Shown: positions 1 to 64,000 of the stretch, one piece after another
Numbering within the stretch: the stretch's first letter is position 1
Layout of the letters: the number at the start of each line of letters is the position of its first letter
Origin: Apophysomyces variabilis
Taxonomy: Eukaryota > Mucoromycota > Mucoromycetes > Mucorales > Mucoraceae
Assembly: GCA_002749535.1 (NCBI GenBank)
Contig: MZZL01000409.1
Span: 3,716,775 to 3,780,774, forward strand
DNA: 64,000 bases
Direction: 5' to 3'
Translations under genes and position numbers: made by a program
The notes under the pieces: model-generated
What the model was told of the DNA's origin: nothing
The model's input: only the letters and a program-made list of their open reading frames with translations
Database searches by the model: none

Positions 1-1414
1 CCTCGGGTGCTTCAATTTTTTGATTTCTTAGCTGTCATGACCTCTTTATGATCGGGTTATATTGAAAGTTAAGTTATCTTAGGGGATAAGATTTAACCAA
101 TAAAGGTCTTTCCGATGGTTACGTGAAATAAGAAGTGTGTTGTCACGGGAACAGGGGACAAAAAGGGGGAAACATGGAAACAGAGACCGAGAGATCCGAA
201 AATCGTTTTGAACACATTTACATAAAGCTTTGGAAAAGGAAACAAATCAAGAAAAGTGAAGTGAAGTTTTTTAATCTTCTTCATGTCTTAATCAGTTTGT
301 GACTAATCTAGGTAGAATGGCTCATAGATGAATGAAAATAATGATATCTCAACTTATTGACTATTTGGACACGTTTTTAACAAGATTAGGTAGTGAGAAA
401 ACGATGAGAAAGAAAAGAAAAATAAAAAAAAGCTTTGATCCCTATGACTTTTTCGGTCGATCATAGAATGAGGCTCAGCATTTTGGAAAGAAAAAGGGGG
501 GAAGGGAGGAGAGGGAAACAAGAAAAAAAACCTAGGGGAGGGAGGGGAGAGAAGGTTAAAGTCCCCAAGACCGCGGGGTACAGACAAACAAATGATGGAA
601 TCTCTTGACTTTGTAAAGTACAGTTCTGTCATTGATCATATTAATAGTTCATCCAACCTTCTTGTTTCTCAATGTGTTTTTACTCTTTTGTCGAATTCCT
701 GTATACTGAATTAGGAAATGAAAAGGAGCATCAAAAGAAAGTTATTGTTTTCTTTCTCGATCGCGGGTAAACAACCAACTGTAAATAAGATGCGTCTTTT
801 TCGCCTAACTAGTTCGTTAATCTCTGTGCCATAGCTCTATCCTTGTCCCCATATGATCGTGGAACCATCTGTTTCGTATCAAGTTATGTTGGCATGACCA
901 TCTCACGCGATCAAACAAACCAGAAATAAAGAAACAATAATAAACCTTGTCTTTTTAGTATTTTTCATTCTTTCCTCTTATTCTCTCAGGTGAACAAAAA
1001 GCTCACGGGTCCACCATGAATTCAATTGAGTTGAGATCATCTGAGCATGGATAGTAAAGTGAGAAAGAGAATGCGAGCGTGCGTATGTGTGTGTGAGAGA
1101 GAGAGAGCAAGCAAAGGAAACAGAATATGATCGGAGACCACTTTTTTTTCGGTTCTCATGACAACCCAAAACCCTATTGAAAAGTTCGACCGCAAACACA
1201 TAATGCATACGCCTCTTTCTTCCTTATTTCCTTTCTCTCTCTCTCCGTTTTTTTACGCTTCAAGTGATTGCGCGCTTTTGCTTGACTTTTCTACCTTCTC
1301 TCTTTCTTTTTATCTATAAAAGAAAAGAAACAAGAAATTGATTGACTGAATAGAAACCAAATGGTTCTTGTCATCTCTACTTTTTCTTCCACACTCCTCT
1401 TCCACATTTAAACA
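1..1414. other. Low-complexity region without a supported gene
   Basis: No reading frame here resembles a known protein. The stretch is rich in purine or pyrimidine runs, for example around 410-560 and 1230-1320, with a short GT/GA microsatellite near 1085-1110. The pyrimidine-rich sequence just before 1415 could be promoter or 5' UTR of the small ORF that follows. Confidence 0.6.
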
Positions 1415-1822
1415 ATGGAAACCAGAATTCTACCTCCTTACGATCTTGCCATCCAACAACCACATTCTTCTCCACATTCTCATCAACAAAAGCAAGAACA
1501 GCGAAGGGACTCCCTTTTCAGTTCTTCCCTTGATCTACCTAGAAGTCCACCAATATCACCACCCAACCCGTCGTCATCACTACGTCGGTCCGTTCCTTTT
1601 CATGCGCAATGGCTTTTCTTCAGTAATTCCCGTTGGATACCACTGGATGCCCAAAATAACATCAAACTAGAAAAGACCTTGCAGCTCAAAGGGGTCTTTG
1701 TCGATATCCAAGACAGCCATTTTCCTAACGTCCAACGTGTGCGTGTCTTTCCAGGCTCAGATTATCTTAGCTATCTCGGCATTCGTTACCGTATCAGTCG
1801 GGTGCTTCTCCCCGGTTTATAA
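1415..1822 (+). CDS. Hypothetical protein, proline/serine-rich N-terminus and small folded C-terminus
   Basis: This single-exon frame of 135 codons has a clean ATG. Residues 1-60 are disordered and rich in Ser, Pro and Gln. Residues about 62-135 look folded: they open with QWLFFSNSRWIPLD, then a leucine/valine-rich stretch and a YLSYLGIRYRISR segment. The pair of tryptophans followed by a charged helix-like stretch vaguely recalls a WWE-type or DDHD-lipase N-terminal module, but this is only an impression. It lies in AT-rich, repeat-rich DNA upstream of BOS1 on the same strand. I do not recognise the protein. It may be a real small gene or the first exon of something longer; no good downstream exon was found. 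Confidence 0.4.
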   Translation: METRILPPYDLAIQQPHSSPHSHQQKQEQRRDSLFSSSLDLPRSPPISPPNPSSSLRRSVPFHAQWLFFSNSRWIPLDAQNNIKLEKTLQLKGVFVDIQDSHFPNVQRVRVFPGSDYLSYLGIRYRISRVLLPGL

Positions 1823-2515
1823 TTTCTTCGCTGCTGCTTTCCTAGTTTTCTTTATTTTTTGTTACTGTATTGCTAGAATCAACATTATTGGGATTTATTT
1901 GGGATTCGGACGTAGATGATCAGAAAGGAATAGCCGATGTTAGCAAAATAAGGGAGCAGAGAAGGAAAGAAAACGGAAAAGAAAAGGGTGCAGAAACAAG
2001 GGCAATGCTTTTTTTTTTCCTTTTTTCTTTTATCTCTTCTCTTATTTTCTTCGGTAATCATCGAGCTGTTTGAAATTGGCGTTAATTTTCTTCTTTTATA
2101 CATCGACAACTTTATTTGTTTAAATGTTTTGGCTGTTAAACACGTATAAATATACATAATTTTGTCAATAAATATCAATTCCCTTTTTTATTTTTTATCA
2201 ATAAATGTATCGATCATGATGGATGAGGAGATATATGCCACAGAAAAGGCATCCCTTCAATGATTTTGATTGAATGTGCAAGTCTCCATGATGAAGATCT
2301 TGAACCCCAAAATCTAGACGCAATCTAAGTTGATCAAACCATGGCCATAGGACATCCAAATTCATAACGGGCTGCAGAAACCATCATGCGAATGATCGGA
2401 TCACGATTTGTGTATTCTTCCCTCCAGTCACAATTAGCCATTTGTTCTTTCGAAATCGAGGTGACACAAGAGCCCTTTCTTTTTAACGCTACCTTTCTTT
2501 CGACAAAGCTCGGCT
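1823..2515. other. Intergenic, AT-rich; probable BOS1 promoter
   Basis: I see no supported gene. Poly-T and poly-A runs occur around 2010-2190. The last part, from about 2340 to 2515, must hold the promoter and 5' UTR of BOS1. Confidence 0.6.
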
Positions 2516-3558
2516 ATGAATTCCTTGTACAATCATGCCTTAAAACAGACTCACGCATTGCAGCGAGATTTAGATAGTAAGTACCTGGATACAGTTACTA
2601 GATTAGTGCAATGTTTCGCATGGGTCATGGTTTTTAACAACAGAATCGGCATCTAGAGTTCGCATCCGGTGAGGATGCATCCGCAGGCCTACAAGGTACA
2701 GGCAAAAGAAAAACCAAAAAGGAAAATAATAAAATGGCAGGTCCCTCTTTTAAACCGTTGCAGGCCAGATATCCGCCGCCTTTAATTCATTACAACGATC
2801 GATTGATGACTATGAGAATCTCGCCAAACGAGAAATGATCGCCGTCAAAAAGGAAACGGCGCTGACGTAGGTAAACATAGAGATAGAGCTGGATGGTAGA
2901 CCAACCTCTTCCCTTTTTTCTGTCTTGCCTTCTCCCTTTGCAGTCGTGCTAGTAAATTTCGTAGCGACCTCCAGGAAAGCAAAATTCGATTCGAAACTAT
3001 AAAGAAACAAAGAGAAAACCAACGGCATGAACAAAATCGCGAGACTTTACTGAGGAGAGCTAATAAGACCTCCTCTGCGGTAAGAATACAGATACGCTTT
3101 TCATATCTGGATTGGGCCATAATAGTCTATTTTCTCTCTCTTTGTACTATTGGAAAAAAAAGCCCGAACATCCATACCAACCTATTTCCCGTCAAGACTA
3201 TCTGATGCGAGAACATGCTTTTGCCGAATCCACAGAATCACAGCTGGATGATTATATCCTTCAGGCACAGAATATACTTGAAAATCTAACGGACCAGCAC
3301 GGCATACTAAAGGTAGAAAGAGAAGGGATTTGGTGAATGGGAAAAGTCAAAAAGAGTGAATCTCTGATCGATTCTTTGGCTTTTTTCTTGTTGTAGAAAA
3401 CCCAACGCAAAATATTGGATGCTGCAAATACCCTTGGACTGTCTCAAAATGTGATTCGATACATTGAACGGCGTACTGCCCAAGACAAATGGATCTTTAT
3501 TGTTGGATTGATCGTCACGATACTCATTATGTGGGCTATTGTTCATTATTTAGGATAA
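2516..3558 (+). CDS. Golgi/ER Qb-SNARE, membrin/Bos1 (GOSR2) family
   Basis: A membrane SNARE for vesicle fusion between ER and Golgi. Six exons (2516-2576, 2657-2695, 2764-2866, 2944-3079, 3163-3312, 3397-3558) give 216 residues, the usual size for this family. The start MNSLYNHALKQTHALQ matches the membrin N-terminus. The SNARE helix lies at about 140-195 and includes KTQRKILDAANTLGLSQNV followed by IRYIERRTAQDKWIF. A C-terminal membrane anchor (FIVGLIVTILIMWAIVHYLG) ends at the stop, the tail-anchored topology expected. Splice sites are GT..AG throughout, and the ATG at 2516 is the only start that joins in frame. The family assignment is firm; Bos1 rather than Gos1 rests on the helix sequence and N-terminus. 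Confidence 0.9.
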
Positions 3559-4656
3559 GCAAATGTTTTTCTGTGTATTTGTCATTTGATTACGCGGAAA
3601 AAGAGTTCCCTTCTTGTTTGGTTATTGTAACAAAAACAAGAAAGGAAAAAAAATGATACGGTTGGCAATAAAGCTAGATAAACGGATATTGTCTTTCCGA
3701 ATCTTCTCGATCATTATGTACATAGTCAACGATCTCCATTCTGTTTCCTATTACAGCAAATGATACAGAATCCTGAACAATATTATAACCACTAACTCAA
3801 GGGCGCACCAACAGAGAAAAACATATATATATATAAGAGCAACGAAATTTCTTGGCCATATTCTGCAGATATATATACCTTTGCATGAACAGCCTTCAAA
3901 ACTAGTCACCGGTTTTAAAGCCGTAAGGGAAGCTTTCCCCTTCAGGGGCTTCCATCTGACAGCACTTGCATTAAGTCTGTTCCTTGCATTGAATACGGCT
4001 AAAGGATGGTTTGATGTAGCCTCATCCGAATACAGCATCAGTTGGTCAACGGTTTTGCTAACTCTTTGACATGAGCCATGCATATTTGCCTACAAGCCAT
4101 TACACAGACATGTGGAATCTTGCAAAATATCGCTATCTTATAGGAGCTTGCTATAAATGGCCGTCTTATAGAGGGGCCGCTGTTTGTTTAAAACACGCCA
4201 AGCCAACGCTTTTTTCTTCCCGTAAATCTACATTAGTTGGCAACAGAAGAATATAAAAGTTCTTCATATACTTTGTATTCTCTTGTTATTTTTGCGTATT
4301 AGGTATTGTATGATCATTTCTGGTTGCTAGATATAACATTGCAGCAAGACATAGGGGCATCAATACTATAAGCTACGGATTGTATCCTACTACGTCTTGG
4401 CTTCCTCCTCTCCAGCTTTTCTTGTTAAGTAATAGGCAACAGTTTCAAGCATGCATAATAAGTCTAACTATCCCATCCTTATATATACAGTTGTGCTTAT
4501 GGATATACCAATATTTAGTATGTTGGAATGGGATAGGGTGCCTTCCATTATCATAGGCCTCCCTAAAACAGAACCGGAGTTTGAAGCAAGGATAATGGCG
4601 GCCTTTCCAGCGCCGTGCTACATTTAATTGTTTCTTTCTTTTCTGCTCTCTTCTCC
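3559..4656. other. Intergenic; contains a GC-richer block open on both strands
   Basis: Mostly AT-rich. Within it, about 3880-4080 has more even base composition and is open on both strands: 62 codons on plus, and 110 codons on minus starting with an ATG at 4083. Neither protein is recognised and no introns were found to extend them. It may be a relic of a repeat. The 300 bases before 4657 should include the NPC2 promoter. Confidence 0.5.
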
Positions 4657-5319
4657 ATGAAGTCAAGCATTGTCTTCACTGTCTCTGCCCTCCTTTGTTT
4701 AGCTTTTGCCGAACCTACACAACGGCCGTTTATGGCTCCCGAACAACGGGGTGCCATTTGGTCATTATGCTCTGACCCCTCCACGCATTTGCTACGTGGG
4801 TACGATGGTGGTGTGTACATTTCACCCGAAGCACCACAAACGGGCAAAGATATTCACGTTAAAGTGGGAGGTTACCTCTGTAAGCGTCTGCAGAACATAC
4901 TTGTTTCTAATCAGGCGCTGATATCTTGTTCTCCGCTGCTTGCTTTTATTTCTTATTTAGCAAAGGACGTCCATGCCGGCACCGTCGATATCGATCTGAA
5001 ACTGTTGTCTATGATTAAAATTAACAAACAGCTCGATCTTTGCTCAGTGCTTCAGTCGGATGTCATGGGCCACCGAAGTTGCCCTCTTGCAGCAGGCGAT
5101 TTAGAGCTAGAAGCAACAGGTAAAGAAATAAGAACCTTTCTTTTTGTTTTGCTCTTAGTTTTTGTTAATATGATACAATTCATCCGAACTCTGTTACATA
5201 AATTTATAGCCTTTATTCCGCGTGATATACCCAAGTTGCCGCTCAATGGCGATATCCGAATCAAAGACCAAGATGGAAATACGGTGACCTGCATAAGCTT
5301 AAACTTTAAACTCCAATAA
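4657..5319 (+). CDS. Secreted ML-domain lipid-binding protein, NPC2 / PG-PI transfer family
   Basis: A sterol or phospholipid binding protein of the MD-2-related (ML) family, acting in the vacuole lumen or secretory route. Three exons (4657-4879, 4961-5119, 5210-5319) encode 163 residues. Residues 1-18 (MKSSIVFTVSALLCLAFA) form a signal peptide. The ML fold follows, with the family signature HVKVGGYLSKDVHAGTVDID, then QLDLC and CPLAAGDLELEA, and the ending NGDIRIKDQDGNTVTCISL. Cysteines at the expected places suggest the conserved disulfides. An upstream in-frame ATG at 4615 would put a hydrophobic stretch before the signal peptide, so 4657 is preferred. It converges on LTO1, 165 bases downstream. 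Assignment to the family is secure; the bound lipid is not. Confidence 0.9.
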   Translation: MKSSIVFTVSALLCLAFAEPTQRPFMAPEQRGAIWSLCSDPSTHLLRGYDGGVYISPEAPQTGKDIHVKVGGYLCKRLQNILVSNQALISCSPLLAFISYLAKDVHAGTVDIDLKLLSMIKINKQLDLCSVLQSDVMGHRSCPLAAGDLELEATGKEIRTFLFVLLLVFVNMIQFIRTLLHKFIAFIPRDIPKLPLNGDIRIKDQDGNTVTCISLNFKLQ

Positions 5320-5484
5320 TATCTATGTCCTTTTTCTCTTTTCATCCTCTCTCTATGTTATCTAGTCTTCCCCAATAATGAACAAATGAATATGCTTTCA
5401 TGCAGAAAAACAGAACAAGGAGGGGAGTAAACAGGCCGGAACGAAGCAGGCTTGGTCTGTTCCGGGCTTTCGGTGCGTGAAAGA

Positions 5485-6037
5485 TTAATAGTTCATCTTT
5501 GGCTTGTCTGCCGGTTTAAACTTTTGTTGAGTGCCTAACAACGATCCAATGACCCGCATCTTGTTCTTCATTTTATCCCGTTGAGCAAACAGGTCGGTGT
5601 TAGGACAATTGTGGCGAGGAAATTCTTCAATCAGTTTCTCAAGCGCTGCGATATGTCGAAGTGCTCTGTATGGAGGAGATGATTTGTAAGCACGCTTTTT
5701 TTCTTCTTTCGAGGTGTCCGCGATCCAAGCGATCTATTCATTCACCTGGGAGATATTTCATCATGTGTCTTTGCTAACTCCTTCCATGCTTCGGCACAAC
5801 CGGCATAGAATCCGATTTCTTGACCGAGTTCAAATGCTTTTTCACAGCCAAAAATGCGACCTTCCAGTTCACCCGATTTTGTGCCGTCCCGATAGCCGTC
5901 ATCGTAACCATATTCCTGGAACCTAATCAACAGATCACTTTCGTCTCGATTGTCTCATTTAAGAATGGTCATGCTTACATGGTTTCCAAATGAACGAGGG
6001 ATTCGAGATCTTGGTTAGGTGGAGGGACTGGATCCAT
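5485..6037 (-). CDS. LTO1-like protein (Yae1/Lto1 adaptor for Fe-S delivery to ABCE1/Rli1)
   Basis: Lto1 and Yae1 recruit the cytosolic iron-sulfur targeting complex to the ribosome-recycling ATPase Rli1. Exon 1 runs from 6037 to about 5979 and encodes MDPVPPPNQDLESLVHLETM. The next exon carries the family signature of repeated glycines and acidic residues (YGYDDGYRDGTKSGELEGR, FGCEKAFELGQEIGFYAG), ending near 5736. The last exon (about 5698-5485) encodes a helical tail beginning RAYKSSPPYRALRHIAALEK and ending in KMNY. The junction between exons two and three does not close in frame with any GT..AG pair. One A fewer in the A7 run at about 5696-5702 would fix it. The coding parts are well supported; that junction is not. 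Confidence 0.75.
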
Positions 6038-6191
6038 GGCAGTAGGCATGCTGTAAGCCAACGAAGAAACAAGGAAAAAGAAAGAGCGAACCTGAAACTC
6101 CGAGAACGGGGAGATTGTGTGAAAACGTAATAATTTCGTCTGAGTAATCCAAAGAACATTCACAAAAGACAGTAAGAATTCCATTTTGTTT

Positions 6192-7258
6192 TTATTTTGC
6201 AGCACCTGTTGTTGGAAGGCCTACATTAACTTTAAATGTATCATAAAATAGCCATTGCAATGCTGTTAATGTGCCAATCATAGCAATACGTGTGCCTAGA
6301 CCGCGCCAGACACCTTTCCATCCAAGCTCCTTAGTGATGTCTATCACTCCTGCTTGACGCGGTTGTCCTGGTTCAGGTTTAGGCAGATTATTCAGCTTAG
6401 ATACAATGACATCCGCTGGATGAGATACAGCAGCACAAAGGACACCGGCCGTGTACCCGCCTACAAAGCTCACCCCGAGCTGTTGTAATTTGTTGTATTC
6501 TTCCTTTGGCCTTGATAGAAACTTGGAATAGATCATTTCCACGGTGGCCTCAAACGAAGCAAATTTCATCATGGTGTAGGGAATCTGACGTGCCCACAGA
6601 GGTCCGAGGCCTTTATAAAACCCCATGAAACCTTCACTGTCTTTGAGTTTTTTGAACCCTTCGGCTGTCGTTTTAGCGAATGGAGGATCGATGGATGTCT
6701 GCATCCGAACTTTCAAAGCCTCCCATGGGCACAGGAATATATCTGCTACAAACTCGGCTGCAGCAGAGGCGGACAAGTACACAAAGGCTCGATATTTACG
6801 GGCTTTGTCCTCACCTACCCGTTCGGTGGCCATATGGTTGAAATAATACTTAAAGAATTCATACAAGCCGTATTTGCCTGCACCTTGTAAGGAATACCCT
6901 ATGGCTGTGGGGCCAAACCCAGTAAAGACACCACCGATACCCTCGGTTTTGTATATCGTACGCCAGCCATCAAAGACACCCTTGTAGATATCAGGTTTCA
7001 CCTTTTAAAGAAAGTGAGCATTTCGAACCTCTGCCTCTTAACATGTCATTTTGTTTTCAATTCTATATCCATACCTGTCTGCGACACTTGACTAGGTCCA
7101 ATGGCGTTACTAATGTGTGCGTGGGCCTGTGGCATAGTTTATATCAATTTGGTTATCAAGGAGGAATTTTTCATTTATCCAGCTTACCCGCAAGCAAAGA
7201 TGCCTCCAATACCACAGGCCACAAAATACGTAGGGCTATAAAGTTCAATGCGGCCCAT
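6192..7258 (-). CDS. Mitochondrial phosphate (and copper) carrier, PIC2/SLC25A3 family
   Basis: An inner mitochondrial membrane carrier importing phosphate for ATP synthesis; Pic2-type members also carry copper. Exons 7258-7188, 7126-7075 and 7001-6192 give 310 residues. Three carrier repeats are visible, with signatures PLDLVKCRRQ near residue 35, CPWEALKVRMQ in the second repeat and HPADVIVSKLNN in the third. The opening RIELYSPTYFVACGIGGI and the ending VNVGLPTTG fit Pic2 more than Mir1. No N-terminal presequence is seen, as usual for this class. The start ATG at 7258 follows an AT-rich leader shared divergently with RPL19. LTO1 lies 154 bases downstream on the same strand. Confidence 0.93.
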
Positions 7259-7878
7259 TGAGGAAAAAAGCAAGATGAAGAATGGAGGAATAGATGCAAG
7301 GTAATGGTTTTAGAAGTCCCAAAGGGAAACAGTTGAGAAAATAAAGAGAAGGAAAAGAAAAAGGTGCCTTTCCTCAAATGACAAACGATGATTTCATTTC
7401 ATCATCACATGTTCCATTTATATAACTCGCAGCAGAAACAAACGATCTTGCCACGAACTAACATCTTCTCTTCGTAACATACCCTCGTCGTAGCCATTCT
7501 TTGGCTCTTCACTAGGAAATGTCGCCAAGTTAGACTGAGCGAATTCGCATCGGAAGATGATTTTCTCTTCTATCCTGTGATTGTTCGATGGATTTTCATT
7601 ATCTTACAAGGAATTTGCAGTTTTCCATTTTAGCTTGCAATACTGCGACGTTTATAGAGCTCTTTTGGAGGATAAAAGATTGTTCAATAATTCGCATGAG
7701 CTTTTTTTCTTTGTTTGTGTTGCGCTGTATGTCTTACAGTAAGATCCGTGAATATCGATTTCAAACATCGCTTGCCTTGGACTGCATGCCCAATAGGTTG
7801 CAAGCTAAAATTGGGTCGGGACGTTGTTTCGCACATACCCTTCTCTCTTTCCCTTCCTTTTATCAGCATCTTTTAAAA
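7259..7878. promoter_or_regulatory. Divergent intergenic region between PIC2 and RPL19
   Basis: About 620 bases separate two divergently transcribed genes, so both promoters must lie here. I see no confident TATA box or named transcription factor site. Several open frames are present on both strands but none resembles a known protein. Confidence 0.5.
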
Positions 7879-8760
7879 ATGTGAGTTGCAGATAAACTAC
7901 CCTTAAAGGCATTATATGTGCATATACTCTCGGCTAGTTTCTCTTCTTTTTTCTCTGCCTCTTCGATCTTCGTTAGCAAAACGCTTTGTAAATAAAACAA
8001 ACCAGGCGGTTTGCTGCCGAAGAACGATCCTAATTCCCGTTTTGCTTTGCCAAGCAGAACAAAGATTTAAACTAGTCATTTTGAACAATACAATAGGGTT
8101 AATTTGAGCATTCAAAAACGTCTGGCCGCCTCCGTGTTGAAGTGTGGTGAACGCAAGATCTGGCTTGATCCTAATGAGGTCAATGAGATCTCCAATGCCA
8201 ATTCCCGTAAGCCATTAAAGAATAAAGAAGAAAAAGGGCTATCAGGCTGCCTAAGAACATGTCGAATTAAAGGACTATGAAACTCAATTCTCTTTCTGCT
8301 TTCCAATATATCAGGTGCCAATGTTCGCAAGCTTGTCAAGGACGGTCTGATCATTCGCAAGCCTGAGATTAGTCATTCTCGCTTCCGTGTCCGTGAACGT
8401 AATGCTGCCAAGCGTCTTGGCCGTCATATGGGTCATGGTAAGAGAAAAGGTACGGCCGATGCCCGTATGTCTCGCCAAGTCCTCTGGATGAGACGTATGC
8501 GTGTCCTTCGTCGTCTTCTTCGCAAATACCGTGAGGCTGGCAAGATTGACAAGCACTTGTACCACACATTGTACCTCAAGTCGAAGGGTAATGGTTTCAA
8601 GAACAAGCGTGTCTTGATGGAATATATCCACAAGGCCAAGGCCGAGAAATTAAGATTGAAGACATTGAATGAACAAGCGGATGCTCTTCGTGCCAAGAAT
8701 AAGGCCATGCGTGAGCGTCGTAAACAGCGTGCCGAAGAAAAGAAGGCTGCTGAACAGTAA
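7879..8760 (+). CDS. 60S ribosomal protein L19 (eL19)
   Basis: A structural protein of the large cytosolic ribosomal subunit. The mature protein has 185 residues, beginning [20 protein letters not shown] and containing [25 protein letters not shown] and [13 protein letters not shown], all hallmark eL19 segments, with a basic helical tail. Coding exons are 7879-7880, 8097-8206 and 8315-8760. The start codon itself is split by an intron (AT at 7879-7880, G at 8097), the arrangement I recall for yeast RPL19 genes. The third exon is long and codon use is strongly biased, as expected for a highly expressed gene. The first intron (216 bases) is unusually long for this window, which is common in ribosomal protein genes. 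Confidence 0.95.
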
Positions 8761-9172
8761 AAGAAAGAAAAAAAAATCTAGACGTACGTATAGTGTATGT
8801 CTAATAAAAGGAAATACTATTTTCTATTGTGGATTGGAGAAGAAGTTAAAGTTTGTTGAAGGGGAGAAAGAGAGAGGGAGGGCAGATTTTTATAGTTTGA
8901 ATGAGTCGAGGAAATTCCCTATTGTCCGACAGGTGGAAGGGTGAATATTGACAAACTGCTAGTTTATTGATAAAATGGGAACTTTGTAGATACACGGTTT
9001 TCTAATGCAATGCAGGAAACGGACGTGCTGGCATTGTGTGGAGGTATCTGCGTGTGAAACAACCTGAATTTTTTTTGGTCCAATGCGCGTCAAATAAAGT
9101 TCGTCTTGCTGGGTCACTGTACCTTTTTTTTCCCTTTTACTTCTTGGTCCTATTACTATCCACCACCCGCTT
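8761..9172. other. Intergenic between RPL19 and the TBC gene
   Basis: About 410 bases with no supported gene. It holds the RPL19 3' UTR and the promoter of the Rab GAP gene. Confidence 0.6.
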
Positions 9173-12100
9173 ATGGCGACGACCGACCCTGCATTTAACG
9201 TCTTCACTTTACCGACAAATGTCGACACTCACATCAGTCCTTTTTGGGGATCTGTAAAAGAAAATGGCTACTTTTTACTGCAACGTTCAAAGACACAAAA
9301 GAATGCCATCATGCGCAGTGTGCTGGGCACGTTGCAAAATGTGTAGGTTCATAAAAAAATTACCTATATTCCATCAGTGACATCTTCAGCTAATCAACGT
9401 TAGGCGCTTGCAACTAGACTCGATACAAAACAACCCGCTTACCGTGTATTGTATCGACGATTAAATGGATCATGTCTACAGATAGCAGTGGCAGAGACGG
9501 AAAAGCAAGTCGACGCAGCCTGGAGCTGGATCGAATGTCCGTTCTATTTTTTTTTTGTTTGAAAGGAACTTTATCAGAGAATTAATGCGTATTTTTATTG
9601 TTAGCAAACCTTCTTGCACCCTTGGATATCCTCGACGATTCAGAAAAGGAAGCCTTTGTCGTGACCAAGATCAATTCCATCGTCACACGACGAGGTAAAG
9701 CATAATAATCACCGCAGACAACAACGACTCAGTCCTCTTTTGTTTGATTGTTTAACTTGGAATTTCCAAAAAAAAAAAGATGCTGGAACAGATGAAATAT
9801 CAACAGATGAAAAGGTTAGAAATGCCTCTAGAAGCTTTCGACAGACTTTCGACGTTGCGGCTACAGAACGTTTGGTCAACTGTACGTTATACAATCCATA
9901 GTTCTGTTCACTGGTCCCTATTTTAATCATTTGATCCAGATTATTCTTGTGCTTACCATACAGCCCGCTTAACTAGTCAAGGCTGGCTATATATTAGCGA
10001 GAATTATGTTGCATTTTATTCTTACTTGCTCGGTTTTGAAACAAAGGTTTTGATGGAGCTTAAAGATATACAGGATATCAAAAAGGAAAAATCGAAACGA
10101 GGAATGTTTGCTGATGCTATTCGGATCGTAATGAAGGACAAGTCAGAGGTAATATCTTCTTACTACCGGTAAGTTTGCTGCGTTGTGCTAATCTTTTTTT
10201 ATCCTATTAGCACTTCTTTTCGAATCTTTTTAAACGTGATGAGGTAATGTAGTCTCTTTTTCCTTGTAGATAAATGATACTAATGCGGCTACTGGTATAG
10301 GTTCATGATATCCTCGTTCAACTGACAGGTCTAGCCATGCAAAGGCTGCTGAAGAACACAGCATTAGAGCAATCACCTGGAGGAGAGATATCCATTGATA
10401 TTCGGGATAGTGATATTGATGCCGTCAGCGACAAAGATCTAGTCATAGGAAACATGACAGCATTACCAGCATCCAAAATCAGAGAGCTTGTGCAGCCATT
10501 AAAAACGAATCTTGCCGCCCAGAAACGTGATGAGCGTTTCAGAGCACGTTTTAGACTACCTATCACCGAAACTTTGCTTCAGACGATTGACGCACTCCAT
10601 CCTGTTGAAGAGCAGTCTACTCTATCCCAAGAGAAAAAGACATTTATTTACAGTGGGCAGCTCTACTTGTCGGAGTCCTTCTTAGCTTTTAGTTCGACAA
10701 ACAAGGGTCGCTTCATCGAGATAGTTTTACCACTGTACACAATTCGTCGAGTCGAAAAACTGAATAGTCCATCGCATCCATTTTCGATCAAAATCGTGAA
10801 CTGGCACCAAGGCAACTCAATATTTCATCTCAATGCGTAAGTGTGTGTGTGTAGATGCATGTATTTAACTTTTTCGTCTTTAACACGTTCCTCATTTGCT
10901 AGACCCCAAGAACGGTATGAACCATTTTCGCAAGAGTTAACAAGCAATCTTCGCAAGCAGATTAAGTTAATGAAGATGATGAAGCAGTTCCTTGCAACCT
11001 GCCCTTCCGAAGCAGTTGCAGCTGACAAAGAGCAAGAAGAAATTGACAAAGTCCCTGGTGGACTAGGTTTAACGTTTGGATTTCCCGGAGACCCCAAGAA
11101 GCTGAAAGACAGAAGCAAGATGAAGCTTTGGAAAAAGTTTTATCAAGGTAATAGATCATGCATTAAACTATCCTGATTCTCACGCTGAGTAGAGCATGGG
11201 CGAAACTTGACGGCTGTTAGGACAGCACACTTTTCCAAGTTGGTCCGTGTCGGTTTACCTAACAGATTGCGTGGCGAAATATGGGAAACCTGCTCCGGAG
11301 CCATTTACCAGCGGTTTATGAATCAAGGTCTGTATAACAGGATCCTGGAAGAAAACAAAAACAAAAATTCTCTAAGCTTGGAGGAAATCGAAAAGGATCT
11401 CAATAGGTAAATGTGTTGGGTCGGCTACAGAATTGAGAATTTAAAATAAGATCCCTGTTATTAGGTCTCTTCCAGAATATTCAGCGTACCAAACCGAACA
11501 AGGCATCAACAGCTTGCGCAGGGTTTTAAGCGCCTATTCGTGGAAGGATCCAGAGCTTGGGTATTGTCAGGCAATGAACATTGTGACCTCAGCCATTCTC
11601 ATGTAGGTGAAAGGATAGTCTGTGTCATTACCACCAATTGAACTAATCAGGATAATTCCAGCTATATGAACGAGGAACAAGCATTTTTCACGCTGAGTGT
11701 GCTCTGCGACGATATGTTACCAGGTTATTATAGCACGTCTATGTATGGTGCTCTTCTCGATCAGATCATATTCGAGCATCTGCTGGAGACAACGATGCCC
11801 ATATTGCACACCCATTTCAAAAAGACAGACATTCAGTTATCTGTCGCTTGTCTTCCGTGGTTCCTCAGTCTATACATCAACTCCATGCCGCTCTTGTTTG
11901 CCTTTCGTGTTCTGGATTGTTTCTTTATGGATGGACCAAAGGTGTTATTCCAGATCGGGTAAGGCTCCAAAAGTTTGAGTTTACCCTGTTGTTAACCCTT
12001 TCCTGTGTAACTAGTCTTGGTATGATAGCTCCATTATTAAGTATAGACTTACTAACCTATTTAAAGCTATATTGAAAATTAACGGCGACGCATTGCTTGA

Positions 12101-13620
12101 GACAACAGACGATGGAGCATTCATGAACGTTCTTAAATCGTACTTTAATTCGTTACATCAGCCTCTTTACCCCAACTCCGAAAATGCTAAGGCGCGAACT
12201 TTAACGGTACGCATGTAGAAAACTTTTTTTTTAGTATTCGTGCTAACTGCCACTAGAAATTCAACGAATTACTGCTAGTGGCTTACCGTGAGTTCAGTAA
12301 CATCACAGACGAAAAGGTCCGCGAACTTCGACAGAAACATCAGCTGAAAGTCGTGGCCGGTATTGAATCATTTACAAAGCGATCAGCTCTTCGGAATATT
12401 GATGATTCGGCTGGCTTGGACAAGGAGGAATTGGGTATTATCTACGATAAATTTTACAATGTTCTGTATTATAAGCAGAAGCGGAGTGAGAAGACTGATT
12501 CAAGGATGGACTGCGCTTCGTTCGAAACCTTTATTGGATCGTTGGCAAGCTGGGCCAACGTTTCTCCACAGGACCGAGAAAATGGAGAGCGCCATTTGAA
12601 GGTCGGTAAGGCCTTCTTGGGCAGACTTTTCCATAAGTTCGATAGAAATACGGTCGGAAACTTAAGTCTCCAGGTAAAGTTTGCTCGCAGGAAACATATG
12701 TCGTAATCAAACCCACAATAGGACGTGATTGTTGGCATAGGAAGTCTTATCAAGGGAGACCACAATGCACAGATACAGTTGTTTTTTGAGCTTCATGATA
12801 TTGACCAAGATGGCTATCTCAGCAAGGACGAATTACTCCAGTTTTCTGAGACACTATTATGGATCTTCCGTAACATGCAGGATGAGGCTTATTTGAACTC
12901 AGTTTCGGCATTTCTTCGTCAAGCGTTCGAATATTCTGAAGCTATCGAAGAAGAAAAAGAGAAACGTTTGTCTTTGGCATCGTTGAGGTAATGAACAAGG
13001 AAGGTTTTGACGAGTGTACAGAAAGACTGACGAAGGCTTGTAGAATGATTGTCTTTGCAGACGAGATACTTGAACAATTTTTTGACCATGAATTTGTCGA
13101 TAGCTTCAATCTGTCTGAGAAGCCTGCAGAAAAGCAACGAAGTCTCCGTCGTGAAATTTTTGATGGTTTGTTTGCTACAGGAGTCAAACTTGCCAACAAT
13201 GGTCGCAATTTCTTGTCGCCAGCCTCGTCAAAGACATCCGTCGCCTCGTCACCTGTTGGCAGTCAGCCCTCCCTACCCGCATTGGCATCCACCTCCGCAT
13301 CCACCCTAAATGTTGAATCATCAACGGAAACACCAACTGTCGAAGTTGAGAAGAATGTTAAGGATACCACGGTAGTTGATCAAGGAGCAGATCAACATGA
13401 TTCCACAGAATTGGAAGACAAGAAAAATGAGAACCAAACAGTAGAACCTGTCTCCACTGTTGAGAAAGCGGATGCTGACCATGAAGAGGAGGAAGAGAAT
13501 GAAGACGAAGAGGATGAGGATGAGGGCACCGATGTGCTGGAAGAAGTGGAGAAGCTGCTCAAAGAATATGGAGATCACAGCGACGATGATGAAGATGAGC
13601 ACGACGAAGAGATTGCGTAG
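9173..13620 (+). CDS. GRAM-TBC-EF-hand Rab GTPase-activating protein (TBC1D8/TBC1D9, yeast Gyp2/Mdr1 type)
   Basis: A predicted GAP that switches off Rab GTPases in membrane traffic. Sixteen exons sum to 3570 bases (1189 residues). In order: an N-terminal TBC1D9-like segment ([16 protein letters not shown]), a first GRAM domain (about 150-260), a second GRAM domain (about 330-420), then the TBC domain. The TBC catalytic motifs are intact: IEKDLNR carries the arginine finger and GYCQAMN the glutamine finger. After it come an EF-hand ([12 protein letters not shown]) and an acidic Glu/Asp-rich tail ending at 13620. Two features need care: a 5-nt exon at 12015-12019 is required to keep frame in the TBC domain, and a 56-nt intron at 12988-13043 is easily misread as coding. 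Domain order matches the animal and fungal TBC1D9 group. Confidence 0.92.
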
Positions 13621-14313
13621 TCCTGTTGACATACGTTGCAAGACGTATCTGTCCGTTTGATAATAAAGTTTCGGGACCTGCATCCCAATTATGAATTCCT
13701 TGTTATGTTACATGCAAATGTTTGTAAACATGTTCAGGATTCTTTCATTCATGCATATTAGGCGCTTTTGTTTTGTTATTTACAAGTATTGTATGGATAA
13801 CCATCATTAGTGCCAGTCAAATATATGGAATAGTTTTCTTCGCAAGTTACCAACATGTTGCAAACCCATTGAGCGATGGAACCCACAAAGTGTTAGGATG
13901 TTTCGACAGCCAAGATCAGTTGCAACGTTAGAAAAAGAAGCTTGCCACGGCTGCCCATCGATGCCTTATCTGTACCTCTTGCTTTCACTTTCCTGTAACC
14001 TTGTTCTTTGATTAAGATTGGTGTTGTTTGCCATTATTATTAGCAAAACTACTAAGCAAATCGCAACTATAGACGTATCCCTTTCATTCAAAGGCCGTGC
14101 TCATCTCTTTTGGTTAGTCCTTGTAATTTTCGAGTCCGAAGTAAAAACCATCTCAGTCAACTTTCCACAGCCACATTAACGAGCGTTACAAAAGCTATTG
14201 GACCGGGATTTGAAGACTGAATATAAAAAAATGTAGAAAAGGAAAAAAGGCTACTCAAATCGGTGCCTTTTCCTTTTGCAACAGCTTTTTCTCTTCACAA
14301 CTTTCCGTTTGAT
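13621..14313. other. Intergenic, AT-rich
   Basis: No supported gene. The last 100 bases include an A-rich stretch just before the GNAT start. Confidence 0.6.
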
Positions 14314-14863
14314 ATGACCGTGTACAGCAATCCGATCATCACTCTTGCAGAGACCAAAGAAGACCAGGACAAATGCATGGAAGTTCGTATTAAAGTTTTC
14401 GTAGACGAGCAAAAATATCCATTACATACAGAAACGGAAGAGTAAGGTTTATTTGACATCACATTCTTCTCAATAGATATAGTTTCAAGTGCACATTTTG
14501 ATTCAATAATCATTTTATAGTCCGTATGATGTGAGTTGTATCCATTGGCTTGCTACTTGCGAATACAATGATGCACGAGTACCTGTAGGTACGGTGCGCA
14601 TGTATCCTGTATCCGAAAGTACTGGCAAGCTAGGACGACTTGCAGTAGTCAAAGACGCACGCGGTCTTCGATTGGGACAACAATTGGTTAGGGAAGTCAT
14701 GAAAGAAGCAAGCAAACGTGGCAAAACGGCCATTGTGCTGCATGCCCAGTATGACAAACAAGGTTTCTACGAGAAGTTAGGATTTGTGGTAGAAAAGGGA
14801 GACGAGGAAACATTTTTAGAGGACGGCACACCTCATATCCGTATGTGGAATCGCTCTATTTAA
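14314..14863 (+). CDS. GNAT-family N-acetyltransferase
   Basis: A predicted acetyl-CoA-dependent acyltransferase with unknown substrate. Two exons (14314-14441 and 14521-14863) encode 156 residues, one compact GNAT domain. Motif A is visible as RLAVVKDARGLRLGQQLVRE, containing the R-G-x-x-L-G pyrophosphate-binding loop. The preceding strand GTVRMYP and following AIVLHAQYDKQGFYEKLGF fit motifs D and B. The N-terminus (MEVRIKVFVDEQKYPL) matches the R-x-x-V-F-x-x-E-Q pattern of the ElaA/YjcF-type subgroup. The ATG at 14314 is preferred over upstream in-frame codons because it follows an A/T-rich leader and begins at the conserved domain. It stands alone, with long AT-rich flanks. Confidence 0.88.
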
Positions 14864-16243
14864 GTTTATTGAATTACACTTTGCGCCACTTTGAAACGGT
14901 ATGATTCCCAGTCCGTAGATGAAAAATAGAAATACGTAAACAAATAGGGAAAACACAGTACAATTCCCACTAGCCCTTCTGCACTCGCTTCGCTCCTTCC
15001 GTTACAGCCGCGTGCGGCTGCAGGAAATGAATTTGTGGCGACTTCTAGCATATGTTTACGTTAACATAAGATATTGCTAAAAATGAAGTCCTCATTTTAA
15101 TGCAAGATATTCAAGAGGTGTACGTAAGTGACTGATATGATATGGTGTTGTGAAATAAAGATGCATCAATTAAGATAAATAGTCTAAAACGCGAAAAACG
15201 ATCTGGAGACATAAAAACGTAAATAACTCAGTATAGCTTGTGGGCAACGATTTCAGATCGGCAAAAAAGAACAGAATGAATATTCGAAGTCTAGGTACCT
15301 GCCTCGTATAACGTAGCTTCTGGACCTTGATGTTACGTTAAAAAATACAGAGCGAAGGACAAAGTTAGCATAGGAATGGTTACTTCTGTTCGCAATAGAA
15401 TATGGAAAAACAGAGATAAGTCGGCATTTTTCACTGAAGGTATATGCCTAAATAAACAAAGCAATAGTTCTCGATATAAGGATCCTATCATTGAGCAATT
15501 TCGTCATATATAAAACGGTTGGAGGTCAATCAGACAATATATTCAACTACTCGTTGCACTTTTGCAAAGCACTTGACCCCTCTCATTACTGCTGAAGTTT
15601 TTACACAATGCCTATTTAACCGTCCTTCGTAATATCTTCTACCCACTTATTGCAGCTCAACTTTCTTGACCCACACATCAAGATTGCACCCACCTACCAA
15701 ATTGCTACTGAGAGCAACTAGACTCTTTGAACCTTGTTGGAAAGCGTCATAATATCTAAGACAAATCTATTCCTCTACTTCATTGTTGGACGTACTCTTT
15801 TTTTTTTTAACTAAAGACTTCTATATATCAACTGAAGAGTACTACGGTCGAATCAGCTTGCAAGAAACTGGTTGTAATACCGGCAAAACGTTTTTGCGCG
15901 CAAAAATTACTCGTAATACAGTATACTTGTAGAGAGATTCTAGAAAAGCAGAGAGCGTTTCCATCAAATGTGAAGATGATTATGAATAGCTTTTTCTTTT
16001 CATTTATATAATTAATTATGTGTGTCATAGGAGGAAAAGCCGAAAAGACGAAGAAAAGCTCGCCAAATTGTCTCTAGATATCCGAACTCCTCCGATACGT
16101 CAGTTGACATTTTATATCTTGAGCGACGAGCGCCTGGTTAGGCAGCAACCCGTCCAGCTTTTGGGTTAAATACTTGAGGTTAGGCAAAACCAACAAGCTA
16201 TACCATTATCATGTATTGTTTTCGTATCGCTTTTTCGTTCCTA
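14864..16243. other. AT-rich intergenic region, no supported gene
   Basis: About 1.4 kb with scattered stops in all frames. A short inverted repeat (CCGCGTGCGGCTGCAGG context) lies near 15008-15024. The region ends at the TA target site of the pogo-like transposon. Confidence 0.6.
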
Positions 16244-16459
16244 CAGTAAGCGCGCGATAAAATTATGCTCGATAAATTTATATTCTCGATAAACTTATAC
16301 AATTTAGCATGACCGATTTGGTTCAGGTTTTAATATAACAGATTCGATAGATTTTTAACTTGTACGGTTTGCCATGACATATAATTGCTCTAATGTTTTA
16401 GCCGGTCTATATTTGTCTATAGTTCCTGTGTATGGTTTCCATTTTCAGTAAAGTAATCA

Positions 16460-18309
16460 CTAATTGAGGTCTGTTGCATCCATTGTCCATTGGAGCTCTT
16501 GGAGCTTTTTGGACAGCAGAGCATCCAATTCCGCATCCAAATTGCATCCAAGGTCCAAGCTATTGCGCAGCTCTTGAATAAGCGCCTTTTGCTCTGCTAT
16601 TGTTTTGCTGACAAATTTTGGCAACGTGAGAGCTTCATCATCGTCATCAGTGTCTTTTTGAGAAATATTTTGATACGAAGACGCCATTTCTATCAGAAGA
16701 TCCTCCGAGAACGTTTCATGGCAAAAGATATCTTCGTCATTAGGAAGTAACGTAACCGATTCTGCTGCCACTCAATTGGCATGTATCACACGTAGGATCT
16801 CGCTAATTTCTTTCATGATTTCTCTGTTTTCCTCTCCTTCCTCAATGATATTATCTGATTCGCCTGCCATTAACCCTGTTTTGTTGAAACAATTGACGAT
16901 AGTCTCTTTTTTAACACGATTCCAGGCTGTTTGACAGCACTGCATAGCGGCCAGCTGATCAAGCTTATAGACGTTTTCTCTTTCACGCTTGACAGAGAAT
17001 CGCAGGGCTGCAACTTTGTACTGGATTGCTCTAAAGAAGTACTACGATTGGTCAAATACAGTGCTTCCCCGCTAATGTCAATGACTTGGTTAGAGCCTAT
17101 CGATTGAAAATAGGCGGGGAGTCACAATAACGGGGAGATGCAATGGCTTGAATTAGCATAGAAACCTCTTTTTCGGGAATCTCAAAATGATTGAAAATAG
17201 GCGAGGATTGACATTAACGAAGATTGACATTAGCGGGGAGGCACTGTATTACAAATTTTAGCTACCTGTAGTAGGATTTGAAAGATTTAGTAATGCCTTG
17301 GTCTAATGCCTGTAGTCTGGAGGTAGTGTTGGGAGGAACCAAACATATCTCGATGTTTTTCAGTTCTTGCGTCAATTTATGAGAAGATGCGTTGTTGACC
17401 AACAATAAGACCATCTCTCCTTTGTGAAGCCTGCCGAGCACCAAATCAAGTCTTCGCATGACCTTGCGGAATATTGTGCTATTCATCCAAGCCTTTAAAT
17501 TCCAATAGTATTCGCATCCATGGTCTTGTCCTAGGCTTAAGTCAGTGGCAATCGTTTATATACTTTGGATTATACCTGTCTTTCCCTTAAAGCATCTAGG
17601 CTTTTCAGTTTTTCCAATAAAAAATGGAGGTAGACGATGAGAGTCTTCAGCATTTGCAACTAGCACAACTGTCAGACGTCTTTTATCTTGCTTCAAACCA
17701 GCAATAGGCTCCTTGGAGATAGTTTGAGTTGGGAACTTGACTGAAAAAAGACCAGTTTCATCAAGATTGTAAACCCGAGAAGCACTATAACCACGGATCT
17801 TTTCCTTGATTGCTGCTATCATTTCTTGTATACTTTCGTTTTCAAGATCGACAGACCCAGCCGCACCATGAATACTATGGCTATGAAAGCCATACCGTCT
17901 TTCGAAATTTGATCCAACCGTCACAAAAACGGAATTTATTGATATCGATTCCCATTTTCCTCGAAAAGTTTAAGGCTTGCCCCTTTATGACGCTGCGGTT
18001 GATGAGGATTTTGTTTTCTGCAGCCTGATCAATCCAAATAGCTAAAGATTTCTCTAACTCAGGGAAAGCAGGGATTCTTTGCCTCTTGGAATTCAGCTGG
18101 ATCTTGTCCATTTCTTCGTATGATGCTCTCTTCTTAATGATAGTAGAAATGGCTGCCTGGATTGGGATCTTGTTCAACTTAAAAGTTTCATATGCCCATT
18201 CGGCCACTTCTTTCTGAGATTTTTTTGTTTCCTCTGCGTAGTGACATATTTCCAATCTTTGAGCGTTTGAGAGCGTCGCCTTTTTTTGAACTTGTCTTGT
18301 GTTATGCAT
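16460..18309 (-). pseudogene. Decayed pogo/CENP-B-type DDE transposase
   Basis: Read from 18309 downward. The N-terminus has a psq-like helix-turn-helix and a CENP-B-type DNA-binding region, then a DDE catalytic core with the first Asp in VYNLDETGLF and the third in LQALDQGI. The family's second Asp (usually DNAxSH) reads NNASSH, so a catalytic residue is missing. A one-base frameshift lies near 17912, where GFHSHSIHG continues in another frame. A short intron probably lies near 17530-17575. A MITE sits at 17059-17246, and an in-frame TGA occurs near 16771 before the acidic C-terminus, which ends at 16460. The C-terminal part (AALRFSVKR, QCCQTAWNRVKKETIVNCF) is typical of this transposase family. 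It cannot be functional as it stands. Confidence 0.85.
17059..17246. mobile_element. 188-bp MITE nested in the transposase pseudogene
   Basis: Terminal inverted repeats read CAGTGCTTCCCCGCTAATGT on the left and CAGTGCCTCCCCGCTAATGT on the inverted right end; the match continues to 24 bases with one mismatch. TA is duplicated at 17057-17058 and 17247-17248. The interior has no ORF but has two related copies of a GATTGAAAATAGGCG-type segment followed by C/G-rich blocks. Removing it brings the flanking transposase coding sequence back together at one TA. The ends differ from those of the host element, so another pogo-type transposase mobilised it. Confidence 0.88.
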
Positions 18310-18657
18310 TGTGCTAAATGTGAGTTTATGGGGTAAAAAAATACTTCAGTAACCATGTATTTATTATGGATCGACTTTCTTTATCTTCTCGGATCAACTC
18401 AGACAATAGTCCTACTCTAATCAGCCGTGCATCTACACTTATATCGATAGGCAATAACTTTTTAGCACGTTGATAAGTAAAGATGCTATTTCCTATCATC
18501 TCTCTGATCTGATTAGTACCTGCTCTTATTAACTCATACTACTGGCCAATAGGTGCATATTACAAGCTGCAGATGTTTAATTTAATAAAATTATACACTC
18601 GATAAACTTATGCGTTTTCTGCCCGACGGCGAGTATAATTTTATCGCACGCTTACTG

Positions 18658-19516
18658 TATTTGACCGCAAAACAGGTAAACATCTCTTTTACAATACAGA
18701 CATTGCCAAATAGATCAAGACACAAAGTGTGTTGTTCTTTTTTTTCGGATGTCCGAATAATCTGTTCCTATGGAATACCGTACGCTGACTAGTAACACCA
18801 ATGACTCTCGGATTTCCATGTGTGTGCGGACAATTGATCAAGAAGAAACGTGTATGCAAAGTGCGATCCTCTACTAATCAACTGTGATTGTAGGTAAGTC
18901 CGGCTTTTACCTCTTTGCTTAAGTGGTAGATCGAATCCACAAATATTGTCTTTGTGCTGCTTTTGTTTCCCAAAGAATGAGACATGCCAATAAATCATGG
19001 CAACGTACAGTAACTAACTGGCAGATAAGTACTCCTACTGTATGCCGCCAAAACAAAAAGAAACTTGCAGAAAATATAGGCAATACTCTGATATCTGTAT
19101 CCGTTCTCCAAAAAAGCGATAAACTAACCTTCTTTGAAATATGTATATCAAATGGAATTGGATTCGGACTCTTTTGGTGCTACGCTTTGCATCATATAAG
19201 CAAGCAGATCTCGCCGTTTTCCAGAATGGTAAATTTTCACGCGTACAAGAGCCTGGCACGTGAGGAAGTTTATTCTTGAGATGTTGGTTGGAATCATCTC
19301 TCGTTCATCCTCGCAATTAGCTTAATGTAATCTGTTTGTAACTTGCCAAAGTCAAGTTGTTCTTGTTTGCATGTCTATCCAAAGTACAGTTACTTATAAC
19401 AACAAAAACGGAAATTCACTTAAGTTCATGTTCTGCTCCCTAGAAAACGGTACGGTTTTCAACAACAGTACAACACAAGACGTTGGTCATACAAGAATCG
19501 AAGATTTTCTAATGCA
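18658..19516. other. Intergenic between the pogo element and LINE copy 1
   Basis: No recognised gene. A 118-codon open frame at 18923-19279 resembles nothing I know and lacks coding character. Confidence 0.55.
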
Positions 19517-20955
19517 GTTGAAAATTGTATTTCATTAGAATGCCAATGAGCACTTGCGCCATTCGGCCTATCTGCTCTAGCTAGATCGAAAAAAGAAGTA
19601 GAGAAGACTAAAGAGAAGAAAGAACTAAAAAATCCCTTGGGCTCTGAAGGGCAAAAAATGAGGAGAGAAAGGAATAGTGAAATAAGTAAGAGGACTAGGG
19701 GAGCAACAATGGATAACATGGAGAGATGGGGAAAGAGTGGAGAGTGTTAAGAGGACGAGTCAGGGAAAGAGGTGGTGGGGAGGAATGCCAGTGATGCATT
19801 TGGAGGCTTGGATATCCATTGAAGAAAAGGGCTGGTTGTTGAGGATTCAGGGGTTATGTCATCCGGTGGGCGGCAGAGGCGGTCTATGTCGAGCAGTATG
19901 GAGGAGAGGGTGGGCCATATGCGTTGCCAGTGAAGTATTTGTTGTTGCGATTGAGGTGGGCGGGTGGGAAGCTGGTTTAGGGTGTAGGAGAGGGGGTCAA
20001 CGACGACAACGGGCACGTTCAGTTTACTATGACATTGCAGACAAGATATCACGTGGGCACGAGAGAGCTGGGCTTGTTCAGGGCAGTTTCCACAAGGCCA
20101 AGGCTTGCCAGAAGGCATCCACCCGAGTCGCCAGCGGATACATCGGCTGCGTTCGTGTCGAGTCATCGGTATCCATAGAATAGGGTCAATCCCTAGATAA
20201 GGCCGACAGGCTTTTAACAATACCATTTTTGGGCCTGTATAATTGTTCCAAAAGCGGTCGTGAAGAAAGGAGCGTATTTGGTTGCGAAGCAACTTAGCAT
20301 CCACTGCCGAGGTGGAGGGAGGGAGTCGGCGCCAGAGGGGATTCTTTTTCAGTTGGGACCAGCGAGAGAGGCGGGAGCGGTTGATGCGAGGGAGGAGAAG
20401 GGTGAGAAGGGCATCATCTGGAAGGTGTTGTGCCCGAGCTAGGAACTTTGTTTGTAGGATAGGAATCCGAGAGGACATGGCAGGAACATTACCTAAGTGG
20501 CACATAACAGCAGTCGACGAGCGACTGTTTCCGCCATATAGACGTCTCAGGCAATTGTCTTGTGTGGTTTCCAATAGCTTGATTTGTGTCCCGGTCACTA
20601 GTTGAATAGCCATGCCATATTCCAGGATGGGCCGCAAGAATTGCTTATACAGTCGAGTTCCAAGGAGTCGGGGAAAACCAGACGGATTGAAGCCGATGCT
20701 ACTGAGAATATGCATGCTGGCAACAGCTTTCCTTGTATTGTGTTGAATCAAACGATCCACGTCCATAATTCCGCCAGGCGCGAATGGGATGCCCAGATAC
20801 TTGAAAAAGGGCTCTGTTGGGAGATCCACATCATATATGGCCAGGCGAGGGCGGGGATGAGCCCGTTCTCGTGAGTTATGTATAATAACACACTTGGAAG
20901 GGTTCCAACGGTAGCCCAGTGATTTACTGTGTTCCTCACAAGCGGTCAACAAGTA
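19517..20955 (-). mobile_element. 5'-truncated non-LTR retrotransposon (LINE), copy 1
   Basis: The minus strand carries 401 open codons (20952 to 19747) from the C-terminal part of a LINE ORF2. It opens just after the catalytic YxDD box (ACEEHSKSLGYRWNPSKC) and covers the thumb and linker. It includes a zf-RVT-like cluster (CGNCPEQAQLSRAH followed by C-x2-C) and ends in a Pro/Ser-rich tail. No RT palm, endonuclease or ORF1 remains. A 3' UTR of about 230 bases follows, closing with the tail seen in copy 2. The frame is still open, so insertion was recent. I could not identify target-site duplications for this copy. Confidence 0.85.
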
Positions 20956-21472
20956 AATTGCTCAAGAACAAGAGAGATAATCGAAAGTCCGTTCTACTTG
21001 CCAGTCACAGAGCAAAAAGTATAAAAGAACATGATTTTCTGCTTCTTTTTCGCTTTCTTTGTAACATTAAGGCCCTTTTGGGCCGAGATCAAAGTAAAGT
21101 GAAGTTAATCTTCTCTTTGCTTGTCCTCTCTAAGGCCTTTTGGCCGAGATTATAGTTTAGTTTTTAGTTTAGTCATAGTATAGTCTTCATTTTCCCCCTT
21201 TTTTTTCTTCGTTTTGGTCCTTTGATCCCGTTAATAATAAAGATCCTGAGGACCAATAGTGACTGTTAAGTTTTATTATTGCCCTGGTTTGAATTGATCC
21301 CTCGGTATTAATAAAGATCACGGGAACTAGAGCAATAATAATTTTCAAGTGTTGTGGTTGGGTTTGTGACTGGAGCCGGGTGGCTCGAGGTGGCACGCAA
21401 GGGCAAGTGCGGCGCGTTGGTGCGGGGGTGGCGTGTGGGGACATGAGGGCTGTCTCATGTCAGTGCCATGCC
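20956..21472. repeat. Repeat-like region with two pairs of short direct repeats
   Basis: The palindrome-bearing motif AAGGCC(C)TTTTGG(G)CCGAGAT occurs twice, near 21069 and 21132. A second motif, TTAATAATAAAGATC or TATTAATAAAGATC followed by a G-rich trinucleotide block, occurs near 21229 and 21305. Composition differs from the flanks. This could be the terminal part or LTR of an unidentified retroelement. No gene is supported. Confidence 0.45.
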
Positions 21473-21740
21473 GAACTGCACCAGGTCCATGTACATGGCC
21501 GCACTTCGCCCATTCGCCGTACATGGCGAACTGCACCACCTCGATGAGCGGTTTCAGGAGGGGAACTGCACCACCTCGATGCTCCGATTTACAAAAGCAT
21601 GGGGAACTGCACAACCTCGATGTACCGATTTTAAGGGCATGCAGAACTGCATCACCTTGATGTTTGCATTAACCAAAGGCATGAGGAACTGCATCATTTC
21701 TATGTTCGGATAAATTAAATGGCGAACTGTTATCGTTTCC
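21473..21740. repeat. Diverged minisatellite, about 40-bp unit, seven copies
   Basis: The core GAACTGCACCACCTCGATG, or close variants, starts at 21473, 21528, 21563, 21604, 21644, 21686 and 21724. Spacing is 35-55 bases and mostly 38-42. Copies 2 and 3 are nearly identical in the core and divergence grows toward the right. Frames are open on both strands across part of it, but no known protein repeat is recognised. Confidence 0.8.
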
Positions 21741-23193
21741 ATGGAAACCGCAGAATAAAGGCAAGGTATGGAGCGAAACTCTATGGTGAAAGCCACTCGA
21801 ACCATGGCAACTGCAGGCAAATAGATATAGACAATACCCGGTCAGAAGAACCCATAAACACTTCTAATTTACGTTAGCCAAAAGATAAAAAGAGAACTAA
21901 TATTATGGACGGACGATTATCAATAGCAATGGACTATGGACGTATTTTATACTTCGTTCAAGATGAATCAAGCTAACAACAAGAATTTGTTACTGAGACA
22001 GACATAGAAATGTGCATGCATTGAAATCCACCTTCGTAGTGACGTTTATATTTTTTTAAAAGCATTTTACTATGCTTGTAGCGTGTCCAAAAGATAACCG
22101 GCATGTTTCAAAAGTAATGGGAAAACGTAGTTTATGGTTGCATACTGATCAATGTCACCTATGCCCTCTAATTAGGAATTTGTTGCCAGGAATCTGTTAA
22201 GCCCGGGATAAAGAAGGGCGGATATGTAAGGCCATTTAAAACTAAACGATTTTCACCGCAATATGGATTTTTACTGTTACTGTGTTGTACGGACCGTGAT
22301 TTTGGCTAATGCGCATTTGTAAAGACGAAAACTGCAAGCGACGTTATTTTAAAGCTTGAAATACACTAATGCATAGTTCCTTTAAATAGATTTCCAACTT
22401 AGAATGCCTAAAAGTAGTAGGTTTTCATTGTTTTATTGGCAATAGAGATGTATACAAACAGACAAAATAGCAATTCACGCTTGCGCATAGATTGTTTGCT
22501 TAGTTATATCTATACGTAAAATGAGGACATAGATTTCAAAAAAAAAAAGAAAAAGGTTATACTGAAACATTTCTCTGCGCCTATTTCATAATATTTCCCG
22601 CTAATGCATATGACAGAATTGCGTTGCTAAAAACGTATTTTGGTTTGATTGAACGACGACATATGCGTCGGGTGTAACATATGTAATGGTCCGAAGGGTA
22701 TTCTCTTTGGCTTCGATCTTTTCCTTTCATGCACCATTCATTTGTATGAAGGGTGATGCTGTATTTTGTTTCGTGTCTATATTTACTGCATTCAAGATGC
22801 CATGGAAAGAAAGTTTTGTTAATTAATTGTAATTGATGGTTTTTATTATTATAATAACCTTGTCTTTCTTTTGGGATAGAGTGAAACTCTGAAGGATTCC
22901 TTATTTTCTTGTATATACATCCTTAGGGATTCAAGACACAACAGCATCGAAAGCAATCCGATAAAAAAAAGCAGCCATTATGGGTCCCTGTCACTGCCAA
23001 TATATTGTTCATTAATAATTTTTTTTTACAAATCGTCAAAATTGTATATTTCTTTTCGCGATTAGTTGTAGCAATTATGGCACAAGTGTTTTTGCGAATA
23101 CATATCCATGGTTCTGGCAACAAACTCAGATTGCCTAGTATTTAAATGCCGCTTCGATTAAATAATACTCTCCCCTTCTCCCAACTGGCAACC
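21741..23193. other. AT-rich intergenic region, no supported gene
   Basis: About 1.45 kb with frequent stops on both strands. The final 100-200 bases should be the MED6 promoter. Confidence 0.6.
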
Positions 23194-24351
23194 ATGCAAC
23201 GAATGACCACGACAGAAGACCTGACAAACCTTGAATGGCGAGATACAAATTGGCTTGAAGTAAATCACCATTCGGTGTTCACAGGTTAAATAAGCTGACG
23301 TCTGGAAAGCATGTTGGAGGTTTCCAAAATCAACAAATGGTGCTTGATTATTTCGCGATGTCGCCGTTCTGGGATCGTCAGTGCAATAACCAGATTCTGA
23401 GCATGCAAACGCAGTACAACGATTTGCGCCAATCGTATGAAGCAACTGTAGAAGCTTTAAGGTAAATTCAGCTCTTGACTGACGTGTCAATTAAATTTGC
23501 TATGGTAGGAAGATGACCGGGATTGAATTTGCAGTAGTCCATGATCACCCCCCCGTCTGGGTCATTCAAAAAAGATATCGGCGTGGGCCAGCATTAGATG
23601 ATGGTAATATGGGTATTTCCTTTTTATGATTACTCATTAGTGTATCTCAGTTAACCCAATCGCAACCTACTATATCATGGGTGCCAATGTGTACCAATCA
23701 CCAACCATCTACTCCGTAATCGCTAATCGACTGGTAATGTAACAGATTCAAAAAGGCTTATTTAGTGTGGTAACTCATATTCCATCTGTCTAGTTGACCA
23801 GTCTTTTCCACATTAACAGCGCATTCAAAGAAACCCAAAAGATGATGGATTTTCATCCTTCGAAGGGTTATAGCTGGAAGTCCAAGGCAACAGAGAAGAA
23901 GGATACAAGTCAGTTTTGCATAAGTATTTCTCTTGTACTTTGCCTAAACATCTTGGAAATAGCTCAATCAGGGATGCTACGCGCTCAGGAAAATCAAGCC
24001 TTTAGACATTGGATAGATCGAGCCATTGAAACATCAGCAACACAGATTCCACAGAGCCGTCATTTGGAGTACAGTGACGCCCAAACAAAAGGCATATCAA
24101 ATGGATCAACAACAGAGTCGGCATCTGGGGTAAGTCTCTGTGAAAATTCGTTCTATCGTAGCTAATAAGGTTTTGCATTGATTAGATGGTGCAGCAAAGA
24201 GGTACAATCAGAACATTTTATGCTAGCACTTAAAGGATGGTGTATTCATGTTCGTTATATAGAAGATACTACGGGTAAGCGACAACGGAAAAAGACAGAA
24301 GACAGCGGTCCGGCAAGTAAACGAAAAAAGAAAGTTGGCAAGCAGGCTTGA
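23194..24351 (+). CDS. Mediator complex subunit 6 (MED6)
   Basis: A head-module subunit of Mediator, the RNA polymerase II co-activator. Eight exons (23194-23259, 23310-23461, 23509-23603, 23651-23733, 23794-23908, 23963-24129, 24186-24201, 24263-24351) give 260 residues. Recognisable family blocks are LEWRDTNWLE, MVLDYFAMSPFWDRQCNNQ, YYIMGANVYQSPTIYSVI and FHPSKGYSWK. The tail is lysine/arginine rich (KRQRKKTED, SKRKKKVG), a likely nuclear localisation signal. Intron 1 must use the GTAAAT at 23260, since its CTGAC branch site and the AAAG acceptor restore the conserved motif. Exon 7 is only 16 bases; without it the basic tail is lost. A second ATG at 23203 is an alternative start. The stop lies 21 bases from the stop of convergent PHO88. 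Confidence 0.9.
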
Positions 24352-24372
24352 CCGAAATAAACTGTTTTTCCT

Positions 24373-25067
24373 TTATTGAGCCTTCAAGGCCTTCTCTGCA
24401 CGTTTAATAGAGCCTTTGTCGACTTTAGGCTGTCGGCTTTCTGGGACCATGCCAAAAGGCGCCTCCACTCGGAACGGTCGTCGCAAATCGCCAATGGGTT
24501 TCTCTCCCCAAATATGAATCCTTGCTTCTTTTGTCATTAAAAACGTCTTAAAGCCCAAAATCGATTGTAGGAGAAGAGGTTGCACGTATTTGAATTGGAG
24601 ATGCAAAAAGGTAACAATGGCTACACCAGTCATAGTCTGCTTGATTGTCTTTTTGATCTCGGCCGTGTCATACTCTGAAATTGAGATCGATACTTAACCA
24701 AACACATCTTTCTGCATTACTGCTATTTACCCATAAACGTGGTGTTCACCAACTGATCCGAGGTCTCGTTGCCATCCCAACCTGTTGAAGCTGGCTCCAC
24801 ATACCGTAGCGGTGTCTTGTCTGTAAAAGTAAGATTAGATTGGACAGAAGCTTCACACAAGGTTAGCCTACCATTCTTCTTCTGGACTACAGAGATAAGC
24901 CAGTAAGCAAGCAAAATAATGGTTATCTGGGAACCAAGATACAACGTTCGAAGCATCGTCAGGTATTCCGGAGCATCCAGATTCCAATTTTTGGTTAATT
25001 GCCGTACGGCTATGAAGAAACCAACATTGAATAGCGGATGATTGAGAATCTTTTGCAAGCTCGGCAT
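24373..25067 (-). CDS. Pho88/Snd3-like ER membrane protein
   Basis: Pho88 (Snd3) is an ER membrane protein of the SND protein-targeting route, first found through phosphate transport. Exons 25067-24872, 24820-24731 and 24674-24373 encode 195 residues. Membrane segments lie near 12-22 (FNVGFFIAV), 44-62 (SQITIILLAYWLISV) and in the third exon (MTGVAIVTFLHLQFKYV). Family landmarks are KTPLRYVEPAS, EYDTAEIKKTIKQ, VQPLLLQSILGFK and IHIWGEKPIGDLRRPF. The only ATG at the right place is 25067; the longer open frame upstream begins with TTG. Convergent with MED6, so the two 3' UTRs must overlap. Confidence 0.92.
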
Positions 25068-25866
25068 GACCGTAATCAACCGTGGTGTGAAAACAGCGCG
25101 ACAAGGAGATTCATTTCCAACAGAGCAGAAAAAGGAGATTGAAATATTTCAACCAATCGCATAGAAGATGTGCGTAGTAAAATCAAAGGGAGAATGATGG
25201 GATCAAGCACGATTGTGTATCCAGAGCTTTAGTATAAGTGAAAACGTAGATATTAACCATATCCGGTTATCTTTGTGTACTCAACTAGAAGACATATAGG
25301 GCAACTGCAAGTTCACCGAAAACCCACAAATAGTGTTCACCAACGGATGCCTGCAAAAGTCAGATGTAGGATTTGGTACGCCAACTGTTTACTGCATGAC
25401 ATACATGCCTTATGGATATAGTAGGAAAAAACCATAATGTAACCTTTTGTGAAGGATGATATGCACTCGTGGCGAGACACATTACATGGTTCCAATCACA
25501 GCAGAATCATTGAACCAAACCCGTACCACCAGATAGGAATCCGCAAAACGCATATTAAGGTGAGACAACGTGTACCACTAATCCACCCGAGAATGACGGT
25601 GAGATCAATGTGTTGGTAAGTCCGGTCTACGTTCATTGTGAACTCACTGTTCTTGTGCACATCTATAAATGGATTTTGCGCTGTCTATACTATTGGATTA
25701 TCTTCAAATTTTCCTTAATTCATGTATCAAGAGAATTTTGACATGCACTATTAACATTGGTTGAACTCTAAACACATTGACGCACAGGTTTATCATAATG
25801 ATATCGCAGGCACTTGATTCCCATACTCACGCTGTAAGGAATAGAAAGATAGAAAGTACATAAAGT
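25068..25866. other. Intergenic between PHO88 and TRM8
   Basis: No gene recognised. The right part should include the TRM8 3' UTR and the left part the PHO88 promoter. Confidence 0.6.
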
Positions 25867-26828
<962 letters not shown>

Positions 26829-26953
26829 GCTGTCCTTGGTGCTTGGAATTAACGTGTTTTGAACTGCTAAGGTGAGTTCAACGAAGCAGAGTGAAAAGTG
26901 ACTTGTATTCCTTGCAGCGACCACTACGCACACTGAGCTTGAAAAACTTGGTT

Positions 26954-27665
26954 AAAATGGTATTGTTAAAAGCCTGTCGGCCTTATCTAGGGATTGACCC
27001 TATTCTATGGATACCGATGACTCGACACGAACGCAGCCGATGTATCCGCTGGCGACTCGGGTGGATGCCTTCTGGCAAGCCTTGGCCTTGTGGAAACTGC
27101 CCTGAACAAGCCCAGCTCTCTCGTGCCCACGTGATATCTTGTCTGCAATGTCATAGTAAACTGAACGTGCCCGTTGTCGTCGTTGACCCCCTCTCCTACA
27201 CCCTAAACCAGCTTCCCACCCGCCCACCTCAATCGCAACAACAAATACTTCACTGGCAACGCATATGGCCCACCCTCTCCTCCATACTGCTCGACATAGA
27301 CCGCCTCTGCCGCCCACCGGATGACATAACCCCTGAATCCTCAACAACCAGCCCTTTTCTTCAATGGATATCCAAGCCTCCAAATGCATCACTGGCATTC
27401 CTCCCCACCACCTCTTTCCCTGACTCGTCCTCTTAACACTCTCCACTCTTTCCCCATCTCTCCATGTTATCCATTGTTGCTCCCCTAGTCCTCTTACTTA
27501 TTTCACTATTCCTTTCTCTCCTCATTTTTTGCCCTTCAGAGCCCAAGGGATTTTTTAGTTCTTTCTTCTCTTTAGTCTTCTCTACTTCTTTTTTCGATCT
27601 AGCTAGAGCAGATAGGCCGAATGGCGCAAGTGCTCATTGGCATTCTAATAAAATCAATTTTCAAC
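26954..27665 (+). mobile_element. 5'-truncated LINE, copy 2, with 14-bp target-site duplication
   Basis: This 712-bp copy matches the 3' half of copy 1 almost perfectly, but in the opposite orientation. It starts at ATGGTATTGTTAAAAGCC and carries open codons to the stop at 27436, then the same 3' UTR. A perfect 14-base duplication, TGAAAAACTTGGTT, flanks it at 26940-26953 and 27666-27679. The two tails differ only slightly: AATAAAATCAATTTTCAAC here against AATGAAATACAATTTTCAAC in copy 1. It landed upstream of TRM8. Confidence 0.93.
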
Positions 27666-28324
27666 TGAAAAACTTGGTTGGCATAGACACGGTGAAATTC
27701 CAAGCCAAAAGACAAATGAATGAATAGAGCTACCTATTAATCCTCAAGTCCAAAAAGATAACAATTAGCACTGCTTTCTAAAAGATACCACAAGGCGTTA
27801 AAGCATCTCCATTCACCATGCTGTTCTCCAACACGCAATAATAGCGGAGACAAAAGAAGCAAGATGATTCGGAGCTCTGTTGAATCTTTGGTTCTGAGGC
27901 AAGAAGCTGCTATTCCACTACGTGAAACGATTGGAACTTTTATTGCATCTTAACATCGCATGAAGCGGGGATATTTGCTATTCACGCCTAGTTACACGAC
28001 GCTACAGGATTTTGTTCTGCTCCGAAAATGGCTATACGCAGTACGGCTGCTTTTTATTACATTATTGTTTATATCTGGAAAGCAATGGATCAGCACACTA
28101 GTACAATGAATGCAGAGTTAGAATTTACCTATCATCTGTATGTATTTCTGCTCCAGATATCCGTTACCTACTAATAGATGAATTAACACATTCTACTGAA
28201 GAGCTGCTGCTGTTTTGCTAACGCCACCTGCTTGTGGTTCTTTAATTGTCTCATACCAAGATCTTATGAGCTGAGTAAACTCAGAAATGTCTTTGTTCCT
28301 GTTTGACAGTTTTTAGATATCAAC
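27650..28324. repeat. 675-bp segment duplicated across an N, left copy
   Basis: This segment begins inside the LINE tail and continues into unique flanking DNA. It recurs at 28326-29000 with no difference I could see, separated only by the N at 28325. This is the pattern of two contig ends that overlap but were not merged. No gene is recognised inside. Confidence 0.9.
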
Positions 28325-28325
28325 N
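28325..28325. other. Single ambiguous base marking an assembly join
   Basis: The only N I saw in the window, flanked on both sides by the same 675-bp sequence. Confidence 0.95.
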
Positions 28326-29000
28326 AAAATCAATTTTCAACTGAAAAACTTGGTTGGCATAGACACGGTGAAATTCCAAGCCAAAAGACAAATGAATGAA
28401 TAGAGCTACCTATTAATCCTCAAGTCCAAAAAGATAACAATTAGCACTGCTTTCTAAAAGATACCACAAGGCGTTAAAGCATCTCCATTCACCATGCTGT
28501 TCTCCAACACGCAATAATAGCGGAGACAAAAGAAGCAAGATGATTCGGAGCTCTGTTGAATCTTTGGTTCTGAGGCAAGAAGCTGCTATTCCACTACGTG
28601 AAACGATTGGAACTTTTATTGCATCTTAACATCGCATGAAGCGGGGATATTTGCTATTCACGCCTAGTTACACGACGCTACAGGATTTTGTTCTGCTCCG
28701 AAAATGGCTATACGCAGTACGGCTGCTTTTTATTACATTATTGTTTATATCTGGAAAGCAATGGATCAGCACACTAGTACAATGAATGCAGAGTTAGAAT
28801 TTACCTATCATCTGTATGTATTTCTGCTCCAGATATCCGTTACCTACTAATAGATGAATTAACACATTCTACTGAAGAGCTGCTGCTGTTTTGCTAACGC
28901 CACCTGCTTGTGGTTCTTTAATTGTCTCATACCAAGATCTTATGAGCTGAGTAAACTCAGAAATGTCTTTGTTCCTGTTTGACAGTTTTTAGATATCAAC
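28326..29000. repeat. 675-bp segment duplicated across an N, right copy
   Basis: Repeats 27650-28324, including the LINE tail remnant and the TGAAAAACTTGGTT site, but without the rest of the LINE. A real tandem duplication starting exactly at an assembly gap is unlikely. Confidence 0.9.
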
Positions 29001-29430
29001 GTTTCTCAGTATTGGGATACTACTCGTGTCCGTTAAGTTCAAAGCTATACTATGTGATAGCAAGATGCTTCGCTTGCATTGACATCAAGTGAGTTCTTGA
29101 AACGCAGCGAGTCATTCTTCGATAAGTTCTATCGTCCAAAGAGTTCTGACCTATGTACTGTATCATTCTGCAACTCAATTCAGCATTGATTATTTCTATC
29201 GGCCTCGTTTAAGCAGAGAGCGAAAGTCATATCCGCCTGTCTTTTGGCAATTAAAATATATATTATTAGCAATCTATCAGCAAGGAAAGAAACAGCTATC
29301 TACTCTAACCCTCAGGCTCGGAAATCTTCCTCCATGACATGTAACCAAAGTTTAAACTCGTTGATGGGCGGAGTTGCAATAAGCTATTCACCAGACGTCT
29401 GCTGAACTCCAGCCGTTGATCTTTGCAATA
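29001..29430. other. Intergenic before the C9orf72-like gene
   Basis: No gene recognised. Should hold the promoter of the DENN-type gene downstream. Confidence 0.55.
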
Positions 29431-29874
29431 ATGATTCCCAAAACTAATGTGCAGAACCAACCAGCAGCACGGTTATCAAAGTCTAAAGCGACTGCCTCCA
29501 CTACAGCCATTCAGCCGCTCGAGATCACTACAACAGCCGTGGTAATGGGAGATACCTGCCAGGGACCCGAAGACCCGGCGGACAGCTCGACCAAACTGAA
29601 TTCCCATGAGCTTGATGGTGATGTACTTCACCGTAAACAGTCAAGGCATCACCATCACCATTATCTAAGGTCTCCAGCTTCACAAGCAACAGCTTCTGTA
29701 GATAATTCACCGCTTGTTTCTCCTTCCGGTTCCTTGGTCTCGTGCACACCACCGGCTATAAGCGATGGTGGGTTTTCGGTCCTTCCTCCTCCAATAATCA
29801 AAATCCCTTCCGAAGCTATAGCGGCTCTTCAGGGTGCAGCAGATGGTAAAAAAAAAAATAGAAAAGGTCAATGA
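29431..29874 (+). CDS. Upstream Ser/Thr/Pro-rich ORF overlapping the C9orf72-like start
   Basis: An ATG-initiated frame of 147 codons, rich in Ser, Thr, Pro and Ala with a histidine run, and no known domain. It ends in the A11 tract at 29848-29858, which is shared with the first codons of the DENN gene in the next frame. It could be a disordered N-terminal extension of that protein if the tract really has ten As, a long upstream ORF, or chance. No splice pair was found that joins it. Confidence 0.35.
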   Translation: MIPKTNVQNQPAARLSKSKATASTTAIQPLEITTTAVVMGDTCQGPEDPADSSTKLNSHELDGDVLHRKQSRHHHHHYLRSPASQATASVDNSPLVSPSGSLVSCTPPAISDGGFSVLPPPIIKIPSEAIAALQGAADGKKKNRKGQ

Positions 29875-31427
29875 TTATGTACCTAAATCCAAGTTTCCGG
29901 TAGCGTCAAAGCGTAAGGCCACAAAACGCTCTCCACCAGGTGCCGCTACGAGTGATCTCGTAAGTTTATTCGAATCGTGTTTTTTTTCGGCTGTGTTGCT
30001 CGTACAGTGGTCCAATATAGTTGGTCCTAAAGTTGAGAAGATATGGTCATCCGAAGCTATGGATGAGCGGCTCCAGATCATGATTGGACGACAGGTGCTC
30101 AACGGAGAAGTGGGCAGGACTGTCGAAACAGTAGAACCAAAATGGCTGGTGCTGTATCGGCAATCCATCGTGTGCACAGCATTTTTGTACACTGATCCAA
30201 CGGCGCAGTCGTTGTGCGCATTGATAATGGTCGTTCCAGTGCGATACTTGCGAAATTTTTCACAGTATTTCCATATTTTGCGTGATCGAGTTCCATCACA
30301 GTTAATCCAGCCATTGATACAACTTCGAAAAGTACACAAACGGCATGAGTGGCCGTGCGCCTTGGATCAGTTCACGTGGAGTTGGTTAGCTCCCTTTATA
30401 AGGTCCATTATGGATCTTGAGTCGGTGTCTTTACCAATTGAGTATACAAGGGTATATTAGATTTGACCAAGCATTTTTTTTGTCGTGCATGTTTTTTACT
30501 ATTTGGGTTAGATCTGTCATACCATTCTTGATCACGAATCACAGCAACTTCTGGACTCCCCTTTCATCGCCAGGTAAATCGTAATATTCGGTCTTGGACA
30601 CGCTTATGCTCACTTTCTCTCATACAAGGGTAATTACATCGCACTTACAGACATCTGGTTCAACCTTAATTATTGGAAACAGTCTCACAACGATAAACAT
30701 GGTCAGTAAAACGTGCTTCCAGAAGTTGTACCAATACAATGTGATCGTAATTTAGATGATCAATACGCTTGCTTTATTTCTATCTCCCGAAGAACGGAAT
30801 CGGTCAAGCCATGCGCGGAAAAATCACAAATATATGCCGGACTTGTACCTTCAAGGAATTCTGATCCAAGATATGGAAGGAACACTATCACAAATGGAGA
30901 GAGTTGTGCTCGATTCAGTTATTCCTACAACCATAGTTGATATGACTCGTTTGATAGTCAAGCAGACATTGCTTTTACCGCAATATCACCAATTGCACTG
31001 TCAGTATCAAAAATGGCTTATGCGTAATAGAGAGGACGACACATCGGCTCGTCCTGACACCGAATGGAAGAAGCAGACATTAATGCATCGTACGGATAGC
31101 ATAGCACCCATAGTGCAAAATCTGTTAGATGAAACTCGTAAAGTGCCGACGCGACTTCGGGAGGGATACGTACGACAGTGGCATCGTGGGCTTGTCAAGC
31201 GAGGGCTTGCTCTAGTCAAATACGTACAAGAGGAAGGGTAGGTGTTTCTTTTAAGGATAGATTGGTTTTACCGCGCTATTAGGAACAGCGGCAAAGATAT
31301 GGATACCAAAATCATAGATGCGCTTGGATTAAGTAATTTGGAAGATCTCTCCGTCGTGTTGCCACAAGCAGAAAAGCTAAAACCAGGAATAATTGATATT
31401 GTAAGTGCTCACTCCAGGCGACTCTGA
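29843..31427 (+). CDS. C9orf72-like longin-DENN protein
   Basis: Human C9orf72 pairs with SMCR8 as a GAP complex in autophagy and lysosome signalling. Six exons (29843-30451, 30512-30573, 30629-30701, 30756-31237, 31283-31427) plus the intact frame give 456 residues, close to the 481 of the human protein. The longin part has QWSNIVGPKVEKIW and GRQVLNGEVGRT, aligning with YWDNILGPRVRHIW and NHTLNGEILR. The DENN part has VITSHLQTSGSTLIIGNS and INTLALFLSPEERN, aligning with AISSHLQTCGCSVVVGSS and RTLCLFLTPAERK. Near the end come LALVKYVQEEG and AEKLKPGIIDI, aligning with LTLIKYIEDD and AEKIKPGLHSF. The 3' end is uncertain: a GTAAGT after DI could lead to another short exon ending at about 31589. 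The comparison is from memory of the family, but order and spacing of all blocks agree. (Exon list has five intervals; exon 1 is the long one.). Confidence 0.88.
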
Positions 31428-32898
31428 TTCTTTTTATTCCATGTACATACTACCTATACATTTATTCTTGAACGAATGAACAAGGCGTATTCGCTGTCCC
31501 CAAAAAGAATGTCCCTATCATATTTGGCCGTGGCCATTGAAAGTTTTAACTTGTCATCCATTAAATATTCATCTACCCTTGTTACATAATTACCGTAATC
31601 GGCCTCTTCATCTTCGCGTAAAAAATGAAAATACCAAATGAGAAAATAACCAAGACATTAATTTTCTTGACGGCTAACAACAATTGACCTGAAGGGACTT
31701 TCAAGTTTCTGGTTATGGAGCTTAACTACCCTATAAAACCTGTTACAACAAGAATAAGGGATGTTGTTCATTCACGGTTCTTGATTGTGAATGGCTGTCA
31801 CTGCTCCAACTGGAAGTATGTGTCCGAATGCTTACTTAAGCTAAAACTAGGTTTAGAGTGATAAGATGTGAAATGTGAATTAGAGAGTGGCTTACCAAAG
31901 ATAGAATATTGACACAGTAAGAGTTTGAATTCGTAATCATGTTAGAAGTGATAAGATGCACATGATGCTGTCAAGGTTTGACAAATTGTATCCGCCACAA
32001 CCCCGAATTACAGAAACGGAGTTTGATGAAGTGTGGCTCACCCGTGGCTTTCTATAAATAACTGTCTGACTACCAACCCAGGCAAAATTAAAAAGAGACT
32101 GTTTCGTTGGTGTAAATTTATCCAGGCGGAACAGTAAAGCTAAACAAAACATTGCAATCTACTGATCGAAAGTCTCATACAGAAGAGGTTCGTTTTTTCC
32201 GAAATAGTCCAACAGATATGTTGTGCCTTTCTTCTTGATTCGCTCAGCAAGAAATAGCATAATGTTATAGTTTGTACCTCCATTCACGTGTTTAGATCCC
32301 GGAGAAGTGGATGAAAATGGAATTAGAGTTGTCATGGAAAGTGACAGGAGAATTCTAGGTAAACAACAGTAGTAAATCGATATTTTGATTTGTGTTGATT
32401 TATGACATTTCAAGGGGGAGAGGTTGGTAAAAGCGCTGGGAATTTGACGGGATGATGTTTTCCATTTACCTTGATAATGTCGTTAGAAAAAGAAAGCCTA
32501 TGCGTGCATGCTTATTGGTGTATGGGCACTTCCATGTGTGTACAACGTCGGGATCTAACATCTGCAAGAGTGTTTTTCAGGTCATATCGTCTTCTAAGCT
32601 TTCATAAATGTTCATATTGTTTGAGTTCCGCCGGAATTTATGATTTCTATTTTAACTTAACGTATCATGATCAAATGAAGTGGCGAAGTCGAACGAGAAA
32701 CGGCTGAGCTCCTTGTCTGTGGCTTGTCATGGTTTTCCTTTGCACCCGCAAAACCGCATTAGAACGTTACGTCCCAAAGGATTCCTATTCTTCAAACCCC
32801 GCGGTTTCCGTGTGTGCTAAGTCCTTTCGCTGTTTTTTTTTAACTTTGTGCTTGTTGTCCCTTATTCTTAGCGCTGTGTATATCTCTTACTTTTTCTC

Positions 32899-32944
<46 letters not shown>

Positions 32945-33312
32945 TTCTTCTTCGCTTTTGCTTTCTATTCCTCTTGTGCTTCTTTTTCGTCTTACCTTTG
33001 TGGAGTGTTCAGGCTTCTCTACAACCGTTCTTGACTGCTGTTAACTGTCATTGATTCCCAGATGCTTGGCATTTAGAAAGCCAATTCATACTTTTTTTTC
33101 CTTTCTTTCTTTTCCTTTCTTTCTTTTCCTTTCTCATTCTCTTTTCGCTCCTCGTCCCTTTTGTCATCCCCCGTTTAATTCTATTTGTCAAAGCCCCCTA
33201 CCTTTCGGCTATACAGACATCTTGGCACAAAGAAACACTGGACAGACAGATCAAATAATTTACACAGTTACTGCACGCATATAGACTCTACCACAGACAT
33301 ACCACCCAAGTC
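31428..33312. other. Long intergenic region with promoter microsatellite
   Basis: About 1.9 kb. A 58-codon ATG frame on the minus strand at 32159-32335 and others nearby are not recognised. A (CT)n run followed by (GT)n lies at about 32908-32942. Pyrimidine-rich sequence with a CTTTC-type repeat at 33095-33150 lies just before the next gene and is probably its promoter or 5' UTR. Confidence 0.55.
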
Positions 33313-35117
33313 ATGATGTTGGGAATCTTGGCCCTCGCCTGTCTTGCTTACCGTCCTGTCTACGGCCAGCAAAGCACTACTGATTGCTTATCTCTTCAGT
33401 CTTCCCAAGCGTGTCCAGCATACAGCGATTACTATGTCGGTCTTTCAGGAATCACTCAGCGTTTCCCCTTTCTCGCCAACGTAACCAACGTCACGTCATT
33501 TGATGCAAGCATGATTGCTTATGCGACATCCCCATCCGATTACTACATGCCAGTTGGCTGTTCTCATAAGTCGCCAAATATCACATTACCGTATGCACGA
33601 TATTCGCTTACCAGGCTCTGTGCTGGTGTCATACAGGATCCAGACTATTCACTCCCATGCAACCGTAAATATGGTAAAGCACCACCACCCCTCTGCCAAT
33701 CAACCTGCTTGGATTGGTTGAGCAGCGTGACGAACATAACACTTGATGAGAACGTATGCCCATATCAACAAGAACGAAACAACTCCTTGGAAGGTTTGGC
33801 CTCACAATGTGATAACTGGCAAGGATATAATGGAACAATCTTTTGTATCGTCGGCGATGAGAATGAACCAGCAAATTGTGGTAATTGCTTTTTCGGGGAA
33901 GTCGATGTCGGGTCAACTAAAGAGCAAAGTATATAGGATTCCGGGATAACAAGGAGGGTGCTTGCTCGTACTGCAGAGAGAATAACTCTGATAAATGCTG
34001 TCTGTCAGTTACATCGTGTTGGAAACTCTCAACGGGAGCTATCATTGGGATTGTGTTTGCGTGTGTTGCGGGTGTGGGTGCAGTGGGATACGCGTTGTAT
34101 TACTTGTCTTGCAGGAAGAGACGAGTGCGCAATGACAAGTTTACATTCACAACCTATATGTCGCCACCCACCCAAGATATTAGTCATGAATACCATAATA
34201 GTAGTGTCATAGCTGGTTCTACGGACAGTCGGAGAACGTTGGTCGGTGCAGAACAAACCCCTCAACATCTGGAAACCGCTTCGCAAATACCATCATCGAC
34301 ATCACCTTTTATAACAGAACATCAAGAGCATGAAGAAGAAGAACGGGCACAGCAACCAGAATTTTTTGAGGTTGTGCATCCTTACCCCCCGCATATGGGT
34401 GATGAATTGGGACTTCATGTTGGTGATATTGTCTGTCTTGCTATGCTATTTGACGATGGATGGGCGCTTGGGTTTAACGTGACCACAGGTTTGAAAGGCG
34501 TGTTCCCGGCTGTCTGCGTTGCACCGGCGTCAGAGGAATTGCTGGAACAATTGCTCCAGCCGGCTGCTACTACCACTGTTGAAGATCAAGGATATTCGAG
34601 TAAGACCTTAATCGAAGAAGAGGAAGATCAAGGAGTGGTAGAGACACCTGTAACATCAGTGGCAACTCATGCACAACAACAATCAAAGGGTAATATGCTA
34701 CCACCATTGTCGATCAATATCCAAAAAATCCGCGAAGATATGCGGCGCTCTATGAGTCTTCATTCAAATCCTTCCACGTCAAGTAATTCCTATACCAACA
34801 TTTCACCTCTGCCGCGGGCTGAGTTGACAAACCATAAGACTATACCAAAACGCACAGCAAGTATACGAGCGGCGTACGGCTACCACGAAGCGGAGAGCCC
34901 TTCGTCACCAACGACTCATACTCCCTTTTTCGATGTGTCCTTACTGTCGGGCGAGCGAGTACAAAAAGCGGTTGCAACGTCGCCGGCAGGACCGTCAGCA
35001 GTGCCGGCTACAGCAGAAACATACGAAATGCACCGTCAGAGCAACCACCGTATTTCAAAACACGAGCGACATGCGAGCGATAGCAGCATAACTACACCTT
35101 GGATACCACCAAAATAA
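33313..35117 (+). CDS. Single-pass membrane protein with Cys-rich ectodomain and cytoplasmic SH3 domain
   Basis: Probably a cell-surface sensor or scaffold; the layout recalls Fus1- and Sho1-like fungal proteins, but I cannot name an orthologue. Two exons (33313-33880 and 33937-35117) encode 582 residues. A signal peptide (MMLGILALACLAYRPVYG) is followed by a roughly 220-residue extracellular part with many cysteines and several N-glycosylation sequons. One transmembrane helix (AIIGIVFACVAGVGAVGYAL) is followed by basic CRKRRVR. The SH3 domain is at about 345-405, with GDELGLHVGDIVCL, DDGWALGFN and GVFPAVCVAP; the usual ALYDY motif is replaced by VVHPYPP. The rest is Ser/Thr/Pro-rich and disordered. 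Splicing out 33881-33936 is required to join the Cys-rich part to the membrane helix. Confidence 0.85.
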
Positions 35118-37223
35118 AGAGAAAAATTAAAGCAGACAAGAGCTGTGCGTCCCTCCCTTTTTTGTAGCTTTTATAGGGCAGCTGAACACTTGAACAGCCC
35201 TGCACGTTATATGATTGACAGAGTCGCCCCACGCTTTCCTGATTACCGCACAGTAAACCTCAGGGGAATACAACGGTTATCTGTATACCGAGATAGTAAC
35301 GTTATTTATGTGGAAGGAAGGACATATCCATCGATGCTTAGATTGTAAGCTTATATATGACTATGTCAAGTAGAAACTGGTCACATTATCTGTAATAATT
35401 TTGCATTGCTATTTGTGTCATTGAAGCACCAGACTCTTGCATGAAGTCGGGCGGATCCAATAAGAGATAATGTGTTGGAGAAGCTTGGGTTTACTACCAA
35501 AAATAAGTGCAGAAGTCGACATAAGGCCCGATCTGTCTGGAATAACTGGGAGTTTAATTGTTAGTGCTAATCTGATTCGTAGAAAAGGGCGGGGATAAAT
35601 TGAGCATATAGGGTTGATCTACTTAACTGATTCGACCTTTATACCGCAACAATGCGGCTGTACTATTACGCGGCCAAAATGCATAATGACAGTTCAACCC
35701 TGATGTCTCTGCTGGGCATAAGATGCAATCTCGAGGAAGACGTTCTGAATGCTAACGTTACTGGCCACTGTCTCTTGCTTGCCTTATCGAGAGATAAAGT
35801 CGCTAATTGGTAACATATTTCGGCATCTCTATGTTTTTTCATACGCCAAGCGCAATAGATCATAAGATGTAGCACTACGGAGAACGTCTACCTAAAAACT
35901 TTAATATAGCTCCAAATATGTGCACTTTTCTTATGCGTCCCGGAAGTATCCCGAATCTCTTTTAAAATGCCAATCAAATTTGTCAAGTATGGTGACATTT
36001 ATGCGAACTCGACCGGTCCTTCATGGAGCGTTTCAATATTTATAAGGCATCTCTAAGGTATCCTGATATGCGGTATAAACAATTTAGAATATTTTAGGGG
36101 GACGTTTTCTGAATCCTAAGACGAGTATATGCGAGTTCACTTTCCATGGCGATTTGGTCGAAAATGTGCTGCTGTTCCTTGACAACGTCCGCAGCATTCA
36201 AAGCATACAAGACTAATATAACCACTGCTAGAATTAGGTAGAGTATTGCAGTCCTGGAATAAATGCCGAAGATGCATCTAGAGACTGTAGACAACGTCTG
36301 TTAGAGTGCATTTCAAGATACTAGGTCAGTCCAATACCTGTCAAATCTTAGATTATCTACTTGGCCTCTAAATAGAAAACTGGAATAAGCTTAAAAGTTT
36401 TATCTTGTAACCCAAATACGCCATAAATGCTGACTTGAAGTGCAATAAGGCCAAATGCTTGGTACTAAACAGTCATTTGCTTGACAATAGCCAAAAAGAG
36501 AATAGTGAAGATAGAGTTTAGGGAATCGGCGTTCTTGATAACGTATCCACAGCGATCACTTGCTTAAATCAAATCTAATAACTGCTCAGAAAGTTCCCGT
36601 AGAATTTGTACAACAGTTTCTAATTGTTTGCGTGCAAAGCTTCTGGATGAATTAAAGAACAAACAAACAGAAGGACGCACAAACGATTGAGACAAGGAAT
36701 TTTTATGCATTCGAAAAGAAAAAGACTCAGGACGCGAACTTGACTTGGCTCATCGCAGATTGTTCATTTACCGCAACACAGAGATTTAGGAATAAACTCT
36801 CAGAGAATACCTTGAATGTACTCGTAGACCAGTACAACACCTCCAAAGTGCGCTCTGTTTGCGATGGAAAACGCTACCGTATTGCAAGCAAATTAGCAGT
36901 TGCCAACACACCAATATTATATATTTAGTAAAAGATTTCCCAGAATATCAACGGAATAACCGAGCCCCTAGGTTCTACATATGGAGAATAACACCAGAAG
37001 ACGGTTTTGTTTAGATATCAATACTGTTTTACAATGAAAAGTACTTAACCAGAACATACAGCGGAAACTACCTCAAAAACGTTTTAAAAGTCCGGTGGTC
37101 ATTTTAGATTAGAGTTTTTGAGATCGCGGTCTCAATTCCCGTCGTGAAGTCACCTAGCCTACGTAATTGCTGCCTTCACAGCTTTTTTACTACAGACACA
37201 CTCATCGATTCACCTTCACACTC
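35118..37223. other. Long AT-rich intergenic region
   Basis: About 2.1 kb without a recognised gene. A hydrophobic minus-strand frame at 36094-36294 (AILYLILAVVILVLYAL) lacks an ATG and may be a gene relic. The last 100 bases form the RPN11 leader. Confidence 0.55.
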
Positions 37224-38545
<1,322 letters not shown>

Positions 38546-38774
38546 AGTCAATAAAGCATAGTTGCAAATGAAAGGGAACAGACGAGAAAGAACGTCGTTT
38601 ATTTGTGAAATAGTATATACACATACAGACACACGTGAAAAAGAAAAAGAAGGAAAGAAATCAAGCCATAGTATATCTAGAATGGCAAAAACCGCAAAGG
38701 AACTTTCTACAGACAACTCATGCCCAGACACTTTTACACTAGGCGGTTTCAAATGTATACGTATTTTCTTTGTT

Positions 38775-41138
38775 TTACCTGAAACGAAGATAGAAATTGA
38801 CCTAACACGGTTTATAATGAGCGTTTCCCGAACGCATAAAGAATAGACTATCAGAAAAAGGACTTACTATCAGTGCAGATACTAATAAGATGCATAGAAC
38901 AGCAGGACCCCAAAGATCGTCATATCGCCCATCAATGCGATGGTTAATCATCCTAAAGAGATTTTAAAGTCGTCTCGCTTTCGATTCTTATAGAAGGATT
39001 TATACCATGCTCGTTTTTCGAATCGATAAAGTGCGTAGATGGCGACACACGCCGCCAAGGCGATGAAGACGCCACCGACAACTCGTGATACATGATCACC
39101 AAAGTTTAACAGGCTTAGTGCAACGGTGAGGAGAAGCGCGCAGAACTGTAACCAGGAGATAAAAGTTCGTTCGTTGGCGAAGAAAACTTTGGGTTCCGCG
39201 CGTACTTTAACTTTGGCCCTCTCCGGCGGTGCTTCCCCATCTTTCAAACGGTCAAACCAACGATCTCTGCCAAATTGAGTTGCTGCTCCAAAGATGTTGT
39301 GTATCCTGCTTGGAAGAGGCTTATTACTACCAACTGAAGGAAACGGCATATTCTTTTCGGGTGGCGAAGGGGCTTGATAGTCAACGTCGACGATGTAATC
39401 ATCCCCCTTTTTGACAGAAGAGGAAGAAGGTACTGCAGTGGTCACTGTTGATTTTTCTGACACTGTAGAAGAGGTGCTATTTCCTTGCTGTTGTTGCACG
39501 ACAGCTTGTTGATTAGCTCTTTCCTTTTCCTCGATCATGGCTCGTCGATAACGACCGTCGATCAGGGGTTTGAAGCTTCGTGAACGGGTAAGGCCTGTAT
39601 TTTCCGTTCGCGGTTTCCTGATGTCCACATTGAGCTCTGCCAGCCACCATGGCAGCAGTGGTAGCCTTTTTCGGAAGAAATGGCAGGCTCCATGGAGATA
39701 TTTGGAAAAGCGAGGTACTTCATGAACGAGGTGGCTTTCAACAAGCGAGGTCAGCCACTGTGGCGGTTGCTGACCAAGGTGAGTTTGTAGCTTTGTCTCT
39801 AACACGGCGTACGGAAAGCGTAAAATGTCTGATTCATTCATATAATGGAATGGGTGATCAATTCCTACGTCTGTACGTCGCCAATTCCAGGGAGGGCGGC
39901 GTTCTAAGCCGTCCAGGCTATCCTCGCGAATAAACGTCAGATCAGTGTCCAAGGACACTCGTAGCCTTTGATCGCCGGGAAGTTGGAAAGCAGTGCGGTT
40001 GTAAAATGCACGAATCATAGGTTGCAACTTCTTCTGTTGGAAGGATTTTTGCACGCCCTCGGCAATAAACCGGATTTGATCGATAGTATCTTTGTCAGCT
40101 TTTGGGTTTTTATTGCGCAGATTCGTGACAATATCTTCTGCAGTCATGTCACTGTGCATGAAAGAATTGACCTCTGACTCTTGCAATCGGAAACGGTCTT
40201 TGATGGATTGACCGTCTAACCATGCAGCATGGTGCGTCTTTCGCTCAATAAAGATACTCTGAGATGTAACCGGCCCGTACCTGATTTATTCCCCAGGGAT
40301 GTTAGTCAGAACCTCAATGCAGCCTGGCTTAACTTTTTTTATTCTTTGTTTACCATCGAAATCGGATTGCTTCTGCTCCTTCATCCCGCTGCAATCGGCC
40401 TGTATAAAGATCAAAATTGGTGTTATCGAAATAGACACTTGAAACAGCAGAATCAGATGGTTCCCATTTCTTGTTTTTATCAAATATTAGTACTGGCAGG
40501 TGTAGCATAATGATGGCTTTGACTTCGGTGATATTATCGGGATGGATCCAATATTTGGCTGTGGCGCGCTCAAACGCATTTTGGTCTCCTCCTGCAGCTG
40601 CATTGCCCTGATGTTGTCGCCCACGGTTACGGCAAATATCGTGAAGGGCCGAAATATAAACAATAGCCACATCAAATCGTTGTTTATCTAGCGGCTTTTC
40701 ACGTAACTTCTGGACATATTGCTGTTTCAAATGTAAATGGGTCCATTTATCGTGCTTTTTCAGGATCTTTTGTATAGCAGTGAAATTCATACGGGTAAAT
40801 CGCGATAAATCGTTGACGTCAAACAGGATTTCGGTGAGAGCTTCATCCATTATGCTATAGTTTGTGGCATTGGCCATGCTGGGGTTTTTTTGGAGTGTTT
40901 GAATAGTACGTTCGCAATAGGTAATACGCGCATCGATTTCAGCGAGTTTAGCGTTGACAAAGTCATAAACCTTCGTAAGCTCGTTATCTAGTAACGAAAC
41001 AAATTCTTCCTCGTCCTTGCTATTCCATGGATGGTCTAACTGACGGGATTTCAGTTCTTCTTTTAGCATGTCATAAGCGACATATGACAGCCGCCAAGGC
41101 GCAAAAATATTTTGCTGTAACTCGAGGCCGTACTTCAT
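38775..41138 (-). CDS. Polyphosphate polymerase subunit of the VTC complex (Vtc4-like)
   Basis: Builds polyphosphate from ATP at the vacuole membrane. Exons 41138-40354, 40280-39006, 38952-38868 and 38801-38775 encode 723 residues. An N-terminal SPX domain (about 1-160) binds inositol pyrophosphates. The tunnel polymerase domain follows, with [55 protein letters not shown] and FSKYLHG, all as in active Vtc4. The C-terminal VTC1-like part has three membrane helices. The third ([14 protein letters not shown]) is reached only through a 53-nt intron at 38953-39005 and a final 27-nt exon, VNFYLRFR. Reading straight on gives a false stop at 38948 and loses that helix. A second VTC gene lies upstream on the same strand. 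Confidence 0.93.
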
Positions 41139-42004
41139 CAGTAGAAGAAGAGCAAAAAAGAAAGAAAAAGAACAGAAAGGAAAGAAAAAAGAGAGAAAAA
41201 GTACGAAGAAGAAGAAGAAAAAGGGAAAAGGAATCTGAAAGTGCTTGCGTCAATAAAGGAGATAATAAAGGGGGCGGAACCTTTTTCTATTTCTTATAGG
41301 AAAAAGGCAGCTGAATCAAGATCCTTTACAAAAAAAGAGATAGAGACAAAGAGCGACAGGGAAAAACTGAGACAGACAGAGATACGAAGAAGAAGAAGGG
41401 GGGCAAATCAAACGTATCGTTTGTACCGGAAACTAGAAAGGAGGTAAAGCATGTTTCCAGGGAAACTTTGTAGCTTCACTTACGGCCTTGCTTATGATAC
41501 CCCATCCACAGTATGTATTTACTTCCCTTGTCTTTTTGATCTCTGTCATCTTAACACTTCTATAAGCCAATCACATTCAAGAAATGCCAACCATTGGATG
41601 TCACGACCTTTCCCGGAAAAGTCTATTTTTCAAAGTTCCTGATCTCCTGCGCTAAGTTCCACCCCTGGTGCATCAGCCCTCTAATCTGTTCTCAAGAGGT
41701 TCTGCATTATATCTGCTGTATACCTAGCAGGATCTGCAGCTAATCATACCTTTCCCTCCTGCAGAACTATCCTTTTCACTTTGCTTTTCTTTGTTCAGTC
41801 CTCTCAAAACTCGTTTCCATTTCTCGCGCATGAAGCAGAATCACTGTGCCGAAAAGGAGAAAAAGGCGATACGAAAAAAAAAAATAGGCTTCCGTTTATT
41901 TATGTTCCTTGGCTTTCTTGGTATCCAATAGAAACCGCATGGCAACCCAAGAAAAGAAAAAGGAAGGTCTAGTGTAACGTTTGAGGCTGCAGAAGATACC
42001 GTAC
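41139..42004. other. Intergenic between the two VTC genes, purine-rich
   Basis: The 5' flank of VTC4 has long A/G runs (about 41140-41420), the reverse complement of a pyrimidine-rich leader. No gene is recognised. Confidence 0.6.
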
Positions 42005-43763
42005 TTATTCCCCAGTCTTCAAAGGAGTATTATCTTTGGACTGCAACTGTTGACGGAACCGGAGATAAAAATTAACCAACAGCGCCATAACAATTAACAC
42101 ACAAAGGATCACAGGCCCATACACATCGTCATATCTTGCATTGCTTTGTTTACGCAAAGTCCATCCCCGATATTGGTATCTTGCCAGTGCATACAACGAC
42201 ATGAAAGCCGAAACAAGTATAAAAGTCGCACCACTGATGCGTGAGATATTATCGCCAAAGTTTAGCAAATTGAGGGCAACTGTGAGGAGTAGGGCGCAAA
42301 ATTGAAGCCAAGAAATGAAGGTGCGCTCATTGGCAAAAAAGGCCTTTGGTTCAACCTTAACAGCCTTGTTTCCCTTCTTCTTCTTCTTTAGAGATGGCTC
42401 GATTTGGTCCATCTCCACTACTACAGTAGGACTGGCACTGCGCGATTGTAGGCTCCTTTTGTCGTCATTATTAGCCGTGACATTACTTAATTGTATTTGT
42501 GGTACTGCAAGGAGTTGTGATGCGCCATGTACGTATTTGGAGAATTGCGGAGACATTTCATGCACTAGTTGATTTGTCGTCAAATGAGATAGCCATATCG
42601 AGTGACAGTCCGTCTCTCTGTTAGTCGTGGTTATAGCAAGTACTGCATATGGAACTCGATGTGCTTCGTCGCCTGTTAGTATATGTTCTGGAGGGCAACT
42701 GCCGCTTTGAGCGAATGTCAATTGAGTATCCATTCGCAAATATATCCCAGAATCATTTGGACTGCGGAACTCCGTACGACGGTAAGAACATTGCAATACA
42801 GGATTCAGCTGCCTCGACTGAATGGAGGTTTGAATACGCAGAATGGTTTCTATGCTTTTTGCAAAATCAGCTTCATTTGCTCGTCGCATATAGTCGTCTA
42901 TTGAATATCTCCCTTCGGTGAAAGCTTTGACTTCCTCCGGTTTCAATTCAATGCATTCCCGCAACGTTTGGGACTTGTACTCAGCAAAGACGAGTGGCCC
43001 GTGCCTGGAGAAATAATTTTGTTACAAGGGCAGTAGATACATGTTAGCATCAGTGTCCAAATCTTTTTTTTCAGTTTCTGATTCTCTGAAAGAAGAATTA
43101 CCATCGCAACCAGATCATATCGTCCCCGGCACCGGCTTGTACCTGACCTCGGTAGATGTCCCAATTGCTATTGTCGAAGAATACATCAGATATTGGCATA
43201 TCTAATACCGTTGTCAATGACAGGTGTGATTCTAGGTATGACTTGACTTTCACAAGATCTTCCAGGTGCATCCAGTAGATCTTGGATTGTGGTTGGCAAA
43301 ATTCTTGCAAGTGGGACACATTGGCCATCATCTGGTCAAATTTCTGACTGACAGATGGTAGCTGACAATTTGTCGATTTCTTATATCTTTTGCGTAGCTT
43401 TTCGAATCCAGTGCGGTTGAGATTTAGAAAGCTGCATAATGTATGGATCTCACTTGAAATGTCATCGAAAAGACAAGATGTTGAGGTATAATACGGAGAT
43501 AGGCAGGCATAAGATGATAGTGGCTGATACATGTCATTGTAGGATTGGCGTCGGTTATGTAGTTGCTGCATTCGCTGCCTGACAAACTCTTCAACCCTTG
43601 ATAGCTCTTCTATAAAGAAGGATGTGAAATGGTTCTCGTCTGCTTCGTTCCATGTATGTTCTGATTGTCGTGCTTTGAGATCGCGTTTGAATAAATCATA
43701 TCGAACGCATTCATCTCGCCATGGCGCAGCCATGTGCTTTTGCAGATATTCTCTAAATTTCAT
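42005..43763 (-). CDS. VTC complex subunit, probably non-catalytic (Vtc2/Vtc3-like)
   Basis: Exons 43763-43102 and 43004-42005 encode 553 residues: SPX domain, VTC polymerase-like domain and three membrane helices ([51 protein letters not shown]). The intron sits at the same codon (the W of LRW) and phase as in neighbouring VTC4, so the two arose by duplication. Several VTC4 motifs are altered: KYWIHPDN is IYWMHLED, FIERKTH is FAEYKSQ, EAIRFRW is DMIWLRW, and VLETKLQT is VLAITTTN, removing the acidic and lysine residues there. FSKYVHGA and the [13 protein letters not shown] join are kept. By analogy with yeast Vtc2/3 it is likely regulatory. The ATG at 43763 gives the usual MKF start; the frame upstream opens with TTG. 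Confidence 0.87.
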
Positions 43764-45245
43764 ACCGAAGAACAAAAGGACACGGACCGTCTAGAAGCTA
43801 GATATAATGAAGGGGAAACGTTATGATTAAAATTGCTAATTTCAAATTTGCTGCTGATTAGGAAAAGGAACCTTTGCATGAACTACTTTTCACGATTACA
43901 ACCACTCTCTTGATACACCGATCCCGTTGTTCAATTTACCCCTTTGTATTAAATATACACACTACGAGTGAATTATACGCTGCGGTATCCCGTGCTGCTA
44001 AATATACTTTTTACATTGGCCCATCTTGATGGGCATATTATTTGGACCGGACGAAATTGAATTTGGCATGAATCTCTGCGTTCAAGTGCGCTTGTAACAG
44101 CATGGATATTAAGTTGAACGATACGTGCACTATGGCGTAACTGTACTTTGGCACATGTTTAATTCTGTCAATGTAGCACTCAAGCGATAAAAAATATCAA
44201 CAAAACGATCTGTTATGCACAGTTTGATTGGTCAATGCGCCATATCTACTTCTTATATTTATTCTGGAGATATTCTTTCAGTTAGCTGTATCTATTAGCA
44301 CAGAAAATTGTTCGATGCTCCTAAAGTGGTTATAGCTAATAGAGATTATACTGTAATTCCAAATATTATTCCAACGGACTACGGCTTTGATTTTCATAGG
44401 TTGCGAAATGATTCTTGGGGAATATTGCATATAGGCTATATAGTTTGTGGTACGCATTATCAACAGAAAAGTTAGCTGATTGTTTTCCCTTTGAGCATCT
44501 AACCTTTTTTTTTTTTTTGAGTTCACAGTAAACACATGGGAAAAAAAATTGTTATCCCTGTTTTCTTCGCATGAAGAAGTTAACAAGGGAAGCGTTACAA
44601 TCGCGACCGGAGGTGATCAAGTCGATTACAGTACTAGACATTTTGGATCATGATAGACAAATCTGGCATATATGTGATCTTTGTGGTGCTGGGGCCATTA
44701 AATCAGTGAATGCTTCCTCTTCAAGTTGTTACTGTCAAAGCCGCCATGCATTCCGGAGATTTGATCCAGTTAGGGTTGAACGGACAGAATTCCCGAAAAG
44801 GAACTTTGACAATGGTATCGATGTCTTTGACACCAGAAAGAAAAAGAACATCATAAGAATGCCCATTATAAGTTTTCTCTTCAAAGTGCTACAAAGAATA
44901 TTTGTTCGCCAAATAATATGATTGATCTTACAATGTTTGGATATGGTGCTCTGCTATACCAGTATCATGTCAATCAAAACTGCTTTGAGTCGGCGCTTGT
45001 CCTCATCTGTAACCTTTGTGTCATCTGTGCTACCTTCAGCCATACCACCATTAACGTCATACACAAACCGTAGAACCAATAGGATGCGCTTCTATTTTAG
45101 TTGATTGTCGAGGAAATGCATTGTCTCGGGATTCCATTTCCATGAAGGAATCGTCCTCGGAACGGAGCTCCGATCGCATCTTTTTTCGAGGGATATAAAA
45201 GGCTGGACAATCTATCCACAACTCTCGTCTTCACAACAACCTCAA
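43764..45245. other. Long intergenic region with a small unrecognised ORF
   Basis: No known gene. An ATG frame at 44571-44921 (116 codons; CDLCGAGAIKS and a CYC pair are its only notable features) lies upstream of the flavoprotein gene on the same strand. I cannot tell whether it is coding. Confidence 0.5.
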
Positions 45246-46155
45246 ATGTCTGATTCCACGCATCATTCCGACAGCAAAGTCAATGCTTCTCCTGCCTGGA
45301 AGAAAGTTATTCTCTCCCGGGTGGCTTCCAATGTCGAGAAAGTAGGAAATGGAGCCTCCTACATTTCGCTCGCAACTGTCCGTTCTGACAATACCCCTTC
45401 CAACACCACTGTCGCGTTTACGGGCTTTGCTGGTGAAGATCCTAGTGAAGAGACGGGCTGGCAAAGCGATTTGCTGACAATTACATGTGACAAACGATCT
45501 TCGAAGATCGTCGATATCGCATCCAACGCGTTCTTCGAAGCCAACTGGTAACTAGCAAGGTTTTTCTTTTTTATTCTTTATTTATAATCAATTATCTAGG
45601 ATTTTAAGCGGCACGAACGACCAGTTCCGGATCCGTGGCCGAGTGCACGTCATCGCTCAAGATATTGAGCCAGCATCTGAACTTGACAGCCACATCGCTA
45701 GAAAGAAGATCCATTTGTTTAAAGGCGACAAGGACGAAGACGTTGACTTTGGTGACAAACTAAGTCAAGCAACCAAGTCGTTCCTGAACCGTATCAAATC
45801 ACGTCTGCACCATCCTGGCAAGAAACGTAAATTTGACTGGGAAGCGGAAAGACTCCGACAATGGCATCGACTCTCCAACGATGCTCGTGCTCATTACACC
45901 TGGCCAACATCTGGCACTCTGAAAGACGAGGAACTCCCACGTATAGAAAGTTTAGAAATCGGTGATAGCAATGAGGAAGGATGGTTTGTTCATGAGGATA
46001 AGGACAAACAGGCTTTGCTGGAACGCGGTTACGAAAACTTTGCAGTTTGTTTCCTAGAAGTGGATGAAGTGGAACATTACGATGCCGAGGCTAATGAACG
46101 ATTGCTTTACAAGAAGCAAGAAAAAGACTGGACAAAATCATTGTTGAACATCTAA
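45246..46155 (+). CDS. Pyridoxamine-phosphate-oxidase-like FMN-binding protein (Alr4036 family)
   Basis: Predicted flavoprotein of the PNPOx split-barrel fold; substrate unknown. Two exons (45246-45547, 45600-46155) give 285 residues. The N-terminal half holds the barrel, with YISLATVRSDNTPSNTTVAF, TGWQSDLLTITCDKRSSK and FRIRGRVHVI. The C-terminal half has a lysine-rich insertion (about 165-195) followed by RLRQWHRLSNDARAHYTWP, typical of the family, and FAVCFLEVDEVEHYD near the end. The upstream in-frame extension to 45105 is less likely because the ATG at 45246 opens on a short polar leader. A true PNPOx would have a different C-terminus, so vitamin B6 synthesis is not implied. Confidence 0.82.
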
Positions 46156-46725
46156 TAATGTAACATCTTACCCAAGCTAAAGTAGAATATTCATACTGTA
46201 TCATCCGCACGCTTTCATCACTTGGGAATATATATATACATATATATACAAATACAAATACAAATACATAAATACATAAATATATAAACTGATATGTCAA
46301 AGTGGTATTCTGGTAAATGTTTTCAAGAAAAGTCATGCTGCAAAACGAATTAAGACCTTATTAATGCTCACTGCTTCAATTTTTTTGCCAATGTTTGGTT
46401 TATGCTCAGCAGAGCAAATAGCGTGCAGTATAATCATTTGTATACAGCTATACCGTTCATATTTCTTGTTAGGATACATGTAATAATGTTTTGCAGCGTG
46501 AGTTATGTCCCGAACAACATGCCAGTACGGGATCTATTTGCCGTTTAACTATAGTATTTAACTGTGAAAATGCCTCCTTTCCGCAGGGCATAAGAGAAGA
46601 AGTCGCATTGATTCTATTGGATAATTTAGCATTTACGTCACTATGGGGGTGCAAGTAAGAGAGCTCCGTAACAGGGGCGCACTTGTTTTCCAAATCTTGC
46701 TTTTTTCGAACATACCTCTCCCGCA
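46156..46725. other. Intergenic with AT microsatellite
   Basis: An (AT)n, ATACA and AAATACAT-type simple repeat lies at about 46208-46270. The rest is AT-rich and no gene is seen. The final part is the ATP5 promoter. Confidence 0.6.
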
Positions 46726-47595
46726 ATGGCCAGTAGATTCACCCGCTTGACCACCACCGTTCCTCAGGTATTAGCTATCAAATTATGGTACGTCCGTTGT
46801 ACTGATACAAGAGGGAATAGTTGGCTCGTGGCTACGCTGCTCCCGCTAAACAAGTTAAGGTATGTCTTTACATTCATAGATCCGGACGCTATAGAACAAA
46901 GTTAAACGCTATTTACATGTAGGTTCCCATTACTCTTCACGGTTTGGACGGTCGATATGCTACTGCTCTCTACACAGCTGCCGCTCGTCAGAATGCCATT
47001 GATGCAGTTGAGAAAGATCTTAAGCAGCTTCAACAAGCCGTCAGCAAGGACAAGGCTGCTCAGGCATTCTTGGAGAACCCTACAGTTACGCGTCAGGTGA
47101 AGTTGGAGGGTGTCCGTAGCTTGTTGTCAAAGGTTGGCAGCGTCAACCCTTTGACCCGCAACCTTTTCGAGACTTTGGCCGAAAATGGACGTTTGGAACA
47201 AACCACAAAGGTTATCAGCGCCTACAGTGAATTGATGAGCGCTCACAGAAACGAGCTCTCCTTGATCGTCACTTCTGCAAAGGTAAGAAAGAGTTACCGT
47301 GGGGAAATAAAAATGGAAATAGAAGGGACCCTTTAGCTAAACTTGGTTCGCGTTCTTTTCCCCTTCTCTATCTGTATACTTGTAGGAACTCGACAAGGCT
47401 ACCTTGAACAAGATTACTGACTCGCTTCAGAAGAGTCCTCTTGCTGAGGGCAAGAAGCTTTTGGTTTCCAACAAGGTCAAGCCCGATATCCTCGGTGGTC
47501 TGTTGGTTGAGATTGGTGACAAGAGCATTGATTTGACTGTGTCCACCAAGCTTGCTAAGCTTAACAAGCTCGTCACTGGTAAGCTTTCAGAATGA
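46726..47595 (+). CDS. Mitochondrial ATP synthase OSCP subunit (Atp5)
   Basis: The oligomycin-sensitivity-conferring protein of the F1Fo peripheral stalk. Four exons (46726-46767, 46821-46859, 46923-47282, 47386-47595) give 216 residues. The presequence MASRFTRLTTTVPQLARGYA is basic and hydroxylated, with a likely cleavage after RGYA. The delta/OSCP domain follows, with GLDGRYATALYTAA, KDLKQLQQ, NLFETLAENGRL and the C-terminal VKPDILGGLLVEIGDKSIDL, the most conserved OSCP block. Two very short exons carry the presequence. Codon use is strongly biased in the last two exons, as for an abundant protein. Confidence 0.95.
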
Positions 47596-48310
47596 TAGCG
47601 AAAAAGTATGGTGAAACTAATTTTGCTATTAAATGATAGATGCTGTCTAAGTCTGGTAGCTGTGACCTGCTTTATTTCTACGCAATACACATATTGTTAA
47701 AAATCAACGAACATGTAGACTTTCGAAAAACTACCAATGAAAAAGTGTTTTTGTAATGATATATTATTTATGCGCAACCTGATAATGGATGATGTATTGT
47801 GCTGCGGATCTTTTTTCTCCGTAACATATCAAACTACAAGAGCTTCAAATTACAGCTTACTCCGGCTCGTTATACGAAATGTAATTAATCGTCTACGCTA
47901 ACCTCCTCGATGAGAAATATGAGCATTTTTTAATTTGGGTCTTTTTTATAATTGACGTAAAGTATTTGCCACAGATCATGATCGAAGATCTGTAAGCGAG
48001 TGCCAACGGTTACTGTGTCAATTTTGCCTATAAGCGTATCAACCTATAAAAAAAGAAATAAATCGTTCACTAGCATATCTTTATATCCTGCGTATGACTG
48101 AAACTCTTTTTATTAGATGTTTCCTTTATCCATTTCGCTATAAATGAGAGACAGTATTGCTATGCTCCGTTATGGAAAGCAAAGCTGCTTGGAACGAAGC
48201 CAGTTGAATGCAGTGACAATTTTTTGTGGCTTATTCGATAATGAGAGGTCGCACCGCAGAAGATGCGCTGCGAGTAAGCACAAAGCTTGCGACTGCGACA
48301 AACTTCGACG
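47596..48310. other. Intergenic between ATP5 and SPF45
   Basis: No gene supported. A plus-strand frame starting at 48144 overlaps SPF45 out of frame and looks spurious. Confidence 0.6.
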
Positions 48311-50303
48311 ATGCCTTTCTCCCTTTATGGCGACTTACCACAGCCTAAATCAGAAAAGAATGACACGAAAAGTCAAGCAGGGAAGCCAGCAGGTCCCACC
48401 TCTGTTTCTAGTCTTTATGCAGCTCTTCCAAAACCTGCATCCGGATCCTCAGAGAACAATGAAGCATCCGCTGCAGGCGATTCTTCCATCTCCGCTGCCA
48501 ACCCTTCCAATACGCCTGATGCCACTACCAGTACTGCATCTACAGCGACATCCGCTCCAGCCAAGCCAGCAGGTATCATTTCAGGACACTGCACCGATCC
48601 TTCTCCCAACCTTAAAATTTGTGGGGGATGCGGTCTCCGTGTCGTCTATGTACCTAGCTTGTTATATCTCATCGACAAACTTCTTGAGCAGGATGGTCCG
48701 CTTATGGCCACTTTCGTCCGGTCATGCGTAAACCAACTCTCCAAGCTAAACCGAAACTTACAAAACCAGTCATACCTGCTGGGGCAACGATAGTTTCGAC
48801 TACTACTGTAACGAAGAGTAAGCAGCAACAGCAGGAAGAACAGCAACCCAGCGAACCAGAGCCAAACGCAAGCAATCCTGTAGCCTCTATTCCCGCAGCA
48901 GGACCCAATCTAGGTACTATTCCTTATTTAACTAGTGCTGACGATGTCAATGGGTTTCGAGCGGTGAAACAATCCAAGGTATGAATCAAGCGTCCCAACC
49001 ACAACAGAAATCGCTGAAGGATAGGATTAGAAAAAAGGGAAATACAAAGGCAAACAAAACGTAAATCAGCCTCCTCCTCCTATGAGTTTAACCGAAGATT
49101 ACGATCCACATCGGCCAAATGATTACGAGGAATATAAAGAGGAACGAAAGCGTTTGCGTGCCGAAAAGCGAAGGCGCCAGGAAATGGAAAAATCCCGGCA
49201 GAGCAAGTATTCAGACGATGAATCATCTCGCTCCAGATCACCGTCTCCATACTCTGATTATAGCTCCCGCTCCCGCTCTCGATCACGATCAAGATCTCGA
49301 TCTCGATCGCGCTCTCGTTCTAGAAGTCCCAGAAGACATGGCAGTAAGTCCTTACAATGTGCTTAGTGCTTCCAAGTACTGTTTTTAATACAACACACAG
49401 ATGTTTTTGCGCCACCTGCTGACTTATATCAATCGTCCACCCCACCTGCCGCTGGGTCACCCATAGCTGCTCCCGACACATATTCGATACCTCCACAACC
49501 AGAGCCATCCTCCAAGATTGATCTCAACGAAACAGCAGAGGATGCTTATCTGCGTAGAGCCAGACTTAGCCGGCGCCCGGTAGAACAGAGGTTAGTGTCG
49601 TCAATGGCATGGGAACGTATTCTAAACATGTGTACAGGACGGAGCATGAAATCCCAAAGACTGGCTTGGGATCAGGCCAAGACATGGCAAGGAAAACACT
49701 AGCCAAGTATGGCTGGCAAGAAGGGCAAGGTAGGCTGTCCAAACGTCGATTGGAGCGTATATTCACACATGACATACAGGGTTGGGTCGTGGTGAAGATG
49801 GTATAAGAGAAGCACTTCAAGTCCAAGCAACAGGTCGGGGCAGCGGTATTATTATCAATGCGCAACGTGCAGAAGCGTCATTGGCACCGGCGCCATCCAA
49901 GCATATAGACGAGGAGGCATCGCAGGTTATCATTTTGACCAATATGGTGGGCCCTGGCGAAGTCGATGACATGTTGCAAGAAGAAACTGCGGATGAATGT
50001 GCGAAATATGGAAAGGTCGAACGGTGTCTTATCTTTGAAGTAGGTTGATGCTGCTGATCAAAAGTCGAATAAATGCTAACTTTTTATCTTTAGGTACCTA
50101 ATGGACAAATGCCTGACGATCAAGCTGTCCGTATCTTCGTCAAATTTGCTCAAATAGATTCTGCTCAACAGGCCATTACGGATCTGAATGGAAGATATTT
50201 TGGTGGCAGAGTGGTCTCCGCTCGATTCTTTGATTGCAGCCGCTTTGACCGACTGGATTTAGCACCAACTGCTGAGGAACTTGTTCATTTTCGCAAGAAA
50301 TAA
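48311..50303 (+). CDS. Splicing factor SPF45 (RBM17-like)
   Basis: A pre-mRNA splicing factor; the human protein joins the U2 snRNP and supports alternative and short-intron splicing. Seven exons (48311-48572, 48692-48978, 49031-49343, 49401-49590, 49638-49729, 49780-50039, 50094-50303) sum to 1614 bases, 537 residues. The start MPFSLYGDL resembles human MSLYDDLG. Next come a Ser/Ala/Pro-rich part, a YDPHRPNDYEEYK block, an RS-repeat run (49266-49335), the G-patch (MARKTLAKYGWQEGQGLGRG) and a U2AF-homology RRM (ILTNMVGPGEVDD, then AVRIFVKF and LNGRYFGGRVVSARF). The protein is longer than the 401-residue human one because of the low-complexity N-terminal part. A fungus with abundant short introns and microexons is an apt setting for this factor. 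Confidence 0.92.
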
Positions 50304-51298
50304 AGTGGAGAGGTCTCGTTTCAGGCATCTTTTCATATATATTATATTGTACTTCCGCTTGTTCTATTGGATCAGTCTCAAGCCGAATGTTATCAAAAGT
50401 TGCACAACACCTTGGTGTAACATGGAAGGAGTTTTACTTCTACACTGCAATGTTTTATTTTTCACTTTTTCCTAATGCTCCTTCTGCATGTTATTTTTTA
50501 TTTAAGCATTAAATAGTTGAATGATTTGTCATTGCGTTTGTATAGTGCTATCAACTTTTTGCTATTGGAAGCAAAATAAAAAATTTGCCCAATATGGCAG
50601 AAACGGTCTCTTTCAACCAATGTTTTCAGGACATGTGACGATCGTGCCTATTTTGACACGTGAAAGACAAACGACTCTTTATGTGGGGTTTCTCCGCATT
50701 TTCATTTTCTCGTTCTTTTTCCCCCTTTTTTTCTCGCTGTTGCATGTTAGATCATATAGTAGGCAAACCATCTGCCAACTGGAAGCGAACACAAGCTGCC
50801 CTGACTTTGTTGGCAGGGTAAATGTTCGAAACAACCTTATTGCAGCATAAATAATAAATCAAAACTTAGCTTGTGGATTTTACAACATGGCAAAACAACT
50901 CGATTGCCTCGTGTACTTCAGCGTATGAATCAGGCATCAGGTAACTAAGCACTGCACTTTATACACCATACAAACCTGAATTCATCTTTTTCAAGTCGGT
51001 AATGCTCCCTGGAAAATTGTACTGGGATCTTGGATGGCATATTATTTCCTACAAAATCTTTTCCATCTCGTTGGTCTGAATGGTAATTTGTTTTTGTTGT
51101 TTTTGGGAATGGTTTTGCTCTGTTTTTTACTATAGTAGCTAATGTAGATATTAGCACCAGAACCTCTAGCGCGATTGGTAAATCCCGGATTTTCGCTTTC
51201 TGTTTTGCTCTTTGTTGAACTTGGACTTGTAGTACAAACGCAGTTTTTATCGTGCAACATGGATCTTGACAGCTCTAGACGCAGGATTTTTCACCGCC
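50304..51298. other. Intergenic, AT-rich
   Basis: About 1 kb without a recognised gene. An upstream ATG at 51259 opens a 16-codon frame that ends at 51309, overlapping the start of the esterase gene. Confidence 0.6.
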
Positions 51299-53046
51299 AT
51301 GCCTCTTAAACCAATGTGGTTGCGTCACATATGTTCGGTCCTATTTTCTCTTTACTATTTAGTATTTGCTGACGCCGCAGAAGAAAAGGTCAGGCGAGTT
51401 CGAGCAACGATGTCTGTCGAACAGATGCGTGTGTCATGGGAAAAAGGAGCTGCCAACCCAATTTTGGCCCTTGCCTCGAAAATGTTGAGACCGCGCTTCA
51501 CAATTCGAAAAATACTTCAAATTGAACGTCCAGAATACCGTTCCCATCTTCCGCCAGTAGAGGCTTATTTTTACTACACAGAATCACCAGATACCCTAGC
51601 TCAACATGACACAATCTTGTTACAATTCCCAGGAGGAGGTTTCGTATCAATGCCGCCACCATGTCATGAAGATGCCATAGCAACATGGGCCAAACAGACG
51701 GGACTTCCTGTATGTAGCGTCAACTACAAAAAGGCCCCGGAATACCCTTACCCTTGGCCAATTGAAGAATGTTTCGATTTGTACGTGGCACTCATCGAAA
51801 GTCGTGGCCAAATTCTCGGGCTTTCCGGTAATCGCGACTTAAACATCATTGTCATTGGAGATTCGGCGTAAGTAGATAGTTTCACATGTTTTTCACTATG
51901 CAAACTTAGGTTTCTTACTGAACTGCGCAAACGAACTATAGAGGTGGTAACGTGTCTGCTGCAGTGACTTTAAAAATTATTGCACACAACCAGCAGCTCA
52001 AGGGAGTCCTCAATGATGGGTCTTCCTATGTGATCACCGGACATGAACCTATCATGCTTGATAAACCGATTCCGATTCCTGTCGGCTTGATCCTGATATA
52101 CCCTGCTCTCGATTTTGAGATGTCGTGTTGGATGTCACCTGCGCAACTCTCTTTGATCCGTGCCGAATCCACTACCAAGCTTTTCCGTTCTGGCTCGCTT
52201 GAAGGTTTATGGGAGGCAAAGGATCATTTTAGCCATGCAAGTCCCTTAAGTGTGGTTCCAGATATAAACAAACCAAGTTTGTGGCAACGTGTTGTAGGAG
52301 AACGTGCTGGAAAACGCAAAGACGAGCGCACCAAGGCTATTGGTGATCGCGTGCACAAACTTCCTCAGACAGATAAAAGTGCCTGGGCCTCCTCTCGCTT
52401 GGCTATGACAAGCCGAATGGGCTTCTTCAACGATCGCATTATTTCACCTGATTTGGTAAGAAATCGTTAGAAAATCTGCGGAAAGAAATGCTTTGTCGAT
52501 GGTTAACCGAACGTTTAATAGATGCGAGCCATGGCTATAAGTAAATAATTAAGCATAGGTTTGCCTTTTACTGACGAATTGTTTTCTTCTTTTTCTTCGA
52601 TAGTGTATCTTGGACCACACAACTACCCCGATTTCGAATCTGATTATTTGTTGTCCCCTGTGGTAGCTCCGCTTGAGCTGCTTGCTCAATTCCCAAAGAC
52701 CTACATGATGTGTGGCGAAAAGGATCCTTTTGTCGATGATACTGTAATTTTTGCTGGTCGTATCCGACAAGCCAAACGACAATTCCACGCCGAAGAAGAT
52801 ACCGTACGGGTTGAATTTTTGCAAGGCATAAGCCATGCCTTTTTGCAAATGATGGCTTTCCTTCCCGAAGCGCCACAAGCCGCTCGGGCCATTGGTAACT
52901 GGATCCAAGAGATGGCCAGCGGTGTGTCGCACTCGGCTGTGGTGGAGATCAATACCTCCATTGCTCACCGTGCCGCTGAACTCATGACGAATGAAAAAGA
53001 CATGATTCATCGACGAAAACAATTGATTGTAGATGGACTTTTCTAG
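51299..53046 (+). CDS. Hormone-sensitive-lipase-family esterase (alpha/beta hydrolase)
   Basis: A predicted membrane-associated ester hydrolase. Four exons (51299-51867, 51942-52455, 52522-52540, 52604-53046) give 514 residues. A hydrophobic N-terminal segment (ICSVLFSLYYLVFADAA) may anchor it. The oxyanion block reads LLQFPGGGFVSM, with PGGG in place of the family's usual HGGG. The nucleophile is in GDSAGGNVSA, split by an intron inside SA. The acid is probably in GEKDPFVDD and the histidine in GISHAFLQM. A long, charged insertion lies around residues 320-375. Exon 3, 19 bases, supplies MRAMAI before MYLGPHNYP. The frame upstream of 51299 begins with TTG, so 51299 is the first ATG, preceded by an overlapping upstream ORF. 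Substrate unknown. Confidence 0.87.
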
Positions 53047-54042
53047 AGTGAGATATGGAACCGTTTATTTTTCTATTACATACTTCTTAGCAAAAAAAAT
53101 GCTCGTGCGAGCACCGTGTTACAGCGTTTTCTTTTATATCTATCGTATATTAGACAGAATTCTTCCTTTGCCATAGCGTTTTAATCCATTGACACGTCGT
53201 CAAGAGGATCAGTTCTCTCTAGATATAGGTTTATACCATCAATAGATCAAATCTCTTTCTTGTCTATTGTTGCCTTTGGTATATATGTGTGGCAATATCT
53301 ACACGTTTTATAACAGAAATAACATTGAGCTCGGAAGACGATTAGAGCAGCGTAAGATGTGAGCTTTCGTGCTATACCTACGAGAAAAATTAACGGATAT
53401 CATCATCATTTCCGGTAATATTTTCATGCTCACTACTTTCAATCCACTTTAAGCAGATTCATTGAGTTGTCTTATTCAGTGTGTACTAACTATATTCTGT
53501 GTGCGGTCAATAAGTTATAGAATGCTGCTAAGTTTTACAAGAGAATGTATGCATGATACCCTTTAGCACTGGAAGATTTGAATTTCACAACTTCGAGATA
53601 TAACTCGGATGTATCGCCTCTAACGGTTGATTTTCCGTTTTCCAGACTGAATACAAGTGAAACGTGCAGGAGATATCCATCTTTGTAAATCTAGCCTACA
53701 ACTTCCCTCTGACTATACTATACTATCTAATCAAACCAAAACCATCCGATACACTCTAGTGGCAAAACTATGCAATGTAAGAAGGCATGATCCGTTTGCG
53801 ATGATCAGATATCAGTTTGTAATTCCAGATGTGGATTAGTCTATTCTTCATACATAGTAATGGAGATTAAGCCAACCTGATGCAGAGAAAGGGTTCTATT
53901 TCTTTGCGACAGGGACTGGTTGTTCAATGTCTTGCCAGTTTTGGACTTTGTACACCAATGATTATCGTCCAATCATGCCGAAAATCCACTTAAGCCGCTC
54001 GAAAACTCACCCGGACAGTCACTTAACCTTTTTGACTTCGGC
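53047..54042. other. Intergenic, AT-rich
   Basis: About 1 kb. No gene recognised. Confidence 0.6.
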
Positions 54043-54689
54043 ATGCTTGCACCCTCTCCTTCTCTTACGCAATCCATGTCTTCACACCATCCAAACGGTC
54101 TATTTAAGCAACAACAGCGCTTATACAGACTAGATCATGCTTTCCTAAAAGCTAAACAGCCGACTTACTATGTACCACCAACGAGCGAATCATCCGGACA
54201 CATAAGCAAAGGTAATCCAATCGTTAGAGTTTCCGAGACGAAGAATTTCTAGTACTCACATAATTTCCTTTCTTCTCTCTTTCTTTTCTTTGGTTCTTTA
54301 GGTCGTAAACGCCGCGCATCGGAAGACGAGGAGATGATGAACACAAGCCACGATCCAGGCGTTTCATTGCTGACAAACTCTGGTTTATCAACAGCGACGA
54401 CTACGGCAGCATCGTCCATGTCGTACAGACCTCCCGCAGATCACCGTATGTTACATTCCATTAAGCGAAACAGAACCAGCATAGAAAAACAATATCCGAT
54501 CACGAAGCTACTAGGTAAGATTATTTTTCTTTATTAATCTGGTAGTTTGGATGTCCAAGATATATGCTCATTGAATATTTGAACATAGCTACATTGGATA
54601 AGGAGACGTTAATAGAGTTTATTAATGATCTAATCGACTCAAACCCACATCTTCAAGCTGAAATCGATTCGTTGACTGTCACGGCATAA
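54043..54689 (+). CDS. Short Sts1/Cut8-like nuclear proteasome-tethering protein
   Basis: Cut8/Sts1 holds proteasomes in the nucleus. Three exons (54043-54211, 54302-54514, 54589-54689) encode 160 residues. The first 130 are polar and disordered, with a basic patch GRKRRASED that could be a nuclear signal. The only family-like part is the last 40 residues: KLLATLDKETLIEFINDL followed by IDSNPHLQAEI, which resembles the first helices of Cut8 (a leucine-rich helix followed by HPxLxxEI). The rest of the Cut8 helical bundle is missing, so this is either a shortened form or another protein using the same motif. It converges with the CLIP gene downstream. Confidence 0.6.
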
Positions 54690-55548
54690 AGCAAAGAAAC
54701 AACGAAAAAAAAAAAGAGATATCGTCTATTTGAATCAGGCAAAAACTTGGATCGATCTTCGGACGATCTCCATCGCAAAACCCGCCTCTCCCTTTTTCTT
54801 TCCTCTAACTTCCGACTTCTCCTCATCCCACTCATCACCCTTCTTTGACACTCCATCTTTTTCCCATAATCACTCTCTTATAGAAAAGGCAGACATGTTG
54901 TATTTGATCTCGAGTAAGGAAAACCAAAGCAAACCAAAAAAAAATAAAAATAAAAATAAAAAATAAAAAGGCCAATAGAAAGACGAAAAAACGAAGGACT
55001 GCTCGATTATCAGATGCTCGTCCCTTTTTCATTTCTGTACGATAACATCGTTCTACTTTCGTGGTGATATTACTAGCAGTTATGCGGAATGCTTGTCGTC
55101 ATATTGCATATCAAAAGATATGGTCGAATTTCTGGGTTGGAATGAACGGGAATAGTGAGATCGCGTGATGAAGGACAATTCCGATATGTTTAACGCTTTT
55201 TTGTCATCATCACTAGGAAAACCGGTTTCCGATCATGGTCACGCAGTATATCCATGGCGTATCTTTTTAAGAACGCTACAATATGACTTAAGCTGAAGAA
55301 AATACAAACGGTAACTGTTCTTTTAGACAAATAAACACTTTTTTCTTTTATTTAGTAAGTAAGCTCACAAAAAGTACTTACAGATCAGTAAAAAGAAAGA
55401 AAAGAGAAGAACGCAAAGAAAAGAGGGGATATCTTCGTCGGTATAACAGAGAAACCAGAAAAAAAAATTTACAAAGCTAAAGGGTAAGAAGGACTGACAT
55501 TACATAGAGGGGGAAAGGAAAAAGAAGCATTTTACAGAAAGGAAGAGT
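54690..55548. other. Intergenic, convergent 3' ends
   Basis: Holds the 3' UTRs of the Sts1-like and CLIP genes. A/T-rich with an A-rich run near 54935-54968. No gene seen. Confidence 0.6.
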
Positions 55549-58500
55549 TTAGAAAGTTTCCGCCTGATTTGGGCATTGATCTGTGTTGTGTAATCCATAT
55601 TCTTCACAATTTTCACAGTACTAGAGACGAAGATGGGAAACAAGTTAGTCTTATCTTCCTATTTTCTAAAAAGAAAAGTAACTTACAGGTTTGTCTCCTT
55701 CTTTGACTGTAGACGTGTCTAGGGCAACCTTGCAGCTTAAAGTATCGTGACCAGGAACTTCACAAAGCTCGCAGTAAGGCCCCTTATCACGCACGGCTGC
55801 TGAAGTCGGCGTTGTTGTGGTATTTTTCGTAATTAGCCGCTCTGTTTCATTTTGCTGTCTTGACAACTGTCTGATTTGATCTTTCAAATCGCTCAGTTCG
55901 TCTTCTAATCGACTGACTTGTTTGCGTTCTTTTTCCAACGCCTCTTCCAAATCTGCCTCCTTGAAGATCTTGGACTCGATCAAGGTCTCAAGTTCGGAGA
56001 TATCTCGACGCAATGTGGTGATCTCCCGTTGACGAGAGCTATCTTCCTCAGCTTGCTTCTCATTGAGTTGACGGACCTCAGCAGAATGTCTCACTAACAG
56101 ACGCTCCATCTGTCGCTTTGATTCTGCCAGCTGTTCCTGTAATCGTTGCACTTTCTCATCCTCTGTCTTGCAGTCATTCAGAGAAATGATTTGGGGCTGA
56201 AGCGAGCTCTCTGCATGTAGTTTCTCCACCTCATCCATCAGTTTCAGGCATTCAGTCTCGGCTTGCTTGTGAGCCTCCGCAAGTCGCTTGTTCTCGGCTT
56301 GCAACAGCTCCATCTCTTTCTTCCATTGCTCACGAGCGCCCTTGTCGCTCTCATTGGCCTTTGCCGCCAATTCAGCACTCTCCTTCTGTTTCGTCAACAT
56401 CAGATTCTGTGCCTCCAGTTTCTCTATTTCGCTGCGCAACATGTCCATGTCTTTATTGTGCTGCTGACGTTCCTTAGCAAGCACTTCGCTATCCATAGGT
56501 CCATGGGATCGCAGCTCAGCAAGACTGGATTCGGCGCGGGCCAAATTCTCTTGAGCCGTAAGAAGGTCTCTTTCTGCCTTTTCCTTGGAATCAATCGTAC
56601 GGCGAAGTTCGCCCTCGGTCTTTTTCTGGCTCTCAACGGCCGCCCGGACATCATCGAGGTACTTATTCCGCGCGTTAAGCTGCTCGGTATAATCTGCCTG
56701 AAGTCGTTGAATCTGTTCGTCCAACTTTTGTTTCTCCTTGGAAATCTTTTCAGATTCCTTAACTTGTTCGCGCAATTTTTCGAGGTCTGCCTTTATCTGC
56801 TCATGCTCTTCCCGTTCGCGCAAGAGTGTCTGATTCTTCGCCTCGGCTTCTTCCTCCAAACGCTTTCGTTCGCTTTCCCAGACACCCTTGATCTTTTCTA
56901 TCTCTTCCGTCTGGTTACTGGCATTCACAAGCTGTTCGATTTCCTGTTTCAGCTTGTCAATGGTTGCCTGCATGTCTTCCCGTTTGCGTTCGTATTCTTC
57001 CACGGCAGTACTGTGTTTACTCTTGAGTTCTTCGATAGTTGCTTCGTAAGCTTCAATAGCATCCAGACCAGCTTTACGTAGATCCTCACGTTCGACCTTG
57101 AGTTCGGATACTTTGCGACGCTCATCCATGAGAGTGGCGTTGATAGCTTCCATATCAACGCGATGAAGCTCAACCGAGTTCTCATAAAGCTCAATACTTT
57201 CCATGCCTGCTAATTTCAGTTCGTCAACGGACTTCTCGAGGTCCTTAACACGTTTGCGATAATCTTCAACGATCGCTGATTCTTTGGCTAATGACTCTTT
57301 GGCTTGGGTCAACTCTTGTTTGAGTTTGTCAAATTGTTCTTTGGTAGCGCATTCTTGATGTTCCAGCCATTTCTTTTCCAATTCATTGATTTCTTCTCGT
57401 AGCCTTTCCTTCTCACGTGCATGACGATCAGCATCAGCACGTATACGCCTGATCTCTCGTTCTTTCTCTTCTACGTTATTACGGTGTGTCTCGACCTGTT
57501 CAGACAAAGTACCAAGGAACAAATCTTTGGCACGCATGACATCCATCAATGAACTCATTTTTTCGTGGACTTCTTCCATTTCCATCTCCATTTGCATTTG
57601 TTTCTCGCGCATTTCGTCTGGATCTTGCGAGTAGAAGTTGGCGGTGGTTGTGCATACAGCTCGGGATGCTTGAGCTGCAGCTGCGTTCGCCTCAGCCACA
57701 GCTACCTTTTCTTCAAGCTCATGCACCTTATGCTCCATCTGCGTCTTCTCCTTGCGTGCGTCGGCAACCTGCTTGAGCAGATCATCTCGCTCCTGGATTA
57801 ACTTGGCTTGCTCTGATTCAAGTTCACTGACACGGTCCTCCAGTTTCTTGATCGTGGCGTCTAATTCGCTTGTGCGATTTTCCCATGTCTTTATCGATGC
57901 TTCATGTTCGTCTTTGATCTCTTGTACAATGGCTTTATGACCTTCCAGGGTAAAATAGCTTGCATCGTTATCATCCTCGTTACCACTGCCGTCTTTCTTT
58001 TTCAAAACCATGGAACGCTCCAAGATTTGTTGGGCTGTCTTGTTTTGTGCGTTTTCCAACTTCAAGAATTTATTTTCGGCCTCAAGCACTTCCACACGTA
58101 ACTGCAGCTGTTGAAGTCGCATCACGGTTTCATCAGGGGCTTGTGATATGGCTTCACCTAATACTCGCTCGAGACGTGCATGAGCGGTCTCGCTGTCTAT
58201 AGCTGCTGTTGGGTCCGTTGACTTGGACATGGCCATGTTGGCAGGCTCGGGAGTATCTGTCAGCATGGCCTCGTGATTATTCATGATTAATACATCCTCG
58301 CTGCCATCGAATTCGTCTGCATCTGTTTCATGAACGCTGTTACTGGTTGGCGTGATGGCTGGTGAGGGTATTCCGGCTGTGGCCATGGGCAAATGAGGCG
58401 GAGAATCACGATGTGTCGGGGTAGGTGACTGAATAGTTGATTGCGAGCGCCGTATAGTAGTAGACCGTTGAGAAGAGAGAGAGGTACGTTTAATTTGCGT

Positions 58501-59326
58501 GGATGGACTCATAGTAGGTCTCTTTTGGTGTTCGGTTTGAGCTCTCTGAGTAAGCTGTGAGGCAGTCATGCTAATGTAACGGGCTGCTCTTGAACCGGCT
58601 GTGATCTGATTTAAAGAAGCTCGATTCTGTGCCGACTGTGGTCTTCCGTAGGGAGGCGATATGGATCGAACGGAATCACTGTCTCTATCCAGCGGTGATA
58701 CTTTATTTGCTTGTATGAAAAGACCTGTTTGGGGAGGACATGAAAAATAACGCTTCCTAAACGAGGGAAATTTATTTTCATTTGCGTCAATTTTACCATT
58801 GAAAGAAATGGTCAACTTACCCTGCTACGGAACCATCGTTCTTTCCCGCGCCAACGATATCCAACTCTATGCCAGCCCATAGTCCGGCTTTGAAATGCGT
58901 TTGACCTAAGAATCGCAGGGTTCCGACGATATTCATTGAGTCAACAGCGACTCTATCATTTACAGATAAACCGGCGGGAATGGGGCTTTCGGAAAGCCTG
59001 GCTGGTTCCGGTGGCGGTTTGGATGCCCGCTTTGACATAGATTTTGGAGAGGTCAGGGATGACCGTGGCGATGTGAAAGCTGTTTGAGTGAAACCTATGG
59101 AAGACATCGTATAACTTGATGGAGTAGTTGGTGAATCTACATCTTCATAAGAAGAAACAGAGACACGCGACAGAGAGGGGGTTCTCGTTGACTTTGTGGA
59201 TTTTAAAGGAGGCGGAGCCTGGTCTTTTTTCCGTTTGAAGTCCACTGACGGTTGTCTAGAGAGTCTACTTGACTTTGGTGGTGGTATACCACTCGACACA
59301 CCTGGTGCACTTGGTAATCTTGACAT
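55549..59326 (-). CDS. CLIP-170-like microtubule plus-end tracking protein
   Basis: A +TIP that binds growing microtubule ends. Exons 59326-58821, 58756-55687 and 55620-55549 encode 1215 residues. A Ser/Pro-rich N-terminus precedes one CAP-Gly domain (about 122-190), with GTLRFLGQTHFKAGLWAGIE and, across the first intron, GKNDGSVAGKRYFSCPPQTG. A long coiled coil, rich in Glu, Lys, Leu and Gln, runs from about 385 to 1150. Two CCHC zinc knuckles close the protein: YCELCEVPGHDTLSC and, in the last exon, YCENCEEYGLHNTDQC. Reading through the last intron gives a false stop and loses the second knuckle. Human CLIP-170 has two CAP-Gly domains; the fungal Tip1/Bik1 relatives have one. Divergent from RPS3. 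Confidence 0.93.
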
Positions 59327-60829
59327 AAGTAGTAAAGGAAATAAGGGGAGAAAATAAAAAAGAGGTTAAGGGAAAAAGAAGAGAGGAAAAGATCCCACTT
59401 TAAGTCATGCGATGGAGCTAATTTTTTTTGTTAGGTCGCACCAACCAATTTCTGGCCTCTATTTCCCTTTCCAAAGGAGGTCTGTGATATCTTTTCTCTT
59501 GCTCTCTCTCTCTCTCTATCTCACTATATAACCTTTTTATCTCTTTTTTGTGTACTATTCAATGTCCATCTTGTTTTATGTCCACCTCCTTAAATGGACC
59601 AATTTGCACTTTCTTTAGCATATCCCTTAAATCGAAACCTGTCATGTGCATGGAAATTGTTGCTCACATTGTCGGAGACTCAATCTACCGGAGTCGGTTG
59701 CACGTCACCCGTTATCAACGGATGATTCTTCTTTTTAGTCTTCAGCCCTGTAAGAAAGCAAAAATGATCAGATGTGAAAATAGAAACGAAATCCATAGAG
59801 TTTTCATTATTGGTGTCTCTTTGTTAACCTTGACCTCCTTTTGCTTGTCTGCAAGACGTCATGAAATTAGGCAGATCGTACAATCAAGGATAAACACCGA
59901 AAAGCATTTCCTGGATTAATATGCAGATCGTCATTCTATGCACTTACTGCTATCAAAAAAAAAAAAGAAATGCTGAGCTGCTTTGTTTTCTTTGTTTGTT
60001 TGCCTCATGGATTTTCAGCAAACAGGATTAATGGACCTGTGCTCCAACTCCGAATTATCGGTACTTTACATCATTGCCCGATAAATGACGATCCAAGACT
60101 TACATTGCTTTTGAATCATAAAAAGAATCTCGGGAATCGTCGTTCTATTCCTTGCACAATAAACATATAAAGTGGCTATTTCTTACTTTTGCCCTGCAAC
60201 AAAAATATAACTTATTCGAAAGATAGAGGATTGGAAAAGGAAAGGATAGCTCGAACGGATCGGACGGAAATGGGATGGACCAGACCGAAGAAACGTTGTA
60301 CTGCATAACCATAGTCCTATTCATGGTATATATACAGGAAACAGAAGCCATGCACGGATGGTTCAACTGACTTTAGGTTTATGGGGACGTTGGCCAACTG
60401 ACCTGAACCCATGGTACACACTATACCATTCGACGACCGAAGTCAACAAGACTGATTTGCCACTTGGTTTCATTCTAGTCTCATGCAGATAGCTTACTCT
60501 TATCTATAAGGTTTGATATAGCACATGTTCTACCTTCAGGAGGATCTGCAATCAATTTAGAATATTCAGTTCTTCGGGAAAAGGTATTATATATGGTTAT
60601 GCCTTCGGCCTGTATGACTCTGCCTATACAGTGAGTTCTGTTAAAACTCTGATTCTTTCTCTGGTTGGCTAACAATTTTGTTAGCGTTGCGACTCGGGTC
60701 ACCATCGCCTATTAAGCCCTGTCGGGTTATATTTTCAGATCCCGCACCGCACAGAGTCCGAAGCCCGTCCCAACCGTCAAGACCACGCTGACGGCTCGTC
60801 TCAAAGATCCCTCCTTTTTTACAATCACC
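59327..60829. promoter_or_regulatory. Divergent region between the CLIP gene and RPS3
   Basis: About 1.5 kb, promoters for both genes. A (CT)n tract lies at about 59497-59522. No coding sequence is recognised. Confidence 0.5.
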
Positions 60830-61995
60830 ATGGCCGCTGCCGCTGCGCAAATCTCCAAGAAGAGAAAGGTAAAATCAACGGATGGATGGATGGATGGATG
60901 AACAGAACAATACTGATGGTCATGATCATTACTTTCATTTGGCAATTGCTTCCTTCCTCTTTTATTTTGGCACTTTGACTCTGCTGTTTGATCCTCATTG
61001 TCTTCCCATTGATGCGTTCGATCTCTTACTGCATAACCTTCTTGTATCTCACTTGTTTCGTTGACTCGGCCTCGCTCTTTTATCTGGTTACCTACTATTA
61101 GTTCGTAAGTATCAACAAAGAAACGGGTGGCAAGAGTGAACCATGCTCATGGACTTCGTTTAGGTCGCTGACGGTGTTTTCTACGCTGAACTCAACGAGT
61201 TCTTCACCCGCGAATTGGCTGAAGATGGCTACGCTGGTGTTGAGGTCCGTGTGACTCCTGCCCGCACTGAGTAAGTTGAATGTTATTACGATGTTATGGG
61301 AGGAAATGCTGATCGTCTGCTTCCTCTTTTCCTATTAGGGTCATCATCCGTGCCACCCACACCCAGAACGTCCTTGGTGAGAAGGGTCGCCGCATTCGCG
61401 AGTTGACCACCCTCGTCCAGAAGCGTTTCAAGTTCCCTGAGAACGCTGTCGAGCTGTACGCTGAACGTGTCCAGAACCGCGGTCTTTGCGCCATTGCTCA
61501 GTGCGAGTCCGTCAAGTTCAAGCTTCTCAACGGTTTGGCCGTCCGTCGGTAAGGGGATCGTGATTAAAAGGAGAAAACAAATGTAATGGTATACTTATTC
61601 GATGTATAATTTATAGTGCTTGCTACGGTGTCGTCCGTTTCGTTATGGAGTCTGGTGCCAAGGGTTGTGAGGTTGTCGTCTCTGGCAAGCTCCGTGCTGC
61701 TCGTGCCAAGGCCATGAAGTTCGGTGACGGTTTCATGATCCACTCTGGTCAGCCCACTCGTGACTTCATCACCACCGCCGTTCGTCACGTTTTGTTGCGC
61801 CAGGGTGTCCTTGGTATTAAGGTCAAGATCATGTTGCCCAGCGATCCCTCTGGCCGCAGCGGTCCCAAGGCTTCTTTGCCCGATATTGTCACTATCCTTG
61901 AACCCAAGGAGGAGACTGCTATCGCAGAGCCTATCACTCAGGACTTTGCTGCCCCCGCTGTCGCTCCCGAACAACAACCTGTGGAAGCTCAGTAA
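60830..61995 (+). CDS. 40S ribosomal protein S3 (uS3)
   Basis: A core small-subunit protein at the mRNA entry. Five coding exons are proposed: 60830-60868, 61102-61104 (3 bases), 61164-61270, 61339-61548 and 61617-61995. They total 738 bases, 245 residues. Exon 1 encodes [13 protein letters not shown], the 3-base exon TTC gives Phe, and exon 3 opens [14 protein letters not shown], restoring the near-invariant KKRKFVADGVF. The KH-type domain ([14 protein letters not shown]) and the C-terminal domain ([39 protein letters not shown]) are intact. Every splice site is GT..AG. Skipping the microexon leaves the frame open but deletes the conserved Phe. Codon use is highly biased. Confidence 0.95.
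61102..61104 (+). other. Candidate 3-nt microexon of RPS3
   Basis: TTC is bounded by TATTAG on the left and GTAAGT on the right, both strong splice signals. Introns of 233 and 59 bases flank it. It adds exactly the Phe that family members have between KRK and VADG. RNA evidence has not been seen. Confidence 0.8.
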
Positions 61996-62319
61996 AAATG
62001 CATGTTGTAATAAACTCTTGTTTTTTGCTTGGTATATGATGAGAAAAGAAGACATGGTTCTTTTCTTTTTTTTTTTCTTTGCTATTAAGTTGTGTTGGAG
62101 AAGGTTGACCAATGATGCAGCTTGCTTAGCAGGTGACACACCGCAGTTCACGGCATCAATGTATTTTTTCCTCATTTTGAAACCCAACTCCCTTTTTTTT
62201 TAATTTTTTTTTTTGTCTTTCGTTATTTAGGATATCTGCATCTCTCTTTTCCTTCTTCTCTTCTCAATTCCATATTATTGCTCTATTCTTCTTTTCTTTA
62301 TCCCTTCATCAAATTCAAC
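61996..62319. other. Short intergenic region between RPS3 and a small gene
   Basis: RPS3 3' UTR and a T/C-rich leader of the next gene. No other gene. Confidence 0.6.
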
Positions 62320-62814
62320 ATGGCTAGTGGGACGGAAAAGGATTATCCATTGCCCGGTGCTTATTGTAGTCGACGATCTTCGTATGAGAATGAACCTGCG
62401 GCACTTTCGCTTTCTATCATGTCACCGGTATTTTTCCCTAGTCATGGTGATTGTATCATGGTCAAACGGAGGCGAAGTTCTTCTAGACGATTGCCTGGTG
62501 CATGGGTCGAAGAGGACGAACATGTGTATGATCGATCCAATATCCATTTAGACGAGCTAAGGCAAACAATTGCAACTCTACGCAAAGAAACACAACAGCT
62601 CGAAGAAACAGATGTCTTATTGAAGAAGAGCATTCAGATTGTGGCTCGTAAGCGCCAGTTGGTTAAACACAGACGAAGAAAACAATCGCAGTGGGTTTGG
62701 TGCGATGATCAGCAGACCACGGACGAGGAAAATGATGAGGACTATTTAGGTATGCATGACGATCAACGTGTTCCTCCCGCCGACGTCCTTCTTGATGATT
62801 GGGAATGGGTGTAA
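62320..62814 (+). CDS. Hypothetical coiled-coil protein
   Basis: A single-exon gene of 164 codons with a good ATG and a C/T-rich leader. I do not recognise the family. The N-terminal 70 residues are polar and Ser/Arg-rich (KRRRSSSRRLPGAW). A helix predicted to coil runs from about 78 to 118, with a heptad-like Leu/Ile pattern (LDELRQTIATLRKETQQLEE). It is followed by basic KHRRRKQ and an acidic, Asp/Glu-rich end finishing in DDWEWV. Codon use and composition look coding. The acidic-basic arrangement may suggest a nuclear protein, but this is a guess. Confidence 0.65.
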   Translation: MASGTEKDYPLPGAYCSRRSSYENEPAALSLSIMSPVFFPSHGDCIMVKRRRSSSRRLPGAWVEEDEHVYDRSNIHLDELRQTIATLRKETQQLEETDVLLKKSIQIVARKRQLVKHRRRKQSQWVWCDDQQTTDEENDEDYLGMHDDQRVPPADVLLDDWEWV

Positions 62815-64000
62815 ACTGTGTACAGTAAATTTTTAATTTACCCTTCTCCCCAACCTTTTCTATACATATACTCGCTGCACATTGTTGTCTTTATACATAA
62901 GCCTTTCTTTTTGTCTCTTTTCTTCTTTCCGTTTCTTTGCACAAAAATGAAAAACAAAAACAATCGATTTACCCTTCCAACCAACAAGAAAAACGTCTGT
63001 TTTGCATCGTTTGATTTTATGAGTAGATGTGTGTATGATTGCTAGATAAAGTAGTGGGCAAAGATATATATTGTCTACCCCTCATTACCCATGACTAAAA
63101 CCTGCGGGAAGTGGAAAAAACAATGCGCCAAGACAGCTGACTCGGCTTATTTTTTTTTTGCTTCTTAATCGGCCAATTCCATTTCAGTCTAGATGTCCAG
63201 TGGTCCTATTTTGCAGAAGCATGCGTCATTTTGCAGTGTCGTTATAAAATGAATGCAAGTAAAGGGTAATAAAGTTAGATAATTTGTTGATCTTCACACT
63301 TTCCCACAGCACGTTCCCTTTTAACGAAACCGATCTGAATGAGGCCTCTTCATGGCGTTAACTCATAACCATGGTAACAGAGAACAAAAGAGTTCGGGAA
63401 CCGTAAAGGCCAAATTGGCTACTGGTAATCAATTGCAAAGCCTCGTTCAGCCTGATGTAATGATTCGTTAGTCGGATGGGGAGGTTAATTATATGTGTTC
63501 ACTGGTAGTTGTTTTTCTTTTGCAAGCTGCACAACTTTCATCCCTGTTTTCCAACTTTTGTAATTTTATCCCACACTATCTCATATAAAGCAAAGAAAGA
63601 GCTCCCGATTATTATTAATGTTAGAGATTACCAGGCCCTTTTCTTGACACTTTTATTCATTTGCAAATGCTATTGACTAATTCAGGGGATATACAAAGCT
63701 CATGACAAGGTCGCATAAGATTCAGTTTTGCCTCTGTATATCCACTATAACTGTTTTACACCTGTTAAGTGATATATCTATTTCCGAAGCTTGTGTATAA
63801 AGGAAAAGTCGCTAAGCTTCTCTCTCTTTCCCCTCTAATCAGAACCATTAAGCCTAGATTAAGTCGAGAATAATTATGACCAACAGATCAACGAGAAAGA
63901 AAGGAAAAGGCATCTATGTACTGACTTTTCTTGATAATAGCGCGAAAAGGGAAAACTGACGAGTTGCGCTGCGCTGCTATGTTAATGTATGCCGCACCTA
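62815..64000. other. Intergenic to the end of the window
   Basis: AT-rich with pyrimidine runs near 62885-62945. I see no supported gene. Confidence 0.6.

Follow-up and report, generated by a model that had tools for sequence, protein, structure and literature searches.

In the fungus Apophysomyces variabilis (Mucorales), the RPS3 gene very probably contains a constitutive coding exon of only three nucleotides, the single codon TTC at positions 61102-61104 of the stretch of DNA analyzed here (64,000 nt of contig MZZL01000409.1, hereafter the window). Such an exon is probably common to the Mucoromycotina and often mis-annotated, a proposal based, for the other species, on protein sequences. 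We regard the exon as probably constitutive, shared and mis-annotated because of its layout in a diverged paralogue, the rarity of the 12-mer YAGTTCGTAAGT, the pattern of gaps in Mucoromycotina proteins and an environmental sequence (P0019).

Structure of RPS3 and Borders of the Probable TTC Exon

Joined with TTC included, the five exons of Table 1 encode a complete RPS3 protein of 245 aa that contains the motif KKRKFVADGVF. This protein scores 242.7 bits with the NCBIfam equivalog uS3_euk_arch (TIGR01008), for which the cut-off is 150.25, and also lies above the cut-offs of the Pfam families KH_2 and Ribosomal_S3_C, which places it in the uS3 (RPS3) family. TTC is flanked by TATTAG (61096-61101) and GTAAGT (61105-61110), and splicing of position 60868 straight to 61164 keeps the frame and loses only the Phe. 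Thus, the original prediction is borne out in these respects: TTC lies between the two splice motifs, its inclusion rebuilds KKRKFVADGVF and its exclusion deletes the Phe without a frameshift. With 3' and 5' splice sites on its two sides in both the window and the paralogue, this internal segment would be a microexon (a coding exon of at most 30 nt). Its Phe is residue 11 in yeast numbering.

Table 1. Predicted features of the RPS3 gene, in positions of the window.
Feature	Position	Strand	Length (nt)	Remarks
Coding exon 1	60830..60868	+		13 residues, ends KKRK; last codon AAG, phase-0 boundary
Intron 1	60869..61101	+	233	donor GTAAAA, acceptor TATTAG; GGAT-rich stretch right behind donor
Putative exon TTC	61102..61104	+	3	single Phe codon, residue 14 of the protein
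Intron 2	61105..61163	+	59	donor GTAAGT, acceptor TTTAG
Exon 3	61164..61270	+		opens with VADG (first codon GTC)
Intron 3	61271..61338	+	68	GTAAGT...TTAG; position common to the paralogue
Exon 4	61339..61548	+		
Intron 4	61549..61616	+	68	not in the paralogue
Exon 5	61617..61995	+		includes the stop codon

Intron 2 has a candidate YTNAY motif, CTCAT, 14 nt upstream of its end. A search of 60000-62500 against Rfam gave no match to an intron-hosted RNA up to E = 1, and there is no tandem repeat scoring above 50 in 60300-62300. Intron 4 of the window copy, missing from the paralogue, was gained or lost after the duplication.

As a chance test we made 20,000 dinucleotide shuffles of the region between exons 1 and 3 (295 nt in the window, 207 nt in the paralogue). 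AGTTYGT arose in 2.0 and 2.1% of the shuffles, respectively, YAGTTYGTRNGT in 0.005 and 0.01%, and YAGTTYGTAAGT in none and 0.005%; given these frequencies, the bare AG-TTY-GT is weak evidence of an exon and the full splice consensus is not. Possible second exons were also enumerated in both RPS3 copies (in-frame, stop-free, 3-60 nt, AG/GT borders). Each copy yielded two candidates, and TTC alone was common to both. The others, AAACGG in the window and a 51-nt segment in the paralogue, are each in frame but unshared with the opposite copy. An acceptor for exon 3 further upstream is ruled out by an in-frame TAG immediately 5' of GTC.

The 12-mer YAGTTCGTAAGT has 10 sites in the 38.7-Mb genome (seven forward, three reverse), two of which are the RPS3 copies, whereas its reversed control pattern has 15 forward and 14 reverse sites. 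When the eight other sites were translated, one (L013) proved to be an ordinary first-exon donor, in an apparent eIF6 gene.

A Diverged Paralogue Retains the TTC Segment

A second RPS3 gene is found at G000:C95:1170551-1171326 (minus strand; 126 contigs in the genome), and at the level of sequence it is the strongest test of the TTC exon. Its layout is AAGAGAAAG/GTTTGG...CTGCAG/TTC/GTAAGT...TTGTTAG/GTCGCC, with slashes at the exon-intron borders, and TTC lies between the same residues as in the window copy. The two proteins share 233 of 242 aligned residues; the genes differ at 44 of 127 fourfold-degenerate sites. The window copy has 233 nt in intron 1 and 59 nt in intron 2, the paralogue 92 and 112 nt, and neither intron can be aligned any longer between the copies: their scores (-14 for intron 1 and 7 for intron 2, against maxima of 0.5 and 14.5 among 300 shuffles) are inside the shuffle range, slightly over the mean. 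The copies are not saturated everywhere, since intron 3 still aligns with a score of 24, over all 300 shuffles (maximum 20.5).

Within these inter-exon regions, the longest exact match between the copies is AGTTCGTAAGTA, which comprises the microexon and its splice sites; exact matches of at least 12 nt anywhere occurred in 11 of 2,000 shuffle pairs of the two regions. The best gapped local match is a GGAT-rich stretch, with a score of 27 that 17 of 2,000 shuffle pairs attained, compared to 24 for the microexon. This low-complexity stretch lies shortly 3' of the exon-1 donor in both copies, at 60879-60903 in the window and in intron 1 of the paralogue (L009, minus strand), and may act as an intronic splicing enhancer or be mere simple sequence.

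Elsewhere in the genome, an ORF of 280 aa (L003 1420-2262, minus strand, G000:C75) has a weak match to Ribosomal_S3_C (30.1 bits, below the cut-off), and is perhaps the mitochondrial uS3 of A. variabilis.

The Residue Before VADG in Public uS3 Proteins

We compiled the best 120 of 6,343, of 2,365 and of 6,296 protein matches, together 231 distinct proteins, all of them representatives of clusters at 90% identity. The list drawn from 2,365 matches came from a query without the Phe, chosen to favour Phe-less proteins. Among these 231 listed relatives, the position preceding VADG, or a variant of that motif, is occupied by Phe in 184, Leu in 33, Ile in three and Ala in three; five proteins have a one-residue deletion, one has Asn (P0213) and two (P0214 and P0216) are unscorable, as they begin at or past this residue. 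Inclusion of TTC thus gives the conserved protein, with Phe in 184 of the 231 and Leu, Ile or Ala in 39 more. All five PDB alignments shown also have the Phe. The claim that KKRKFVADGVF is nearly invariant holds for the presence of a residue, mostly a hydrophobic one, but not for its identity, given that Phe itself accounts for 184 of the 231 listed proteins and Leu for 33.

Six of the 184 proteins with Phe lack the usual basic motif ahead of it (P0011, P0048, P0052, P0065, P0079, and P0215) and are probably products of broken gene models. The proteins with Ala are P0051, P0061, and P0166 (two of them from Dactylellina and Orbilia), whereas nearly all other listed proteins have a large hydrophobic residue here.

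This conservation bears on the idea that AG-TTC-GTAAGT is a recursive splice site, through which one long intron is cut in two steps and TTC is removed in the end. The acceptor and donor are indeed juxtaposed as in ratchet points; however, the ratchet points described in PMC4674806 belong to long introns, the regions concerned here span only 295 and 207 nt, and removal of TTC would break a conserved protein at a conserved residue. We therefore consider recursive splicing extremely improbable and retain the reading of TTC as an exon.

Gene Models of Mucoromycotina

All five Phe deletions (KKRK-VADG) among the 231 listed relatives fall in Mucoromycotina, and the deletion occurs in no other scorable protein of this set. 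One is in Rhizopus stolonifer (P0121) of Mucorales; the remainder, placed by NCBI taxonomy, are in Apophysomyces sp. BC1034 (P0001) and Helicostylum pulchrum (P0008) of Mucorales, Umbelopsis sp. WA50703 (P0007) of Umbelopsidales and Endogone sp. FLAS-F59071 (P0110) of Endogonales. In Jimgerdemannia (Endogonales; P0213), 31 unrelated residues stand between KKRK and VADG and look as if a gene predictor had bridged introns. Altogether, the 13 named Mucoromycotina proteins (P0001-P0009, P0055, P0110, P0121, and P0213, from 12 species, among which Bifiguratus was placed by NCBI taxonomy) have the Phe in seven models, its deletion in five and unrelated residues in one. The seven models with Phe may have the tiny exon annotated or may reflect a simpler gene.

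P0019, an environmental sequence, is represented by three contigs from JGI, none longer than 1,041 nt; they are cDNA-sized and have an uninterrupted frame. It agrees with the Endogone model P0110 at 242 of 243 aligned residues, contains the Phe and is without a 12-residue insertion that the model carries further on. The simplest reading is that P0019 represents a spliced transcript, its RNA origin being suggested by length and open frame, from a species nearly that of the Endogone model, and that the genome model would then mis-splice the gene twice, once by omitting the Phe codon. The 12 extra residues of P0110, near LAVR, resemble an unremoved intron, as does a longer extra stretch near LAVR in P0213 of Jimgerdemannia. 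We scanned genome and viral contig collections for RPS3 DNA of these relatives and found none there; one of the queries began with translated intron.

The KKRK-VADG form of five public models could be taken at face value, with a single intron in these genes, a residue truly lost from the uS3 of these fungi and AG-TTC-GTAAGT as a chance or non-functional remnant. We consider this very unlikely. If the element were a remnant under no constraint, its exact preservation in the paralogue would be surprising, since introns 1 and 2 can no longer be aligned between the copies. The Phe is present in seven of the 13 named Mucoromycotina models and in the Endogone-like P0019, and outside the five models the deletion is absent from every scorable protein of the 231 listed. 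Instead, the absence from five public Mucoromycotina uS3 models of a residue present in nearly all others listed is likely a systematic error. The splice-site sequence, the AG/TTC/GTAAGT of the paralogue and the one-residue gaps in Mucoromycotina models hence support the 3-nt exon that was originally predicted, although the accompanying statement that standard gene callers cannot find it was too strong, as seven of the 13 named models contain the Phe.

Proposed Splicing and Origin of the Exon

In both copies, two phase-0 GT-AG introns surround one Phe codon. Since splice sites 3 nt apart could not be occupied at once, the spliceosome would take out the two introns one after another, by intron definition; sequential removal has also been proposed for APC11 and its 1-nt exon (PMC4674806). 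Either order of removal would keep TTC in the mRNA, and the codon would be lost only if the exon-1 donor paired directly with the exon-3 acceptor, giving an in-frame protein without the Phe. A 3-nt exon would be exactly the exonic half of a U1 site, and TTC in place of MAG would offer U1 snRNA no pairing, which would explain a downstream donor with the full GTAAGT. This sequence is present on the intronic side of TTC in both copies. At the exon-1 donors the situation is reversed, with AAG before the cut and GTAAAA (window) or GTTTGG (paralogue) after it. Measured against MAG/GTRAGT, a general consensus and not the genome's own, the exon-1 donors match at 7/9 and 6/9 positions and the TTC donors at 6/9 and 6/9; because these totals are similar, neither donor is called stronger overall.

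Historically, an older intron between Lys and Phe (K/F) was likely joined by a second one gained 3 nt downstream (F/V) in an ancestor of Mucoromycotina, which would have stranded one codon as an exon. The glomeromycotan gene models P0065, P0079, and P0052 restart at the Phe or just ahead of it. This hints weakly at an older K/F intron, as these are protein models and not DNA.

Comparison With Known Tiny Exons

In the truffle Tuber melanosporum, the NACHT-ankyrin (nank) genes have codon-sized (3-bp), alternatively spliced microexons (Iotti et al., 2012, via PMC4986451, PMC3689799, and PMC10197012). Thus, the 3-nt size is not new for fungi. The nank exons resemble that of RPS3 as 3-nt coding exons in a fungus, but there are many of them per gene and their alternative splicing diversifies an ascomycete receptor family, whereas RPS3, a housekeeping gene of Mucoromycotina for a ribosomal protein, has a single one, which is probably part of every transcript. 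Very short fungal coding exons are also reported in P450 genes of Phanerochaete chrysosporium (2-10 codons, the shortest 6 bp; PMC1184071), in this case in a variable gene family.

In plants, exons of 1 nt are described in APC11 (PMC4674806) and VPS55 (PMC8831610), so that the earlier description of 3 nt as near the minimum possible needs trimming. These resemble the RPS3 exon as ultra-short exons of conserved genes missed by annotation, and share with it a conserved donor GTRAGT (VPS55; PMC8831610) and a proposed sequential removal of introns (APC11; PMC4674806); they differ in that skipping of 1 nt changes the frame, while skipping of 3 nt is frame-neutral. Plant microexons are reported to be widely mis-annotated (PMC8831610). 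The 9-nt exon of potato invertase, a constitutive tiny exon as that of RPS3 probably is, but longer and from a plant, undergoes two-step removal with the second intron first (PMC4674806). Among animals, 3-nt exons are known in mouse Ncam and Drosophila TnT (cited in PMC8042270); they too are single, frame-neutral codons, although the TnT exon is tissue-regulated and the RPS3 exon is probably included constantly.

In the fungal papers PMC3990503, PMC8022950, and PMC4462047, microexons appear, in the available text, only as an aligner setting. Among the papers listed on microexons, judged by title or by selected passages, we recognized none that describes such an exon in a fungal ribosomal protein gene. 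To the known cases, RPS3 adds an essential ribosomal protein gene in which one codon forms an exon by itself, probably a constitutive one; the two diverged paralogues have both retained it, and so, probably, has a subphylum.

Possible Role of the Codon

The microexon codes for the first residue after KKRK. In yeast Rps3, KKRK (aa 7-10) serves as a nuclear-import signal, and the Yar1-binding site (aa 11-30) follows it without a gap (PMC4740875). Skipping of TTC would shift the import signal and the Yar1 site by one residue relative to each other with the frame kept, and the Phe-less product would probably escape nonsense-mediated decay, because there is no frameshift.

This arrangement lends some appeal to TTC as an alternative cassette exon, with Phe-plus and Phe-minus uS3 both made and perhaps tuning the junction of KKRK and the Yar1 site. 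Skipping is in frame, the two elements adjoin directly in yeast, and 3-nt exons are alternatively spliced in Drosophila TnT and in the truffle NLR-like family (PMC8042270 and PMC10197012, respectively). Nevertheless, we think regulated inclusion unlikely: the full GTAAGT is present in both copies, the residue occurs in nearly all listed relatives, the sequence revealed no sign of regulation, and gene prediction accounts better for the five Phe-less models. A constitutive exon remains our preferred reading.

A further and rather doubtful suggestion is that the codon exon has been kept subphylum-wide since before the split of Mucorales, Umbelopsidales and Endogonales, and that its skipping yields a minor uS3 form, such that splicing fidelity sets the pool of import-competent uS3. 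If this were true, the nuclear-import signal of the skipped form would be displaced by one residue relative to the chaperone-binding helix. The probable TTC exon would allow one to ask, in a natural setting, how spliceosomes cope with sites separated by 3 nt when the gene needs very high expression.
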